Source: Actinotalea lenta
Lineage (GTDB): Bacteria; Actinomycetota; Actinomycetes; Actinomycetales; Cellulomonadaceae
Length of the DNA stretch: 64,000 bases
Assembly (NCBI RefSeq): GCF_030586465.1
Contig: NZ_JAUQYP010000001.1
Coordinates: 2,817,946 to 2,881,945 of the forward strand
Direction of reading: 5' to 3'
The notes under the pieces were generated by a model. The model did not search any database and was not told where the DNA came from. It saw nothing but the letters and a program-made list of their open reading frames with translations. This document shows, one piece after another, positions 1 through 64,000 of the stretch (its first letter is position 1; every line of letters begins with the position of its first letter). Position numbers and translations under genes: made by a program.

Positions 1-359
1 CGCACGGTGCGCAGGTCACCGCGCCACTCCTCGAGCACGTACCGGGCTCCGCGGCCGAGCATGGTCGCGGTGCGCTCGTCGTACCGCCGGTAGTGCCCCC
101 GGCCGAGCGCGTCCACGCGGTCCTGCCAGGTCGCGTCGAGCATGCCCTGCGGGGTCCCCATCCCCGCCGCGAAGAGCTCGCGAGCCGCGGCCGCGGCGAT
201 CGACGCGTCGATCCGGGCCGACAGCAGCGTGGACAGCACTGCGAGCTGGTAGAGGGGGGCGGGCTCGTCGGCGAGCCGGATGCCGGCCTCCTGCGCCCAG
301 GTGGTGCCCGCGCGGTCGACGAGCGCCTCGATCACTTTCCGGTTGCGCTGTGTCGTCAT
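1..359 (-). CDS. HhH-GPD superfamily DNA glycosylase/endonuclease III-like protein (3' end outside window)
   Basis: Only the first 119 or so codons are present; the gene runs off the left edge. The ATG at 359 opens MTTQRNRKVIEALVD and continues with the helical stretch LYQLAVLSTLLSARID, then ATWQDRVDALGRGHYRRYDE. That pattern matches, from memory, a family annotated as endonuclease in Actinobacteria and belonging to the HhH-GPD base-excision superfamily. The helix-hairpin-helix and catalytic Asp would lie outside the window, so activity cannot be judged. A weak TGAGG lies just before the start. It is followed on the same strand, upstream, by the lipoate ligase gene, whose stop is about 47 nt away. 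The family assignment is moderate; the coding call is firmer. Confidence 0.6.
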   Translation of the reverse strand, partial: MTTQRNRKVIEALVDRAGTTWAQEAGIRLADEPAPLYQLAVLSTLLSARIDASIAAAAARELFAAGMGTPQGMLDATWQDRVDALGRGHYRRYDERTATMLGRGARYVLEEWRGDLRTV

Positions 360-406
360 CGCCTCAGGATCGGACGACAGGGCGCGGGGCGCATCCGCGC
401 GACGTC

Positions 407-1456
407 TCAGGGGACCCGCGCGGTCCACTCCGGGGTGTCGAACCGGGTGCGCACGAGATCCTCGGCCCTGGCCCGCTCGGCAGCGGTCACCTCGCCGTCG
501 ACGGTGCGGTACCGGGCCCGGAACGAGGCCTTGAAGGACGTGATGACGTCCGCACGCGCCATGCCGGTCTGCGAGCGCAGCGGGTCGACCCGCTTGTTCG
601 CACTCGTCGTGCCCTTGTCCGAGATCTTCTCCCGGCCGATGCGCAGCACCTCGAGCATCTTCATGGCGTCGATGTCGTATGCCATCGTCACGTGGTGCAG
701 GACGGCGCCGCTGGCCAGCCGCTTCTGCGCGGCGCCGGCGATCTTGCCGGCGGGCGAGGCGATGTCGTTGAGCGGCACGTGGCGCGCCTCGATCCCGAGG
801 TCGCCGAGCGCGCCGATCACCCAGTCGTCCAGGAAGGCGTAGGAGCGCTCGAAGCTCAGGCCCTCCACCAACGAGGCGGGCACGGTCAGCGAGTACGTGA
901 TCGTGTTGCCGGGCTCGATGAACATCGCGCCCCCGCCGGAGATACGGCGCACCACCGTGATGCCGTGCCGCTGCGCACCCTCGGGGTCGACCTCGTTGGA
1001 CAGCGACTGGAAGCTGCCGATCACCACGGCCGGTGCGCCCCACTCCCAGATCCGCAGCGTCGGGCGCCGGGTGCCGGCCCCGACGGCCTCGGCCATCGAC
1101 TGGTCCAGCGCCATGTGCATCGCCGGGGACTGCGGTCCCTCGTGCACGATCTCGAAGGTGTGGTCCTCCCACCGGGTCGCATGCCCGAGCGCACGGCGCA
1201 CCGCGATCGCGACCGCCTCCGCACTGAAGCCCACCATTGCGACGTCGTCGGCCAGTGAGGCCGACACCACCCGGGTCAGGTCCGCGACCCCGGCGTCGGC
1301 GGGCTGGCCGACGAGCGCCGCGTCGATGTCCTCGAGCGCGGTGTCCGGCTCGAGGAAGAAGTCGCCCGAGACCGCGGCGCCGGTCAGTCGCCCGTCGGCG
1401 ACCTCCACGTCGACCGCGACCAGCTTGCCGCCAGGAACCTTGTACTCACCACGCAC
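407..1456 (-). CDS. lplA: Lipoate-protein ligase A family protein with N-terminal accessory domain
   Basis: Predicted to attach lipoate (or octanoate) to E2 and GcvH lipoyl domains through an acyl-AMP intermediate in the cytoplasm. Residues about 110-310 form a BPL/LPL catalytic domain carrying the lipoate-binding motif RRISGGGAMF and a later PAGKIAGAAQKR block containing the lysine that contacts the adenylate in this family. Residues about 1-90 (GEYKVPGGKLVAVDVE, VSGDFFLEPD) resemble the accessory domain that is C-terminal in E. coli LplA and a separate LplB protein in Thermoplasma, so the order is permuted. GTG at 1456 is preferred over TTG at 1459 because AGGA lies 7 nt ahead of it. Length 349 residues is normal for LplA. 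Confidence 0.85.
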   Translation of the reverse strand: MRGEYKVPGGKLVAVDVEVADGRLTGAAVSGDFFLEPDTALEDIDAALVGQPADAGVADLTRVVSASLADDVAMVGFSAEAVAIAVRRALGHATRWEDHTFEIVHEGPQSPAMHMALDQSMAEAVGAGTRRPTLRIWEWGAPAVVIGSFQSLSNEVDPEGAQRHGITVVRRISGGGAMFIEPGNTITYSLTVPASLVEGLSFERSYAFLDDWVIGALGDLGIEARHVPLNDIASPAGKIAGAAQKRLASGAVLHHVTMAYDIDAMKMLEVLRIGREKISDKGTTSANKRVDPLRSQTGMARADVITSFKASFRARYRTVDGEVTAAERARAEDLVRTRFDTPEWTARVP

Positions 1457-1570
1457 CAAGTCATCCTACGACTCGCCGGACGCCGCGTCTCCCCGCCGCG
1501 GGCCGCGCCCCCGCAGACCGCGGCCCACAGTGGATGTCGCGGCGCAAGCCGCAGATCGCGGCGTCCGGGG

Positions 1571-1658
1571 CGCCGCGACGTGGGCGCACCGCCGCGACGT
1601 GGGCGCAACGCCGCGACGTGGGCGCACCGCCGCGACGTGGGCGCAACGCCGCGAGTTG
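1571..1658. repeat. 19-bp tandem repeat, four full units plus a partial one, alternating two variants
   Basis: The unit is cgccgcgacgtgggcgcaN with N alternately c and a. Full copies start at 1571, 1590, 1609 and 1628, and a degenerate partial copy starts at 1647. The alternation of the last base means that a 38-bp dimer was probably the unit amplified. The array lies in the 214-nt gap between the lipoate ligase start and the end of the yeiH-like gene. It is not a multiple of three and is not part of a convincing coding frame. Confidence 0.9.
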
Positions 1659-1670
1659 GCAGGGCGGGGG

Positions 1671-2738
1671 TCAGGCTCCGGTGAGGCGGACGCCGGCATA
1701 GGCGACCGCGGCCACCAGGAGCCAGGAGAGCAGGCCGAGCGTCAGGGCGCGGCCACCGGTGCGGCGCAGCACCTTCAGATGGATACCGGTGCCCAGCCCC
1801 ACGAGTGCCGCAGTGAGCAGCACCTGCTGTCCCGTGTGGGCGACACCGAGCGCCGCCGCGGGCAGCCACCCGGTGCTGGCCAGGCCGATAGCGGCGAGGA
1901 AGCCGGCGACGAACAACGGCAGCGGAGCGGGACGTCGGCCTGGTGCCGCGGCGAGCGCACGGCGCCGCACCAGCCCGACACCGGCCACCAGCGGAGCCAG
2001 CAGCACCACGCGGCTGAGCTTGACCACGACGGCGGCGGTCAGGGCGCCCGGCACACGGTTCGCGGTGGCAACGGTCTGCCCGACGTCGTGCACGCTCGCA
2101 CCGACCCACGAGCCGAACGAGGTGACGTCCAGGCCCAGCAGACCGCGCAGCGGCGGCAGCGCGAGGATCGCGAGCGACCCGCACAGGGTGACCAGCGCGA
2201 TCGCGATGCCCGCATCCTCCTCGTCGCCACCCGCGACCTCCTTCATCGCGCCGACGGCGGACGCCCCGCAGATCGAGAACCCGGTCGCCACCAGGAGCGA
2301 GCGAGCGCGTCCCAGCCCGAGCAGCCGCCCGAGCCCCTGGGTCCCGAAGAACGTGATCGTCACCGTGGTGGCCACCACGGCAAGACCGCCCAGGCCAAGC
2401 CCCGCAACCTGCGCCAGCGACAGCTGGAAGCCCAGCAGCACCACCCCGGCGCGCAGCAGGCGCTTGGCAGCGAACGCCGTGCCCGGGTGCAGCGCGGTCC
2501 GGTGCAGGCCCAGGTTCGCGGCGAGGGCACCGAGCACCACGGCCACCGTCGTCGACCCGAGGCCGGGCACGACGTGCTGGACCGCGAACGCCACGGCCGT
2601 CGCCCCGGCCACGGCCAGCAGTCCCGGCACCAGCCGCCGCACGCCGTCGGCCCGGCCGGGGGGGACTGGAGGCGGGTCGACGGTGAGCGCCACCCCCGAG
2701 GTGACGACCTCGGGGGCGAGCGGATGATCGCCTGGCAT
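1671..2738 (-). CDS. yeiH: YeiH/UPF0324 family membrane protein (putative sulfate exporter)
   Basis: An integral membrane protein of 355 residues with about ten hydrophobic segments, ending close to LGLLSWLLVAAVAYAG. It carries family signatures such as GFSICGASAV and SWVGASVHDVGQTV, and homologues are annotated as putative sulfate exporters; the transported ion has little experimental proof. ATG at 2738 is chosen because a GGGAGGAG ribosome binding site sits 5-6 nt before it; longer in-frame extensions lack one. It is transcribed divergently from a LysR-type gene, and a LysR-type inverted repeat lies between the two. This matches the yeiE-yeiH arrangement of enterobacteria. A sulfide:quinone-oxidoreductase-like gene lies 1.3 kb away, which supports a role in sulfur handling by inference. 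Confidence 0.85.
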   Translation of the reverse strand: MPGDHPLAPEVVTSGVALTVDPPPVPPGRADGVRRLVPGLLAVAGATAVAFAVQHVVPGLGSTTVAVVLGALAANLGLHRTALHPGTAFAAKRLLRAGVVLLGFQLSLAQVAGLGLGGLAVVATTVTITFFGTQGLGRLLGLGRARSLLVATGFSICGASAVGAMKEVAGGDEEDAGIAIALVTLCGSLAILALPPLRGLLGLDVTSFGSWVGASVHDVGQTVATANRVPGALTAAVVVKLSRVVLLAPLVAGVGLVRRRALAAAPGRRPAPLPLFVAGFLAAIGLASTGWLPAAALGVAHTGQQVLLTAALVGLGTGIHLKVLRRTGGRALTLGLLSWLLVAAVAYAGVRLTGA

Positions 2739-2820
2739 GGGGGCTCCTCCCTCAGGGCTGGACGCTCTCCACCCTGGTGGGGCGGCGACCCCGCTCGGAA
2801 GCCCCGTCTCGCCGAACAGC

Positions 2821-2839
2821 CCATCAGTCCCGCTGATGG
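2821..2839. promoter_or_regulatory. Probable LysR-type operator between yeiH-like and lysR genes
   Basis: ccatcag and ctgatgg form a perfect 7-bp inverted repeat around a 5-nt centre. It includes the T-N11-A pattern typical of LysR-type binding sites. It ends 8 nt before the TAGAGT -10 candidate of the regulator gene and lies about 80 nt upstream of the yeiH-like start, so it could control both directions. Confidence 0.6.
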
Positions 2840-2858
2840 CTCCAGGTAGAGTGAGCCG

Positions 2859-3779
2859 GTGCCCTCGCCGCTGCGGCTGGACCCGCACGCCCTACGGTCC
2901 GTTCCCGACCTCGTCTCGCTCGCCGTGCTGCGCGCGGTGGGCGACGGCCACAGCCTGTCCACGGCGGCCGCGCTGCTGGGGCTCAGCCAACCGGCCGTGA
3001 CGGCACGCGTGCGGGCGATGGAGCGGGCGGCCGGCACGACCCTCGTCGCGCGCGGACCTCGCGGGTCGCACCTGACGCCGGCGGGAACCCTGGTCGCCGA
3101 GTGGGCCGACGGGGTGCTGGACTCGGCCTCGGCACTGGCCGCAGGACTGGGCTCGCTGCGCGGCGATGCGGCCACCCGGCTCCGGGTCGCCGCCTCGCTC
3201 ACGGTCGCCGAGCACCTGCTGCCGCAGTGGCTCGCGCGCTTCGCCGCCGCGCACCCGAGCACCACGGTCACGCTGGACGCGATGAACTCGTGGCGCGTCG
3301 AGCAGGCGGTGTCCGAGGGCAGCGTCGACCTCGGCTTCGTCGAGGGCCCCACGTCGCCGCGTTCGCTGCACTCCCGCGTGGTCGGCCGCGACCGGCTCGC
3401 GGTGGTGGTCGCCCCGGGCCACCCGTGGGCCACGCGCACGACCCCGGTCCCCGCCGGCGAGCTCGCCGGGACGCGGCTCGTGCAGCGCGAGCCGGCGTCC
3501 GGCACGCGCGCGCACCTCGAGGCCGCGCTGTCCGCGGCCGGCGCGCCGGCGCCTGTGCCGCCCGTGCTCGAGCTGTCCTCCACGAGCGCCGTGCGCGCGG
3601 CCGCCACGGCCGGCGCGGGGCCGGCCGTGCTCAGCGTCCTCGCCGTCGCTGCCGACCTCGCCGAGGGCAGGCTCGTCGAGGTCCCGGTCGACGTGGACCT
3701 ACGGCGGTCGCTGCGCGCCGTCTGGCGAACCCAGCGCCCCGGCCCGGCCGCCACCGAGCTCCTGAGCATCGTCCGCTGA
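2859..3779 (+). CDS. LysR-family transcriptional regulator
   Basis: 306 residues. Residues 15-75 form the winged helix-turn-helix (VSLAVLRAVGDGHSLSTAAALLGLSQ, then AVTARVRAMERAAGTTL) and residues about 95-300 the periplasmic-binding-protein-like effector domain. The divergent yeiH-like transporter is the obvious target. The start is GTG, with TAGAGT at 2847-2852 exactly 6 nt before it and no good Shine-Dalgarno, so the transcript is probably leaderless. In enterobacteria the yeiH neighbour YeiE responds to sulfite; whether this protein senses the same ligand cannot be read from sequence. Confidence 0.88.
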   Translation: MPSPLRLDPHALRSVPDLVSLAVLRAVGDGHSLSTAAALLGLSQPAVTARVRAMERAAGTTLVARGPRGSHLTPAGTLVAEWADGVLDSASALAAGLGSLRGDAATRLRVAASLTVAEHLLPQWLARFAAAHPSTTVTLDAMNSWRVEQAVSEGSVDLGFVEGPTSPRSLHSRVVGRDRLAVVVAPGHPWATRTTPVPAGELAGTRLVQREPASGTRAHLEAALSAAGAPAPVPPVLELSSTSAVRAAATAGAGPAVLSVLAVAADLAEGRLVEVPVDVDLRRSLRAVWRTQRPGPAATELLSIVR

Positions 3780-3866
3780 CCCGGCCCCCGGCGGTCCGGG
3801 TCAGCGCGGGCCGGGGAGACCACTGCTCATCGGGGCCTCGTCTCCCTGCCCGGGGCCCGGCCGGGC

Positions 3867-4019
3867 TCAGCCGTGGCCGCGGGCGATCACGCGCATCATC
3901 TTGAGGTTGATCGCGGCGAACCGGATCAGCTGGTAGGCGACGTTGCGCCGGCGGGCGAGGGTGCGGGGCGTCGGCAGCGGCGACGAGGCGATGGCCTCGG
4001 CAGCGGTCTGGTCGGGCAT
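3867..4019 (-). CDS. 50-residue protein coupled to the SQR-like flavoprotein gene
   Basis: A short reading frame starting at ATG 4019, with GGAG 6-8 nt upstream, 27 nt after the stop of the SQR-like gene and on the same strand. It begins MPDQTAAEAIASSPLPTPR, continues with a basic stretch TLARRRNVAYQ and ends in a helix-forming tail LIRFAAINLKMMRVIARGHG. Its position, ribosome binding site and codon bias support translation. The second half could be an amphipathic helix that binds the membrane or the flavoprotein. I do not recognise the family, and no function is proposed beyond possible partnership with the upstream gene. Confidence 0.7.
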   Translation of the reverse strand: MPDQTAAEAIASSPLPTPRTLARRRNVAYQLIRFAAINLKMMRVIARGHG

Positions 4020-4046
4020 GTCAGCTCCGTTCGTGGGCGTCGGTCG

Positions 4047-5504
4047 TCACTCGGGGATGAGGAACCACAGCGGCCGAGCCTTGGCCTTCCAGAGGAACAG
4101 GTAGTGCAGCATGGCCTTGATCCAGTGCCCGGCCAGGCCGATCTCGCCGGACGTCCCCTTCACGTCGCGCCCGGTCGTCGGGTACTTCGTCCAGTCCGGG
4201 ACCACCGGGAACATCGTCATCGCGGCGGCCGAGCCGTGCCGCAGACCGGTGCCGGCGGATGCGACGCAGGCCGCGCCCATCCGCGCCATCGACGCCGTGT
4301 GGGCGTGGGCCTGCTCACCCTTCTCGATGAGCTCCTTGATGGTCAGGGCCACGGTCTTGGCCATGATCCCCGACGGCATACCGGTGCGCGGCGGCGCCGG
4401 GGTGATGACGGTGCCGCTCGGGCTCGTGCGGGGCACCGAGATCGGGTGCGGTGGGGCGAACGCGATCCCGGGCGCGAAGATGTTCGGGTACGTCGGGTTC
4501 CGGTACGTGGTGGGCCAGTCCTCCGCCGACCACTCCTCGTACGGCTTCGGCGTGTAGTCCGCGTCGACCTTGGTCAGGCCGTTCGGTGCGAACAGCGTGC
4601 TCGTGATGTCGGCGCCGTCCTTGTCGAACGCCGTCAGGTCCGCCCCACGGAACGGTGGCAGGAGCATCGCGAAGTCGAACTGCAGGGTGTGCACGCTGCC
4701 GTCCAGCTGCTCGTAGTGCACGACACCGGGCTCGACCTTCTGCACGTGCGCGCGCAGGATCGCCTTGACGCCCCGCTCACGGAACAGCGACTCCGTCCAC
4801 GTCTTCGACGACGTCGTGAACCCCATCTGTGTGAAGCTCATGCCGCCGACGCCGAAGTCGCCGAGCTCGTACTCGTTGGACAGGTAGATGATCTCGGCGT
4901 TGTCGCGCACACCGCGCCGACGGAGCTCGTGCTCGACGTTGAACGTGTACTCGAACGCCGCGCCCTCGCACGTGCAGGTGCCGTGGCCCGTGCCGATGAC
5001 GATGGTCTTCTTCGCACCCTTGGCGAGCTCCGCGACGATCTGCTCGAGCGCACCGGCGGTCTCGGTCGCGTGCGACGCCGTGCACACCGACAGCGAGTTG
5101 CCGTCGGGGCCCAGGCCCGGCGTGGCCGCGAAGTTGAGCGTCGGGCCGGTCGCGTTGATGAGGTAGTCGTAGGCCAGCCGCTCGGTGCGACCCTCGCTGC
5201 CCGGCTCGGTCGAACGGACCTCGACCTGCGGCCGGGGCTCGTCCGCGGTGCCCTCGGGGAAGATCGTGGTCGCGAGGGCCTGGTGGAACTCGATCCCCGT
5301 GCGCCGGTAGACCGGCGCGAGCGGGAAGACCACCTGGTCGGCTGTCATCTTGCCGACGCCGACCCAGATGTTCGACGGGATCCAGTTCCACCTCGAGCTC
5401 GGCGAGACCACGACCACGTCGTGCTCCTTGCCGAGCATCCGACGCAGGTGCAGGGCCGCGGTGTGCCCCGCGATCCCGGCCCCCAGGATCACTACTCGTG
5501 CCAT
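4047..5504 (-). CDS. FAD-dependent oxidoreductase, sulfide:quinone oxidoreductase-like
   Basis: 485 residues. The N-terminus MARVVILGAGIAGHTAALHL is a Rossmann FAD-binding motif, and a second dinucleotide-type motif is IVIGTGHGTCTC. Family-like blocks include SSRWNWIPSNIWVGVGKM near residue 50. Cysteines in GTCTCEGAAFEY and later in MGAACVAS occupy places comparable to the redox cysteines of sulfide:quinone oxidoreductases, which oxidise sulfide and pass electrons to quinone. The C-terminal HYLFLWKAKARPLWFL resembles the membrane-associating tail of that family. The second ATG (5504) is preferred because AGGAGG is 6 nt ahead of it but abuts the first ATG. A type-specific substrate assignment is not possible, and some relatives act on other donors. 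Confidence 0.75.
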   Translation of the reverse strand: MARVVILGAGIAGHTAALHLRRMLGKEHDVVVVSPSSRWNWIPSNIWVGVGKMTADQVVFPLAPVYRRTGIEFHQALATTIFPEGTADEPRPQVEVRSTEPGSEGRTERLAYDYLINATGPTLNFAATPGLGPDGNSLSVCTASHATETAGALEQIVAELAKGAKKTIVIGTGHGTCTCEGAAFEYTFNVEHELRRRGVRDNAEIIYLSNEYELGDFGVGGMSFTQMGFTTSSKTWTESLFRERGVKAILRAHVQKVEPGVVHYEQLDGSVHTLQFDFAMLLPPFRGADLTAFDKDGADITSTLFAPNGLTKVDADYTPKPYEEWSAEDWPTTYRNPTYPNIFAPGIAFAPPHPISVPRTSPSGTVITPAPPRTGMPSGIMAKTVALTIKELIEKGEQAHAHTASMARMGAACVASAGTGLRHGSAAAMTMFPVVPDWTKYPTTGRDVKGTSGEIGLAGHWIKAMLHYLFLWKAKARPLWFLIPE

Positions 5505-5686
5505 CGACATCCTCCTCGAAGTCGTGCGGCCGCGAGCCCGGCAGCGGGTGCGCGAGCACACCCCACGCGGTAGGTGACCGCTCACGAGCCCGCGTCTCTC
5601 CATCACACCCTTCGACGCCGCCGACGTCTGCGGACCTGGGTCCCGGTACCCGACTCCTCGACCCCGGGCACGGCTAGGGTGCGCAC

Positions 5687-6283
5687 GTGCCGCACGACGT
5701 CAGCTGGGACGAGTACAACGCCCACCAGTGGGGCCGCACCCCGCGGGCCTCGCTCGGCCTGGCGCTCCGCGCTGCACAGCCACCCGACGGACGCCGACCC
5801 GTTGCCGTCGACCTCGGCTGTGGCGAAGGCATCGAGGTGGCCGAGCTGCTCGCTGAGGGCTGGACGGTGCACGCGCTGGACGGCGAGAGGGCCGCGCTGG
5901 AAAGGCTGACGACGAGGTCCTCCGGACTGCCGGCCGGCCGCCTGCACACCGTGCACGCCGACTTCGCCGCGCTCCCCCCGCTGCCACCGGCCGACCTGGT
6001 GCACTCCTCGTACGCGCTGCCCTACTGCCCCCCGCACGCGTTCGACGCGCTGTGGGCCGCGGCCGTCGGAGCGCTACGCCCTGGCGGGGTGCTGGCCTGC
6101 CAGCTGTTCGGCCCGCGTGACGACGCGTTCGGCGACCCGGAGATGACCTTCCACACCGCCGAGCAGGTGCGCACCCTGCTGGACGGCCTGGAGGTGGTGC
6201 ACTGGCGCGAAGAGGACGCCGACGGGACCTCCTACGTCGGGCCCAGGCACTGGCACGTCTTCCACGTCGTCGCCCGCCGATGA
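5687..6283 (+). CDS. Class I SAM-dependent methyltransferase
   Basis: 198 residues. Motif I VDLGCGEGIEVAELL lies near residue 42, an acidic motif II LDGERAAL follows, and ALRPGGVLACQLFG is the typical post-motif before strand 6. This is the whole Rossmann methyltransferase core with no extra domain, so the substrate cannot be inferred. GTG 5687 follows TAGGGT at 5675-5680 by exactly 6 nt, and no Shine-Dalgarno is evident, suggesting a leaderless mRNA. The gene is convergent with cimA, whose stop is only 10 nt beyond its own, and divergent from the SQR-like gene across a 182-nt gap. Confidence 0.85.
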   Translation: MPHDVSWDEYNAHQWGRTPRASLGLALRAAQPPDGRRPVAVDLGCGEGIEVAELLAEGWTVHALDGERAALERLTTRSSGLPAGRLHTVHADFAALPPLPPADLVHSSYALPYCPPHAFDALWAAAVGALRPGGVLACQLFGPRDDAFGDPEMTFHTAEQVRTLLDGLEVVHWREEDADGTSYVGPRHWHVFHVVARR

Positions 6284-6293
6284 CCCGGCGACC

Positions 6294-7892
6294 TCAGGAC
6301 CGCGACGCGACGCCAGCCCGCAGCAGACCGAACACGAGCGAGTCGACGAGTGCCTCCCAGGACGCCTCGACCACGTTCGGACCCACCCCGACGGTCATCC
6401 AGGTGGTCTCCGCGTGCGTGTCCATGGTCTCCACCAGGACCCGCGTCGTGGCGTCGGTGCCGTGGTCGGTGTCCAAGATCCGCACCTTGAAGTCGATCAG
6501 CTCGAACCGGTCGACCTCCGGGTAGGTGGGCGACACCGCCTTGCGGAGCGCATGGTCCAGCGCGTTGACCGGCCCGTTACCCTCGCCGGTGGCGATGACC
6601 CGCTCGCCGCCGACGTGCATCTTGACGGTCGCCTCGCTGCCGGCGACCGTCGGGTCGCCCGGCACCGTCTCGACGAACACCCGCCACGACTCCGTGGTCC
6701 AGAAGCTCGGCCGCGCTCCGTCGAGCTCCTCACGCAGCAGGAGCTCGAAGGACGCGTCGGCCGCGTCGTACGTGTAGCCCTGCGCCTCGGCGTCCTTGAC
6801 GCGCGTGGTCATCCGGGACAACAGCTCGCCGCGGCCGGTGAGGTCGTACCCCAGCTCCCGGCCCTTGAGCTCGATCGACGCGCGCCCCGCCATGTCCGAG
6901 ACCAGCATGCGCATGTCGTTGCCGACCGCCAGTGGGTCGGCGTGCTGGTACATGTCCGGGTCGACCTTGATCGCGCTCGCGTGCAGGCCGGCCTTGTGCG
7001 CGAACGCGCTCGCGCCCACGTACGGCTGGCGCGCGAACGGGGTGATGTTCGTCAGCTCGCTGATCGCGTGCGAGATGCGGGTCATCTCCTTGAGCCCACC
7101 GCCGGCGAGCAGCGAACGCCCGTGCTTGAGCTCCAGGTTGGCCACCACGGTGAGCAGATCGGCGTTCCCGGTGCGTTCGCCGTAGCCGTTCACCGTGCCC
7201 TGCACGTGCACCGCGCCCGCGCTGACCGCAGCCAGCGTGTTGGCGACGGCGCACCCGGAGTCGTTGTGCGCGTGCATGCCGAGCCTGCCGTCGGTGCGCT
7301 CCCGCACCGACGTGACGATCTCGTGCACCCAGTCCGGGATCATCCCGCCGTTGGTGTCGCACAGCACGACCGTCTCGGCACCTGCCTCGAACGCGGCCAC
7401 GGCGCAGGCCACCGCATAGTCGGGGTCGTAGCGGAAGCCGTCGAAGAAGTGCTCGGCGTCGAGCACCACGCGCCTGCCCTGGCCACGCAGGTACGAGACC
7501 GTGTCGGCGATCATCGCGAGGTTCTCCTCGCCGGTCGTGCGCAGGGCACGCTCGACGTGCCGGATGTCACTCTTGGCGACCAGCGTCACGACGGGCGCCT
7601 CGCTGTCCAGCAGAGCGCGCACCTGGGTGTCCTCGGCCGCCCTCACTCCGGCCTTGCGCGTGGAACCGAAGGCGACGAGCTCGGCGTTGACAAGGTCCAG
7701 CTCCTTGTCCGCGCGCTTGAAGAACTCGGTGTCCTTGGGGATCGCCCCGGGCCAGCCCCCCTCGATGAACCCCACGCCGAGCTCGTCGAGCAGGGGGGCG
7801 ATGATCAGCTTGTCGGCGACCGACAGGTTCATGCCCTCCTGCTGAGCCCCGTCGCGCAGGGTCGTGTCGTAGACGTCGAAGGTGTTGTCCAC
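6294..7892 (-). CDS. cimA: (R)-citramalate synthase
   Basis: Condenses pyruvate and acetyl-CoA to citramalate, the first step of the threonine-independent route to 2-oxobutyrate and isoleucine. Of 532 residues, the N-terminal 280 form the HMG-CoA-lyase-like barrel: DTTLRDGAQQEG at residue 9, AEHFFDGFRYDP, and the metal-binding HAHNDSGCAVAN. Residues about 400-520 match the LeuA allosteric/dimerisation domain (GGERVIATGEGNGPVNALDHAL), so isoleucine feedback inhibition is likely. The length and the GAQQEGM motif fit CimA rather than LeuA. Start GTG 7892 has GAGGAG 6 nt ahead. A 9-residue leader peptide and terminator 140 nt upstream indicate attenuation control. Confidence 0.93.
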   Translation of the reverse strand: MDNTFDVYDTTLRDGAQQEGMNLSVADKLIIAPLLDELGVGFIEGGWPGAIPKDTEFFKRADKELDLVNAELVAFGSTRKAGVRAAEDTQVRALLDSEAPVVTLVAKSDIRHVERALRTTGEENLAMIADTVSYLRGQGRRVVLDAEHFFDGFRYDPDYAVACAVAAFEAGAETVVLCDTNGGMIPDWVHEIVTSVRERTDGRLGMHAHNDSGCAVANTLAAVSAGAVHVQGTVNGYGERTGNADLLTVVANLELKHGRSLLAGGGLKEMTRISHAISELTNITPFARQPYVGASAFAHKAGLHASAIKVDPDMYQHADPLAVGNDMRMLVSDMAGRASIELKGRELGYDLTGRGELLSRMTTRVKDAEAQGYTYDAADASFELLLREELDGARPSFWTTESWRVFVETVPGDPTVAGSEATVKMHVGGERVIATGEGNGPVNALDHALRKAVSPTYPEVDRFELIDFKVRILDTDHGTDATTRVLVETMDTHAETTWMTVGVGPNVVEASWEALVDSLVFGLLRAGVASRS

Positions 7893-8032
7893 CGGGTCTC
7901 CTCGAGATGTCCGTCGGCACCGGCACCGGCGGGGTCGTCAGTCAAGCGTCGTCCACGGTACGCGGGTGCCGGCGGCGGGTGGTGCCGGGTCCTGGACGAC
8001 GGGGCCGGGGCGAGGGGTGGTGCCTCGGCCAA

Positions 8033-8062
8033 CAAAAAGACCCCCCGAGGTCACGGGAGGTC
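8033..8062 (-). terminator. Attenuator terminator in the cimA leader
   Basis: Read on the minus strand, GACCTCC at 8062-8056 pairs with GGGGGTC at 8045-8039 (7 pairs, one of them U-G) across an 11-10 nt loop and is followed immediately by TTTTTG. This is a good intrinsic terminator located between the leader peptide and the cimA start 140 nt further on. It is placed to stop transcription unless the ribosome stalls in the leader. Confidence 0.8.
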
Positions 8063-8063
8063 T

Positions 8064-8089
8064 GCGCGTCCGGCTGGTGCCGAACGCGC
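8064..8089 (-). promoter_or_regulatory. Leader hairpin overlapping the cimA leader-peptide stop codon
   Basis: gcgcgt (8064-8069) and acgcgc (8084-8089) form a perfect outer stem; ccg/cgg extends it inside after a single mismatch. The hairpin begins inside the TAG of the leader peptide, so a ribosome that reaches the stop covers its 5' arm, while one stalled on the Ile codons would not. The ilvB leader has the same layout. The alternative antiterminator pairing was not resolved by eye. Confidence 0.6.
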
Positions 8090-8118
8090 TACTCGATAAT
8101 GAGGTGGAACCGAGTCAC
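8089..8118 (-). CDS. cimA leader peptide MTRFHLIIE
   Basis: A ten-codon frame, GTG ACT CGG TTC CAC CTC ATT ATC GAG TAG, encodes M-T-R-F-H-L-I-I-E. Ile-Ile preceded by Leu near the end is what is expected of a regulatory leader for an isoleucine-pathway gene; ATT is also a rare codon in this GC-rich genome. A terminator follows within 30 nt. There is no Shine-Dalgarno, and a -10-like CATCAT lies exactly 6 nt before the GTG, so the leader is probably translated from a leaderless mRNA. The residues are assigned from direct translation; the regulatory role is inference from architecture. Confidence 0.75.
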   Translation of the reverse strand: MTRFHLIIE

Positions 8119-8124
8119 GCGGGC

Positions 8125-8152
8125 ATGATGCCACAGCAGCGTCGCACGGCAA
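8125..8152 (-). promoter_or_regulatory. Predicted cimA promoter
   Basis: On the minus strand TTGCCG (8152-8147) is separated by 16 nt from CATCAT (8130-8125), which is 6 nt upstream of the leader-peptide GTG. Both hexamers are imperfect, so the call rests mainly on spacing and position relative to the leader. Between here and 8280 I see no further structure or gene. Confidence 0.5.
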
Positions 8153-8280
8153 AGAGGGCGTCCACGACGACGAGGTCGGTCGTCGGGCAGCGTCGGTACG
8201 TCGCGACCTGACCGTGCGCGGCGCTGAGCGGCCGCGACCACGGTGGCATGTGGGCCGCGAGTGAGCCGGAGACGACGTGA

Positions 8281-8787
8281 TCAGCGTCCCTGCGGGTCGA
8301 GCCGTGTGCGCCTCGCCAACGACCGGGGCACGGCCCACCAGGTCACACCGATCACCACCAGCAGTCCCGCGGCCACCCACCGTCCCGCCTCGCGCGACAC
8401 CACGAGATCCATGATGAGCATGAGCGCTCCCACGAGCACGAGCGCCAGGCAGACGAGCCCGCCCCGCGCGAACCGTGCGGCGACCCGGACCAGCTCCGGC
8501 TTGCGGTGCCGGGCGAACAGGGCCCGGTGCATGCTCACCGGCGCGACGATCAGCACGGTGGACAGCGCCGCGAGGATCACCAGCACGAGGTACGACGTGC
8601 GCTGGTACGTGTCGAGGTCGCTGAACCGGCTCTGGAACGGGATCGTGAGCAGGAACCCGACCAGGATCTGCGCACCGGTCTGCAGCACCCGCAGCTCGGC
8701 GAGCAGCTCGGTCCAGTTCCGGTCGGCCCGCTCGGCGGGGGTCTCGTGCCGGTCCGGCTGCTCGGGTGCCGACTCAGGCGCCACCAC
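8281..8787 (-). CDS. DUF6328-type four-helix membrane protein
   Basis: 168 residues. After a polar N-terminus the motif NWTELLAELRVLQTGAQILV introduces the first of four hydrophobic segments (ILVGFLLTIPF; LVLVILAALSTVLIVAP; LVCLALVLVGALMLIMDLV; WVAAGLLVVIGVTWWAV). This matches my memory of the DUF6328 family, small actinobacterial membrane proteins without known function. Its GTG start directly abuts the TGA stop of the upstream ilvE copy (no intervening base), so it is probably translated by termination-reinitiation in the same operon. Confidence 0.82.
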   Translation of the reverse strand: MVAPESAPEQPDRHETPAERADRNWTELLAELRVLQTGAQILVGFLLTIPFQSRFSDLDTYQRTSYLVLVILAALSTVLIVAPVSMHRALFARHRKPELVRVAARFARGGLVCLALVLVGALMLIMDLVVSREAGRWVAAGLLVVIGVTWWAVPRSLARRTRLDPQGR

Positions 8788-9894
8788 TCAGGCCAGCCGG
8801 TGCATCCAGCCGTGCGGGTCCGCCGCACGCCCGTACTGGATCGCGGTGAGCTGGTGGCGCACCGCCGTCGTGACCGTGCCGGTCTTTCCGCCGTTGACCT
8901 GGAGGTCGAAGCCCTCGCCCGCGAGCCGACCGATCGGGGTGACCACGGCCGCGGTGCCGCACGCGAACACCTCTGTCACCTCGCCCGTCCGCAGGCCCTC
9001 GAGCACCTCACCCAGCGGCAGGTCGCGCTCGACGACCTCGTGACCGCCCTCGCGCAGCAGCGTGAGGACCGAGTCCCGCGTGACGCCCTCCAGGATCGTG
9101 CCGCTCAGGGCCGGGGTGACGACGCTGCCGTCCCGGCGGACGACCATGACGTTCATGCCGCCCAGCTCCTCCAGGAGCGTGCCCGTGGCGGCGTCCAGGA
9201 AGCACACCTGCTCGCAGCCCCGCTGGTACGCCTCCTGCTGCGGCAGCAGGGACGCCGCATAGTTGCCGCCGCACTTGGCCGCCCCCGTGCCGCCCGGTCC
9301 GGCGCGGTGGTAGTCCTCGGCGACCCAGATGGACACCGGCTGCACGCCACCGGAGAAGTACGGGCCGACGGGAGAGGCGATGAGCAGGTACTCCACGGTG
9401 CGCGCCGGCCGGACGCCGAGGAAGGCCTCGGAGGCGAACATGAACGGACGCAGGTAGAGGCTGGTCTCCTCCGCTCCCGGCACCCACGCGGCATCGACGT
9501 CCACCAGAGCCTCGATCGAGCCCAGGAAGTCCTCGACGGACAGCTCCGGGAGCGCCAGGCGCCGCGCCGAGGCCGCGAACCGCGCCGCGTTGGCCCACGG
9601 CCGAAACGTCCACACCGAACCGTCGGCGTGCCGGTATGCCTTGAGCCCTTCGAAGATCTCCTGGCCGTAGTGCAGGACGGCCGACGCGGGGTCGAGCTGG
9701 AGCGGGCCGTACGGCTCGAGGCGTCGCGCACCCCAACCGTCGGTGACGGTCCAGGTCATCCTGGCCATGTGGTCCGTGAAGACGACACCGAAGGTCGGCT
9801 CGGCGACCAGCGCCGCGCGTTCGGCCTCGGTGCGCGGCGACGGCGTGAGCCGACGCTCGAACGCGTCGGCGGTGGTGGCACCCTGCGTGCTCAT
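8788..9894 (-). CDS. ilvE: Branched-chain amino acid aminotransferase, copy 1
   Basis: Class IV PLP aminotransferase interconverting Leu, Ile and Val with their 2-oxo acids using glutamate. Of 368 residues, key blocks are HYGQEIFEGLKAYRH near residue 75, YLRPFMFASE, and GGTGAAKCGGNYAASLLPQQ with the PLP lysine; ELGGMNVMVV and CGTAAVVTPIGRL complete the site. Length and motifs match mycobacterial IlvE. The RBS AAGGG is 6-7 nt before ATG 9894. A second, strongly similar copy lies immediately upstream (about 70 nt away), so this pair is a tandem duplication. This copy keeps the canonical K-x-GGNY motif and is the better candidate for the housekeeping enzyme. Confidence 0.93.
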   Translation of the reverse strand: MSTQGATTADAFERRLTPSPRTEAERAALVAEPTFGVVFTDHMARMTWTVTDGWGARRLEPYGPLQLDPASAVLHYGQEIFEGLKAYRHADGSVWTFRPWANAARFAASARRLALPELSVEDFLGSIEALVDVDAAWVPGAEETSLYLRPFMFASEAFLGVRPARTVEYLLIASPVGPYFSGGVQPVSIWVAEDYHRAGPGGTGAAKCGGNYAASLLPQQEAYQRGCEQVCFLDAATGTLLEELGGMNVMVVRRDGSVVTPALSGTILEGVTRDSVLTLLREGGHEVVERDLPLGEVLEGLRTGEVTEVFACGTAAVVTPIGRLAGEGFDLQVNGGKTGTVTTAVRHQLTAIQYGRAADPHGWMHRLA

Positions 9895-9963
9895 CTCGAT
9901 CCCTTCGACCGGGGGCGTCCGTGCCCGCGGAACTCGCTCAGACGTTACCGGGGTGGGCGGCGA

Positions 9964-11076
9964 TCACACCCACCGGACCATCCAGCCGCGCTCGTCGGGC
10001 GCGCGGCCGTGCTGGATGTCCATGAGCTGCGCGCGCACCCGGGCCGTCACCGGCCCGACGCCGCCGTCCGCGACCCGGGCGTCGAACCCGTGGCCGACGA
10101 GACGGCCGATGGGACTGACCCCCGCGCCGGTCCCGCACGCGAACAGCTCGGTCACCTCCCCCGACGCCAGCCCGGCCAGGACCTCCTCGAGCGGCAGCGC
10201 GCGTTCGACCACCTCGTGACCGTCCGCGGCGAGCAGCCTCAGCACCGCGTCGCGCGTGATGCCCGGGAGGATGGCCCCGTCCAGGGCGGGCGTCAGCACC
10301 GTGCCGTCGGCACGCACCGCCACCAGGTTCATCCCGCCGAGCTCCTCGAGGTTGCGGCCGCTCACGGCGTCCAGGAAGCACACCTGCTCGCAGCCGTGCC
10401 GGTACGCCTCGGCCTGCGAGGCGAGTGAGGCACCGTAGTTCCCCATCGTCTTGACCGCGCCAGTGCCGCCCGGGCTCGCGCGGTGCAGGTCCTGGGCCAC
10501 CCAGATCGACACGGGCGCCGCGCCACCCGCGAAGTACGCGCCGGCCGGCGACGCGATCACCACGTACTCCACCCGCCGCGCGGCTCTGACCAGCAGGTTC
10601 GGCTCGGACGCGAACATCACGGGACGCAGGTACAGGCTCGCGTCGTCGGCCGGCGGCACCCACGCCTGGTCGACGGTCACCAGGGCTCGGACGGAGGCGA
10701 GGAAGTCCTCGACCGGGAGCTCGGGCAGCGCCATCCGGCGGGCCGAGGCCGCGAAGCGCGCCGCGTTGGCCTCCGGGCGGAAACCCCACACCGACCCGTC
10801 CGGGTGCCGGTACGCCTTGAGTCCCTCGAAGATCTCCTGGCCGTAGTGCAGCACGAGCGCCGCGGGCTCGAGCGCGAGCGGCGCGTACGGTTCGACCCGC
10901 CGGTCGAGCCAGCCATCCTCGGACGTCCAGGTCATGCGCGCCATGTGGTCGGTGACCACGGCACCGAACCGCGGTGCCTCCAGTGCCGCGGCACGAGCGT
11001 CCGGCGGCACGGGATGCGGGTTGGGGTGCAGCGCGAACTCCGGCACGGGGGGCAGGGCCCCGGAGCTGCTCGTCAT
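9964..11076 (-). CDS. Branched-chain amino acid aminotransferase, copy 2 (paralogue)
   Basis: 370 residues, aligning end to end with the downstream ilvE copy at roughly two-thirds identity by eye. The PLP lysine is retained, but the motif reads GGTGAVKTMGNYGASL, so the usual glycine after K-x is replaced by methionine. Other blocks (HYGQEIFEGLKAYRH, ELGGMNLVAV, CGTGAGVSPIGRL) are intact, so it should be active, perhaps with altered substrate preference. ATG 11076 is chosen because GGGAGG precedes it by 5 nt; the frame remains open further upstream into leuB. It follows leuB by 43 nt on the same strand, forming leuB-ilvE2-ilvE1-DUF6328. Confidence 0.9.
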   Translation of the reverse strand: MTSSSGALPPVPEFALHPNPHPVPPDARAAALEAPRFGAVVTDHMARMTWTSEDGWLDRRVEPYAPLALEPAALVLHYGQEIFEGLKAYRHPDGSVWGFRPEANAARFAASARRMALPELPVEDFLASVRALVTVDQAWVPPADDASLYLRPVMFASEPNLLVRAARRVEYVVIASPAGAYFAGGAAPVSIWVAQDLHRASPGGTGAVKTMGNYGASLASQAEAYRHGCEQVCFLDAVSGRNLEELGGMNLVAVRADGTVLTPALDGAILPGITRDAVLRLLAADGHEVVERALPLEEVLAGLASGEVTELFACGTGAGVSPIGRLVGHGFDARVADGGVGPVTARVRAQLMDIQHGRAPDERGWMVRWV

Positions 11077-11119
11077 CTCGCCTCCCTCAGCACCCGTGCG
11101 GGCGCGCCGTGCGACCCGG

Positions 11120-12151
11120 CTAGCCGCGGATCCGTTCGGCGATCTCCGCGCCGACCTGCGCCGTCGAGCGCGCCCGATCGCCGCGCGCGGCGAGGTCGGC
11201 CGCGACCGCCTGCTCCACGCGGGCGGCGGCCTCGGGCCGGCCGAGGTGCTCGAGCATGAGGGCGACCGACAGGATCGTCGCCGTGGGGTCGGCCTTGCCC
11301 TGACCGGCGATGTCCGGTGCCGAGCCGTGCACCGGCTCGAACATCGACGGGGCGGTGCGGTCCGGGTTGATGTTGCCCGAGGCCGCCAGGCCGATCCCGC
11401 CGACCACCGCACCGGCCAGGTCCGTGAGGATGTCGCCGAACAGGTTGTCGGTGACGATCACGTCGAACCGCGAGGGCTTGGTGACCATGAAGATGGTCGC
11501 CGCGTCGACGTGCAGGTAGTCGGTCGTGACGTCGGGGAACTCGGCGTTGACGGCCTCGACCGTGCGCCGCCACAGGTCGCCGGCGTGCACCAGCACGTTG
11601 TGCTTGTGCACGAGCGTCAGGTGCCGGCGTGGACGTGCCGCGGCGCGGGCGAAGGCGTCGCGCACCACGCGCTCGACCCCGAAGGCGGTGTTGACGCTGA
11701 CCTCGTTGGCGACCTCGTGCGCAGTGCCGCGCCGGATCGAGCCGCCGTTGCCGACGTACGGACCTTCGGTGCCCTCGCGGACGACGACGAAGTCGACGTC
11801 GCCCGGCTCCGCGAGCGGGGAGCGCACCCCGGGGTACAGCCGGCCGGGCCGCAGGTTGACGTAGTGGTCCAGCTCGAATCGCAGGCGCAGCAGCAGCCCG
11901 CGCTCCAGCACACCGGACGGAACGCTCGGGTCACCGATGGCCCCGAGCAGGATCGCGTCGTGCTCACGGATGGTGGCCAGGTCCGCGTCGGTCAGGGTGT
12001 CACCGGTGGCGTGCCAGCGGCGCGCCCCCAGGTCCAGCTGGGTGGTCTCGACCACGGTGCCGCTACCCGCGAGAGCGGCCTCCAAGGCCGCCAGCCCCTG
12101 ATCGACGACCTCCGTACCGATCCCGTCGCCGGGGATGACCGCGAGCCGCAT
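11120..12151 (-). CDS. leuB: 3-isopropylmalate dehydrogenase
   Basis: Oxidatively decarboxylates 3-isopropylmalate in leucine biosynthesis with NAD+. The protein opens [16 protein letters not shown], has the substrate-binding arginines in [19 protein letters not shown], the catalytic [13 protein letters not shown] and the NAD-binding [12 protein letters not shown] followed by GKADPTATI. At 343 residues it is the usual length. The second ATG (12151) is used because GGAGG is about 9 nt ahead of it, whereas the first ATG almost touches that site. In M. tuberculosis serA lies between ilvC and leuB; here an ASCH-domain gene takes that place. Confidence 0.95.
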
Positions 12152-12224
12152 GTGATCCATTCCTCCAACGTATCGTCCGTCCCACTCCTCGGGACGGACA
12201 TCTTGCATCTCGGACGCCCGAGGC

Positions 12225-12770
12225 TCAGCCGTCCCGCGCCGTCGGGTACCGCAGCTCGAACCGCTCGAGCACGAGCTCCAGGTCTGGCCCGACCTGCGTC
12301 CCGAGCGCCGGCAGCACCCGACGCCAGTACCGCTCGTGATCGGTGCGCCAGGACTCCAGCGACCCGTCGGCCTCGCCCTCGGCCGCGGCGTGCGCCGCGT
12401 CCACGTCGGCGAACCGCACGCGCCGCACGGCCGTGGTGCGCAGCAGCGCCCGCGGCCGCCCGAGACCGTCGAGCACGATCGACAGGTCGCCGACCACCGG
12501 CAGCGGCTCCCCGGCCGCCTCGAACTCGACCACGGCCGTGGCCGTCGCCGTCTTCCGGCCGTCCAGGACCAGCGCCAGCAGCGCGTCGGCGAGCTCCGGC
12601 GTGTCGCCGAAGGACCAGGCCGGCGGCACCAGGGTTCCCGCGACGCCCAGGCCGGTCACCTCCGGGGTGCGGACGACCTTGCCGCGGAAGCGTGCGGTCT
12701 CCCAGAACGCGAGCAGCTCGTCCGGGTCGGTGCGCGCCTCGCCCACCGACCCGTCCGGCATGTCGTCCAT
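12225..12770 (-). CDS. ASCH domain-containing protein
   Basis: 181 residues. The central part has the ASCH (PUA-like beta-barrel) signature: [39 protein letters not shown], then [20 protein letters not shown] with [11 protein letters not shown]. Such proteins bind nucleic acid or modified nucleosides, and some hydrolyse N4-acetylcytidine; the activity here is unknown. The start ATG 12770 lies 16 nt after the ilvC stop, suggesting it is the last gene of the ilvBNC transcript; ATG 12761 is an alternative. No clear ribosome binding site is present. Confidence 0.85.
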
Positions 12771-12786
12771 CGCGCGATCGAGCGGC

Positions 12787-14422
<1,636 letters not shown>

Positions 14423-14456
14423 GCTGCACCTGCTTCCTCGAGGCGGGTCATTCCGC

Positions 14457-16301
14457 TCACTCCTCCCGGTCCCATGCCGGGCTGATGCCGCGGGCGTACT
14501 GGATCTCGTCGTTGCTCACGCCGGCGGCCACCATCGGCCACACCATGGCGTCGCGGGACACCGTGAAGTCCACGACCACCGGACGGTCGTCGATCTCCAT
14601 CGCGCGCTTGATCGCATCGTCCACCTCGGCCTTGGACTCCACTCGGATCCCGGCCGCACCGTAGGCCTCGGCGAGCGTGACGAAGTCCGGGATCCGCACG
14701 GTGCCGTGGCCGGTGTGCAGGTCGGTGTTGGAGTAGCGCGACTCGTAGAACAGCGTCTGCCACTGCCGGACCATGCCCAGCGAGGAGTTGTTGATCACCG
14801 CGACCTTGATCGGGATCTCGTTGATCGTGGCCGTGGCCAGCTCCTGGTTGGTCATCTGGAAGCAGCCGTCGCCGTCGATCGCCCAGACCATCCGGTCCGG
14901 GTCTCCGACCTTGGCCCCCAGCGCGGCGGGCACCGCGAAGCCCATGGTCCCCAGACCGCCGGAGTTGATCCAGCCGCCGGGGCGCTGGTGGGAGATGAAC
15001 TGCGACGCCCACATCTGGTGCTGGCCCACGCCGGCGACGTACACCGCCTCGGGGCCGGCCAGCTCACCGATGCGGCTGATCACGTGCTGCGGGGCGAGCA
15101 GACCGTCCTCGGTCTCGGAGTAGCCGAGCGGGAAGGTCTCGCGCCAGTCCTCGATCTGCTTCCACCAGTGCTCGAGGTCCGGCTTGCCGTGCTGGGCGTG
15201 CTCACGTGCGAGCTCGGGCAGCAGGTCTGCGATGACCTCGCGCAGGTCGCCGACGATCGGCACGTCGACGCGGCGGTTCTTGCCGATCTCTGCAGGGTCG
15301 ATGTCGGCGTGCACGACCGTGGCGTGCGGGGCGAACGACGAGAGCTTCCCCGTCACGCGATCGTCGAACCGAGTGCCCAGCGCCACGATCAGGTCCGCCT
15401 TCTGCAGCGCAGCCACCGCGGGGACCGTGCCGTGCATCCCGGGCATGCCGAGGTTCTGCGGGTGGGTGTCCGGCAGCACGCCGCGCGCCATGAGCGTGGT
15501 CACCGCGGGCGCGCCGGACTCGTCCACCAGCCGGCGCAGCTCGGCCGCTGCACCCGAGCGCACCGCACCGCCGCCGACGTACAGCACGGGTCGGCGCGCG
15601 GTGGCCAGCAGCCGGGCGGCCTCACGCACCTGCTTCGCGTGCGGCTTGGTGACCGGGTGGTAGCCGGGAAGGTCGAGGTCGGTGGGCCAGGCGAACGTGG
15701 TCCGCGCCTGCATCGCCGACTTGGCGATGTCCACGAGCACCGGTCCCGGCCGCCCCGTCGCGGCGATGTGGAACGCCTGGGCGATCGTGCGCGGGATCTC
15801 GTCGGGGTCCGTCACCAGGAAGTTGTGCTTCGTGACCGGCATCGTGATGCCCACGATGTCGGCCTCCTGGAACCCGTCCGTGCCGATCAGCGAGGCAGCC
15901 ACCTGGCCGGTGATCGCCACCATCGGGACCGAGTCCATGTTCGCGTCGGCGATCGCGGTGACCAGGTTGGTGGCCCCGGGGCCCGACGTCGCCATGCACA
16001 CGCCGACCTTGCCGGAGGTGTAGGCGTAACCCTCGGCGGCGTGACCCGCGCCCTGCTCGTGACGCACCAGGACGTGCCGGAGCTTGGTGGAGTCCATCAG
16101 CGGGTCGTAGGTCGGCAGGATCGCGCCGCCGGGGATCCCGAAGACGGTGTCGACGCCGGCGTGCTCGAGCGACCGGACGATCGCCTCGGCGCCGGTCATC
16201 TCCTGCGGCGGTGCCGGGCGGAGATCCGCGGGGGTGACCGTCGCCGCCTGCGAGGTGCGACGCTCCCCCGTCGGGGGCGCCGGGTGGGAGCCCTGGGCCA
16301 T
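14457..16301 (-). CDS. ilvB: Acetolactate synthase large (catalytic) subunit
   Basis: Thiamin diphosphate and FAD enzyme making acetolactate or acetohydroxybutyrate from pyruvate. The 614 residues show [16 protein letters not shown] with the following [14 protein letters not shown] (cofactor glutamate), the [15 protein letters not shown] region, and the ThDP/Mg motif [13 protein letters not shown] followed by [12 protein letters not shown]. The first 35 residues are a variable Pro-rich tail. AGGAG lies 7 nt before ATG 16301. The gene is preceded by a complete attenuator (leader peptide MRTLVVLSQA and terminator), so the ilvB-ilvN-ilvC transcript is expected to respond to charging of Leu and Val tRNAs. 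Confidence 0.96.
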
Positions 16302-16353
16302 CGTTGCTCTCCTGTGTCTCGTGCGTGCGGGTGGACCTTCCGGCCCCTGGCAT

Positions 16354-16391
16354 GAAAAAACCCCTCGGCCCTGATGGGCACGGCGAGGGGT
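16354..16391 (-). terminator. Attenuator terminator in the ilvB leader
   Basis: On the minus strand ACCCCTCG pairs with CGAGGGGT, with an inner GCCC-ATCA-GGGC extension after a small bulge, followed by six T residues (16360-16355). It ends about 50 nt upstream of ilvB. This is a strong intrinsic terminator inside the leader of a biosynthetic operon. Confidence 0.88.
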
Positions 16392-16392
16392 C

Positions 16393-16422
16393 GGCGTAGG
16401 TGGGCTGGTCCCGGCCTACGCC
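16393..16422 (-). promoter_or_regulatory. Leader hairpin overlapping the ilvB leader-peptide stop codon
   Basis: ggcgtagg (16393-16400) and cctacgcc (16415-16422) form a perfect 8-bp stem with a 14-nt loop. The upper arm spans the leader-peptide TAG, the same arrangement as in the cimA leader, so movement of the ribosome through the last leader codons should decide whether it forms. An antiterminator partner was not identified by eye. Confidence 0.65.
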
Positions 16423-16448
16423 TGGCTGAGTACGACGAGCGTCCGCAC
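16416..16448 (-). CDS. ilvB leader peptide MRTLVVLSQA
   Basis: GTG CGG ACG CTC GTC GTA CTC AGC CAG GCG TAG encodes a ten-residue peptide with Leu-Val-Val-Leu in the middle, the composition expected for an ilv attenuator. It starts 7 nt after a TAAGGT -10 element, so the GTG is at or next to the transcription start and the peptide is probably read from a leaderless mRNA. Two hairpins, the second a T-tailed terminator, follow. Actinobacterial ilvB leaders of this type are known; the mechanism here is inferred. Confidence 0.8.
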   Translation of the reverse strand: MRTLVVLSQA

Positions 16449-16455
16449 GGTCGGG

Positions 16456-16484
16456 ACCTTACGGCACCGTCCGCGGCTTGTCAC
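16456..16484 (-). promoter_or_regulatory. Predicted ilvBNC promoter
   Basis: GTGACA (16484-16479, one mismatch to TTGACA) and TAAGGT (16461-16456) are spaced by exactly 17 nt. This is one of the best sigma70-type promoters in the window. The expected transcription start coincides with the leader GTG at 16448. The promoter sits between ilvD and ilvB, so the two are transcribed separately despite the shared strand. Confidence 0.75.
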
Positions 16485-16559
16485 GCACGTGGAACCCCGT
16501 CTCGCATCGTGGATCACCGTCTCGCGGTCCGAACTGCCGGTCGCGTGGTCGCGCTGCGC

Positions 16560-18257
16560 TCAGCCCAGGACGGCTCCGACCGACGCCGAGCCGACCATGC
16601 GTGCGTACCGCCCGAGCACCCCGCGGGTGTAGCGCGCCGGCAGCGGCTGCCACCCTTCGCGGCGGGAGGCGAGCTCTTCCGGGTCGACGAGCAGGTCGAG
16701 CGTCGCCGACGACATGTCCAGCCTGACCCGGTCCCCGTCGCGCACGAACGCGATCGGCCCCGCGTCGACCGCCTCGGGCGCGACGTGCCCGACGCACAGG
16801 CCCGTCGTCCCGCCCGAGAACCGGCCGTCGGTGAGCAGCAGGACGTCCTTGCCGAGCCCGGCACCCTTGATGGCACCCGTGATCGCGAGCATCTCCCGCA
16901 TGCCCGGGCCGCCCTTGGGTCCCTCGTAGCGGATCACCACCACGTCGCCGGCCGTGATCGTGCCGTCCTCGAGAGCGTCGAGCGCGGCCCGTTCCCGCTC
17001 GAAGACGCGCGCCGTCCCCTCGAACACGTCCGAGTCGAACCCTGCGCTCTTGACCACCGCGCCGTCCGGGGCGAGCGACCCGCGCAGGATCGTGATGCCG
17101 CCCGTGCGGTGGATCGGGTCGTCCAACGCCCGCAGGATCTTCCCGTCCGGGTCGGGCGGCGCCACCTCGGCGAGGTTCTCCGCCACGGTGCGCCCCGTGA
17201 CCGTCAGCGCGTCGCCGTGCAGCAGCCCGGCGTCCAGCAGCGCTTTCATCACCACCGGCACGCCCCCGATCCGGTCCACGTCGTTCATCACGTAGCGACC
17301 GAAGGGCTTGAGGTCACCCAGGTGCGGCACGCGCGCGGCCACCCGCGCGAAGTCGTCGAGCGTCAGCTCGACCTCCGCCTCGTTGGCGATCGCGAGCAGG
17401 TGCAGCACGGCGTTCGTCGAGCCGCCGAACGCCATCACGACCGCGATCGCGTTCTCGAACGCCTCCTTGGTCATGATCTGGCGCGCGGTGATGCCGCGGC
17501 GCAGCAGCTCGACGACGGCCTCCCCGGAGCGGTGCGCGAACGCGTCCCTGCGCCGGTCCGCCGACGGCGGTGCCGCCGACCCCGGCAGCGACATGCCCAT
17601 CGCCTCGGCGACGGACGCCATCGTGTTCGCGGTGTACATCCCGCCGCAGGCGCCCTCGCCCGGGCAGATGGCGCGCTCGATCCGCCCGACGTCCTCCTCG
17701 CTCATCAGCCCGCGGGCGCACGCACCCACCGCCTCGAAGGCGTCGATGATGGTGACCTGCTTCTCGGTGCCGTCGGTGAGCCGGACGAACCCGGGCGCGA
17801 TGCTGCCGGCGTAGAGGAAGACCGCGGCAAGGTCCAGGCGCGCCGCGGCCATGAGCATGCCCGGGAGGGACTTGTCGCACCCCGCCAGGAGGACCGAGCC
17901 GTCCAGGCGCTCGGCCTGCATGACGGTCTCCACGCTGTCGGCGATGAGGTCGCGGCTGACCAGCGAGAAGTGCATCCCCTCGTGGCCCATCGAGATCCCG
18001 TCGGAGACCGAGATGGTGCCGAACTCCAAGGGGTACCCCCCCGCGGCGTGCACACCGTTCTTCACGGCCTTGGCCAGTCGGTCCAGCGAGAGGTTGCACG
18101 GCGTGATCTCGTTCCACGAGCTCGCCACGCCGATCTGCGGCTTGTCGAAGTCTTCGTCGCCCATGCCGACGGCCCGGAGCATGCCGCGCGCCGCGGTGGC
18201 CTCCAGCCCGTCGGTGACCTGGCGACTACGGGGCTTGAGATCGCGCTGGTCGCTCAT
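16560..18257 (-). CDS. ilvD: Dihydroxy-acid dehydratase
   Basis: Iron-sulfur enzyme dehydrating 2,3-dihydroxy-3-methylvalerate and -isovalerate, the third common branched-chain step. The 565 residues contain the cysteines expected for the cluster: ITPCNLSLD near residue 53, [11 protein letters not shown] near 125 and [13 protein letters not shown] near 200. [15 protein letters not shown] and the C-terminal [15 protein letters not shown] are also conserved. The ATG at 18257 has TAGACT (18269-18264) exactly 6 nt ahead and no ribosome binding site, which suggests a leaderless transcript with its own promoter. A 258-nt gap holding the ilvB attenuator follows. Confidence 0.95.
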
Positions 18258-18294
18258 GGCCGGAGTCTAGGTCGCAGGGCGCAGACGGGCCCTT

Positions 18295-18364
18295 CGAGGG
18301 GTGCCCGTCGAGGGGTGCCCGTCGAGGGGTGCCCGTCGAGGGGTGCCCGTCGAGGGGTGCCCGG
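18295..18364. repeat. 14-bp tandem repeat, five units
   Basis: The unit cgaggggtgcccgt occurs at 18295, 18309, 18323, 18337 and, with a changed final base, at 18351. Copies are otherwise identical, which implies recent expansion by slippage. The array lies about 40 nt upstream of the ilvD start, just beyond its predicted -10 element, so the copy number could influence the spacing of upstream sequence. It is not a multiple of three and has no spacer structure. Confidence 0.92.
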
Positions 18365-18400
18365 CGACCGCGCACCCTCCCCGAGGGGCCGCTCTCGCGA

Positions 18401-18451
18401 CCAAGGGTGCAGCGTTACCGTCGCTATTCGACGGTAACGCTGCACCCTTGG
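18401..18451. repeat. Perfect inverted repeat with 23-bp arms and 5-nt loop
   Basis: Positions 18401-18423 and 18429-18451 are exact reverse complements, separated by ctatt. The arms begin ccaagggtgcagcg. There is no T-run on either side, so it is not a standard intrinsic terminator, although it lies just after the last codons of a minus-strand gene remnant and could stop transcription there. An uninterrupted 23-bp stem with a short loop also fits a mobile palindromic element of REP or MITE type. No second copy was seen in this window. Confidence 0.93.
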
Positions 18452-18468
18452 GCGCTGCGCCGGTGGGC

Positions 18469-18840
18469 TCAGGGGGTTCGGATCGCGGTGTCGAGGTCCA
18501 GGGCCGGTCGATCTCGTTCCTGCCCGCTGGTGCGCGTGGGTAGCGCATCCAGCAGCACCGGTGATGCATGACGTCGTGCGCGTTCGAGTGCTCGCCTCGC
18601 AACGTCCTGGTCGTCGCCGACGGCGATCTGCACCATCGTGGCGGCGAACACGGCTGCGCGCAGGATGTGGCCAGGGCCTCCAGCGCGCCCGCGGCCGCGT
18701 ACCGAGCGTCGACCCGCGGCCCATCGAGCCTGAGCGCGACGCCGTCCTGATGCCACGCACCCCATCCCCCCGCCGACGTCCGTTCGAGAGTCAGCCCGCG
18801 GCTGCGGTGCGGTGCGCGCCGCCGGACCGAGGCCTGGCGT
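18469..18840 (-). pseudogene. Frameshifted remnant of an unrecognised gene
   Basis: Two minus-strand frames with strong GC3 bias abut near 18665-18680. The upstream part reads LTLERTSAGGWGAWHQDGV, then ALRLDGPRVDARYAAAGALEALA; after a one-frame shift the reading continues ILRAAVFAATMVQIAVGDDQD and VARRALERARRHASPVLLDAL to a stop at 18469. Joined, they would give a plausible globular protein of about 120 residues. Neither half has a convincing start or ribosome binding site. I do not recognise the family. The alternative is that both are chance frames. Confidence 0.35.
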
Positions 18841-18844
18841 CCCG

Positions 18845-19498
18845 TCAGTCCCGCGCCTGCCAGGTGCACACGCACGCCTCGTTGCCCTCCGGGTCCGCCA
18901 GCACCCAGAACGCCGGCGCACGCGCGTCGCTGACTACCCGTCCCCCGGCGCCGAGCGCCGCGGCCACCCGGGCCTCGGCGCGATCGTGCGGCACGGAGAC
19001 GTCCAGGTGGATCCGGTTGCGCTGCGGCCGGGGTGCGTCCATCTGCTGGAACCAGACCGCAGGGCCGAGACCGGCCGGATCCACGAGGGCCGGACCACCG
19101 CCCGACGGGTCGTCCGCGTACCCGAGCACCGCGCGCCAGAACGGCAGCACCTCGGAGATGTCCAGGGCGTCGATCGCCACCTCGAGCGCCTGCGGGGCGC
19201 CTGGATCGGCGCTCAGCGCGAGCTCGTCGAGCACCGCCGACACGCGCCGCGCCAGCTCGACGTCCCGCTCCGTCAGACCACCGACGTCGTGCGAGACGAC
19301 GGACAGGTGGACCCGGGGGTAGGTCAGATCCACGTCGGGGTGGTGACCGAGCTCCTCGGCGACCTCGGTCACCCGCGCGACGAGCTCCGCGCCACGGGCG
19401 AACGAACCGGTCTGCACCACGGTGTGCAGGCGGCCCAGCACCACGCGCCAGTGGCGGGGGTCGACAGACTCGGTCACTCCGGCGTCGGTGAGCGTCAT
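18845..19498 (-). CDS. Pterin-4a-carbinolamine dehydratase/glyoxalase-like fusion protein
   Basis: 217 residues in two parts. Residues about 15-95 match pterin-4a-carbinolamine dehydratase: WRVVLGRLHTVVQTGSFARG, then EELGHHPDVDLTYPRVHLSV with the paired histidines and the acidic residue of the active site. Residues about 105-215 form a vicinal-oxygen-chelate (Glyoxalase_6-type) domain ending FWVLADPEGNEACVC. Dehydratase domains recycle oxidised pterin cofactor, but in bacteria without aromatic hydroxylases they may act elsewhere. The fused VOC domain has no visible full set of metal ligands, so its chemistry is open. No strong ribosome binding site was seen at ATG 19498. Confidence 0.8.
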   Translation of the reverse strand: MTLTDAGVTESVDPRHWRVVLGRLHTVVQTGSFARGAELVARVTEVAEELGHHPDVDLTYPRVHLSVVSHDVGGLTERDVELARRVSAVLDELALSADPGAPQALEVAIDALDISEVLPFWRAVLGYADDPSGGGPALVDPAGLGPAVWFQQMDAPRPQRNRIHLDVSVPHDRAEARVAAALGAGGRVVSDARAPAFWVLADPEGNEACVCTWQARD

Positions 19499-19562
19499 GG
19501 CCCCAGGCTCGCATCCGGCGGCGGTGGCCGCGCGGCCACCGGGCGCACCCGGCCGCTCGCGA

Positions 19563-20501
19563 TCAGGCGTCCGGCCCGCGCACGACGTTGATCGGGGGGC
19601 GACCTGCGGCCAGCTCGGTGAGCTGCCGGCGCATCAGGGCCGCGAACCGCGGGTGGGTCGCATCCGTGTAGCCCCCCACGTGCGGCGTCACGACCAGGTT
19701 CGGCGCGTCCCACAACGGGTGGTCGGACGGCAGCGGCTCGGGGTCGGTCACGTCCAGTGCGGCTCGCAGCCGACCCGAGGTCAGCTCGGCGAGCAGGGCT
19801 TCCGTGTCCACCACCTTGCCCCGCGCCATGTTGACCAGCAGGGCGCCGTCCGGCAGAGCAGCCAGGAACGCCGCGTCCACCAGGTGCTCGGTGTCGGTGG
19901 TCAGCGGCACCATCACCACCACGGCGTCGACCGTCGGCAGCAGCGCGGGGAGCTCGCTGAGGGCGTGCACCGGCCGGCCGTCCTCGGTTCGGGCGCGGGT
20001 GGCCACCGGGACCACCTCGACCTCGAGCGCGTCCAGCCGGCGCGCGATCGCCGAACCGATCGACCCGTAGCCGAGCACCATGACCCGGCGGTCGGCCAAC
20101 GAGGGGCGGTGCACAGGCGCCCACCGGTGCGCCGCCATGTCCCGCACAGCGTCCGCGATGCCGCGCTGCTGCGCCAGCAGCAGGCCGATCGCGAGCTCGG
20201 CAGTACCGGCGTCGTGGACACCCTTGCCGTTGCACAGCGTCACGTGCGGAGGCACGAGGTCCAGGGCGTACTCGAAGCCAGCACTGGGCAGCTGGACCAC
20301 GCTGAGCCGCGGCAGGTCCGCGAGCAGCCGGAAGCCCTCGGGCCGGACGAAGTAGTGCGGCACCACCACGACGTCGACCTCCGTGGCCACCTCGGGCGGC
20401 AGCGGCGCGCGCATGTCCCAGGACACCAGCCGCACACCGTCGACCGGGTCGTCGGTCAGCGGGTCGAGGAGCTCGGGGTGCGCGACGGTGGCGGTGATCA
20501 T
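19563..20501 (-). CDS. D-isomer-specific 2-hydroxyacid dehydrogenase
   Basis: 312 residues. The NAD-binding domain starts near residue 100 and contains RRVMVLGYGSIGSAIARRL. The catalytic arginine is in LVNMARGKVVDTEAL, the glutamate in the DVTDPEPLPSDHPL region and the histidine in VVTPHVGGYTDA. The overall form resembles the GhrA/phosphonate-dehydrogenase-like branch, so glyoxylate, hydroxypyruvate or another 2-oxo acid could be the substrate. It lies 20 nt after the GNAT gene on the same strand. CAGGAT is 6 nt ahead of ATG 20501, a weaker form of the leaderless signature seen elsewhere. Confidence 0.85.
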   Translation of the reverse strand: MITATVAHPELLDPLTDDPVDGVRLVSWDMRAPLPPEVATEVDVVVVPHYFVRPEGFRLLADLPRLSVVQLPSAGFEYALDLVPPHVTLCNGKGVHDAGTAELAIGLLLAQQRGIADAVRDMAAHRWAPVHRPSLADRRVMVLGYGSIGSAIARRLDALEVEVVPVATRARTEDGRPVHALSELPALLPTVDAVVVMVPLTTDTEHLVDAAFLAALPDGALLVNMARGKVVDTEALLAELTSGRLRAALDVTDPEPLPSDHPLWDAPNLVVTPHVGGYTDATHPRFAALMRRQLTELAAGRPPINVVRGPDA

Positions 20502-20520
20502 GCGGCCATCCTGGCACCCG

Positions 20521-21072
20521 TCACTGCTCGCGCGAACGCCAGTCGTCCTCCAGCACGGCCATCACGATGACGTCGCACCAGTGCTCGCCGTCCAGGTGCG
20601 CCTCGCGCAGCCGGCCCTCGACCACGAACCCGAGGCTCTCGTAGAGCGCGTAGGCGCGCGGGTTGATGCTCAGCACCTCGAGCGAGACACGGTGCAGCGC
20701 GAGCCCACCCTCGTCGAAGGCGTGGTCCAGCACCAGCTGGATCGCCTCACCGCCGAAGCCCCGCCCCCGCTGCCCGGGTCGCAGCGCGAGGCGCAGGTTC
20801 GCGTTGCGCGAGTGCCGGTCGATGTCGTTCAGGACGATCTCACCGAGGTACTCGTCGGATCCGTGCGTGATCGCCCAGTCCGCACGACCGTCCCGCCCGG
20901 CGACCGTGGCCGCCCACTCCTCGACCTGCTCACGCGTGAAGACCTGCGTCGTGCCGGTCTGGCGGGTGCCCTCCGGGTCGTCGGAGACCATCTCCCACAT
21001 CCCGGCGGCGTCGTCAGCACGGATCGGACGCAGCGTCACCATCTCGCCGCGCAGCGTCGGCATCCCCTCCAT
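20521..21072 (-). CDS. GNAT-family N-acetyltransferase (RimJ/RimL-like)
   Basis: 183 residues. The fold is recognised from LRPIRADDAAGMWEM at the N-terminus, LRLALRPGQRGRGFGGEAIQ (the acetyl-CoA pyrophosphate loop) and the terminal SINPRAYALYESLGFVVEGR. This is the form of the RimJ/RimL-like group that acetylates protein N-termini or small amines; the target is not predictable. ATG 21072 is preferred over longer upstream frames. It follows gatB by 16 nt, so it is probably the fourth gene of the gatCAB operon. Confidence 0.85.
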   Translation of the reverse strand: MEGMPTLRGEMVTLRPIRADDAAGMWEMVSDDPEGTRQTGTTQVFTREQVEEWAATVAGRDGRADWAITHGSDEYLGEIVLNDIDRHSRNANLRLALRPGQRGRGFGGEAIQLVLDHAFDEGGLALHRVSLEVLSINPRAYALYESLGFVVEGRLREAHLDGEHWCDVIVMAVLEDDWRSREQ

Positions 21073-21088
21073 GACGGATCCGCCTCGC

Positions 21089-22597
21089 TCAGCCCTGCTC
21101 GACGCGCTGCAGGACGATCTCGCGTACACGCCCCGCGTCGGCCTGTCCCCGGGTCGCCTTCATCACCGCGCCGATGATCGCGCCCACCGGCCCCAGGTTG
21201 CCCGACCGGATCTTGGCGACCACGTCCGGCTGTGCGGCCAGGGCGGCGTCCACCGCGGTCTCGAGCGCCCCGTCGTCCGAGACGACCTCCAGCCCACGCG
21301 CGGTGACGACCTCCTCCGGCGACCCCTCCCCCGCGAGCACGCCCGCCAGCACCTGCCGTGCGAGCTTGTCGTTGAGACGGCCCGCGTCGACCAGCCCTTG
21401 GAGCTCGGCGATCTGGGCGGGGGTGATGGCCAACGACTCCAGGTCGACCTCGTCCGCCTTGGCCGTACGGGCCAGCTCGCCCATCCACCACTTGCGCGCG
21501 GCAGCCGGCGACGCGCCGGCCTCGACGGTCGCCTCGATGAGCTCGACCGCGCCCGCGTTGACCACGTCGCGCATCTCCGGGTCCGTGAAGCCCCACCCCT
21601 GCTGGAGGCGGCGCCGACGGACGGCCGGCACCTCCGGGAGCGTGGTGCGCAGCTCCTCGACCCACTCCCGGCTCGGAGCGACCGGCACGAGATCGGGCTC
21701 GGGAAAGTACCGGTAGTCCTCGGCGTCGGACTTGATCCGGCCCGAGGACGTGGTGCCCGAGTCCTCGTGGAAGTGCCGGGTCTCCTGGACCACGGTCGCA
21801 CCGGAGTCCAGCACCGCAGCCTGGCGGGCGATCTCGAACCGCACGGCGCGCTCCACCGAACGGAACGAGTTGACGTTCTTGGTCTCCGTCCGGGTGCCCA
21901 GCGGGGCGTCCGGGGACGGACGCAGCGAGACGTTGACGTCCGCCCGCACGTTGCCACGCTCCATGCGCGCCTCGGAGACGCCGAGCGCGCGGAACAGGTC
22001 CCGCAGGTGACGCACGTAGGTGGCGGCGACCTCCGGGGCGCGCGCCCCGACACCCGTGATCGGCTTGGTGACGATCTCCACCAGGGGAACGCCGGCGCGG
22101 TTGTAGTCGACCAGGGAGTACTCGGCTCCGTGGATGCGGCCACCCGCCCCGCCGACGTGCGTGTTCTTACCCGCGTCCTCCTCCATGTGCGCGCGCTCGA
22201 TCTCGACCCGCACCGGCGTGCCGTCCTCGAGCTCGAGCTCGACGTAGCCGTCGAACGCGATGGGTTCGTCGTACTGCGACGTCTGGAAGTTCTTCGGGAC
22301 GTCCGGGTAGAAGTAGTTCTTGCGCGCGAAGCGGCACAGCTCGGCGATCTCGCAGTTCAGCGCGAGCCCGATGCGGATCGCCGACTCCACCGCCTTGCCG
22401 TTCAGCGCCGGGAGCACCCCGGGCAGGCCCAGCGAGACCGGCGTGACCTGGGAGTTGGGCTCCGCGCCGAACTCAGTGGGCGCGCCGTCGAACATCTTCG
22501 ACGCGGTGCCGAGCTCGACGTGCACCTCGATCCCGATCACCGGGTCGTAGCGGCGTACCGCCTCGTCGAACGGGACCAGGTCGGTCGTCACGGTCAT
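21089..22597 (-). CDS. gatB: Asp-tRNA(Asn)/Glu-tRNA(Gln) amidotransferase subunit B
   Basis: Subunit B binds the mischarged tRNA and carries the kinase-like site that activates the side-chain carboxylate. The 502 residues show [20 protein letters not shown] at the start, the [15 protein letters not shown] and [20 protein letters not shown] blocks, and a C-terminal YqeY-like tail ([19 protein letters not shown]). The ATG overlaps the gatA stop by 4 nt (ATGA), indicating coupled translation. Presence of gatCAB implies indirect Gln-tRNA or Asn-tRNA synthesis, as in most actinobacteria. Confidence 0.96.
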
Positions 22598-24120
22598 CGG
22601 GCGCTCCCCTCCGTGGTCAGCTCGGGCGCTCGAGCCAGCAGCGGACCACCCCAGGAGGCCTCCAGCAGAGCCTCCAGCGCGGCGCCCACCCGGTAGACGC
22701 GGTCGTCGGCGCGGGCCGGGGCGAGGACCTGGAAGCCCACGGGCAGCCCGTCGTCGGACAGGCCGGACGGCACCGACAGGCCGGGAACGCCGGCCAGGTT
22801 CGCCGGGATGGTGGCCACGTCGTTGAGGTACATCGCCAACGGGTCGTCGAGCTTCTCCCCGAGCTTGAAAGCCGTGGTCGGTGTGGTCGGCGACACCAGG
22901 ACGTCCACCTGGTCGAACGCGGCTGCGAAGTCGCGCTGGATGAGCGTCCGGACCTTCTGCGCACTGCCGTAGTAGGCGTCGTAGTAGCCGGCCGACAGGG
23001 CGTAGGTGCCCAGGATGATCCGGCGCTTGACCTCGTCACCGAACCCGGCCCCGCGGGTGGCGGCCATCACGCGCTCGGCCGTGGGGGGGCCGTCCTGCGG
23101 GACCACGCGCAGACCGAACCGCATGCCGTCGAACTTGGCCAGGTTGGACGACGCCTCGCTGGGCAGGATCAGGTAGTAGGCGGCGAGGGCGTAGCCGAAG
23201 TGCGGGCAGGAGACCTCGGTGACCTGGGCGCCCGCGCCACGCAGCACGTCGAGCGCCTCGTCGAACCTCGCGCGCACCCCGGGCTGGTAGCCCTCGCCGT
23301 TCAGCTCGGTCACCACGCCGATGCGCACGCCGCTCAGGTCCCCGGTCAGGCCCTGCCGCGCCGCGGCGACGAGCGGCGGGACGGGCTCGGGCAGCGACGT
23401 CGCGTCGCGCGGGTCGTGACCACCGATCAGCTCGTGCAGCAGGGCGGCGTCCAGCACGCTCCGGGTCACCGGGCCCGCCTGGTCCAGCGACGACGCGAGG
23501 GCGATCAGGCCGTACCGCGACACCGACCCGTAGGTGGGCTTCACGCCGACCGTGCCGGTCACGGCAGCGGGCTGGCGGATCGATCCTCCGGTGTCCGTCC
23601 CGATCGCCAGGGGGGCTTCGTAGGCTCCGACGGCGGCGGCGCTGCCACCGCCGGAGCCGCCCGGGATGCGTGTCAGGTCCCAGGGGTTGTGGGTGTCGCC
23701 GTAGGCGGAGTGCTCCGTGGAGGAACCCATGGCGAACTCGTCCATGTTGGTCTTGCCGAGGATCGGCAGCCGCGCTGCCTTGAGCCGGCTCACCAGGGTC
23801 GCGTCGTACGGCGGCACCCAGCCCTGCAGGATCCTCGACCCCGCGGTGGTGGGAGTCCCCTCGGTGACCACCACGTCCTTGACCGCGACGGGCACGCCGG
23901 CCAGCGGGTGCAGGTCCTCCCCCGCGGCACGGCGCCGGTCGACGTCGCGCGCCGTGGCGAGCGCCTCCTCGTCGGAGACGTGCAGGAAGGCGTGCACCGG
24001 GCCGTCGACCGCGGCGATCCGGTCCAGGTGCGCCTGGGTCACCTCGACGCTGCTCACCTCGCCGGCCGCGAGGGCGCGCGCCAGCTCGGCCGCCGTCCGG
24101 CGGGTCAGGTCCTCGCTCAC
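22594..24120 (-). CDS. gatA: Asp-tRNA(Asn)/Glu-tRNA(Gln) amidotransferase subunit A
   Basis: Amidase-signature subunit that frees ammonia from glutamine. The Ser-cisSer-Lys triad is visible: lysine in [14 protein letters not shown], serine in [13 protein letters not shown] and the nucleophile region [16 protein letters not shown]-type block near residue 170. The 508-residue length is normal. It starts with GTG whose first bases overlap the gatC stop by 4 nt (GTGA) and ends overlapping gatB by 4 nt. Confidence 0.96.
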
Positions 24121-24416
24121 GCGTCCTCCCCCAGGATCTGCGGGACGGCGAACCTGCCGTCCTGCGCCTCGGGGGCACCCGACAGGGCCTGCGCCACGCT
24201 CAGGGGCGCCTCCACGACGTCCGCGCGGAACACGTTGGTCATCGGGATCGGATGACTCGTGGCCGGGACGTCGGCGGTGGCGACCTCCTGGACGCGGGCC
24301 ACGGACTCGACGATCACGTCGAGCTCGCCGGCCAGCCGGGTCAGCTCGGTCTCGGTGAGGTCGATGCGGGCCAGGCCGGCCAGGCGCGCGACCTCCTCGC
24401 GGGAGATGGTGGACAT
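24117..24416 (-). CDS. gatC: Asp-tRNA(Asn)/Glu-tRNA(Gln) amidotransferase subunit C
   Basis: 99 residues, the small stabilising subunit that wraps the GatA-GatB interface. It opens [20 protein letters not shown] and ends with the usual Pro-containing tail [18 protein letters not shown] 24416 is taken over the longer open frame because TAGACT (24429-24424) is 7 nt ahead, giving a probable leaderless start, and because the N-terminus then matches the family. First gene of gatC-gatA-gatB-GNAT. Confidence 0.94.
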
Positions 24417-24574
24417 GCCCGCGAGTCTACGCAGCGACGCCGGGGGCGCCGACCGCCGCGTGCCGCCGGCCGCCCCCGTGCCGCCCGCACGGGACCAAGG
24501 GCCGCGGCGGGACGGGCACGTCGCGGTGCAGCGTGGACCGCGTGGCACAGGGCGCTCTCCCCTACGGTCCGGTG

Positions 24575-25240
24575 ATGACCCGAATGCTCGAGCCGATGCG
24601 CCGAGGTTTCCTCGTCGTCAACAAGCGGGTGACCGTGCCCCTGCTGCGTCGCGGCCTCGGTCCGCTGCTGGTCACGCCGGCGACCGGCTCGATGCTCGTG
24701 CTGCGGACCACCGGGCGGCGCTCCGGGCTGCCCCGCGACGCGCCGCTGGGCTATGCGGTGCACCGTGGACGCGTGGTCGTCGTGGCCGGGTACGGGCGCA
24801 GGGCGCACTGGTTCGCGAACGCGCTCGCGGACCCGCACGTCGAGGTCTTGCTGCCGGGCGCACGGTTCGCGGGCCTCGCCGAGGAGCTGACCGACCCGGC
24901 GCAACGGCGCGAGGCGTTCGTCGCGGCCGTGCGCGCCATGGGCGTGGTCGGTGCGGCGACGCTGGGCGACGTGCGTCGCGCCTCGCCCGAGCGGCTCGAC
25001 GATCTCGCTGCCGCGTTCCCGGTGCTGGCCATCACGCCGATGGAGCTCCTGGACGGCCCGTACGACCCGGGCGGCGTCGGGGCGTGGTGGAGCACGGCCG
25101 CCTGGGCGGGCGCTGGCCTTACGGTCGCACTCCTTCTGCGGGCCCTCCTCGGGACGGCCGGCCGAGGGCCCAGGTCCGCCGGTGCCGGTTCGGGCAAGGA
25201 CCGGCCGACAGGAGCGGGTGCTTCGGCGCCGACCGCCTGA
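24575..25240 (+). CDS. Nitroreductase-family deazaflavin (F420)-dependent oxidoreductase-like protein
   Basis: 221 residues. The core LVLRTTGRRSGLPRDAPLGY, then RVVVVAGYGRRAHWFANALA and DPHVEVLLPGARF is the split-barrel signature of the Ddn-like F420H2-dependent reductases of Actinobacteria. Such proteins reduce quinones, nitroimidazoles or other acceptors; the natural acceptor here is unknown. ATG 24575 follows TACGGT (24563-24568) by exactly 6 nt. A hydrophobic stretch AAWAGAGLTVALLLRALLG near residue 180 and a low-complexity tail follow the core and are unusual; the tail runs into the start of a truncated HNH gene in another frame, so the C-terminus may be a recombination product. Confidence 0.8.
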   Translation: MTRMLEPMRRGFLVVNKRVTVPLLRRGLGPLLVTPATGSMLVLRTTGRRSGLPRDAPLGYAVHRGRVVVVAGYGRRAHWFANALADPHVEVLLPGARFAGLAEELTDPAQRREAFVAAVRAMGVVGAATLGDVRRASPERLDDLAAAFPVLAITPMELLDGPYDPGGVGAWWSTAAWAGAGLTVALLLRALLGTAGRGPRSAGAGSGKDRPTGAGASAPTA

Positions 25241-26018
25241 CGCGGCCGCGGTGATGGGCGCGCTGGACGGTGCCGCGTCGATGCCAGGGGGTGACGAACG
25301 CACCGCCGACCAGCGACGCGCCGACGCGCTGACCGCCATGGCGCGCGGCGTGCTGGACTCGGGCGTGGGCCCGGACGGCACGCCGCTGCCCGTGGTCCAG
25401 CACCGCCGCCCCCACCTGCAGGTCACGGTCGAGGCGCGCGGCCCGGGGTCCACCCGCGGGCCGGACGGTCTCGAGACGAGCCCCGGCCCGAGCGTCGGTG
25501 ACGTCCCAGACACGGGTCTCGGCCCGCTGGGAGGCGTCGCACAGCTCGCGGGGTACGGGCCGGTTCCGATCAGCGCTGTCGCCGACCTGGTCGAGGACGC
25601 AGGCTCGACCGCGGTGCCCGTACCCGTGGACCGGGCCGGCGTGCCCGTGATCGACGTCCCGGGCACCGACGCCTATCGGCCTAGCGCCGAGCTGGCTCGC
25701 GCCGTGGTGGCACGGGACCGGACCTGCCGGTTCCCGGGCTGCCGGGTGCCCGCGTGGCGCTGCGACATCGACCACATCAGACCCTTCGACCCGGACCGGC
25801 CCGCACGGTGGCAGACCATCGAGGAGAACCTCCAGGCGCTGTGCCGCCACCACCACCGGCTCAAGACGCACGGCGGCTGGTACGCCTCCCGCGACCCGGT
25901 CAGCGGCGCCACACTGTGGCGCTCCCCCCTCGGACAGGTCCGCACCGTCAGCCCGGAACCCGCGATCCCAGGGAGCCGGCCACCCTTCGGGGCGTCCGTC
26001 TGCTCCCGCCGGGAGTAG
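25190..26018 (+). pseudogene. 5'-truncated DUF222/HNH endonuclease gene
   Basis: The frame covers only the C-terminal half of a DUF222-HNH (13E12-repeat-like) protein: MGALDGAASMPGGDERTADQ RRADAL, the linker, then the nuclease part CRFPGCRVPAWRCDIDH, with IEENLQALCRHHHRLKTHGG and the terminal GATLWRSPLGQ. The HNH residues themselves are present. The roughly 200-residue N-terminal domain is missing, and the frame continues upstream only into the out-of-frame end of the deazaflavin-reductase gene. No start codon with a ribosome binding site is seen. From here to 26174 there is no other gene; two 13-bp direct repeats (26088-26113) are the only structure. Confidence 0.7.
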
Positions 26019-26174
26019 CCGCAGAAGCGCTGCCCCCACCTCAGCCGCGACACCGTGTGACCGCGCTCGGCGTGCCGCAGTCGACGAGTGCAGTCGGCGT
26101 GTGCAGTCGGTGTGCCCGCAAGCGGCCGGAGACGTTCCGGGGGCCAGTGCACCTGGACCGACGCGGCGCGACAC

Positions 26175-26603
26175 CTAGACCGGCGCGGTCGCGCGCTGCA
26201 CCAGCTCCAGCAGGGCCGAGCCGTAGGCGTCGGCGGCGGTGACCGCACGGTGCTCCCGCAGCGAGCCGTCCGGTTCCCTGGTCGCGACCACCCAGTCGCC
26301 GCCGGGTTCTCGCTGCAGAGCGACGAACGTCGCGCCGAGCAGCTCGCGCAGCTGGTCCTCGCGCGGCAGCCACAACACGTCCTCCTGGGCCACCGAGTCC
26401 AGCGCCCACTCCGTGGTGCCGTTGAAGCCCAGGATCGTGCCCGTCGGGTAGTGGTGCGCCTCGATCGTCATCTCGGACAGGGTGAACACCTGCCCGGACA
26501 GGGCAGGCTGCGGGATGACGAACCGGTCGCCGGCGGCCGGGGCCCAGCGCAGCCCCGCGTCGCGCAGTGCGGCGGCGAGGCCCTCGGAGATCAACGTGCC
26601 CAT
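26175..26603 (-). CDS. Conserved actinobacterial hypothetical protein
   Basis: 142 residues with even codon bias and no membrane segment. It begins MGTLISEGLAAALRDAGLRW and contains the recognisable blocks IEAHHYPTGTILGFNGTTEW and WLPREDQLRELLGATF. I recall close relatives across high-GC Actinobacteria; some database entries call them pilus assembly protein CpaE, but nothing in the sequence (no P-loop, no receiver domain) supports that. TGACACT and GGAG lie just before ATG 26603. Function unknown. Confidence 0.78.
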   Translation of the reverse strand: MGTLISEGLAAALRDAGLRWAPAAGDRFVIPQPALSGQVFTLSEMTIEAHHYPTGTILGFNGTTEWALDSVAQEDVLWLPREDQLRELLGATFVALQREPGGDWVVATREPDGSLREHRAVTAADAYGSALLELVQRATAPV

Positions 26604-26729
26604 GCTCCAGTGTCACCCGTGAACGCCCCACCGTCAGGTCGGGACGCGCCACCGTCAGCCGGTGCCTTCCCCGGGGCGCTCCAGGCGCGTGGGCCAGAGC
26701 ACCGCGACCCAGAGGGCACCGCGATCAAT

Positions 26730-26780
26730 AGAGCCCTGCCAGCCAGAGAGCCCTGCCAGCCAGAGAGCCCTGCGACCCAG
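26730..26780. repeat. 17-bp tandem repeat, three units
   Basis: agagccctgccagccag occurs at 26730-26746 and 26747-26763, and a copy with three changes at 26764-26780. The array lies in the gap downstream of the sugar-operon isomerase gene and directly beside a GC-rich hairpin. Confidence 0.85.
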
Positions 26781-26785
26781 AGAAC

Positions 26786-26814
26786 GGGGCGCCCCGCACT
26801 GCCCGGGGCGCCCC
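26786..26814 (-). terminator. GC-rich hairpin downstream of the sugar operon
   Basis: ggggcgccccg (26786-26796) and cggggcgcccc (26804-26814) are exact complements with a 7-nt loop. It starts 7 nt beyond the stop codon of the last operon gene (26822). There is no T-run, as is common for actinobacterial terminators, so the call rests on position and stem strength. Confidence 0.6.
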
Positions 26815-26821
26815 GACCGGC

Positions 26822-27826
26822 TCAGTGGCTCGCGAAGGCCGCGTCGAAAGCTGCGCTCGGCGGGTCGAACGCGAGTCGGCGGACGAACTCCAGCGCCTCC
26901 GGGGCACCGATCAGCCGGTCCATGCCGGCGTCCTCCCACTCCACGGAGATCGGGCCGTCGTAGCCGATCGTGTTGAGCATCCGGAACGAGTCCTCCCACG
27001 GGACGTCACCGTGCCCGGTGGAGACGAAGTCCCAGCCGCGCCGCGGGTCCGCCCACGGCAGGTGGGAGGCGAGCCGGCCGTTGCGCCCGTTGCCGACCCG
27101 GCGCTTCGCGTCCTTGCAGTCGACGTGGTAGATCCGGTCCCGGAAGTCCCACATGAAGCCCACCGGGTCGAGGTCCTGCCACACGAAGTGACTCGGGTCC
27201 CAGTTCAGCCCGAAGGACTCACGGTGCCCGATCGCCTCCAGCGTGCGCACGGTCGTCCAGTAGTCGTAGGCGATCTCGCTGGGGTGGACCTCGTGCGCGA
27301 AGCGCACACCCACCTCGTCGAAGACGTCGAGGATCGGGTTCCACCGAGCCGCGAAGTCCGCATAACCCGCCTCGACGAGCTCGGCCGAGACCGGTGGGAA
27401 CATCGCCACGTACTTCCAGATGGCCGACCCGGTGAACCCGACCACGGTCTGGACCCCGAGCCGGGCGGCGGTGCGAGCGGTCCGCTTCATCTCCTCGGCG
27501 GCCCGCTGCCGGACACCTTCGGGGTCGCCGTCGCCCCAGACGACGTCGGGCAGCATGTCGCGGTGACGTTGGTCGATCGGGTCGTCGCAGACGGCTTGGC
27601 CCTTGAGATGGTTGGAGATCGCCCACACCTTGAGCCCGTACCGGTCGAGCACGTCGAGCTTCGCCTGGATGTAGTCGTCGTCCTCCGAGCCCTGCCAGGG
27701 ATCGAGGTGGTCACCCCAGCAGGCGATCTCGAGGCCGTCGTAACCCCATTCCGACGCGAGGCGCGCGACCTCCTCGAACGGCAGGTCGGCCCACTGGCCG
27801 GTGAACAGCGTGACGGGGCGGGTCAT
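26822..27826 (-). CDS. Sugar phosphate isomerase/epimerase (AP endonuclease family 2 fold)
   Basis: 334 residues with a TIM-barrel of the IolE/IolI type. Metal-ligand positions are visible in [41 protein letters not shown] and the final [10 protein letters not shown], with HVDCKD between. It should isomerise or epimerise a sugar or polyol intermediate. ATG 27826 has AGGAGGAG 5 nt ahead and overlaps the preceding dehydrogenase stop by 4 nt. The pair dehydrogenase plus isomerase, behind an ABC importer, is the usual layout for catabolism of inositol-like or uncommon sugars. Confidence 0.9.
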
Positions 27827-29034
27827 GACTCCTCCTGTGGCGTATCGGCCGGCGTACCGGCCACGGTGGTCCAACGGCTCTCGTCCGCGGCACTGCGCTC
27901 GACGGCGTCGAGCACGCGCTGGACCGCGAGCCCGTCGTCGAAGGACGGCGCGGGCTGGGCACCGACCGCGAGGGCGTGCACCAGGTCGACGGCCTGGTGC
28001 GTGAAGGCGTGCTCGTAGCCCAGCATGTGACCGGCCGGCCACCACGCAGCGACGTACGGGTGCTCGGGCTCGGTCACGACGATGCGCCGGTACCCGGCCT
28101 CCCGTGCCGGTTCCGTCGCGTCGAACAGGTGCAGGACGTTGAGGTCCTCGAAGTCGAAGGCGAGCGAACCGTCCGTGCCGTTGACCTCCAGCCGGATGGC
28201 GTTCTTGCGGCCCCACGCGAACCGGGTCGCCTCGAAGGTCCCGATGCCGCCTCCCGAGAGCCGGGCCAGGAACACGGCCGCGTCGTCGACCGTGACCGGG
28301 CCGCGAGCGGAACCCGCGGTCCCGCTGAGCCCCGAGAAGCCCTCGGCCACCGGACGCTCGGTCACGAAGGTCTCCAGCAGGCCGCTGACGCCCGTGATCG
28401 ACTCACCGGTGATGAACTGCACCAGGTCGACGATGTGCGCCCCGATGTCGCCCAGGGCGCCGGAGCCGGCTCGCTGCTTGTCCAGGCGCCAGGAGAGCGG
28501 CGCCTCGGGATCGGCGATCCAGTCCTGCAGGTACTGCGCCCGGACCTGGCGCACACGCCCGATCCGCCCTTCTGCGACGAGCTGCGCCGCGAGCGAGATC
28601 GCAGGAACCCGGCGGTAGGTGAACCCGACCATGGCCAGCACGCCGTGCTCAGCCGCGCGCCGTGCGGCCGCCGCCATCGCCTCGGCCTCGGTCACGCTGT
28701 TGGCCAGTGGCTTCTCGCACAGGACGTGCTTGCCCGCCTCCAGCGCTGCCACGGCGATCTCCGCGTGGGTGTCGCCGGGCGTGACGACGTCGACGAGGTC
28801 CACGTCGTCGCGTGCGATCAGCCTGCGCCAGTCGGTCTCGACGGCCCCCCAGCCCAGCGTGCGTGCCGCAGTGGCGACGCCCTGCGGCGAACGCCCGCAC
28901 AGGACCGCCATGTCCGGGCGCAGGGGCAGCTCGAAGAACCGCGGTGCGACGCGCCACGCCTGCGAGTGCGCGCGCCCCATGAAGGCGTAGCCGACCATGC
29001 CGAGCCCGAGGCGCGGCCTCTCGTCCGTGCTCAT
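27823..29034 (-). CDS. Gfo/Idh/MocA-family NAD(P)-dependent oxidoreductase
   Basis: 403 residues. The N-terminal Rossmann domain ([20 protein letters not shown]) is followed by the family hallmark [20 protein letters not shown], with the active-site lysine, and by [20 protein letters not shown], with the catalytic Asp and His. Members oxidise a hydroxyl of a sugar, inositol or amino sugar. GGGAGG is 5 nt upstream of ATG 29034. It overlaps the isomerase gene by 4 nt and lies 65 nt after the binding-protein gene. The substrate is expected to be what the ABC system imports. Confidence 0.92.
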
Positions 29035-29099
29035 GTGAACCTCCCGATCGACGTGCGGGATGCGCCGGGCCGGTGATGGCGCCGGCCCGGCGCATCAGG

Positions 29100-30158
29100 T
29101 CAGGACTCGAACGCGGTCGGCAGGTACTGCTCGACGTTGTCCTTGGTCACGACCGGTGCGTAGAGCTGAACCGTGCGCGGGACCTCGACCTCGACCAGGT
29201 CGCCGAGCGCCTTGTCCTGCACGATCAGGCGCGCCAGCCGGATGCCGTCCGCGGCCTGCGTGGAGGGATAGATGACCGTTGCCTTGAGCACGGTGTCGTC
29301 GGCCTGGATGTCTCGCATGACGTTCGCGGAGCCGGCGCCGCCGACCATGATGAACTCGTCACGGCCGGCCTCCTCGATCGCCGCCATGACGCCGACGCCC
29401 TGATCGTCGTCGTGGTTCCAGAGGGCGTCGATCTTCGGCGCCGCCTGGAGCAGGTTCGCGGCCGCCTGCTGGCCGCCCTGGACGGTGAAGTCCGCGGCGA
29501 CACGGTTCGACACCGACAGCCCGCAGTCGGAGAGGGCGTCGGCGAAGCCGCGGCTGCGGTCCTGGGTCAACGGCAGCGAGTCGATCCCGGCGATCTCCGC
29601 CACGACAGCGTCCGGGTTGTCCCCGACCTGCTCGCAGATGTACGTGCCCGCGCTGACGCCCATGCCGTAGTTGTCACCGAGCACGGTGGTCCGGGCCGCG
29701 AACGGGCTGGAGAACTCCCGGTCGACGTTGATCACGACGATTCCGGCCTCCATCGCCTTCGTGGCGACGTCGGTCAGGGCGGCACCGTCGAACGGCAGCA
29801 GCACGATCGCGTCGACACCGTCGTTGATGAACTGCTCGATCTGGCTGATCTGAAGGTTGACGTCGTTGGTCGCCTCGGCGACGACGAGGTCGACGTCGTC
29901 GTACTTCTCGGCCTCGGCGAGCGCCGACTTGGTGATCGCACCCATCCACCCGTGGTCGGCCGCCGGGGCCGAGAACCCGATCGTGACGGTGTCGCCGGTC
30001 TCGTCGTTGGCCCCACCGAACCCGCCACCGGCGGAGTCGCTCGAGCTGGAGGAGGCCTCCTCCTGCGGCGCGTTCGATGTGCATCCGCCGAGCGCGACGG
30101 CGCTGACGGCGAGCGCGCCGGCGACGGTCATCCAGCGGCGGCGCATGAGTGCGGACAT
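29100..30158 (-). CDS. Sugar ABC transporter substrate-binding lipoprotein (RbsB-like)
   Basis: 352 residues. Residues 1-25 are a lipoprotein signal: basic MSALMRRRW, a hydrophobic stretch and lipobox ALGGC. A Ser/Gly-rich linker follows, then a periplasmic-binding-protein fold of the ribose/galactose type (DTVTIGFSAPAADHGWMGAI, ISQIEQFINDGVDAIVLLPF, GIVVINVDREF). It would be anchored on the outer face of the membrane and deliver a sugar to the permease. GAGGAGG precedes ATG 30158. It lies 46 nt after the permease. Confidence 0.93.
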   Translation of the reverse strand: MSALMRRRWMTVAGALAVSAVALGGCTSNAPQEEASSSSSDSAGGGFGGANDETGDTVTIGFSAPAADHGWMGAITKSALAEAEKYDDVDLVVAEATNDVNLQISQIEQFINDGVDAIVLLPFDGAALTDVATKAMEAGIVVINVDREFSSPFAARTTVLGDNYGMGVSAGTYICEQVGDNPDAVVAEIAGIDSLPLTQDRSRGFADALSDCGLSVSNRVAADFTVQGGQQAAANLLQAAPKIDALWNHDDDQGVGVMAAIEEAGRDEFIMVGGAGSANVMRDIQADDTVLKATVIYPSTQAADGIRLARLIVQDKALGDLVEVEVPRTVQLYAPVVTKDNVEQYLPTAFES

Positions 30159-30204
30159 GGTTCCTCCTCGGTACCTGCGGGGTTGGGACGACCGGCGAGG
30201 CCGG

Positions 30205-31230
30205 TCAGGTACTCCTGGTGCGAGCCGCGAGTCGCTGCTGGAGCAGCACAGCGGCCACGATGATCACGCCCTTGGCCACCGCCTGGGCGGAGATGGACAG
30301 GTTGTTCTGCGTGAACACGTTGGTCAGCGTCGAGAAGATCAGGACGCCGAAGACGGTGCCGACGATCGTGCCGCGGCCACCGGCGAGCAGAGTCCCGCCG
30401 ACGACCACGGCGGCGATCGCGTCGAGCTCGTACAGCTGACCGTGGGTCGAGGAGCCGGCGGTGGTCCGCGCGAGCATCATCACGGCCGCGATCCCCGCTG
30501 CGACGCCGGCCAGCACGTAGAGGTACACCGTGTGCCGTTCGACGTTGATCCCGGCGAGCCGGGCGGCCTCGGGGTTGCCGCCGACCGCGAGCGTGCGCCT
30601 GCCGAAGGTCGTGCGGTTCAGCAGCACCCACCCGACGACGGCCACGGCGGCGAAGATCCAGACCAGGACCGAGACGCCGAGCAGCTCAGCACGGAAGACG
30701 TCGAGGAAGGTGTCGACGTGGACGATCTGGGTCTGGCGGTTGGCGATCATCTCCGCGAGCCCGCGGGCTGCGACCATCATCGCCAGGGTCGCGATGAAGG
30801 CGACGACCTTGCCGTAGGCGATCAGCACCCCGTTGACGAGCCCCGCTCCCGCCCCTACTGCGAGCGCGGTGAACACCATGACGCTCCAGTGCAGGTTCTC
30901 CGCCATCGTCTGGGTCGCGAGCGTGGTCGCCCAGACCGAGGCGAGGCCGAGCACCGAGCCGACCGAGAGGTCGATGCCACCGCCGGTGATCACGAAGGTC
31001 ATGCCGACCGAGAGCACGCCGATCACCGCGGCCAGGCGCAGGATCGTCATGAGGTTGTCGATGCTCGCGAAGCGCTCGCCGGCCGTCACGACCCCGAACA
31101 CGCACAGCAGGCCCAGGGCGATGACCAGTCCGATGTTGCGGCCGGCTGCGCCGGACATCATCCGGCGCAGCACGCCGGGAGCCGTGACCGCGTCGGCAGA
31201 CGTGACGGGCGAGAGGTCGGTGGCGCTCAC
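30205..31230 (-). CDS. Sugar ABC transporter permease (RbsC-like)
   Basis: 341 residues with roughly eight to ten hydrophobic segments. Family blocks are VIGVLSVGMTFVITGGGIDL SVGSVLGLA and NPEAARLAGINVERHTVYLY, the cytoplasmic loop that meets the ATPase. GTG 31230 overlaps the ATPase stop by 4 nt (GTGA). The transporter has one permease and one double-domain ATPase, as in the ribose system, so the permease is expected to work as a homodimer. Confidence 0.93.
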   Translation of the reverse strand: MSATDLSPVTSADAVTAPGVLRRMMSGAAGRNIGLVIALGLLCVFGVVTAGERFASIDNLMTILRLAAVIGVLSVGMTFVITGGGIDLSVGSVLGLASVWATTLATQTMAENLHWSVMVFTALAVGAGAGLVNGVLIAYGKVVAFIATLAMMVAARGLAEMIANRQTQIVHVDTFLDVFRAELLGVSVLVWIFAAVAVVGWVLLNRTTFGRRTLAVGGNPEAARLAGINVERHTVYLYVLAGVAAGIAAVMMLARTTAGSSTHGQLYELDAIAAVVVGGTLLAGGRGTIVGTVFGVLIFSTLTNVFTQNNLSISAQAVAKGVIIVAAVLLQQRLAARTRST

Positions 31231-32780
31231 GCGGCACTCCCTTCCATGACGAGATCAAGAACGGCGTGCTCGTCGATCAGCTCCGCGGGTCCGGTGTGGA
31301 CCACCCGGCCCTCCGAGATCACCAGGACGGTGTCGGCCAGCCCGAGCACCTCGTCGATCTCGCTGGAGACGATCACGACGGCCGCGCCCCGCTCGGCGAG
31401 CCGGCGCACGAGCCCGTAGATCTCAGCGCGCGCGCCCACGTCGACGCCCCTGGTCGGCTCGTCGAGGAGCAGGACGCGGCAGCCGTGCTCCAGCCAGCGC
31501 GCGAGCATGGCCTTCTGCTGGTTCCCGCCGGAGAACGTCCGGGCCGTGCGGTCGGGGTCCGCCGGGCGCAGGTCGGTCGCGAGGAGCTGTTGGCGGGCCG
31601 CGCCCCGCTCGGCGCGCTCGTCCAGGAATCCCGCCCTGGCGAACCGCGCGAACGACGACAGCGTGATGTTCCGGTACAGCGGCTCGTCGAGCAGGAGCCC
31701 CTGGCGCTTGCGTTCCTCCGGAGCGAGTCCCGCCCCGGCCGCGACGGCAGCGGACACGGAGCCCGGCCGGAGCCGGCGACCCGCCACCTCGACGGTGCCC
31801 GCTGTCGCGCGACGGGCCCCGACGATGGTCTCGAGGATCTCCGAGCGCCCGGAGCCGACCAGGCCGGCAAGGCCGACGACCTCGCCGGCGCGGACGGAGA
31901 AGGACACGCCCTCGAACCGCCCGGCGAGGCCGAGCCCGTCGACCCTCAGGAGGACCTCGGCGTCGGCCGGCACGCCGGCCCGCCGGGGGAAGGCGTGCTC
32001 GACCGTGCGACCGGTCATCAGCCGGATCAGGTCACGTGTGGGCGTGCTCGCGGGGAGACCCGCCGCGACCGTCCTGCCGTCCTTGAGCACCGTGATCCGG
32101 TCGCCGACCTGGCGGATCTCCTCCAGGCGGTGGGAGATGTAAACGACGGCCACGCCCTGGCCGGTGAGCTCCCGGACCACCCGGAAGAGGTTGGCCACCT
32201 CCTCGGAGTCGAGGACCGCGGAGGGCTCGTCCATGATGATCACCCGAGCCCGGTGCGACAGCGCGCGTGCCATGCTCACGATCTGCTGCTCTGCGGCCGA
32301 GAGACGACCAACCTCCGTCGTCGGCGAGATCCCAGGGTGCCCGAGCCGCGCGAGCAGCTCGGCCGTCCTGCCCAGCAGCTCGCGGCGCCGGGTGAAGCCT
32401 CCTCGTGTGATCTCGTGCCCGAGGAAGACGTTCTCGGCGACGCTCAGGCCGTCGACCACGTCGAGCTCCTGGTACATCGTCGCGACGCCGGCTCGCAGGG
32501 CCGCGACCGGGTTGGGCACGCTCAGCGCGCGCCCCTCGAACTCGATCGAGCCGGAGTCGGGCTGGTGCGCGCCCGAGAGGACCTTGATCAGGGTGGACTT
32601 GCCGGCGCCGTTCTGGCCGAGGAGGCAGTGGACCTCACCAGCCACGACCTCCAGGTCGACACCGTCGAGCGCCTTGGCACCCGGGAAGTGCTTGACGATC
32701 CCGTGCATGTGCAGCAGCACATCGGACGGGACGGTGGGGCCCGCTCCGGGGCAGCCCTCCGACTGGACGCCGTCGACCAT
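31227..32780 (-). CDS. Sugar ABC transporter ATP-binding protein (RbsA-like, two ATPase domains)
   Basis: 517 residues with two nucleotide-binding domains. The first has Walker A GQNGAGKSTLIKVLSG, a signature LSAAEQQIVSMARAL and Walker B VIIMDEPSAVL. The second has the degenerate Walker A GLVGSGRSEILETI, signature FSGGNQQKAMLARWL and VLLLDEPTRGVDVGA. That asymmetry is normal for RbsA/MglA proteins. ATG 32780 is chosen because a promoter (-35 TTGACG, 16 nt, -10 TAGTGT) ends 7 nt before it, giving a leaderless start. First gene of the sugar operon, divergent from the ROK regulator. Confidence 0.92.
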   Translation of the reverse strand: MVDGVQSEGCPGAGPTVPSDVLLHMHGIVKHFPGAKALDGVDLEVVAGEVHCLLGQNGAGKSTLIKVLSGAHQPDSGSIEFEGRALSVPNPVAALRAGVATMYQELDVVDGLSVAENVFLGHEITRGGFTRRRELLGRTAELLARLGHPGISPTTEVGRLSAAEQQIVSMARALSHRARVIIMDEPSAVLDSEEVANLFRVVRELTGQGVAVVYISHRLEEIRQVGDRITVLKDGRTVAAGLPASTPTRDLIRLMTGRTVEHAFPRRAGVPADAEVLLRVDGLGLAGRFEGVSFSVRAGEVVGLAGLVGSGRSEILETIVGARRATAGTVEVAGRRLRPGSVSAAVAAGAGLAPEERKRQGLLLDEPLYRNITLSSFARFARAGFLDERAERGAARQQLLATDLRPADPDRTARTFSGGNQQKAMLARWLEHGCRVLLLDEPTRGVDVGARAEIYGLVRRLAERGAAVVIVSSEIDEVLGLADTVLVISEGRVVHTGPAELIDEHAVLDLVMEGSAA

Positions 32781-32787
32781 GAGCTGC

Positions 32788-32815
32788 ACACTACGCAGGT
32801 TCTGCTTGCCGTCAA
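32788..32815 (-). promoter_or_regulatory. Predicted promoter of the sugar ABC operon
   Basis: On the minus strand TTGACG (32815-32810) and TAGTGT (32793-32788) are 16 nt apart, and the ATG of the ATPase follows after 7 nt. The -35 element lies inside the inverted repeat at 32803-32818, so a bound repressor would block it. Confidence 0.7.
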
Positions 32816-32818
32816 GCA
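32803..32818. promoter_or_regulatory. Probable ROK repressor operator O1
   Basis: TGCTTG-ccgt-CAAGCA is a perfect inverted repeat with a 4-nt centre. It overlaps the predicted -35 element of the sugar operon. The same half-site, TGCTTG, recurs at 32874 (within a second palindrome) and at 32893. Confidence 0.65.
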
Positions 32819-32865
32819 AAAGATGCGCACCGCTTGGCTCGTTATGAGATCGTGATCCACAAAAG

Positions 32866-32878
32866 AAGCACGATGCTT
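32866..32878. promoter_or_regulatory. Probable ROK repressor operator O2
   Basis: AAGCA-cga-TGCTT is a perfect 5-3-5 inverted repeat 30-42 nt before the ROK start codon. It shares the TGCTT core with O1, about 60 bp away, and another half-site at 32893 is closer to the regulator. Autoregulation is likely. Confidence 0.55.
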
Positions 32879-32907
32879 GGCACAAGGGGGTGTGCTTGAC
32901 TTCCGCC

Positions 32908-34089
32908 ATGGACTCGCTCACCAAGGCCTCGGGCCGCCCGGCCGGCGTGGGCGAGCTGTTCCAGCTCCTGCGGGACGGCCACGCCCGAACCCGGGCCGAG
33001 CTGGCCCAGACCACCGGGCAGAGCCGCTCGACGATCGCCGCCCGCGTGGACCTCCTGCTGGCGTCCGGCCTGGTGGCCCCCGCAGGCGAGGCGACGTCGA
33101 CGGGCGGCCGGCCGCCGGCCACGTTCGCGTTCCGGCCGGACGCACGCATCGTGCTCGCGATCGACCTCGGCGCGACCCACGCGCGGCTCGCGGTCACCGA
33201 TCTCGCGTCCTCGGTCCTCACCGAGCACCAGGAGCACGTCACGATCGCAGACGGGCCCCAGGCGGTGCTCGACCGGCTGGGAGCGCTCGGCACCCAGCTC
33301 GTCGCCGGGTCCGGACGGTCGCTCGCCGATCTCGCCGGCGTGGGCGTCGGCTTGCCCGCCCCCGTCGACCACGAGACCGGGCGCCCGACGAGCCCACCCA
33401 TCATGCCCGGCTGGGACCGCGCCGACGTGCCCGCCCAGCTCGGCCGGTGGTTCCCTGCCCCGGTTCTCGTCGACAACGACGTCAACATCATGGCCCTCGG
33501 CGAGCGACGGACCCACTACCCGGACGTCGATCACCTGCTGTTCGTCAAGGTCGCCACCGGCATCGGCGCCGGCGTGATCTCGGACGGCGAGCTGCGCCGC
33601 GGGGCCCAGGGCGCAGCCGGCGACCTCGGACACATCGCGGTTCCCGGCGGACCGGACGTGCTGTGCCACTGCGGCAACCACGGGTGCCTGGAGGCGATCG
33701 CCAGCGGAGGAGCGATCGCAGCAGGGCTGCGCCGCGAGGGCGTCCAGGCGTCGAACGGGGCCGACGTGATCGCCCTGGTCAAGGCGGGCAACCCGCAGGC
33801 GACCGCCGCGGTCCGCGAGGCCGGCAGGACGATCGGCAGCGTCCTGGCGGGCGTCGTCAGCATGCTCAACCCCTCCGTGATCGTGATCGGCGGGAACCTG
33901 GCCAGCGCGGGTGAGTTCCTGCTGGCCGGGATCCGCGAGGTCGTCTACCGGCGCTCACCTCCGCTCGCCACGCAGCACCTGCGCATCGTTGCGAGCCACA
34001 CGAAGGGCCGGGCGGGTGTCCTGGGGGCCAGCGCGATGGCGGCCGAGCACGCGCTCTCCCCCGCTGCGATCGAGGCCCTCGTCCCCTGA
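32908..34089 (+). CDS. ROK-family transcriptional repressor
   Basis: 393 residues. Residues 10-75 form a winged helix-turn-helix (VGELFQLLRDGHARTRAELA, then QTTGQSRSTIAARVDLLLASG). The rest is the ROK fold: ATP-loop-like LAIDLGATHARLAV, DNDVNIMALGERR, then the zinc-binding LCHCGNHGCLEAIA and the GHIAVPGG segment. The ExGH-type histidine and three cysteines of the zinc site are retained. It is expected to bind a sugar or sugar phosphate derived from the divergent ABC operon. ATG 32908 is chosen; GTG 32890 is an in-frame alternative with AAGGGG too close to it. Confidence 0.9.
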   Translation: MDSLTKASGRPAGVGELFQLLRDGHARTRAELAQTTGQSRSTIAARVDLLLASGLVAPAGEATSTGGRPPATFAFRPDARIVLAIDLGATHARLAVTDLASSVLTEHQEHVTIADGPQAVLDRLGALGTQLVAGSGRSLADLAGVGVGLPAPVDHETGRPTSPPIMPGWDRADVPAQLGRWFPAPVLVDNDVNIMALGERRTHYPDVDHLLFVKVATGIGAGVISDGELRRGAQGAAGDLGHIAVPGGPDVLCHCGNHGCLEAIASGGAIAAGLRREGVQASNGADVIALVKAGNPQATAAVREAGRTIGSVLAGVVSMLNPSVIVIGGNLASAGEFLLAGIREVVYRRSPPLATQHLRIVASHTKGRAGVLGASAMAAEHALSPAAIEALVP

Positions 34090-34133
34090 GCGCAGGCGGG
34101 CCCGGGATGCCCGCCGCGCACCCGCGGAACCGG

Positions 34134-37309
<3,176 letters not shown>

Positions 37310-37324
37310 CTAGGCTGGCCGTCC

Positions 37325-39391
37325 ATGGATCACGCGGCCCCCGACGCGGCGTCGGACCCGTACGCCTGGCTCGAGGCGGTGGACGGCGACCGGGCGATGG
37401 CGTGGGTCCGCGAGCGCAACGCCGAGACCCTGTCCGGGCTCGCCTCGACACCGGGGTTCGCGGCCACCCGGGACGCCATCCGCGAGGTGCTGGACTCACC
37501 CGACAAGATCCCCGACGTCAGCCTGGTGGGTGACCGGCTCTACAACCTGTGGCGCGACGCCGAGCACCCCCGGGGCCTCTGGCGCCGCACCACGTGGGAG
37601 TCCTACCGGACCGCGAGCCCCGACTGGGAGGTCGTCCTGGACCTCGACGCGCTCAACGCGGCCGAGGGAGAGGACTGGGTGTGGCACGGCGCGACGGTCC
37701 TTCGCCCGGACCACCGCCGCGCCCTCGTCGCGCTGTCGCACGGCGGCTCCGACGCGGACGTGACCCGCGAGCTCGACCTGGTGGAGCGCACGTGGGTGAC
37801 CCCCCCGGGGGGGTTCTACCGGCCGGAGGCCAAGGGCGGCCTGGCGTGGGTCGACCAGGACACCGTGCTGGTGACCACGGACCTGGGTCCGGGCACCACG
37901 ACCACGTCGGGCTACCCGCGCACCGTCCGGCTGTGGCGGCGCGGCACCCCCCTGGCAGAGGCCGAGGAGATCTTCGCCGCCCACGAGGACGACCTCGCGG
38001 TCGACGCCTGGCACGACCCCACGCCGGGCTTCTCCCGCGAGCTGGTCCGTCGCGCGATCGACTTCTACTCCTCCGAGCTGCACCTGCGGCGACCCGACGG
38101 CACCCTGGTCCGCGTCGACGTGCCGCTGAGTGCCGAGACCTCGGTGCACCGCGAGTGGCTCCTCATCCAGCTCCGCGAGCCGTGGACCGTGGCCGGTGCG
38201 GCGCACGCGACCGGCAGCCTCCTGGCGACGCCGCTGGAGGACTGGCTCGCGGGCCGGCGCGAGCTCACCGTCGTGTTCGTCCCCACCGCGACCACCTCGC
38301 TGGCCGGCCTGACGTGGACCCGGCACCACCTGGTGATGACCGTGCTCGAAGACGTCCGCAGCCAGGTCCACGTCCTCACGCCTCCGGAGCCGGCCCGAGC
38401 ATCGGTGCCGTGGCCGGCCGAAGCGCTGCCCGGCCAGGAGGACCTGGTCACCACCACCGCACGCTCGGTGGACCGGATCGAGTCCGACGCCGTCTGGCTG
38501 GTCAGCACCGGCTTCACGACCCCGACGACGCTGTCCGTCCAGGAGGTGGGTGCACCGACGGGGCCCGAGGCGCTCAAGAGCGCGCCCGCCTTCTTCGACG
38601 CCCGAGGCGTCACGGTCGCCCAGCACTTCGCGGAGTCGGCCGACGGCACGCAGATCCCGTACTTCCTGGTCCGGGGGCGCGATGCGCCCACCGACGGGAC
38701 GGCGCCCACCCTGCTGTACGGGTACGGGGGCTTCGAGATCTCGTTGCTGCCCTCCTACTCGGGCACGCTCGGACGCGCCTGGCTGGCGGACGGCGGCGTC
38801 TACGCGCTCGCGAACATCCGCGGCGGCGGCGAGTACGGGCCGGCGTGGCACCAGGCAGCACTGCGCGAGCACCGACACCGCGCCTACCAGGACTTCGCGG
38901 CGGTCGCCCAGGACCTGGTCCGGCGCGGCGTGACCTCGCCCGAGCACCTCGGGGTCCAGGGCGGATCGAACGGCGGCCTCCTCACCGGCAACGTGCTCAC
39001 CCAGTACCCGGATCTCGTGGGCGCCGTGGTGATCCAGGTGCCGCTGGCGGACATGCGGCGCTACTCCCACCTGCTCGCGGGCGCGTCCTGGATGGCCGAG
39101 TACGGCGACCCCGACGACCCCGAGGACTGGGAGTTCATCCGGACCTTCTCGCCGTACCACCTGCTCGACGCCACCCAGGACTACCCGCCGGTCCTGGTGA
39201 CCACGTCGACCAGGGACGACCGCGTGCACCCGGGCCACGCGCGCAAGCTCGCGGCCTGGCTGCGCGACCACGGCAAGGACGTCACGTACTACGAGAACGT
39301 CGAAGGGGGGCACGGCGGCGCGGCCGACAACGGCCAGGCGGCTTTCATGGCCGCGCTCGCCTACCGCTTCCTGGCCCGGCGCCTGGCGTAG
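37325..39391 (+). CDS. Prolyl oligopeptidase family serine peptidase (S9A)
   Basis: 688 residues. The N-terminal 400 form the seven-bladed beta-propeller gate, beginning DPYAWLEAVDGDRAMAWVRE. The C-terminal alpha/beta-hydrolase domain has the nucleophile in GVQGGSNGGLLTGNVL, the Asp in VTTSTRDDRVHPGHA and the His in NVEGGHGGAADN. LYGYGGFEISLLPSY is the usual oxyanion region. There is no signal peptide, so it is a cytoplasmic endopeptidase for short proline-containing peptides. ATG 37325 follows TAGGCT (37311-37316) by 8 nt. The open frame continues far upstream but only as antisense to ligA. Confidence 0.93.
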   Translation: MDHAAPDAASDPYAWLEAVDGDRAMAWVRERNAETLSGLASTPGFAATRDAIREVLDSPDKIPDVSLVGDRLYNLWRDAEHPRGLWRRTTWESYRTASPDWEVVLDLDALNAAEGEDWVWHGATVLRPDHRRALVALSHGGSDADVTRELDLVERTWVTPPGGFYRPEAKGGLAWVDQDTVLVTTDLGPGTTTTSGYPRTVRLWRRGTPLAEAEEIFAAHEDDLAVDAWHDPTPGFSRELVRRAIDFYSSELHLRRPDGTLVRVDVPLSAETSVHREWLLIQLREPWTVAGAAHATGSLLATPLEDWLAGRRELTVVFVPTATTSLAGLTWTRHHLVMTVLEDVRSQVHVLTPPEPARASVPWPAEALPGQEDLVTTTARSVDRIESDAVWLVSTGFTTPTTLSVQEVGAPTGPEALKSAPAFFDARGVTVAQHFAESADGTQIPYFLVRGRDAPTDGTAPTLLYGYGGFEISLLPSYSGTLGRAWLADGGVYALANIRGGGEYGPAWHQAALREHRHRAYQDFAAVAQDLVRRGVTSPEHLGVQGGSNGGLLTGNVLTQYPDLVGAVVIQVPLADMRRYSHLLAGASWMAEYGDPDDPEDWEFIRTFSPYHLLDATQDYPPVLVTTSTRDDRVHPGHARKLAAWLRDHGKDVTYYENVEGGHGGAADNGQAAFMAALAYRFLARRLA

Positions 39392-39411
39392 TGCCCGCCG
39401 ATGTCCCCGTC

Positions 39412-40734
39412 TCAGGAGGCCGGCACGAGGTCGAGGTAGAGCACCATCGGGTCCCAGCTCTGCACGAGGGTCTGCCCCGGGAGGAGCCTGAACACCGTCG
39501 CGGTGTCCCACGTGGCGGCGCCGTCGGCGAATCCCGGCAGCCAGCCGTCGCGCGTCGCACCGACCTTCACCTCACCGGGCGCCAGACCGTCCACCCGGTA
39601 TCGACCGTCGCCGTCCGAGACCGTCCGTGCCAGGACCGCGCCCGACCCGGCGTCGTAGACCGTGACGGTCGCCTCGGCCAACGGGTCCATCCAGCCCAGC
39701 ACCTGACCCGAGACGGCGGGCCGGGCGTAGATGGTCAGGGAGGTCCCCACCACGTCACCGCCGACGAGGGTGAAGGTCGCGGCTCCGGCGAGATCGTCGG
39801 CCTGACCGGCGTAGACCGGTAGCCACCCGTCCTTCTCTGCCCGCAGGGTGTAGGTCCCCGGCGCGAGGCCGTCGAACCGGAAGTCGCCCAGGGCGTCGGT
39901 CACGGTCGTGTCCCGGACCGTCCCGTCCGCCGGGTCGAGCAGGAAGACCGTCACGTCCCGGAGCGGGTCGTCCCAGCCGAGCTCGGGGTCGTCCCGGATC
40001 CCGAGCACCTGGCCGAGCAGTGTCGACGTCGGGGTCAGATCGATGTACAGGACGACCGGGTCCCACGACTGCGTCAAGGTCTCACCGGGCTCGAGCGTGT
40101 ACACCGTCGCGTCCGAGAGCGCGCGCACGCCGTCGGCGAAGCCCGGCAGCCAGCCTTCCTTGGACGCGCCGACCTTCACGTCGCCCGGGGGCAGCCCCGA
40201 GATCCGGTACGTGGTCTCGAACTCACCCAGCTGCACCGACGTGATCGGTTGGTCGTCCGCCGCGTCGTACACGGTGACCGTGGCTCCGCCGAGGGGATCG
40301 AAGTTGCCGAGCACCTCGCCCGCGATCGTCGCCGTGACGGGCAGAGCGAACCGGACCACGAGGGGGCGCCCGTGCCGGACCGACAGGACCGTCGCGCCCG
40401 CCCGCTCGGCTGCGAGCGGGTACCAGGTCACCCGGTCCTGCGCGGTGGCCCTCAGCACGACCTCCCCGACGGGCACCCGGCTCACCCGGAAGATCCCGCT
40501 GCGGCCCGAGGTCGCAGTCGCCAGGACGTCACCGCCCTGAGGATCGATGACATCGACGACGACTCCCGGCACGGGGCCCACCGCATCGGTCACGACACCG
40601 CGCACCGTTCCCGTGCGGGGCGGTGCCGCAGCGGCGGTGCCGACATCGAGGGCGAGGACCAGGGCGGCGAGCGCAAGGACGGCGGCACCGCGGAGTCGCA
40701 GGGACGGAACCCCGAACCGCTCGACCGCACGCAT
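39412..40734 (-). CDS. Secreted protein with four carboxypeptidase-regulatory-like/Cna-B-type beta domains
   Basis: 440 residues. Residues 1-37 are a Sec signal peptide (LRLRGAAVLALAALVLALDV, then AAAA). Four beta-sandwich repeats follow, each starting with a G-x-V segment: GTVRGVVTDAVGPVPGVVV, TIAGEVLGNFDPLGGATVTV, LLGQVLGIRDDPELGWDDPL and VSGQVLGWMDPLAEATVTVY. Repeats 2 and 4 are the most alike, sharing VKVGA, DGWLPGFADG and QSWDPxVLYxDL, which points to duplication. There is no sortase motif or membrane anchor, so it is probably free in the medium. The gene is convergent with the peptidase gene, stops 20 nt apart. Confidence 0.8.
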   Translation of the reverse strand: MRAVERFGVPSLRLRGAAVLALAALVLALDVGTAAAAPPRTGTVRGVVTDAVGPVPGVVVDVIDPQGGDVLATATSGRSGIFRVSRVPVGEVVLRATAQDRVTWYPLAAERAGATVLSVRHGRPLVVRFALPVTATIAGEVLGNFDPLGGATVTVYDAADDQPITSVQLGEFETTYRISGLPPGDVKVGASKEGWLPGFADGVRALSDATVYTLEPGETLTQSWDPVVLYIDLTPTSTLLGQVLGIRDDPELGWDDPLRDVTVFLLDPADGTVRDTTVTDALGDFRFDGLAPGTYTLRAEKDGWLPVYAGQADDLAGAATFTLVGGDVVGTSLTIYARPAVSGQVLGWMDPLAEATVTVYDAGSGAVLARTVSDGDGRYRVDGLAPGEVKVGATRDGWLPGFADGAATWDTATVFRLLPGQTLVQSWDPMVLYLDLVPAS

Positions 40735-40917
40735 GGCTCTGCCTCTCGTCCAGGTCGTCGGCGACCGCCGGACGCGGCGCCGGTGCACCCCTGTCGACGC
40801 TACGCAGACCGCGGGCCTCGGGAAGAGCCGAACCGCCTGTCCACTCAGCGTGGGCGCCACTCCGGTGCGCGTCGGGCAGCACAGGGGGCCCTCTCCTCGA
40901 CGGGCCCTGCTACCGGC

Positions 40918-41949
40918 CTAGTGGGCGCGCTCGGCCAGGACCTGGGCGACCCGGACCGCTGTGCGGGTCTCGTACGCCGCGGCCTGGAGGTTGCCGAGCA
41001 CCTGGTCCCCGGCTCCGCTGGTGTCCGTGTGCACCACCACGTCGGCCAGCCCGGCCCGGGGCAGGCCGACGTCTCGCCAGGGTCGGTGGATGACCCGAGC
41101 GATCTTGGGCACGTCCGGACCACCTTTGCGGGGATGCTCGCGGGGCAGGCCGAACCACATCTGGGTGCCGCGCTCGACCAGCGGGGCGAGCTTCTCCCAC
41201 TGGCTCCCGCGCACCCCGGCCGCCGCCACCCCGAGGCCGTCCGCGGACGTCGCCGCCAGCACGTCCAGGCTCCTGGTGGCCAGCCGCGCGCCGCCGTGCA
41301 CCACGACCCGCGCCGCCCCGGCCGACCGGAGCGTGCCCACCATCCGTTCGAGCACCGCGGCCGCGGCAGCCCGGTCCACGGCGGGAAGCCTGTCGTGCCC
41401 CGAGGCCGCCGACACGGCCCCGCCCAGCACGTCCGGGAGGCTGGGCTCGCGCAGCACGGCGACCAGCTCGGCGTGCGGCGCAGCCTCGCGCACCCGGCGC
41501 GCCAGCAGGTCGAGACCGTCGGCGAGCGCGTCCACCAGCGCACGCACCGCGCCGGCGTCGGACAGCACGCGCTCCTCCCGGGCGAGCCACAGGGCAGCCG
41601 CGAGCGACCACGGTCCGCGCGAGGTCACCACGAGGGGGCCCGCCCACACGTTCCCGAGCACCGCGAGCGCGTCGAGGTCCTCCCGCAGCAGGGCCGCGGA
41701 CCGCTCCAGGTCGGGCCCCGGACGCTCGGTGAGCGTCCAGCCACGTGGTCCCAGCTCGACAGCCATGCCCTCGAGCAGCGCGGCGGTACGTGCCGTCGAC
41801 GCGGCGTACGGACCCCGCTTGGGCATGTGGACCACCGGCGGCATGCCGACCACGCCGGCGGGCGTGCCGGCGAGCTCGGTGAACGCGACGTCCTGCGCCT
41901 TGAGGACCTTGTGACCGGGCCACGGACCGAGGGCGGTGACCCCGGTCAT
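40918..41949 (-). CDS. MetE-like barrel protein lacking cysteines (methionine synthase family, function doubtful)
   Basis: 343 residues. The fold is suggested by [19 protein letters not shown] at the start and by [12 protein letters not shown] and [20 protein letters not shown] blocks; relatives in Actinobacteria are annotated methionine synthase, vitamin B12-independent. The cobalamin-independent enzyme needs a zinc site built from His and two Cys, and this protein has no cysteine at all. It is therefore unlikely to methylate homocysteine. A conserved position next to mnmA suggests a role in tRNA or sulfur metabolism, but that is inference. The start overlaps the mnmA stop by 4 nt. Confidence 0.8.
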
Positions 41950-43049
41950 CCGTCCCGTCCGTGGTCAGCGCCGCGCCGCACGCGGTCGACCGTGGCCTGG
42001 ACGGCCACCCTGTCCCCGACGTAGCAGACCACCGACTGACCGGGAGCGAGGCCCCGCACGGGTGCGTCCAGGGCCACCTCGAGCCGGTCCTCCGTCCCGT
42101 GCCACCGGGCCGGCACCGGCTCGCCGTGGGCGCGCAGCTGCGCTCTCCCCTGCCCGGCCAGGCCGGCCGGTGAGTCGAACCAGACCGCGTCGACACCCTG
42201 CAGCCCGCGCACCGACAACAGCTCGGCGGCGCCCACCACGACGGTGTTCGTCGCCGGACGCACGTCCAGGACGTAGCGCGGGCGGCCGTCGGGCGCCGGG
42301 TGGCGCAGTCCGAGCCCCTTGCGCTGGCCGACGGTGAACCCCCACGCCCCCTCGTGCCGTCCCAGCACCGCACCGTCCTCGTCCACCACGTCCCCGGGAC
42401 GCGAGCCGAGGCGCTCACGCAGGAACCCCTGGGTGTCGCCGTCCGCGACGAAGCACAGGTCGTAGGAGTCCGGCTTGGCGCTCACGGGGAGCCCCCGCGC
42501 GGCGGCCTCCGTCCGGACGTCGTCCTTGGAGGACACCTCGCCCAGCGGGAACATCGCACGGGCCAGCCGGTCCGGGCCCATCACGGCGAGCACGTAGGAC
42601 TGGTCCTTGGCCGCATCACGCGCGCGGTGCAGGCTCCGCGCTCCGTCACCGCCGACCGCCACCCGCGCGTAGTGGCCGGTGCACACCGCGTCGAAGCCGA
42701 GTGCCGTGGCCCTGTCCAGCAGCGCCGTGAACTTGATGTGCTCGTTGCAGCGCACGCACGGGTTCGGGGTCCGCCCCGCCGCGTACTCCGCCAGGAAGTC
42801 CGCGACCACCGTCTGCTCGAACCGCTCGGACAGGTCCCACACGTAGTACGGGATGCCGAGCACGTCGGCACACCGCCGCGCGTCCGACGCGTCCTCGATC
42901 GTGCAGCAGCCGCGCGAGCCGGTCCGGTGCTCGTCCCGCGTCCGCGACAAGGCCATGTGCACGCCGACGACGTCGTGGCCCGCGTCCACCGCCCGGGCCG
43001 CGGCCACCGCGGAGTCCACCCCGCCGGACAGGGCCGCCAGCACGCGCAT
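41946..43049 (-). CDS. mnmA: tRNA-specific 2-thiouridylase MnmA
   Basis: Thiolates U34 of tRNA(Lys), tRNA(Glu) and tRNA(Gln) using sulfur relayed from a cysteine desulfurase. The 367 residues begin [20 protein letters not shown] (PP-loop ATP site). The two active cysteines are in [14 protein letters not shown] and [26 protein letters not shown]-type sequence ([16 protein letters not shown]) precedes the C-terminal beta-barrel. ATG 43049 matches the family N-terminus; GTG 43055 is possible. It lies 25 nt after the cysteine desulfurase gene, its probable sulfur donor. Confidence 0.95.
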
Positions 43050-43074
43050 GCGCACCAGGGTACCGGCCGGCTCG

Positions 43075-44247
43075 TCAGGCCATCCCGGCGGCCCGGGCAC
43101 GCGTCACGACGTCGGGCAGCGCCGCCAGCACGGCCTCGACGTCGCCGGGCGTGGACGTGCGCCCGAACGAGAATCGCAGTGCACCTCGGGCATCGACCTC
43201 CTCGACCCCGCAGGCCAGCAGCACGTGGCTCGGCTGGGCGACGCCCGCCGTGCACGCCGAGCCGGTCGAGCACGCGACACCGTGGGAGTCCATGAGGTAG
43301 ATCAGCGAGTCGCCCTCGCACCCGGGGAAGGTCAGGTGCAGGTTGTGCGGCACTCGCAGGCCCGACGCCGGGTCGGGCCCGCGGAGCACGGCGTCCGGGA
43401 CCAGGTCCCGCACCCCTGCGAGCAGCGCGTCCCGCAGGCCCGCGAGCCGGGCCGTCTGCGCGGGCAGGTCCGAGACCGCGAGCTCCGCGGCGAGCGCGAA
43501 ACCGGCCACGCCCACGACGTCCAGCGTGCCCGAGCGCACCGAACGCTCCTGCCCTCCGCCGTGCAGGACCGGGACGAGGTCCAGCCCCCGCCGCACCACC
43601 AGGGCCCCGACGCCGACCGGGCCGCCCAGCTTGTGCGCGGTGAGGCTGACCGCGTCGGCGCGGACGGCGGCCAGGTCGACCGGCAGGTGGCCGACGGCCT
43701 GCACGGCGTCGGTGTGCACCGGCACGCCCCACGCGTGCGCCCGGGCCACCACGTCGGCGACCGGCTGGATGGTCCCGATCTCGTTGTTCGCCCACATCAC
43801 CGAGACCACGGCCACCCGGTCCCCGTGCGCCGCGAGCTCGGCGTCCAGCGCGGCGAGGTCGAGCCGCCCGTCGTCGTGCACGGGGAGCTCGACGACCTCG
43901 GCACCCTGGCTCGCGAGCCACCGGGCCGGGTCGAGCACCGCGTGGTGCTCCACCGCGGAGACCAGCACCCGGGTTCGACGCGGGTCCGCGGCGTGGCGGG
44001 CCCACCACAGGCCCTTGATCGCGAGGTTGTCGGCCTCCGTCCCGCCCGAGGTCCACACGACCTCCGTGGGGTGAGCGCCGACCGCGGCCGCGAGCCGCTC
44101 GCGGCTCTCCTCCACGACCCGGCGCGCCTCCCGTCCCGCGGCGTGCACCGATGACGGGTTCCCCACGACGCCCAGCCGGGCCGCCATCGCCTCGGCGACC
44201 TGTGGATGGATCGGCGTCGTGGCCGCGTGGTCGAGGTAGCGGGTCAC
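43075..44247 (-). CDS. iscS: Cysteine desulfurase (IscS/NifS type)
   Basis: PLP enzyme that takes sulfur from L-cysteine as an enzyme-bound persulfide. The 390 residues open with [18 protein letters not shown]; the PLP lysine is in [19 protein letters not shown], a histidine is in [12 protein letters not shown] and the persulfide cysteine is in [23 protein letters not shown] 44247 follows TACACT (44259-44254) by exactly 6 nt without a ribosome binding site, so the iscS-mnmA-metE-like transcript is probably leaderless. Its pairing with mnmA implies a dedicated role in tRNA thiolation besides any Fe-S cluster role. Confidence 0.94.
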
Positions 44248-44321
44248 GGCGCGAGTGTACGAACCGGACCGCCGGCCGGACCCGCACGGCCGATCGGTCC
44301 CGCGCCTGGCACAATCACCCG

Positions 44322-45293
44322 GTGACCAATGACGGCCCGCCGCTGGCGTTCAGCGGATCACGACTCGCGTGGGCGGACATGCCCCGCGACCTCCGCTCCC
44401 GGATCGCCGAGCTGGCCGGGGCCGCGGTCGTGGCCGAGGCCCCTGCGACCGTCGGGTTCAGCCCGGGCTACGCATCGCTGCTCGAGCTCGGTGACGGCAC
44501 ACAGGTGTTCGTCAAGGCGGTGTCGCCCGAGCAGAACCCCGACTCACCCAACCTGGCGCGCGCCGAGATCCGCGCGCTCGAGGCGCTGCCGCCGGGTGTC
44601 CCGGCCCCGCGGCTGCAGTGGTCGCACGACGACGGCACCTGGGTGGTGATGGGCATCACCGCCGTAGCGGGCCGCTCCCCGGAGCACCCGTGGACCCCGG
44701 AGCAGCGGCGGCGGGTGCTCGACCTCGCCGCAGAGCTCGCGCGGGCCGGTACCCCCGCACCTGCCTGCCTGCCACCGCTGTCGGTCGCGCTGACGGGGCT
44801 GGCCGCCAGCACGCGGGCGCTCGCGCAGTCCCCGGCGGACCTCGACGCGGCCGTGGCCGCCATGGCCGAGGACGGGCCCTGGCTCGTGGAGCACCGCGAG
44901 GACCTCGTGCGCTGGGCCGAGGAGGCCCCGACCGCGGCGGTGGGCCACTCCCTGGCCCACAACGACCTGCGCACGGACAACGTGCTGCTCGGGCAGGACG
45001 GCACGTGGGTGGTCGACTGGCCGCACGCGAGCAAGGACGCACCCGCCTGGTACGACCTCGTCGGGCTCCTCGTGAGCATCGCGATGCAGGGCGGCGGCGA
45101 CCCGGACGCGCTGTTCTGGGAACACCCCGCCGCCGCCGGCGCCGACCGGGAGTCCGTCCGGGCGGTGCTCGCCGCGCTCACCGGGTACTTCCTGCAGGGT
45201 GCGGTGCAACCCCCGCCACCCGGGATCGCCAACCTGCGTGCCTTCCAGCGTGCGCACGCCCGGGCGGCGCTGGCCTGGCTGCGGCGCTTCTGA
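44322..45293 (+). CDS. Aminoglycoside phosphotransferase (APH)-fold kinase
   Basis: 323 residues with the eukaryotic-like kinase fold of the APH family. The ATP-binding lysine region is QVFVKAVSPEQNP; the catalytic loop is VGHSLAHNDLRTDNVLLGQD with the Mg-binding DWPHASKDAPAWYDL. Members phosphorylate small molecules; the neighbours give no clue to the substrate, and antibiotic resistance should not be assumed. GTG 44322 is preceded by CACAAT at 6-7 nt and no ribosome binding site. It is divergent from iscS and convergent with etfA, with only 3 nt between the stops. Confidence 0.83.
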   Translation: MTNDGPPLAFSGSRLAWADMPRDLRSRIAELAGAAVVAEAPATVGFSPGYASLLELGDGTQVFVKAVSPEQNPDSPNLARAEIRALEALPPGVPAPRLQWSHDDGTWVVMGITAVAGRSPEHPWTPEQRRRVLDLAAELARAGTPAPACLPPLSVALTGLAASTRALAQSPADLDAAVAAMAEDGPWLVEHREDLVRWAEEAPTAAVGHSLAHNDLRTDNVLLGQDGTWVVDWPHASKDAPAWYDLVGLLVSIAMQGGGDPDALFWEHPAAAGADRESVRAVLAALTGYFLQGAVQPPPPGIANLRAFQRAHARAALAWLRRF

Positions 45294-45296
45294 GAC

Positions 45297-46280
45297 TCAC
45301 CCGCGCCGGCGGCGAAGCTCCTGCGTCGCCTGCGGCAGGACCGTGCGCAGGTCGCCGACGATCCCCAGGTCGGCGATCTCGAAGATCGGCGCGTCCGCGT
45401 CCGTGTTGACCGCCACGATCACTCCCGAGGCCTGCATCCCGCCCCGGTGGTGCACCGCACCGGACACCCCCGCGCCGATGTAGAGGCGCGGGGACACCGT
45501 CACCCCGGTCTGACCGATCTGCGCGTCCTTGTCGATCCAGCCCTCGTCGGTCGCGACCCGGGTGGCGCCGACGGCGCCGCCGAGCACGTCGGCCAGCTCG
45601 ACGAGCGGGCCGAAGTCGCCCTCGGTCCCCCGGCCGCCGACGACGACGACCTGCGCCGCACCCAGGTCCGGGCGATCGGACGGTGCCCGCTCGGTGCGTT
45701 CGACGACCTCGACACCGGCCGCTGCGGCCGAGAGGTCGAGCTCGTGTCGGACCACGTCGGGCGTGCCGCTCCCGACGGGCTCCGTCTCCACCGCGTGCGG
45801 CTTGACCGCCAGCACCGTGACGGGGGTCACGGCGGTGCACCGCGACGTCCAGGTCGCCGCGAAGACCTGCTTGTGGGCCACCAGGGCGTCCCCGTCGAGC
45901 TCCACGGAGGCGACGTCGACCATCACGCCGGCCCCGGTGAGCACGCCGAGCCGGGCGGCCACCTCCTTGTTCTCGAACGAGGAGCCCAGCAGCACCGCAC
46001 GCGTGCTCGGCGTGACCAACCCGGCCAGCGCCTCGGCCACGACGGGGGTGAGCCGCGGGTGGGCGTCACCCGTGCCCACGGCGTGCAGGACGGCAGCCCC
46101 GTGCTCGCCCACCTGCGTGAGCACGTCGGCCGGTGGCGCGACGGGCTCCCCACCCACCACCCACACGGCGTGCACGGTCCCGATCCCGCGCCCGAGCGCG
46201 AGGAGCTCGAGCGACTGGGGTCGCAGGGTCTGGTCGTCGGCGTGGTCCAGCAGGACGAGGACGTCGGCCTGGGTCGTCAT
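45297..46280 (-). CDS. etfA: Electron transfer flavoprotein alpha subunit
   Basis: 327 residues. The C-terminal FAD-binding half has VVVVGGRGTEGDFGPLVELA, VGATRVATDEGWIDKDAQIG, QTGVTVSPRLYIGAGVSGAV HHRGGM and ASGVIVAVNTDADAPIFEIA DLGIVGDL, all textbook EtfA. With EtfB it carries electrons from acyl-CoA and other dehydrogenases to the quinone pool. ATG 46280 is chosen over longer frames by agreement with the family start (MTTQADVLVLLDH). It follows etfB by 16 nt. Confidence 0.95.
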   Translation of the reverse strand: MTTQADVLVLLDHADDQTLRPQSLELLALGRGIGTVHAVWVVGGEPVAPPADVLTQVGEHGAAVLHAVGTGDAHPRLTPVVAEALAGLVTPSTRAVLLGSSFENKEVAARLGVLTGAGVMVDVASVELDGDALVAHKQVFAATWTSRCTAVTPVTVLAVKPHAVETEPVGSGTPDVVRHELDLSAAAAGVEVVERTERAPSDRPDLGAAQVVVVGGRGTEGDFGPLVELADVLGGAVGATRVATDEGWIDKDAQIGQTGVTVSPRLYIGAGVSGAVHHRGGMQASGVIVAVNTDADAPIFEIADLGIVGDLRTVLPQATQELRRRRG

Positions 46281-46296
46281 CGGTGTCTCCGGTCGG

Positions 46297-47085
46297 TCAG
46301 ACGAGCTTGTGCTCGGCGAGGAAGTCCGCCAGCCGCACGCCGGCATCGCCCTCGTCGGTGATGAGCACGCGGTCGGTGCGCGGGGGCCGGGGCTCGGCCG
46401 TCAGCACCCGGGTCCTGGCCCCGGCGGCGCCGACGGCGGCCGGGTCGATCCCGAGGTCGCCCAGGTCGAGCGTCCGCACCGGCTTCTTGCGGGCGGCCAT
46501 GATCCCGGCGAACGCCGGGTAGCGCGGCTCGTTGGCCTGGTCCGTGACCGAGACGAGCGCCGGGAGCGGCGCGCGCAGGACCTCGGTGGCGTGGTCCAGG
46601 TCGCGCCGCACCTGCACCGCGCCGCCGGCCACCTGCACGTCGACGGCCAGGGTCAGCTGCGGCAGGCCCAGCTCGGCGGCGAGCGCGGCCGGGAGCATCG
46701 ACGTCAGCGCGTCCAGCGAGGCCATCCCGGTGATCACCAGGTCGACCGGGCCGTCGGCGGCGATCGAGCGCACCGCGGCGGCCAGGACGCGAGCCGTGCC
46801 GAACACGTCGGTGCCGGCCAGCGCGTCGTCCAGGACGTGCACGCCCTGGTCCGCGCCCATCTGCAGCGCACGGCGCACGGCGTCCTCGGCGTCGTCGGGC
46901 CCCATGGTCAGCGCGACCACCTCGGCGTCGTGCTCCTCGGCGATCACCAGCGCGGCCTCGACGGCGTTCTCGTCGAGCTCGTTGAGCGTGCCGTCCCCGC
47001 CGTCACGCTCGACCCGGCCGTCGGGGCCCAGGCGACGGTCCGCCATCAGGTCCGGGACGTGCTTGACGCACACGACGATCCTCAC
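46297..47085 (-). CDS. etfB: Electron transfer flavoprotein beta subunit
   Basis: 262 residues. The family start MRIVVCVKHVPDL and the AMP/FAD-binding ALTMGPDDAEDAVRRALQMG ADQGVHVLDD block identify it, followed by ITGMASLDALTSMLPAALAA ELGLPQLT. GTG 47085 is used because it yields the standard N-terminus; GAGGAG lies somewhat far (about 12 nt) upstream. It is the first gene of etfB-etfA and is divergent from the glycogen cluster across 144 nt. Confidence 0.94.
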   Translation of the reverse strand: MRIVVCVKHVPDLMADRRLGPDGRVERDGGDGTLNELDENAVEAALVIAEEHDAEVVALTMGPDDAEDAVRRALQMGADQGVHVLDDALAGTDVFGTARVLAAAVRSIAADGPVDLVITGMASLDALTSMLPAALAAELGLPQLTLAVDVQVAGGAVQVRRDLDHATEVLRAPLPALVSVTDQANEPRYPAFAGIMAARKKPVRTLDLGDLGIDPAAVGAAGARTRVLTAEPRPPRTDRVLITDEGDAGVRLADFLAEHKLV

Positions 47086-47229
47086 CTGGCCCAGAGCTCC
47101 TCTCCGTCCGCGAGCGACGCCACAGGCTACCCGTCGGCGCACCCCGGCGCCGGTCGGGGGGCGGCGACGGCCCGCGGCGCGCCGAGCCGTGCCGTCGCGG
47201 ACCCGTCAGGTGCGTCACACTGGTGCACC

Positions 47230-49476
47230 ATGCGGCACGACGACACGGGCTACGGCAACCTGCGGCGCCTGGGCGTGCACCCCGTCGGCGACGGCATCGA
47301 CGTGGCGGTGCTCGCCTCGCACGCGGACGCCGTCGAGCTGTGCCTGCTCGACCCCGATCCGCACGCCGCGGACGGCTGGGCCGAGCGGCGCGTGCCGCTG
47401 TCCGGGCCTACCTACGGCGTGTGGCACGCACACGTGCCCGGGGTCGGTCCCGGGCAGCGCTACGGGTTCCGCGCGCACGGCCGCTGGGACCCCGCGGCAG
47501 GGCTGCGGTACAACCCCGCGAAGCTGCTGGTGGACCCCTATGGGCGGGGCCTGGACGGGCTCGAGCGGCTCAGCGCGCCACGGTCCGAACGCTACGGGCA
47601 CCTGGTGGACGACGGTCACCAGCCGGCCGACGGTCTGCGCACCAGGGACGACACCGACTCGCGTGCGGTGGTGCCGCACTCGGTCGTGGTGGCGGACCCG
47701 GGCGTGGCGCCGGACACCCGGCCACGGGTCCCCATGAGCCACACCGTGGTGTACGAGGCTCACGTCCGCGGCCTGACCCGCCGCATGACGACGCTGCCCG
47801 CCGAGCTGCGGGGTACCTATGCGGGTCTCGGCCACCCCGCGACCGTCGCGCACCTGACCGGGCTCGGGGTCACCACGCTCGAACTCCTGCCGATCCAGGC
47901 CATCGCGACCGAGCCGTGGCTCGTGCGCGAGGGCCGCGGCAACTACTGGGGCTACAACACGCTGGGGTACTTCGCCCCGCACCCGTCCTACGCGACGCAG
48001 GCCGCGCAGGACGCCGGACCCGACGCGGTGCTGTCCGAGGTCCGCGACGCGGTCCAGGCGCTGCACGCCGCGGGCATCGAGGTGGTCCTCGACGTGGTCT
48101 ACAACCACACGTGCGAGGGAGGCACGGACGGGCCGCACCTGTCCTGGCGCGGCCTGGATCCGACCGTGTACTACCTGCACGACGGGTCGACCCCGGCCCG
48201 GTTCGCCGACATCACGGGGTGCGGCAACAGCCTGGACTTCCGCAGGCCCAGGGTCGTCCAGCTCACCCTGGACTCGCTGCGCTGGTGGGCGGAGCGCGTA
48301 GGCGTGGACGGGTTCCGATTCGACCTGATGGTCACGCTGGGGCGGGACGCGGACGGCTTCACCCCGAACCACCCCTTCCTCACCGCGCTGCAGACCGACC
48401 CGGTGCTGTGCGACCGCAAGATGATCGCCGAGCCGTGGGACCTGGGCCCGGGCGGCTGGCGCACCGGTGGGTTCCCCGCACCCCACTCGGAGTGGAACGA
48501 CCGGTTCCGCAACGCCGTGCGGTCCTTCTGGCTGGCCGACCCCGCCGCGGCCGCGCACGGCAGGCCCGGGCACGGGGTGCGCGACCTCGCGACCCGACTG
48601 GCCGGCTCCGCCGACCTGTTCGGCCACTCCGACCCACCCCTGCTGCGCGGGGTGGTCGCTTCGGTCAACTACGTCACGGCCCACGACGGGTTCACCATGG
48701 CCGACCTGGTCGCCTACGAGCACAAGCACAACCTGGCCAACGGTGAGCAGAACCGCGACGGCACGGACGACAACCGGTCCTGGAACCACGGCATCGAAGG
48801 ACCGGTCGCGGAGCAGGGACCGGGCCTGGAGATCCTGCCGTTGCGCCGGCGATCCATCCGCAACCTGCTGGGCACGCTCCTGCTGTCGGCCGGGGTCCCC
48901 ATGCTGACCGCCGGGGACGAGCTGGGCCGGACCCAGCACGGCAACAACAACGCCTACAACCAGGACACCGAGATCTCCTGGCTGGACTGGGAGCTCAGCC
49001 CGTGGCGGCAGAACCTGCTGGCCACCACGCGCCACCTCATCAGGCTCCGGCGCGAGCTGCCGGCCCTGACCACGGCTGCCTTCTACCGCGGCCGCCCGTT
49101 CGACGGGTGCCCGGACGACCGGCCCGACCTGCTGTGGCGCACCGCCGAGGGTGCCGCGGTGCTGACCGAGCACTGGCAGGACCCGGCCACCCGCACCCTG
49201 CAGATGATCCGCACCGCGTGCGACGGCTCGGCGGTCCTGCTGGTGGTCAACGGCGCGCTCGACCCGGTGCCCGTCACGCTGGCCGACGGGGCGGCCGGGG
49301 ACTGGACCCTGGAGTGGGAGTCGGGCGCCGAGCACCCCGACGAGCTGGACGGCGACCCGCAGGTCGTGCCGCCGGGCACGGTGGTGGAGACCGACGCGCT
49401 GTCCCTGCGGCTCTACTCGGCCCGCGCCGGTGGTGCCCCGGACGCCCAGGTGTCCGAACCTGGCGACCCTCGGTAG
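47230..49476 (+). CDS. glgX: Glycogen debranching enzyme GlgX (isoamylase type)
   Basis: 748 residues, GH13. An N-terminal CBM48-like domain (GVHPVGDGIDVAVLASHADA) precedes the barrel. Catalytic blocks are VDGFRFDLMVTLGRD (nucleophile), KMIAEPWDLGPGGW (acid/base) and YVTAHDGFTMADLVAYEHKH (third carboxylate), with ITGCGNSLDF. It removes alpha-1,6 branches from limit-dextrin-type glycogen. ATG 47230 is the first start past the etf divergence; the longer open frame upstream is antisense to etfB. It begins a five-gene alpha-glucan cluster, so debranching and the GlgE route may be co-expressed. Confidence 0.94.
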   Translation: MRHDDTGYGNLRRLGVHPVGDGIDVAVLASHADAVELCLLDPDPHAADGWAERRVPLSGPTYGVWHAHVPGVGPGQRYGFRAHGRWDPAAGLRYNPAKLLVDPYGRGLDGLERLSAPRSERYGHLVDDGHQPADGLRTRDDTDSRAVVPHSVVVADPGVAPDTRPRVPMSHTVVYEAHVRGLTRRMTTLPAELRGTYAGLGHPATVAHLTGLGVTTLELLPIQAIATEPWLVREGRGNYWGYNTLGYFAPHPSYATQAAQDAGPDAVLSEVRDAVQALHAAGIEVVLDVVYNHTCEGGTDGPHLSWRGLDPTVYYLHDGSTPARFADITGCGNSLDFRRPRVVQLTLDSLRWWAERVGVDGFRFDLMVTLGRDADGFTPNHPFLTALQTDPVLCDRKMIAEPWDLGPGGWRTGGFPAPHSEWNDRFRNAVRSFWLADPAAAAHGRPGHGVRDLATRLAGSADLFGHSDPPLLRGVVASVNYVTAHDGFTMADLVAYEHKHNLANGEQNRDGTDDNRSWNHGIEGPVAEQGPGLEILPLRRRSIRNLLGTLLLSAGVPMLTAGDELGRTQHGNNNAYNQDTEISWLDWELSPWRQNLLATTRHLIRLRRELPALTTAAFYRGRPFDGCPDDRPDLLWRTAEGAAVLTEHWQDPATRTLQMIRTACDGSAVLLVVNGALDPVPVTLADGAAGDWTLEWESGAEHPDELDGDPQVVPPGTVVETDALSLRLYSARAGGAPDAQVSEPGDPR

Positions 49477-49485
49477 GTTCGAGGC

Positions 49486-51705
49486 GTGAGTCCGTCGCCT
49501 GATCGCAGCGCTCCCACGCCAGACGCGCCCCGTGGCGCCCGTGCCGCGCGGGGCCCGAACCCGCGCGCCGGCCGGCGCAGGACCGAGCCGGCCACTGCGG
49601 CCGACCGCGCGCCACGACGCGTCGTCGAGGACGCGGCCGCCGCGCCGGAACCCACCACCGCGTCGCTGCCCGGCACCGCGGGCCCTGCCCGAAGCGCCCC
49701 GGTGCCCGCCGGCGGCCGATCGTCGGTGGGCCGCATCCCGGTCGTCGACGTGCAACCCGTGCTCGAAGGGGGCCGGTGGCCGGCCAAGGCGGTGGTCGGC
49801 GAGGCCGTGGAGGTGACGGCCACCGTCTTCCGGGAGGGTCACGACGCGGTCGCCGCGAGCGCGGTCCTGCTCACGCCGGACGGCTCGGTGCACACCTCGG
49901 TCCGGATGGACGTGGTCAACCGTGGTCTGGACACCTTCCGGGCGGACCTCGTGCCGGATGCCACCGGACGATGGAGCTTCCGGGTCGAGGGCTGGTCCGA
50001 CCCGTACGGCACGTGGGCGCACGACGCCGCGATCAAGGTCGAGGCTGGTATCGACGTCGAGCTGATGCTGGCCGAAGGAGCCGCACTGCTGGACCGGGCG
50101 GCGGGCCGCGACGGCCTGCCCGCCGACGTCGCCGCGGCGCTCGCCGCGGGCGCCGCCGGCCTGCGCGACACCGAGAGGTCGCCCGGCGAGCGTCTCGCCG
50201 CCGGCCTGGCGGACACGGTCGTGGCCGCCCTGGACGCGCAACCGCTGCGCGAGATGGTGACCGCATCGCCGGACCACCCGCTCGAGGTCCAGCGTCCCCT
50301 TGCCCTCGCCGGTTCGTGGTACGAGATGTTCCCGCGCTCGGAGGGCGCCTCCTACGACGCCGCCACCCGCACGTGGCGGTCCGGCACGCTGCGCACCGCG
50401 GCGGCGCGACTCCCGGCGATCGCCCAGATGGGCTTCGACGTGGTCTACCTCACCCCCGTGCACCCGATCGGCACGACGTACCGCAAGGGTCGCAACAACT
50501 CCCTCACCCCCGCCCCGGGGGACCCGGGGTCGCCGTACGCGATCGGTTCGCACGAGGGCGGCCACGACGCCATCCACCCGGACCTGGGCACGTTCGACGA
50601 CTTCGACGCCTTCGTCGCCCGAGCGCGCGAGCTGGGCATGGAGGTCGCCCTCGACCTGGCCCTGCAGTGCTCGCCGGACCACCCCTGGGTGACCGAGCAC
50701 CCGGAGTGGTTCACCACGCGCCTGGACGGGACCATCGCCTACGCCGAGAACCCGCCCAAGAAGTACCAGGACATCTACCCGCTGAACTTCGACAACGACC
50801 CGGCCGGCATCTACGCCGAGGTGCGCCGGGTGCTCCAGGTCTGGATCGACCACGGCGTCACCGCGTTCCGGGTAGACAACCCGCACACCAAGCCGCTGGA
50901 GTTCTGGGAGTGGCTGATCGCCGACGTCAACGCGGCGCACCCCGACGTCATCTTCCTGGCCGAGGCGTTCACCCGCCCCGCGATGATGCACACGCTGGCC
51001 AAGGTCGGCTTCCACCAGTCGTACACGTACTTCACGTGGCGCACCACGGCCGAGGAGATCGGGGAGTACCTCGAGGAGGTCTCCGGCTCCCCGGCCGCAT
51101 ACATGCGGCCGAGCTTCTGGCCCACCACGCACGACATCCTGACGCCCTACATGCAGCAGGGCGGCCCACCCGCCTTCGCGATCCGGGCGATCCTCGCGGC
51201 CACGGGGTCGCCCACCTGGGGCATCTACTCGGGGTACGAGCTCGTCGAGAACGTCCCCCGGCCGGGCGTCGAGGAGCAGATCGACAACGAGAAGTACGAG
51301 TACAAGCCGCGCAACTGGTTCGCTGCGCGGCAGACCGGCATCGGCGACCTGCTGACCCGCCTCAACGCGATCCGGCGCGAGCACCCCGCTCTGCAGCGCC
51401 TGCGGGGTCTGACCGTCCACCCGGTCACGGACGACGCCACGCTGTGCTTCTCGCGCCGGGTGACCGCCGCGCAGTCCCCCACGGGCAGGGCCGACACGGT
51501 GATCGTCGTGCTCAACACCGACCCGCACCACACCCGCGAAGGCGTCGTGGACCTCGACCTCACGGCCCTCGGCGCGCCGCAGGACGGCACCGTGACGGTG
51601 CGCGATCTGCTGTCCGGGGACAGCTACACCTGGGACGCGCACCCGTTCGTCCGGCTCGACCCGTGGACCCGCTGCGCTCACGTGCTGGCCGTGGAGCCGT
51701 CATGA
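49486..51705 (+). CDS. glgE: Alpha-1,4-glucan:maltose-1-phosphate maltosyltransferase GlgE
   Basis: Extends alpha-1,4-glucan with maltosyl units from maltose 1-phosphate. The 739 residues begin with about 85 low-complexity Ala/Pro/Arg residues, then the GlgE beta domain from RIPVVDVQPVLEGGRWPAKA and the GH13_3 barrel. The nucleophile is in GVTAFRVDNPHTKPLEFW and the acid/base in VIFLAEAFTRPAMMH; HPIGTTYRKGRNN and PPKKYQDIYPLNFDND are typical. GTG 49486 lies 9 nt after glgX and exactly 6 nt after TAGGTT, whose TAG is the glgX stop, so a second internal leaderless promoter is possible. The N-terminal tail is longer than in characterised enzymes. Confidence 0.95.
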   Translation: MSPSPDRSAPTPDAPRGARAARGPNPRAGRRRTEPATAADRAPRRVVEDAAAAPEPTTASLPGTAGPARSAPVPAGGRSSVGRIPVVDVQPVLEGGRWPAKAVVGEAVEVTATVFREGHDAVAASAVLLTPDGSVHTSVRMDVVNRGLDTFRADLVPDATGRWSFRVEGWSDPYGTWAHDAAIKVEAGIDVELMLAEGAALLDRAAGRDGLPADVAAALAAGAAGLRDTERSPGERLAAGLADTVVAALDAQPLREMVTASPDHPLEVQRPLALAGSWYEMFPRSEGASYDAATRTWRSGTLRTAAARLPAIAQMGFDVVYLTPVHPIGTTYRKGRNNSLTPAPGDPGSPYAIGSHEGGHDAIHPDLGTFDDFDAFVARARELGMEVALDLALQCSPDHPWVTEHPEWFTTRLDGTIAYAENPPKKYQDIYPLNFDNDPAGIYAEVRRVLQVWIDHGVTAFRVDNPHTKPLEFWEWLIADVNAAHPDVIFLAEAFTRPAMMHTLAKVGFHQSYTYFTWRTTAEEIGEYLEEVSGSPAAYMRPSFWPTTHDILTPYMQQGGPPAFAIRAILAATGSPTWGIYSGYELVENVPRPGVEEQIDNEKYEYKPRNWFAARQTGIGDLLTRLNAIRREHPALQRLRGLTVHPVTDDATLCFSRRVTAAQSPTGRADTVIVVLNTDPHHTREGVVDLDLTALGAPQDGTVTVRDLLSGDSYTWDAHPFVRLDPWTRCAHVLAVEPS

Positions 51706-53510
51706 GCGAGACACCACCTCCGGCCCCGGTCGACACCGGGACCCCCCGTCCCACCGAGCAGGAGAGCCCACGCGCCATGCCGACCCCGGCCCGGGTTGAC
51801 CCGACCGGTGCGCTGCCGCCCCGGGCGCACCCGACCAGCGCCCTGCCCGCCCAGACGACCCCGGGGCTGCCCGACGACCCCGACTGGTACCGCACGGCCG
51901 TGTTCTACGAGGTCATGCTGCGGTCCTTCGCGGACTCCACCGGCGAGGGGTCGGGCGACCTGCGCGGGCTGATCGGCCGGCTGGACTACCTGCAGTGGCT
52001 CGGCGTGGACTGCCTGTGGCTGCCGCCCTTCTACCCGTCGCCGTTGCGCGACGGCGGGTACGACATCTCCGACTACACCGCGATCGCCTCGCAGTACGGC
52101 TCCCTGGGCGACTTCGCCGAGCTCATCGAGGCCGCACACGCGCGCGGCATGCGCATCGTCATCGACATGGTGATGAACCACACGTCGGACGCCCACCCGT
52201 GGTTCCAGGCCTCCCGCGCGGACCCCGACGGTCCGTACGGCGACTTCTACGTGTGGAGCGACGACAACGAGAAGTACTCCGGCGCGCGGATCATCTTCGT
52301 GGACACCGAGGCGTCGAACTGGACGTTCGACCCGGTGCGTCGGCAGTACTACTGGCACCGGTTCTTCTCCCACCAGCCGGACCTGAACTTCGAGAACCCG
52401 TACGTGCGCGAGGCGATGAAGGACGTCGCGCGGTTCTGGCTGCGGATGGGCATCGACGGTTTCCGGCTCGACGCCGTCCCCTACCTGTTCGAGGAGGAGG
52501 GGACCAACTGCGAGAACCTCCCCCGCACGCACGCCTACCTGGCGGAGATGCGTGCGATGGTCGACGAGGAGTTCCCCGGGCGCATCCTGCTGGCCGAGGC
52601 CAACCAGTGGCCGGGTGACGTCGTGGAGTACTACGGGACCGACGACGCCCCGGAGTGCCACATGTGCTTCCACTTCCCGGTGATGCCGCGGATCTTCTAC
52701 GCGATCAAGGACCAGAAGGCGACGGCGATCGTCGACATCCTCGCCGACACGCCGCTCGTGCCGGCCGGTGGACAGTGGGGCACCTTCCTGCGCAACCACG
52801 ACGAGCTCACCCTCGAGATGGTGTCCACCGAGGAGCGCGCGGCGATGTACGGGTGGTACGCGCCCGACCCCCGGATGCGCGCCAACATCGGGATCCGGCG
52901 CCGGCTCGCCCCGCTGCTGGACAACTCGCGCGCCGAGATCGAGCTCGCGCACGCGCTGCTGCTGTCCCTGCCCGGCAGCCCCTGCCTGTACTACGGGGAC
53001 GAGATCGGGATGGGCGACAACATCTGGCTGCCCGACCGGGACGCCGTGCGCACGCCCATGCAGTGGACCCCGGACCGCAACGCGGGGTTCTCGGTCACGT
53101 CGGACCCAGGACGGCTGTACCTGCCCGTGGTCCAGTCGCTCGTGCACACCTACGCGGCGATCAACGTGGAGTCCCAGCTCGCCCAGAACACGTCGTTGCT
53201 GCACTGGGTGCACGGCATGCTGGCGATCCGCCGCCAGCACCCGGTGTTCGGCACCGGCGACTACCTGCCGGTGACCGTCGACACCGACGCCGTCCTGGCG
53301 TTCTGCCGCACGGACGCCACCGAGACGGTGCTGTGCGTGGCGAACCTGGCCGCGACCCCCCGGGCGGCCGCGCTCACCCTTCCCGACCACGCGGGCGCGG
53401 AGCTCGTCGACGTGTTCGGCGGCGCGTCGTTCGGTCACCTCGACGCGGAGGGGACAGTCCGCGTCACGCTCGGCTCGCGCGACTTCTTCTGGCTCCAGGT
53501 GACGTCATGA
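51702..53510 (+). CDS. treS: Trehalose synthase (maltose alpha-D-glucosyltransferase)
   Basis: Interconverts trehalose and maltose, feeding maltose to the kinase encoded next. The 602 residues include a Pro-rich N-terminus of about 55 residues, then WYRTAVFYEVMLRSFADSTG. GH13_16 catalytic blocks are GIDGFRLDAVPYLFEEEG (nucleophile), ILLAEANQWPGDVVEYYG (acid/base) and TFLRNHDELTLEM. No maltokinase domain is fused at the C-terminus, unlike some TreS proteins. The ATG overlaps the glgE stop by 4 nt. Confidence 0.95.
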   Translation: MSETPPPAPVDTGTPRPTEQESPRAMPTPARVDPTGALPPRAHPTSALPAQTTPGLPDDPDWYRTAVFYEVMLRSFADSTGEGSGDLRGLIGRLDYLQWLGVDCLWLPPFYPSPLRDGGYDISDYTAIASQYGSLGDFAELIEAAHARGMRIVIDMVMNHTSDAHPWFQASRADPDGPYGDFYVWSDDNEKYSGARIIFVDTEASNWTFDPVRRQYYWHRFFSHQPDLNFENPYVREAMKDVARFWLRMGIDGFRLDAVPYLFEEEGTNCENLPRTHAYLAEMRAMVDEEFPGRILLAEANQWPGDVVEYYGTDDAPECHMCFHFPVMPRIFYAIKDQKATAIVDILADTPLVPAGGQWGTFLRNHDELTLEMVSTEERAAMYGWYAPDPRMRANIGIRRRLAPLLDNSRAEIELAHALLLSLPGSPCLYYGDEIGMGDNIWLPDRDAVRTPMQWTPDRNAGFSVTSDPGRLYLPVVQSLVHTYAAINVESQLAQNTSLLHWVHGMLAIRRQHPVFGTGDYLPVTVDTDAVLAFCRTDATETVLCVANLAATPRAAALTLPDHAGAELVDVFGGASFGHLDAEGTVRVTLGSRDFFWLQVTS

Positions 53511-54820
53511 CGGCTCCGCTCGACCAGCTGCTCACAGCCTGGATGCCCCAGCAACGGTGGTACCCGGCCAAGGGCCGGGGCGTCGGGGTGCGCCTGCTCG
53601 CCACGCGGGACCTGCCCTCCGACGAGGCCGGCGTGCGGGTCACCGTGCACGTGGTCGGGCTGGACTCGGGTGACCGCTTCGACGTGGTCCAGGTGCCCCT
53701 GACCTATCGCACCGACTCGCCGGCCGACGATGCCGCGGTGCTGGGCGAGGTCCTCGACCCCGACGGGGAGCACGCCTGGGCCTCCGACGGGCCGCACGAC
53801 CCGGCATTCGTGGCGGCCCTGCTGCGTGACATGGAACGGCCCGCCTCCCGGCCGGCTCCCCGACCCGTGCGCTCCCGCGTGCTGCGCGGCGAGCAGTCCA
53901 ACACCAGCGTGATCGTCGAGACCGACCACGACCCGGTGATCGTCAAGGTGTTCCGCAGCCTGCACCCCGGCCAGAACCCGGACGTGGAGGTGCTGCGCGC
54001 CCTCGACGGCTCCGAGCAGGTCCCGGGACTCGTGGGCTGGTCGTCGGGCCGGTGGCCGGACCGGCACGGCGCCGAGACGTCGGGACACCTGGCGGTGGCC
54101 ACGGAGTTCGTCGCCGACGGGCGCGACGCCTGGCGGGAGGCGGCCGAAGCGGTGGCCGCCGGGGACGACTTCACCGAGCGGGCGCACAGCCTCGGGCTGG
54201 CCACCGCGACCCTGCACGGAGCGCTCGCGACGGCGTTCGGGACCACTCCCGCGGACGACGCGACGCGGGCCCGACTCCGCGACGCGCTACGAGACCGCGT
54301 CGCTTGGGCCCTGTCCTCGACCGACGCGTTGACCCGGTTCCGCGACGCCCTGACGCGGCGGGCCGACGACCTCCGCGTCGAGCGGATCCCCGCGCTGCAG
54401 CGGGTGCACGGTGACTACCACCTGGGTCAGGTGCTGCACTCGCCGACGCGCGGCTGGGTGATCCTGGACTTCGAGGGCGAGCCGTTGCGACCGCTGGCCG
54501 AACGGACCCGACCCGACCTCGCGTTGCGGGACGTGGCCGGCATGCTGCGCTCCTTCGACTACGCGGCAGGGCAGGTGCGGGTCGAGTCACCCGACCGGGG
54601 TGCCGCAGCGGACGCCTGGGCGGGCCGGGCGCGCGACGCCTTCTGCCGGGGCTACGCGGCAGGGTCCGGCCACGACCCCCGCGAGGACGCCGAGCTGCTC
54701 GCGGCCCTCGAGCTGGACAAGGCGCTGTACGAGGTCGTCTACGAGGCCGGCAACCGTCCTGCCTGGATCGACGTCCCGTTGTCCGCGGTCGAGCGGTTGG
54801 TCGGCGCGGCCTCGGGCTGA
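53507..54820 (+). CDS. mak: Maltokinase (Pep2/Mak)
   Basis: 437 residues. Phosphorylates maltose with ATP to maltose 1-phosphate, the donor for GlgE. The N-terminal cap starts WMPQQRWYPAKGRGVGV; the kinase domain has RVLRGEQSNTSVIVE with PVIVKVFRSLHPG (ATP lysine), the catalytic loop RVHGDYHLGQVLHSPTRGW and the metal site VILDFEGEPLRPL. It overlaps treS by 4 nt. The absence of fusion to TreS suggests that the two form a complex, as in mycobacteria. Confidence 0.94.
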   Translation: MTAPLDQLLTAWMPQQRWYPAKGRGVGVRLLATRDLPSDEAGVRVTVHVVGLDSGDRFDVVQVPLTYRTDSPADDAAVLGEVLDPDGEHAWASDGPHDPAFVAALLRDMERPASRPAPRPVRSRVLRGEQSNTSVIVETDHDPVIVKVFRSLHPGQNPDVEVLRALDGSEQVPGLVGWSSGRWPDRHGAETSGHLAVATEFVADGRDAWREAAEAVAAGDDFTERAHSLGLATATLHGALATAFGTTPADDATRARLRDALRDRVAWALSSTDALTRFRDALTRRADDLRVERIPALQRVHGDYHLGQVLHSPTRGWVILDFEGEPLRPLAERTRPDLALRDVAGMLRSFDYAAGQVRVESPDRGAAADAWAGRARDAFCRGYAAGSGHDPREDAELLAALELDKALYEVVYEAGNRPAWIDVPLSAVERLVGAASG

Positions 54821-54859
54821 CTCGCTGCGTACCCGCCCGCACCGTGGCAGGGTGAGGTC

Positions 54860-57058
54860 ATGACGACACCGACTCCTCCGTCCGGACCGGCGCCCCGCGG
54901 CGTGTTCACCGAGGAGCTGGCGGCGATCGCCGCCGGCGTCCACCAGGACCCTCACCGGGTCCTGGGTCCTCACCTCGACGAGCAGGTCGTGACCGTCCGC
55001 ACGCTGCGTCCGATGGCGGACGCCGTCGCCGTGCTCACCCCCGAGGGCACCGTGCCGGCGCGCCACGAGCACGAAGGCGTGTGGGTCGCCGCCTTCGAGG
55101 CCGACGAGGTACCCGACTACCGGCTGGCGATCACCTACGGCGACGTCACGTATACCGTGGACGACCCCTACCGCTTCTTCCCGACGCTCGGCGAGATGGA
55201 CCTGCACCTGGTCAAGGAGGGCCGCCACGAGGAGCTCTGGACGGTGCTCGGCGCGAACGTGCGCCGCTACTCCGGCCCGATGGGCGACGTCGAGGGCACC
55301 GCCTTCGCCGTGTGGGCACCCAACGCACGCGCCGTGCGGGTGGTCGGCGACTTCAACCACTGGCAGGGCGCCACGCACGCGATGCGCGAGCTGGGTGACA
55401 CCGGGGTGTGGGACCTGTTCGTCCCGGGGGTGACGAGCGGCGCCACCTACAAGTACGAGATCCTCGCCCAGGACGGATCCTGGCGGCAGAAGGCCGACCC
55501 GCTGGCGAAGGCCGCGGAGGTGCCGCCCGCCACCGCGTCCGTCGTCGTCGAGTCCCGGTACACGTGGGGCGACGAGGCGTGGCTCGAGCGCCGCGCCACG
55601 ACGGACCCGCACAGCGGACCGATGAGCGTCTACGAGGTGCACCTGGGCTCGTGGCGGCCCGGGCTCGGCTACCGCGAGCTCGCCGACCAGCTCGTCGAGC
55701 ACGTCGTCGAGATGGGCTTCACGCACGTGGAGTTCCTGCCCGTCGCCGAGCACCCGTTCGGCGGCTCCTGGGGCTACCAGGTCAGCTCCTACTACGCGCC
55801 CACGTCACGGTTCGGCTCACCGGACGACTTCCGGCTGCTGGTCGACCGCCTCCACCAGGCCGGCGTCGGCGTGATCGTGGACTGGGTCCCGGCGCACTTC
55901 CCCAAGGACGAGTGGGCGCTGGGCCGGTTCGACGGCACGCCGCTGTACGAGCACCCCGACCCACTGCTCGGTGAGCACCCGGACTGGGGCACCTTCGTCT
56001 TCGACTTCGGACGCAACGAGGTGCGCAACTTCCTGGTCGCCAACGCCACCTACTGGCTCGAGGAGTTCCACGTCGACGGCCTCCGGGTCGACGCGGTCGC
56101 CTCGATGCTCTACCTCGACTACTCGCGCAGCCACGGCCAGTGGCGGCCCAACGTGCACGGGGGCCGGGAGAACCTGGACGCGATCGCGTTCATCCAGGAG
56201 GCCAACGCGACCGCCTACCGCCGGACGCCCGGGATCCTCATGATCGCCGAGGAGTCCACCGCGTGGCCGGGGGTCACCACGCCGACCAGCGGTGGCGGCC
56301 TGGGCTACGGGCTGAAGTGGAACATGGGCTGGATGAACGACACCTTGCGCTACCTGGCCGAGGAGCCGATCAACCGCAGGTACCACCACAACGAGATCAC
56401 GTTCTCGCTGGTGTACGCGTTCTCCGAGCAGTTCGTCCTCCCGCTGTCGCACGACGAGGTCGTGCACGGCAAGGGCTCGCTCATGCACAAGATGCCCGGC
56501 GAGCACCTCCAGCAGGCGGCCGGGCTGCGCAGCCTGCTCGCCTACCAGTGGACCCATCCGGGCAAGCAGCTGCTGTTCATGGGCTCCGAGTTCGGGCAGA
56601 CGGCGGAGTGGAGCGAGGCCCGCGGGCTGGACTGGCACCTGCTCGAGCACGCCACCCACCAGGGCATCGCGCGGCTGGTGGTCGACCTCAACCGGCTCTA
56701 CCGGTCCGAACCGGCGCTGTGGGCACAGGACTTCGACCCGGCCGGCTTCGAGTGGATCGACTCCCAGGACGCCGGGCACAACGTGCTCAGCTACATCCGC
56801 CGGGACGGCACCGGGCGCAGCGTCGTCGTCGCGGTGAACTTCGCGGGTTCGAGCCATGAGACCTACCGCCTCGGCCTGCCGTCGGGCGGCGTGTGGCGCG
56901 AGGCGATCAACACCGACGCCGACGTGTACGGCGGGTGGGGCGTGGGCAACCTGGGCCGCGTGGAGGCGCAGTCCCAGCCGCTGCACGCCCAGGGCTTCTC
57001 CGCGAGCGTGCGGCTGCCGGCACTGGGCGCGATCATCCTGGTGCCCGAGGACCAGTAG
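54860..57058 (+). CDS. glgB: 1,4-alpha-glucan branching enzyme
   Basis: 732 residues, GH13_9. The order is an N1 domain, CBM48 ([24 protein letters not shown]), catalytic barrel and C-terminal beta domain. Catalytic blocks are [19 protein letters not shown] (nucleophile), [15 protein letters not shown] (acid/base) and [18 protein letters not shown]. It introduces alpha-1,6 branches in the glucan grown by GlgE. A GAGG ribosome binding site is 3-4 nt from ATG 54860, 39 nt after mak. It is the last gene of the cluster and ends inside a GC-rich hairpin. Confidence 0.96.
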
Positions 57059-57084
57059 CGCGGGCGGCCTCGCGCCGCCCGCGC
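57058..57084 (+). terminator. Hairpin between glgB and the convergent YbbN-like gene
   Basis: Positions 57058-57068 pair with 57074-57084 (11 bp, all G/C) around ctcgc. The first base is the last base of the glgB stop codon. There is no T-run. Its position between converging genes supports a bidirectional termination role. Confidence 0.65.
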
Positions 57085-57115
57085 GGGCCGGGCTCGGCGC
57101 CGTCCGTCGGTTCCG

Positions 57116-58036
57116 TCAGTAGAGCGCGCTGGCGAGCTCCCGCCGGGTCCGGGCGACCCGGGGGTCGGCGTCGCCCACCACGGCGAACAGCCCGACGAGC
57201 CGCTCCCTGACCCGTTCGCGGTCAGCTCCGACGGTCCGGCGCACGGCCGCGAGCAGCCGGGCGAACGCGTCGTCCACCCGGTCCGACGCCAGCTCGAGGT
57301 CCGCCATGTCGAGCTGGGCGTCCAGGTCCGTGGGGTCGGCGGCCCGGGTGGCGACGGTCGACGGGTCCAGCGCCTCGACCCGCCGCAGCAGCTCGACCTG
57401 CCCCAAGCCCGCCGTCGCCTGGTCGTCACGCGGGTTGGCCGCCAGGGCCCTGCGGTAGGCGTCCGCCGCGCGGGCGAGGTCACCGGCCTCGATGGCGTCG
57501 TACGCCTCTTGGTGCAGGGGTGGCAGAGGCGGCTCCTCGGGCTCGGGCTCGGCGTCCTCAGCGCCGGGGACCCGGCCCGTGATCTGGTTCGCCTCCGCAA
57601 CCTCGAGCAGCCGGTCGAGCAGCGCCTTGATGTCCTCGCGGGCCGCCGGTCCCTGGAACAGCGGGACTGGCTGCCCGCGCAGCACGCCGAGCACGGTGGG
57701 GACGGCCTCGGCACCGACGGCCTGGGCGAGCTGCGGGTTGGCGTCGGCGTCGAGCCGTGCCACCAGCAGACGCCCGTCCAGCTCGCCGGCCAGCGCCACC
57801 AGGTCGGCGGCGACCTGCGTGCTGGCCTCGCTCCAGGCGGCCCACAGCACGAGCACGACGGGGACCTGAGCGGACTGCTGGACGACGGCGCCGAACGTGG
57901 CTTCGTCGGTGACGTCCACGACGGGACCACCCGCGGGGGGCGGCGGCCCACCCGCGGGGGCTGTGCGGCCGAGCCCGGACAGGTCGACGGCGCCGTGCAG
58001 GTCGATCCGGGGCTGGCGGTCAGGGGGCTGGGTCAT
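57116..58036 (-). CDS. Thioredoxin-fold/TPR protein, CnoX (YbbN)-like, lacking active-site cysteines
   Basis: 306 residues. Residues about 40-145 form a thioredoxin domain (VVDVTDEATFGAVVQQSAQV, VPTVLGVLRGQPVPLFQG), but the CxxC position reads WAAWSEAS, so no disulfide chemistry is possible. Residues 170-300 contain tetratricopeptide repeats (LHQEAYDAIEAGDLARAADA YRRALAANP). This layout matches CnoX/YbbN, a chaperone-like holdase. GGAGG lies 8 nt before ATG 58036. It follows the lipoprotein gene by 30 nt. Confidence 0.85.
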   Translation of the reverse strand: MTQPPDRQPRIDLHGAVDLSGLGRTAPAGGPPPPAGGPVVDVTDEATFGAVVQQSAQVPVVLVLWAAWSEASTQVAADLVALAGELDGRLLVARLDADANPQLAQAVGAEAVPTVLGVLRGQPVPLFQGPAAREDIKALLDRLLEVAEANQITGRVPGAEDAEPEPEEPPLPPLHQEAYDAIEAGDLARAADAYRRALAANPRDDQATAGLGQVELLRRVEALDPSTVATRAADPTDLDAQLDMADLELASDRVDDAFARLLAAVRRTVGADRERVRERLVGLFAVVGDADPRVARTRRELASALY

Positions 58037-58066
58037 GGATGGGTCCTCCAGGACGACGTTGGACGG

Positions 58067-59095
58067 TCAGGAGCCGGTGACTTCGACCGGCACGTGCTCG
58101 GCACCGAGCACCGTGATCGGCTTCTCGGACCCGGCCGGCGGGACCGAGAAGGCCACGGTGCTGAGCCAGTGGATGGTGAGCTCCTTGGAGACGGTGTTCG
58201 CGCCCAGGAGGGCGGCCGTCGCATCGGCGATGGTCAGGGTGGAGTCCACGAGGGTCAGCGTGGTGACCGTCGACACGGAGCCGACCACGATCGCGCCGCC
58301 GTCCGCCGTCGCCAGGGCCCAGGGGCCGCCGTCGCCCGCGGTGTAGGTCTCGGTCACCGACCCCTGGCCGATCGCCTGCTTCCAGGCGTCGCGCTGCTGG
58401 GTGATCCGGGTGCGCAACGGGCCGGTCGTGAACTGCGACGCGTACTTGGAGCCGTCGCCGTTCGTCAGGACGTCGACGTACCGCGCCAGGACGTCCTTCG
58501 GGGCGACCGCTGCGGCCGCGTCGTCGGCGGCGATCGGGCGGCTGCCGACGTCGGGGGTCGCCGTCGGGGGCATCTTCACACCCCCGTACAGCCGCGCCCA
58601 GGACCACAGGTGGTACTGGTCGCGGGGGGTCGTCTGCACGAGCGTGAGGAGCAGAGGGGCCTGCAGGTCCTTCGGTGGGTCGGTGACGACCATGAGAACG
58701 CGCGGCCAGGCGTCGGTCGCCGGCTCGATCACGGTCTGTGACCCGGCGGGGATGGACGTGATCGCACCGGCACCGCCCTGGGTGGCCAGCACGTACTGCG
58801 CGCGCCGCATCGCCGCCGCCGGGCCCGAGAGCCGGTTCTGCAGGTCGGCGTCGATGCTGTCCAGGCTGTCGGGCACCTCACCGTCGGCGGCCGAGATCGC
58901 CGCGAGCGCCGCGGCGTCGGCGGCGGAGACCACCGTGGTGACGTCCGACAGCACACGGTCGACCTGGTCCGGACCGAGCGCGGGCAGCGGGTCGGCCGGC
59001 GAGGCCTGCGGCGACGGCTGCGGGAGTGGTTGGCCGCACCCTGCCAGCAGCAGAGCGCCGAGCAGGAGCGCGGCGGCGCGCGCGCGACGCGTCAT
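58067..59095 (-). CDS. Actinobacterial lipoprotein of unknown function
   Basis: 342 residues. Residues 1-20 are a lipoprotein signal (MTRRARAAALLLGALLLAGC) with lipobox LLAGC, followed by a Pro-rich linker. The remainder is a soluble alpha/beta protein with no catalytic motif that I recognise; it contains two similar halves rich in Ala, Asp and Thr. ATG 59095 overlaps the upstream membrane-protein stop by 4 nt. Together with that protein and the YbbN-like protein it forms a three-gene envelope-associated operon. Confidence 0.82.
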   Translation of the reverse strand: MTRRARAAALLLGALLLAGCGQPLPQPSPQASPADPLPALGPDQVDRVLSDVTTVVSAADAAALAAISAADGEVPDSLDSIDADLQNRLSGPAAAMRRAQYVLATQGGAGAITSIPAGSQTVIEPATDAWPRVLMVVTDPPKDLQAPLLLTLVQTTPRDQYHLWSWARLYGGVKMPPTATPDVGSRPIAADDAAAAVAPKDVLARYVDVLTNGDGSKYASQFTTGPLRTRITQQRDAWKQAIGQGSVTETYTAGDGGPWALATADGGAIVVGSVSTVTTLTLVDSTLTIADATAALLGANTVSKELTIHWLSTVAFSVPPAGSEKPITVLGAEHVPVEVTGS

Positions 59096-60726
59096 CGTCC
59101 CTCCTCCTCGCTGGAGTCGTCCCACTCGGGTTCGGCCTCGGCTCCCCGGTCGACCACGGGCGGCAGGCCCCAGGCCCGGCGCCAGGCGTCTGCTGACGGC
59201 CCGGAGGCCTCCGGAGGCGTCGGCAGGACCATGGGGCTCTCCGCCTCCGGCTCGGGCGCCCACGCAGGGGCCTCCTCGGGTCGATCGCCGCGACGCCGCC
59301 TGCGCAGGAGGCGTCGGCCCCACCCTGGGCGCTCGGCGGCCTCGGGCGCAGAGTCGCCGGGTGCGGTCGTCCCGTCCGGTGCGGTCGTCCCTTCGGGTGC
59401 GGTCGTCCCGTCCGGTGCGGTCGTCCCGTCCGGTGCGGTCGTCCCCGCTCGAGAGGCGTCGACGACCCGGCCGAGCCGCATGTCCGTCGGCGGCTCAGAC
59501 CAGGCGGGCATCACGGGGTGGTCCTGCGCGGTCGGCGGGGGCTGCGTGCGCAGGTCCCGGCGCCGAACCTGGCCCACCGGCACCGCCCCCGGCGCTGCGG
59601 GCTCGCCACGTTCCGGCGCGGAGACCGGTGGGGCCTGGTCGGCGGACGGGCCCGTCGCGTCCGGCTGGGCGGCACGCTCGCGTTCCTCGCGTTCCCGCAT
59701 CTCGCGCAGCGCACGGCGGGTGAGGGGGGCCTGCGGCGGACCGGCCACCCTCGGCGGGGTCGTCGTGGGCCCGGCGACGGACGCCACGACCCGTGGTTGC
59801 GTGCTGCCCGCCTGCTCGCCCGCCCGGACGCCCTCGGCCGGTGCCGCCACGCTCCATCGCGCCGGCGTCGCGGCGCGCCCCGTCGGGGCGCCGTCCCCAG
59901 CGTCCGGCGCCGGGACCACCGGGATGCCCTGCGAGTGGCGACCGCCGCGCCTGGCACGCGGCTGTTCCGGGCGGCGGGTGACCCGCGCCACCAGCGCGAC
60001 CGCAGCCGTGTCGCGGGTGCGGACCAGCAGGACGATCCACCACGCCAGGCCGGCCACGAACAGTGCGCCGCCCACGATCAGCCCGGGGCGCAGCCACGGC
60101 GTCGTGACGGCCTGCGGCCAGGACAGGGTCAGTCGCACCGGACCGCCGTCCGGCGCCGCAGCGAGCAGGCTCCAGCGTCCGTCCTGCCGCTGCCACGAGA
60201 AGGTCGCGGTGTCCGTCCCGGTGACCTGCTGCACCCACAGGTCGGATCCGGCGGGGTCGGCGACGCCCCCCGCGTCGGAGGGCGATGCGGATGCCGATGC
60301 CGTCGGGGACCCCGACGAGCTCGTGGACGGTGCGGCGGACCCGCTCGCGGAGGGTGCGGCGGACGCGCTCGCGGACCCGGAAGGCTCGGGCGTCGCACGT
60401 CCCGGCACGCCCGGGCCGACCGTGGTGGCGAGTGTCGACCGGTTGCGCAGCCCGGTGACGTGCGTGGCGGTGTCGGAGCCCACCCAGGCAGCCACGTCGT
60501 CGGCGCGACCGAGCGCGATCACCACCTTGCCGTCGGCACGTGCGGTGACCTGCACCTCGTCGGCCGCCATACCCAGCACGCCCGGGTCTGTGACGATGTA
60601 GGGCTCACCGGACGCGGAGGCCACGAGCTGGTCGTCGGCACGCCAGACGGTGGCCGACGCGACCCCGAGACCTGCCGCGGCCGCACCCAGCAGGCACAGC
60701 AGCGACGCCATAACGCGAGGCAGCAC
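59092..60726 (-). CDS. Two-helix membrane protein with long disordered cytoplasmic tail
   Basis: 544 residues. A hydrophobic segment at residues 5-27 (SLLCLLGAAAAGLGVASATV) leads to an extracytoplasmic region of about 190 residues interrupted by a Ser/Ala/Pro-rich stretch; a second segment lies near residues 215-240 (PGLIVGGALFVAGLAWWIVL). The remaining 300 residues are Pro/Arg/Glu-rich and probably disordered, with five TTAPDG-type repeats. No enzymatic motif is visible. The architecture resembles a scaffold or signalling receptor tail; function unknown. First gene of an operon with a lipoprotein and a YbbN-like gene. Confidence 0.8.
   Translation of the reverse strand: MLPRVMASLLCLLGAAAAGLGVASATVWRADDQLVASASGEPYIVTDPGVLGMAADEVQVTARADGKVVIALGRADDVAAWVGSDTATHVTGLRNRSTLATTVGPGVPGRATPEPSGSASASAAPSASGSAAPSTSSSGSPTASASASPSDAGGVADPAGSDLWVQQVTGTDTATFSWQRQDGRWSLLAAAPDGGPVRLTLSWPQAVTTPWLRPGLIVGGALFVAGLAWWIVLLVRTRDTAAVALVARVTRRPEQPRARRGGRHSQGIPVVPAPDAGDGAPTGRAATPARWSVAAPAEGVRAGEQAGSTQPRVVASVAGPTTTPPRVAGPPQAPLTRRALREMREREERERAAQPDATGPSADQAPPVSAPERGEPAAPGAVPVGQVRRRDLRTQPPPTAQDHPVMPAWSEPPTDMRLGRVVDASRAGTTAPDGTTAPDGTTAPEGTTAPDGTTAPGDSAPEAAERPGWGRRLLRRRRRGDRPEEAPAWAPEPEAESPMVLPTPPEASGPSADAWRRAWGLPPVVDRGAEAEPEWDDSSEEEGR
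59360..59449. repeat. 18-bp in-frame tandem repeat, five units
   Basis: Units ggtgcggtcgtcccgtcc start at 59360, 59378, 59396, 59414 and 59432; units 2 and 5 carry changes. In the minus-strand protein they encode five TTAPDG-like hexapeptides in the disordered tail. The length is a multiple of three, so copy number can change without breaking the gene. Confidence 0.9.
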
Positions 60727-60895
60727 GGACGGGACCCTTTCGACGTGACATCCCAGGATAGGCGAGCCGCGCTCACCGCGCGTGCTCGTCGACGGGCTGG
60801 GGCCGCACCGCCGAGCCGGATAGGCTGACCCGGGACCGCGCCGCGGCCCGCCATCACGCGTGTCTGCGCGACGTCACCGCTCCCTGGAGGTACTG

Positions 60896-63043
60896 GTGTC
60901 CGACGAGCGAGGGATCTTCCCGGTCGTCCTGCGAGGCTACGACCGCACGCAGGTGGATCAGCGCCTGGGCGACCTCGAGCAGCAGCTGCACGAGGCTCGC
61001 GCCCAGGTCGAGCAGCTCGACACGCGAGCGATGCAGATCGCCGGCGAGCTGTCCGAGGCGCACCGACAGTTGCGCGAGGCCGAACGCCCCACCTACTCCG
61101 GCCTCGGCTCCCGGATCGAGCAGCTGCTGCGATCGGCGGAGGAGCAGTCGTCCGATGTCCTCGCCCAGGCCAACGCCCAGGCGGCCGACGCCATGGCGCG
61201 GGCAAAGCTCGCCTCGGGCCAGCTGCGGGCGCGGGCCGAGAACGAGGTCGCGGAGATGATCGCGACCGCCCGGCGCGAAGCCGAGGAGCTGCGGAGCACG
61301 GCGCAGGCCGAGTCGGAGTCCACCCTCACCTCCGCCCAGCGCCGCGCCGAGGAGCTCGTCGGCTCCGCCGAGCGCGAGGCGGCACGCATCTCCAGCGCCA
61401 TCACGACCGAGGAGGCCGAGCGGCGCAGCACCCTGGAGCGGGAGCTGGGCACGCAGCGCGCGACCGTCGAGCGCGAGACCACCGAGCTGCGGGTCAGCAC
61501 CGAGCAGTACGCCGCCGAGCTCCGCGCCACCGCGGAGCGCGAGACCACCGCGCTGCGCGAGGAGACCGAGCAGTACGCCGCCGAGCTGCGCGCCACCGCG
61601 GACGCCGAGACCACGACGCTGCGCCAGCGCACCGAGGCGGAGGCAGCGGCGCTGCGCACCGAGGCCGAGCAGTACGCGGCCCAGCTGCGGGCCACGGCGG
61701 ACCGCGAGGTCGCGACGCTGCGCGAGACGGCGGAGTCCGACGCCGCGACGCTCAAGGCCAGGGCGACGGAGGAGGTCGACGCCATGCGCGCCACCGCCGA
61801 GCGGGACGCCCGGGCCGTGCGCCAGGCCGCCGAGCAGGAGGCCACCGCCCTGCGCGCCGAGGCGGACCAGTACGCGGGCTATGTGCGCGCCACGGCGGAC
61901 CGGGAGGTCGCCGAGCTGCGGTCCACGGTCGCCGAGGAGGCGACCAGTGCTCGCGCCGAGCTCGCCGAGGAGCTCGCCACCCTGCGCGCCGAGGCCGAGG
62001 ACTACGCGAGCGTCCTTCGGGCGACCGCGGACCGGGAGACCACCGAGCTGCGCGAGACCACCGAACGCGAGACGAGCCGGCTGCGCACCACGACGGGCCG
62101 GGAGACCACCGAGCTGCGCGAGACGGCCGCGCGGGAGACCACCGAGCTGCGCGAGACGGCCGCGCGGGAGACCACCGAGCTGCGCGAGACGACCCGGCTG
62201 GAGGTCGAGCGGCAGCTCGCCGAGGCCAAGCGCACCGCGAGCGAGATCCTGGCAGCCGCCACCACCGAGGCTGAGACCCAGCGCTCGAGCGCGGCCAGGG
62301 CCTTGGCCGAGGCCGAGGTGGAGATCGCCAACCGGCGCGAGCAGGCCGAGCGTGCCGATGCGGAGCGCCACGATGCCGCGCGAGCGGCGACCGAGAAGAT
62401 GGTCGCGGACGCCGAGGCCCACGCAGCGGACGCCGAGCAGCGGGTGGCGCACGCTCTCGAGCAGGCCGAGAAGATCCGCAAGGACGCCGACGCCCATGCC
62501 AAGGAGCTGCTGTCCAACGCGCGGCGCAACGCGGACCGGGTCGTCAGCGAGGCCCGTGAGCACGCCGAGACGACGCTGTCGGACGCGATGACCGAGGCGG
62601 AGCGGGAGCGGACCACCGCGCAGCGCCAGGTCGAGGACCTCAACCGGCAGCGCGAGGCGATCACGTCGTACCTGGATGAGCTGCGCACCCTGCTCGGTCA
62701 CGAGCCGGTGCCCCAGGTGATCCTGGCCAAGGCCGAGGAGGCGCAGGCTCGCTTCGCGGCTGAGGGGACCCCCGGCGCGTCGGACCAGGGCGCAGGTGAC
62801 GCCGCCGACGAAGCCGCGGCCGGCGACGAGGCGAGCGACACCGCCGAGCCGGGCGCCGCCGAGGAGCCGGAGGCCGAGGCTCCCGGAGACGACGAGCCCA
62901 CCCGCGACGAGGACGCCGGAGACGACACCACCCGCGAGGAGACCACCGAGGACGAGGACGCCGACCAGCCGCCCACGGACGGGGCCGACGCCGACGAGTC
63001 CGACGAGCGGGCGCAGGACCAGCGTGCCGGTGCCGGGCACTGA
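60896..63043 (+). CDS. DivIVA-like hendecad coiled-coil protein (FilP/Scy-like)
   Basis: 715 residues. The N-terminus GIFPVVLRGYDRTQVDQRL GDLEQQL matches the DivIVA N-domain motif. Almost everything to residue 620 is coiled coil. Residues 196-437 (61481-62206) form 22 uninterrupted 11-residue repeats of pattern x-x-L-R-x7, for example TELRETAARET and AELRATAERET. The last 90 residues are acidic and disordered. Hendecads are typical of the cytoskeletal FilP and Scy proteins of Streptomyces, which organise polar growth; the role here is inferred. GTG 60896 has GGAGG 6 nt upstream, better than the earlier in-frame starts. Confidence 0.88.
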   Translation: MSDERGIFPVVLRGYDRTQVDQRLGDLEQQLHEARAQVEQLDTRAMQIAGELSEAHRQLREAERPTYSGLGSRIEQLLRSAEEQSSDVLAQANAQAADAMARAKLASGQLRARAENEVAEMIATARREAEELRSTAQAESESTLTSAQRRAEELVGSAEREAARISSAITTEEAERRSTLERELGTQRATVERETTELRVSTEQYAAELRATAERETTALREETEQYAAELRATADAETTTLRQRTEAEAAALRTEAEQYAAQLRATADREVATLRETAESDAATLKARATEEVDAMRATAERDARAVRQAAEQEATALRAEADQYAGYVRATADREVAELRSTVAEEATSARAELAEELATLRAEAEDYASVLRATADRETTELRETTERETSRLRTTTGRETTELRETAARETTELRETAARETTELRETTRLEVERQLAEAKRTASEILAAATTEAETQRSSAARALAEAEVEIANRREQAERADAERHDAARAATEKMVADAEAHAADAEQRVAHALEQAEKIRKDADAHAKELLSNARRNADRVVSEAREHAETTLSDAMTEAERERTTAQRQVEDLNRQREAITSYLDELRTLLGHEPVPQVILAKAEEAQARFAAEGTPGASDQGAGDAADEAAAGDEASDTAEPGAAEEPEAEAPGDDEPTRDEDAGDDTTREETTEDEDADQPPTDGADADESDERAQDQRAGAGH

Positions 63044-63458
63044 CCCCGACCGCGAGTCGTGGCGGGCCGAACGGGCCGAGGCCGCGGCCGCGCATGCGCA
63101 GGCTCTGGAGCGGCGGCGTGCGAAGGAGACCGAGCAGGCGCGCGGCCTGATCGCACAGTTCCTGGCCGAGGCCCGTCGACGGGATCTGGCGCCCGTCCCG
63201 CTCCGAGCCCGCTCACCCGACGGCAAGCGGCACTACCGCACGGGCCTGGAGGGCTGGTACCTGCGTCGCAACCAGACCGTGGGCCTGGCCACGGACGGTG
63301 GCTTCTACCTGCTCACCACGCCGGCCGGTCCGTTGGCGCTGCTGCGCGGCGTCCGGCTCGAACCGTCGGACCCGCCGATGGTGCTCGGCGCAGGCGCTCG
63401 GGACGGCGAGTCCATCGACCTGGCCGAGGCGCTCGCGCGCGTGCTGGAGGAGCACTGA
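63024..63458 (+). CDS. Small conserved protein coupled to the coiled-coil gene
   Basis: 144 residues, starting at GTG 63024 inside the end of the coiled-coil gene (20-nt overlap) with AGGA 5-6 nt ahead; GTG 63030 is an alternative. Residues 8-50 are a charged helix (SWRAERAEAAAAHAQALERR) and residues 55-140 a compact beta-rich domain (GLEGWYLRRNQTVGLATDGG, FYLLTTPAGPLALLRG). There is no known motif. Translational coupling suggests that it acts together with, or binds, the coiled-coil protein. Family not recognised. Confidence 0.78.
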   Translation: MPVPGTDPDRESWRAERAEAAAAHAQALERRRAKETEQARGLIAQFLAEARRRDLAPVPLRARSPDGKRHYRTGLEGWYLRRNQTVGLATDGGFYLLTTPAGPLALLRGVRLEPSDPPMVLGAGARDGESIDLAEALARVLEEH

Positions 63459-63495
63459 CCGGCGCGCACCGACCGGCGGCACCACCGTCCGCCCC

Positions 63496-63882
63496 TCAGC
63501 GTTGCCAGGTGCCGTCCCAGTCGCCCAGTGGACCCGTCGTGGCGTAGTCGCGCAGATACGTGATGCGGTCCTCACGCACGTGCGCCACCGATCGGCCCTC
63601 AACCGTGGCCTCCACCCCCTGCCAGGTGACCTGGAGCACCCACTGGGCAGTCACCACCCCGTCACCCTCGGTCTCCTCGGTGACCGCCAGGTCGTGCACG
63701 ACGCCCCCGGCCGAGACCCAGGCACTCATCCACTCGGCGACCGCGGCGGGACCGCGCAGCACGGTGCCGTGCGAGTCCACCACCACGCAGCCGTCGTCCA
63801 GCACCTCGCAGGCCCCGTCGATGTCCTGGCGGTGCCAGGACTCCAGGTACGCGCGCAGCGGGTTCACCGGTCCCTCAACCAC
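63496..63882 (-). CDS. NTF2-fold SnoaL-like protein
   Basis: 128 residues with the cone-shaped NTF2/SnoaL fold suggested by YLESWHRQDIDGACEVLDDG, VVDSHGTVLRGPAAVAEWMS and VTAQWVLQVTWQGVEATVEG. Such proteins bind small ligands or catalyse isomerisation or hydrolysis; none of the specific catalytic residues can be assigned. GTG 63882 overlaps the stop of the upstream alpha/beta hydrolase by 8 nt, so the two are co-translated. Confidence 0.82.
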   Translation of the reverse strand: MVEGPVNPLRAYLESWHRQDIDGACEVLDDGCVVVDSHGTVLRGPAAVAEWMSAWVSAGGVVHDLAVTEETEGDGVVTAQWVLQVTWQGVEATVEGRSVAHVREDRITYLRDYATTGPLGDWDGTWQR

Positions 63883-64000
63883 CCGAGCGTCGCAGCAGCG
63901 TGCCGAGCGCGACGGCGACCGGCTCGGGGTTCTCGATCGGCGTCATGTGCCCGGCAGCCGGGACCACGACGAGGTCGGCGTCCGGTAACACCTCGGCCAT
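63875..64000 (-). CDS. Alpha/beta-fold hydrolase, C-terminal fragment (5' end outside window)
   Basis: The last 41 codons of a minus-strand gene that enters from the right edge. The sequence VVVPAAGHMTPIENPEPVAV ALGTLLRR is the usual end of an alpha/beta hydrolase, with the catalytic histidine in AGHM. The nucleophile lies outside the window, so the subfamily is unknown. Confidence 0.7.
   Translation of the reverse strand: MAEVLPDADLVVVPAAGHMTPIENPEPVAVALGTLLRRSGG

Follow-up and report, generated by a model that had tools for sequence, protein, structure and literature searches.

The cimA locus and its leader region

The window, by which is meant the whole stretch of 64,000 nucleotides of Actinotalea lenta DNA analysed here, encodes citramalate synthase (CimA), the enzyme with which the threonine-independent route to isoleucine begins. 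Threonine deaminase is also encoded in the window's genome (TIGR01127, 412 bits vs a cut-off of 379). Two tandem branched-chain aminotransferase genes and a gene for a DUF6328 protein precede cimA on the same strand, and the region in front of cimA contains a short open reading frame, a hairpin referred to as H2 and an intrinsic terminator hairpin referred to as T (Table 1). An earlier note on this DNA gave the leader peptide as MTRFHLIIE; the nine-codon frame with Leu-Ile-Ile near its end stands, but its start codon is GTG and the peptide is therefore VTRFHLIIE. The hairpin that the same note described as overlapping the stop codon is likewise present, but the overlap is limited to the G of UAG, which forms the first base of H2. 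T adjoins H2 with zero unpaired bases in between at the window locus, and its U run is followed by GTTG down to position 8030 of the minus strand. Position 8034 lies about 141 nt from the GTG of cimA (7892), in agreement with the T-tailed terminator on the cimA strand that had been placed about 140 nt before the gene. The fold of positions 8020-8160 has an energy of -68.9 kcal/mol against a shuffle mean of -52.35 (z -4.0), and none of 200 shuffles was as low. No Rfam family matches the window at its gathering score, and at a relaxed threshold the only match was Phe_leader (18.6 bits, E 1.1).

Table 1. Features of the cimA and ilvB leader regions and neighbouring genes in the window
Feature	Position	Strand	Basis
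cimA, citramalate synthase, presumed controlled gene	6294-7892	minus	TIGR00977, 611.5 bits vs cut-off 450
Intrinsic terminator hairpin T, 10 bp, AGACCTCCCG-tgacct-CGGGGGGTCT + U run	8063-8034	minus	folding + covariation
Hairpin H2, 11 bp, GCGCGTTCGGC-ACCA-GCCGGACGCGC	8089-8064	minus	folding + covariation
Leader frame GTG ACT CGG TTC CAC CTC ATT ATC GAG TAG, VTRFHLIIE	8118-8089	minus	sequence reading
Putative sensor codons CTC ATT ATC, leader codons -4 to -2	within 8089..8118	minus	sequence reading
Extended -10-like element TGTGG-CATCAT, 6 nt before leader start	8135-8125	minus	sequence reading
DUF6328 protein, between ilvE and cimA leader	8281-8787	minus	PF19853, E 2e-56
Two tandem branched-chain aminotransferase genes	8788-9894, 9964-11412	minus	both above the ilvE_II and PRK13357 cut-offs
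ilvB attenuator (candidate), same layout as that of cimA	16355..16448	minus	sequence reading
ilvB leader VRTLVVLSQA	16448-16416	minus	sequence reading
ilvB H2 GCGTAGG..CCTACGC	16421-16394	minus	sequence reading
ilvB terminator ACCCCTCG..CGAGGGG + T6	16391-16355	minus	sequence reading

The stretch between T and cimA (7893-8033 of the minus strand in the window) has a feature of its own. One to three copies of CACCACCC occur there in 25 of 29 loci of the family (L003-L032), amounting to 37 copies vs 1.5 expected under a Markov model, several of them within hairpin loops, and outside the family the motif was seen in 18 of 87 loci. The copies are possibly a protein-binding or Rho site. A genome-wide repeat was ruled out as their origin (12 genome matches vs 13 for a reversed control), and a UUG frame after the terminator was rejected as it is not in the frame of cimA.

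Conservation and association with cimA

At an E value of 1e-80, cimA is found in 18 of 19 genomes of the same genus and 214 of 221 of the same family. Upstream regions were read for the 30 best-scoring loci of these 214 cimA genomes (18 from the same genus, including that of the window, and 12 from other genera), and the leader frame, a UAG-CGCG sequence, H2 and T are present in all 30. In the RNAalifold consensus of the 30 loci, H2 and T comprise 20 pairs, of which five show double changes, and the same loci were used to build a covariance model, R1. Under the stricter filters used for searches over more than 40 genomes, which lose weak matches, R1 matched 158 of 396 genomes of the order (55 of 109 genera), 219 of 394 in the class and 43 of 296 in the phylum. 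From the order, 90 matches were fetched, 30 as returned by the search and 60 chosen across families; three repeat loci of the family, which leaves 117 distinct loci. All 90 have cimA downstream. In the alignment of these copies, which is fitted to the model, 97.5% of cells pair, compared with 87.9 in shuffles and 38.8-58.5 in slid structures, and double-change cells number 164 vs 32.8 in shuffles. The double changes fall in 14 of the 20 pairs, comprising 6 of 10 modelled pairs of H2 and 8 of 10 of T; the foot of H2, GCGCG/CGCGC, is near-invariant in sequence.

The 60 loci chosen from the class lie before cimA in 53 cases, one of which (L161) has no more than 32 cimA residues in view, before ilvB in six and before neither in one; for one class locus (L198) cimA is downstream once the locus is read on the other strand. 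Among 20 loci chosen outside the class, ilvB is downstream in 19 and leuA in one, and another 20 loci, most of them additional (second or third) copies, precede ilvB (13), leuS (3), cimA (2) or a small protein whose ACT-domain match is below threshold (2). A pattern made of the H2 foot and T only, and therefore blind to the leader, was run on a collection of 84,980 species genomes and returned at least 119 stretches. In 114 of the 119 listed cimA is just downstream, the other five end before any gene becomes visible, and no gene other than cimA was found downstream among these 119, which indicates that the exact terminator sequence goes with cimA in the class. The genera among the matches listed include Cellulomonas, Cellulosimicrobium, Occultella, Streptomyces, Kitasatospora, Micromonospora, Actinoplanes, Pseudonocardia, Lentzea, Blastococcus, Phycicoccus, Knoellia and Nocardioides. 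Judged from its recurrence in the Actinomycetes, the element before cimA is real and beyond chance.

Of 238 genomes of the order that R1 did not match, 20 were examined: 13 are without cimA (E 1e-100) and seven carry it, and a search of these seven with R1 without filters found nothing before cimA. By eye, cimA lies close behind or overlaps ilvE and has no leader in L135-L139, as if the attenuator had been traded for an operon fusion with ilvE; no leader is visible before the cimA of L140, and L141 is truncated where its contig stops.

The leader peptide and its codons

Leaders were parsed by choosing the open frame with the most Ile, Leu and Val codons, few loci offering another open frame, and 114 of the 117 loci were kept. 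L116, in which the script found no H2, and L117 and L123 (mis-framed) were dropped; by eye, the leaders of L116 and L123 read MALQQLIIC and MALWHVIIID. All 114 parsed leaders have Ile within their last five codons and 96 have Ile-Ile. Counted from the end of the frame, codon -2 is Ile in 109 leaders and Leu in five, and codon -3 is Ile in 98. Codon -4 encodes Leu in 73 leaders, Val in 16, Ile in 15 and another residue in nine (n=113), so that 104 of 113 belong to the three branched-chain amino acids. By comparison, residue -1 is filled by twelve different residues across the 114 leaders and residue -5 varies widely. A lack of conserved Ile codons or terminator among relatives, which the earlier note had named as refuting its reading, was looked for and not seen, with Ile in every parsed leader, compensatory changes in H2 and T, and cimA behind all 90 order-level copies and behind 114 of the 119 pattern matches, five of which are cut off.

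The rarity of the ATT codon had been taken to strengthen the reading of the leader as a sensor, and this holds: ATT makes up 113 of 234 Ile codons in the leaders vs 66 of 2073 in 117 pieces of cimA, counts which come from related genomes and hence are not independent. It amounts to 158 of 249 leader Ile codons in the named set of the leader-blind search, and to none of 70 Ile codons in the window's cimA, ilvE, leuB and most of ilvB. Selection on decoding is suggested, because many families share the bias and because the changes at codon -4 stay within Ile, Leu and Val. The control specific to isoleucine that the earlier note envisaged is too strong a claim in view of codon -4, where Leu and Val are frequent; their supply may count too. 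The best reading of the sequences is a sensor which is Ile-dominated rather than Ile-specific, and at codon -4 the constraint, as far as the aligned leaders tell, is one on codon class (Leu/Val/Ile). Two loci of one genus (L117, L118) have kept H2 and T with one Ile codon only (..RIS, ..PIS), and are possibly decaying sensors.

An extended -10-like element lies 6 nt before the leader start in the window, which suggests that the leader mRNA is probably leaderless. Of 116 loci, 79 have a [CT]ANNNT hexamer behind GTG-like bases 6-9 nt upstream of the start codon, 72 of them at 6-7 nt; the remaining 37 failed this test, some with a likely earlier start by eye. The first base of the hexamer is mostly C, unlike the T of TAnnnT. 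In Streptomyces lividans the ilvL and leuL leaders are reported to be leaderless in the accessible text of PMC8079986.

Geometry of the element and the modelled ribosome

In an open search the spacing between H2 and T is 0-2 nt in 110 of 117 loci, and the other seven gave long-range or odd stems; the order-level distances that follow come from a parse confined to H2 candidates 0-3 nt from T. At the order level the last branched-chain codon lies 5 nt from H2 in 87 of 116 loci and 2-7 nt in 114, the two others being mis-parsed. The stop codon is UAG in 107, UGA in eight and UAA in one (n=116) and begins 2 nt before H2 in 92 of 116. Some frames extend into H2, namely those of one family within the order (L094-L100, L133) and 47 of the 117 leaders of the named set. 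In that set the distance, such overlapping frames included, is 5-11 nt (5 nt in 55 of 117 and 8 nt in 52 of 117); as the parse, which succeeded for 117 of 119, required an Ile codon and favoured distances near 5, only its success rate and the ATT share are informative. H2 itself is 22-82 nt long, with a loop that is also variable. An extension of H2 into T through GAG:CUC was considered, but leaders that end in IIV, IIA or IIG do not, by eye, allow it.

The position of the ribosome was modelled in 107 loci with a footprint reaching 11 nt beyond the first base of the A site. The mean share of H2 pairs kept is 99% when the A site lies two codons upstream of the last sensor codon, 86% when it lies one codon upstream, 59% when it lies on that codon, and 5% for a ribosome at the stop codon. 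In these models the ribosome position is shown to decide whether H2 folds, and in a separate run of stalled-ribosome folds on 30 loci eight H2 pairs are kept in the printed structures. A point against the mechanism proposed below is that part of H2 is already under the footprint when the modelled ribosome stands at the last Ile codon.

Proposed mechanism and rival explanations

From the sequences and the modelled folds, cimA is likely subject to ribosome-mediated transcription attenuation governed by the supply of Ile-tRNA. The ribosome-dependent attenuator that the earlier note had placed before cimA is supported by the conserved Ile codons, H2, T and the linkage with cimA. It is proposed that RNA polymerase starts at or beside the GTG of the nine-codon leader, the start presumably being leaderless, and that a ribosome then translates the frame from GTG through LIIE to the UAG. 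With ample Ile-tRNA the ribosome would reach the stop codon and cover the 5' arm of H2; H2 would stay open, T would form behind the polymerase and transcription would terminate before cimA. With Ile-tRNA in short supply the ribosome would pause at CTC-ATT-ATC, leaving most or part of H2 free to fold, and the folded H2 abutting T would hinder the completion of T in the exit channel of the polymerase so that cimA is transcribed. No bases would be shared between the two hairpins. H2 may hinder T by adjacency because, according to this proposal, the two cannot sit without a spacer in and at the exit channel; an alternative step would be that H2 acts as a hairpin-stabilised pause holding the polymerase. 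The direction of the response, in which starvation switches the gene on, is suggested by the logic of the pathway and by analogy with ilvB1 of Mycobacterium tuberculosis, where a change of LVVI to AAAA is reported to have abolished induction (PMC13236596, accessible text).

In a classical attenuator the stalled ribosome would instead let an antiterminator form from bases of the terminator, and for Corynebacterium ulcerans ilvB-II the available text of PMC10272879 does propose that the 3' arm of the terminator pairs with the P1 loop. In the genus of the window the leader sequence ACC-CUC could, by eye, pair with GGGGGU of T, but this pairing is lost outside the core genus, where leaders have CAGCTC or GAGCTC. 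No competing antiterminator sharing bases with T was found by thermodynamic folding, whether with constrained folds at 30 loci or with folds at 107 loci in which an arm was denied. With the ribosome at the stall or the stop, T stays formed in the 30 loci, the lowest value being 0.71; when no ribosome is placed, the value at L026 is 0.00. In the 107 loci the mean cost of withholding the 5' arm from T is 11.7 kcal/mol and the smallest is 3.0, 10 others having been dropped as mis-parsed or doubtful; the average energies of H2 and T in these loci are -20.9 and -16.5 kcal/mol. The G-rich 3' arm thus freed does pair elsewhere (over 0.5) in 85 of the 107, and a kinetic structure is possible. The cost of denying the arm and the persistence of T argue that no competing antiterminator explains readthrough, and the classical arrangement is regarded as unlikely.

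A short peptide with a conserved hydrophobic tail beside the stop codon would also suit an arrest by the nascent peptide, its LII tail sensing the free amino acid and not the missing charged tRNA. Such an arrest is quite improbable given that residue -1 is free and residue -5 widely variable, and that ATT is enriched despite encoding the same residue as the other Ile codons, which points to decoding and not to the peptide. It is more improbable still that the hairpins merely terminate an upstream gene, with the short frame arising by chance. T does resemble an ordinary terminator, and for 19 of the 99 named loci the end of ilvE lies no more than 600 nt upstream on the same strand (it is farther in 40 and not in the locus in 40). 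Against this, a GC3 heuristic has the neighbouring upstream gene in the opposite direction in 45 of 99, in the same direction in 46 and unclear in eight; the element follows cimA, with its Ile codons, rare ATT and geometry conserved, and it is absent in L135-L139, where cimA by eye lies close behind or overlaps ilvE. An RNA that binds a ligand or a protein in the manner of a riboswitch, in place of a translated leader, might account for the near-invariant foot of H2, but the length and loop of H2 vary, a conserved unpaired core was not observed and no Rfam family reaches its threshold, which makes this reading just as remote. Attenuation by the translating ribosome is preferred.

Related leaders at other genes

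The window contains a second candidate attenuator of the same layout before ilvB (Table 1). It is matched weakly by R1 in a search of 39 kb without filters (15.8 bits, E 0.015) and was unmatched at E 1 in the genome-wide search. Copies at ilvB, leuS and leuA share the layout of H2 and T and score with the cimA model. Their codons follow the gene: leaders of cimA (n=114) contain 233 Ile, 101 Leu and 41 Val codons, Ile making up 233 of 375, whereas those of ilvB (n=32, among them L179 and L369 mis-framed and L231 and L368 cut short) contain 22 Ile, 50 Leu and 54 Val, Ile making up 22 of 126. By eye, leuS leaders read MRRNLLLT, MSHQELLTGPR and VTHLELLTQPR and a leuA leader reads MSQNLLLT. The leuS genes of L383, L384 and L385 (TIGR00396 above the cut-off) lie behind an element of this layout whose leader has Leu-Leu(-Leu) codons and uses CTT.

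Two further loci, L377 (the same place as L177) and L378, have leaders with Ile codons (MFALVIIM and MFTPRIII by eye), H2 and a terminator before a small protein, of 107 aa at L377, whose ACT_4 match falls short of the Pfam cut-off (E 0.0014 and 0.0058). This protein is perhaps a regulatory subunit.

It is possible, though on balance somewhat doubtful, that one modular layout serves across the Actinomycetota, made up of a short frame that is often leaderless, of H2 at the frame end or overlapping it, and of a terminator directly adjoining H2. Such a layout would be re-tuned gene by gene through few, often rare, codons (Ile and ATT at cimA, Val/Leu with GTA and CTT at ilvB, Leu at both leuS and leuA). 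It would need no antiterminator that shares bases with the terminator, as H2 would block the latter simply by lying next to it in the exit channel.

Meaning and comparison with known systems

The sequences suggest that the cell probably makes citramalate synthase mainly when isoleucine is scarce. As threonine deaminase is also encoded in the window's genome, the switch could set the share of isoleucine carbon that passes through the citramalate route, in Streptomyces, Micromonospora, Cellulomonas and many relatives. The class-wide copies, with their geometry kept and without an antiterminator of shared bases, make the adjacency idea directly testable.

In the trp, leu and ilv attenuators of Escherichia coli the position of the ribosome on the control codons decides termination, and the 2:3 antiterminator shares bases with the terminator. 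The former is common to the proposal for cimA, where ribosome position changes the leader fold in the model, whereas a base-sharing antiterminator was not found at cimA by thermodynamic folding.

Closer relatives are the leaders of actinobacterial branched-chain genes, whose run of Ile, Leu or Val codons near the frame end and hairpin followed by a U-tailed terminator are also seen at cimA. Those of ilvB, leuS and leuA have a leader peptide, with a terminator for ilvB and leuS, but their codons vary by gene, and cimA is not named in the accessible text of the two papers which treat them (PMC1262725, PMC8079986). A description of the cimA leader was not found in the open-access literature searched, and none of the words cimA, citramalate, leuA, isoleucine or ilvB occurs in the accessible part of PMC6429828. 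How such leaders act is called unclear in the text available from PMC1262725, where changes to the leader codons of ilvB in Streptomyces coelicolor are recounted to have had no effect, a point against a mechanism based on codon sensing. This conflicts with the result for M. tuberculosis (PMC13236596), and the set of cimA leaders bears on the puzzle.

The ilvB1NC leader of M. tuberculosis resembles that of cimA in that a short frame with branched-chain codons (LVVI) and a terminator both lie ahead of a gene of branched-chain synthesis. It differs in gene and codons, and also in that the accessible text proposes mutually exclusive structures (PMC13236596), whereas no antiterminator of shared bases was found at cimA. 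The ilvB-II motif and ilvB-OMG of Corynebacterium likewise have a frame rich in Ile, Leu and Val codons, and ilvB-II has two hairpins, the second being a terminator; as far as the available text goes, the frame spans the first hairpin, the antiterminator put forward there draws on the terminator's 3' arm, and the gene is ilvB (PMC10272879). On the strength of its sequence features, the cimA leader is a new addition to the actinobacterial attenuators with branched-chain leader peptides.
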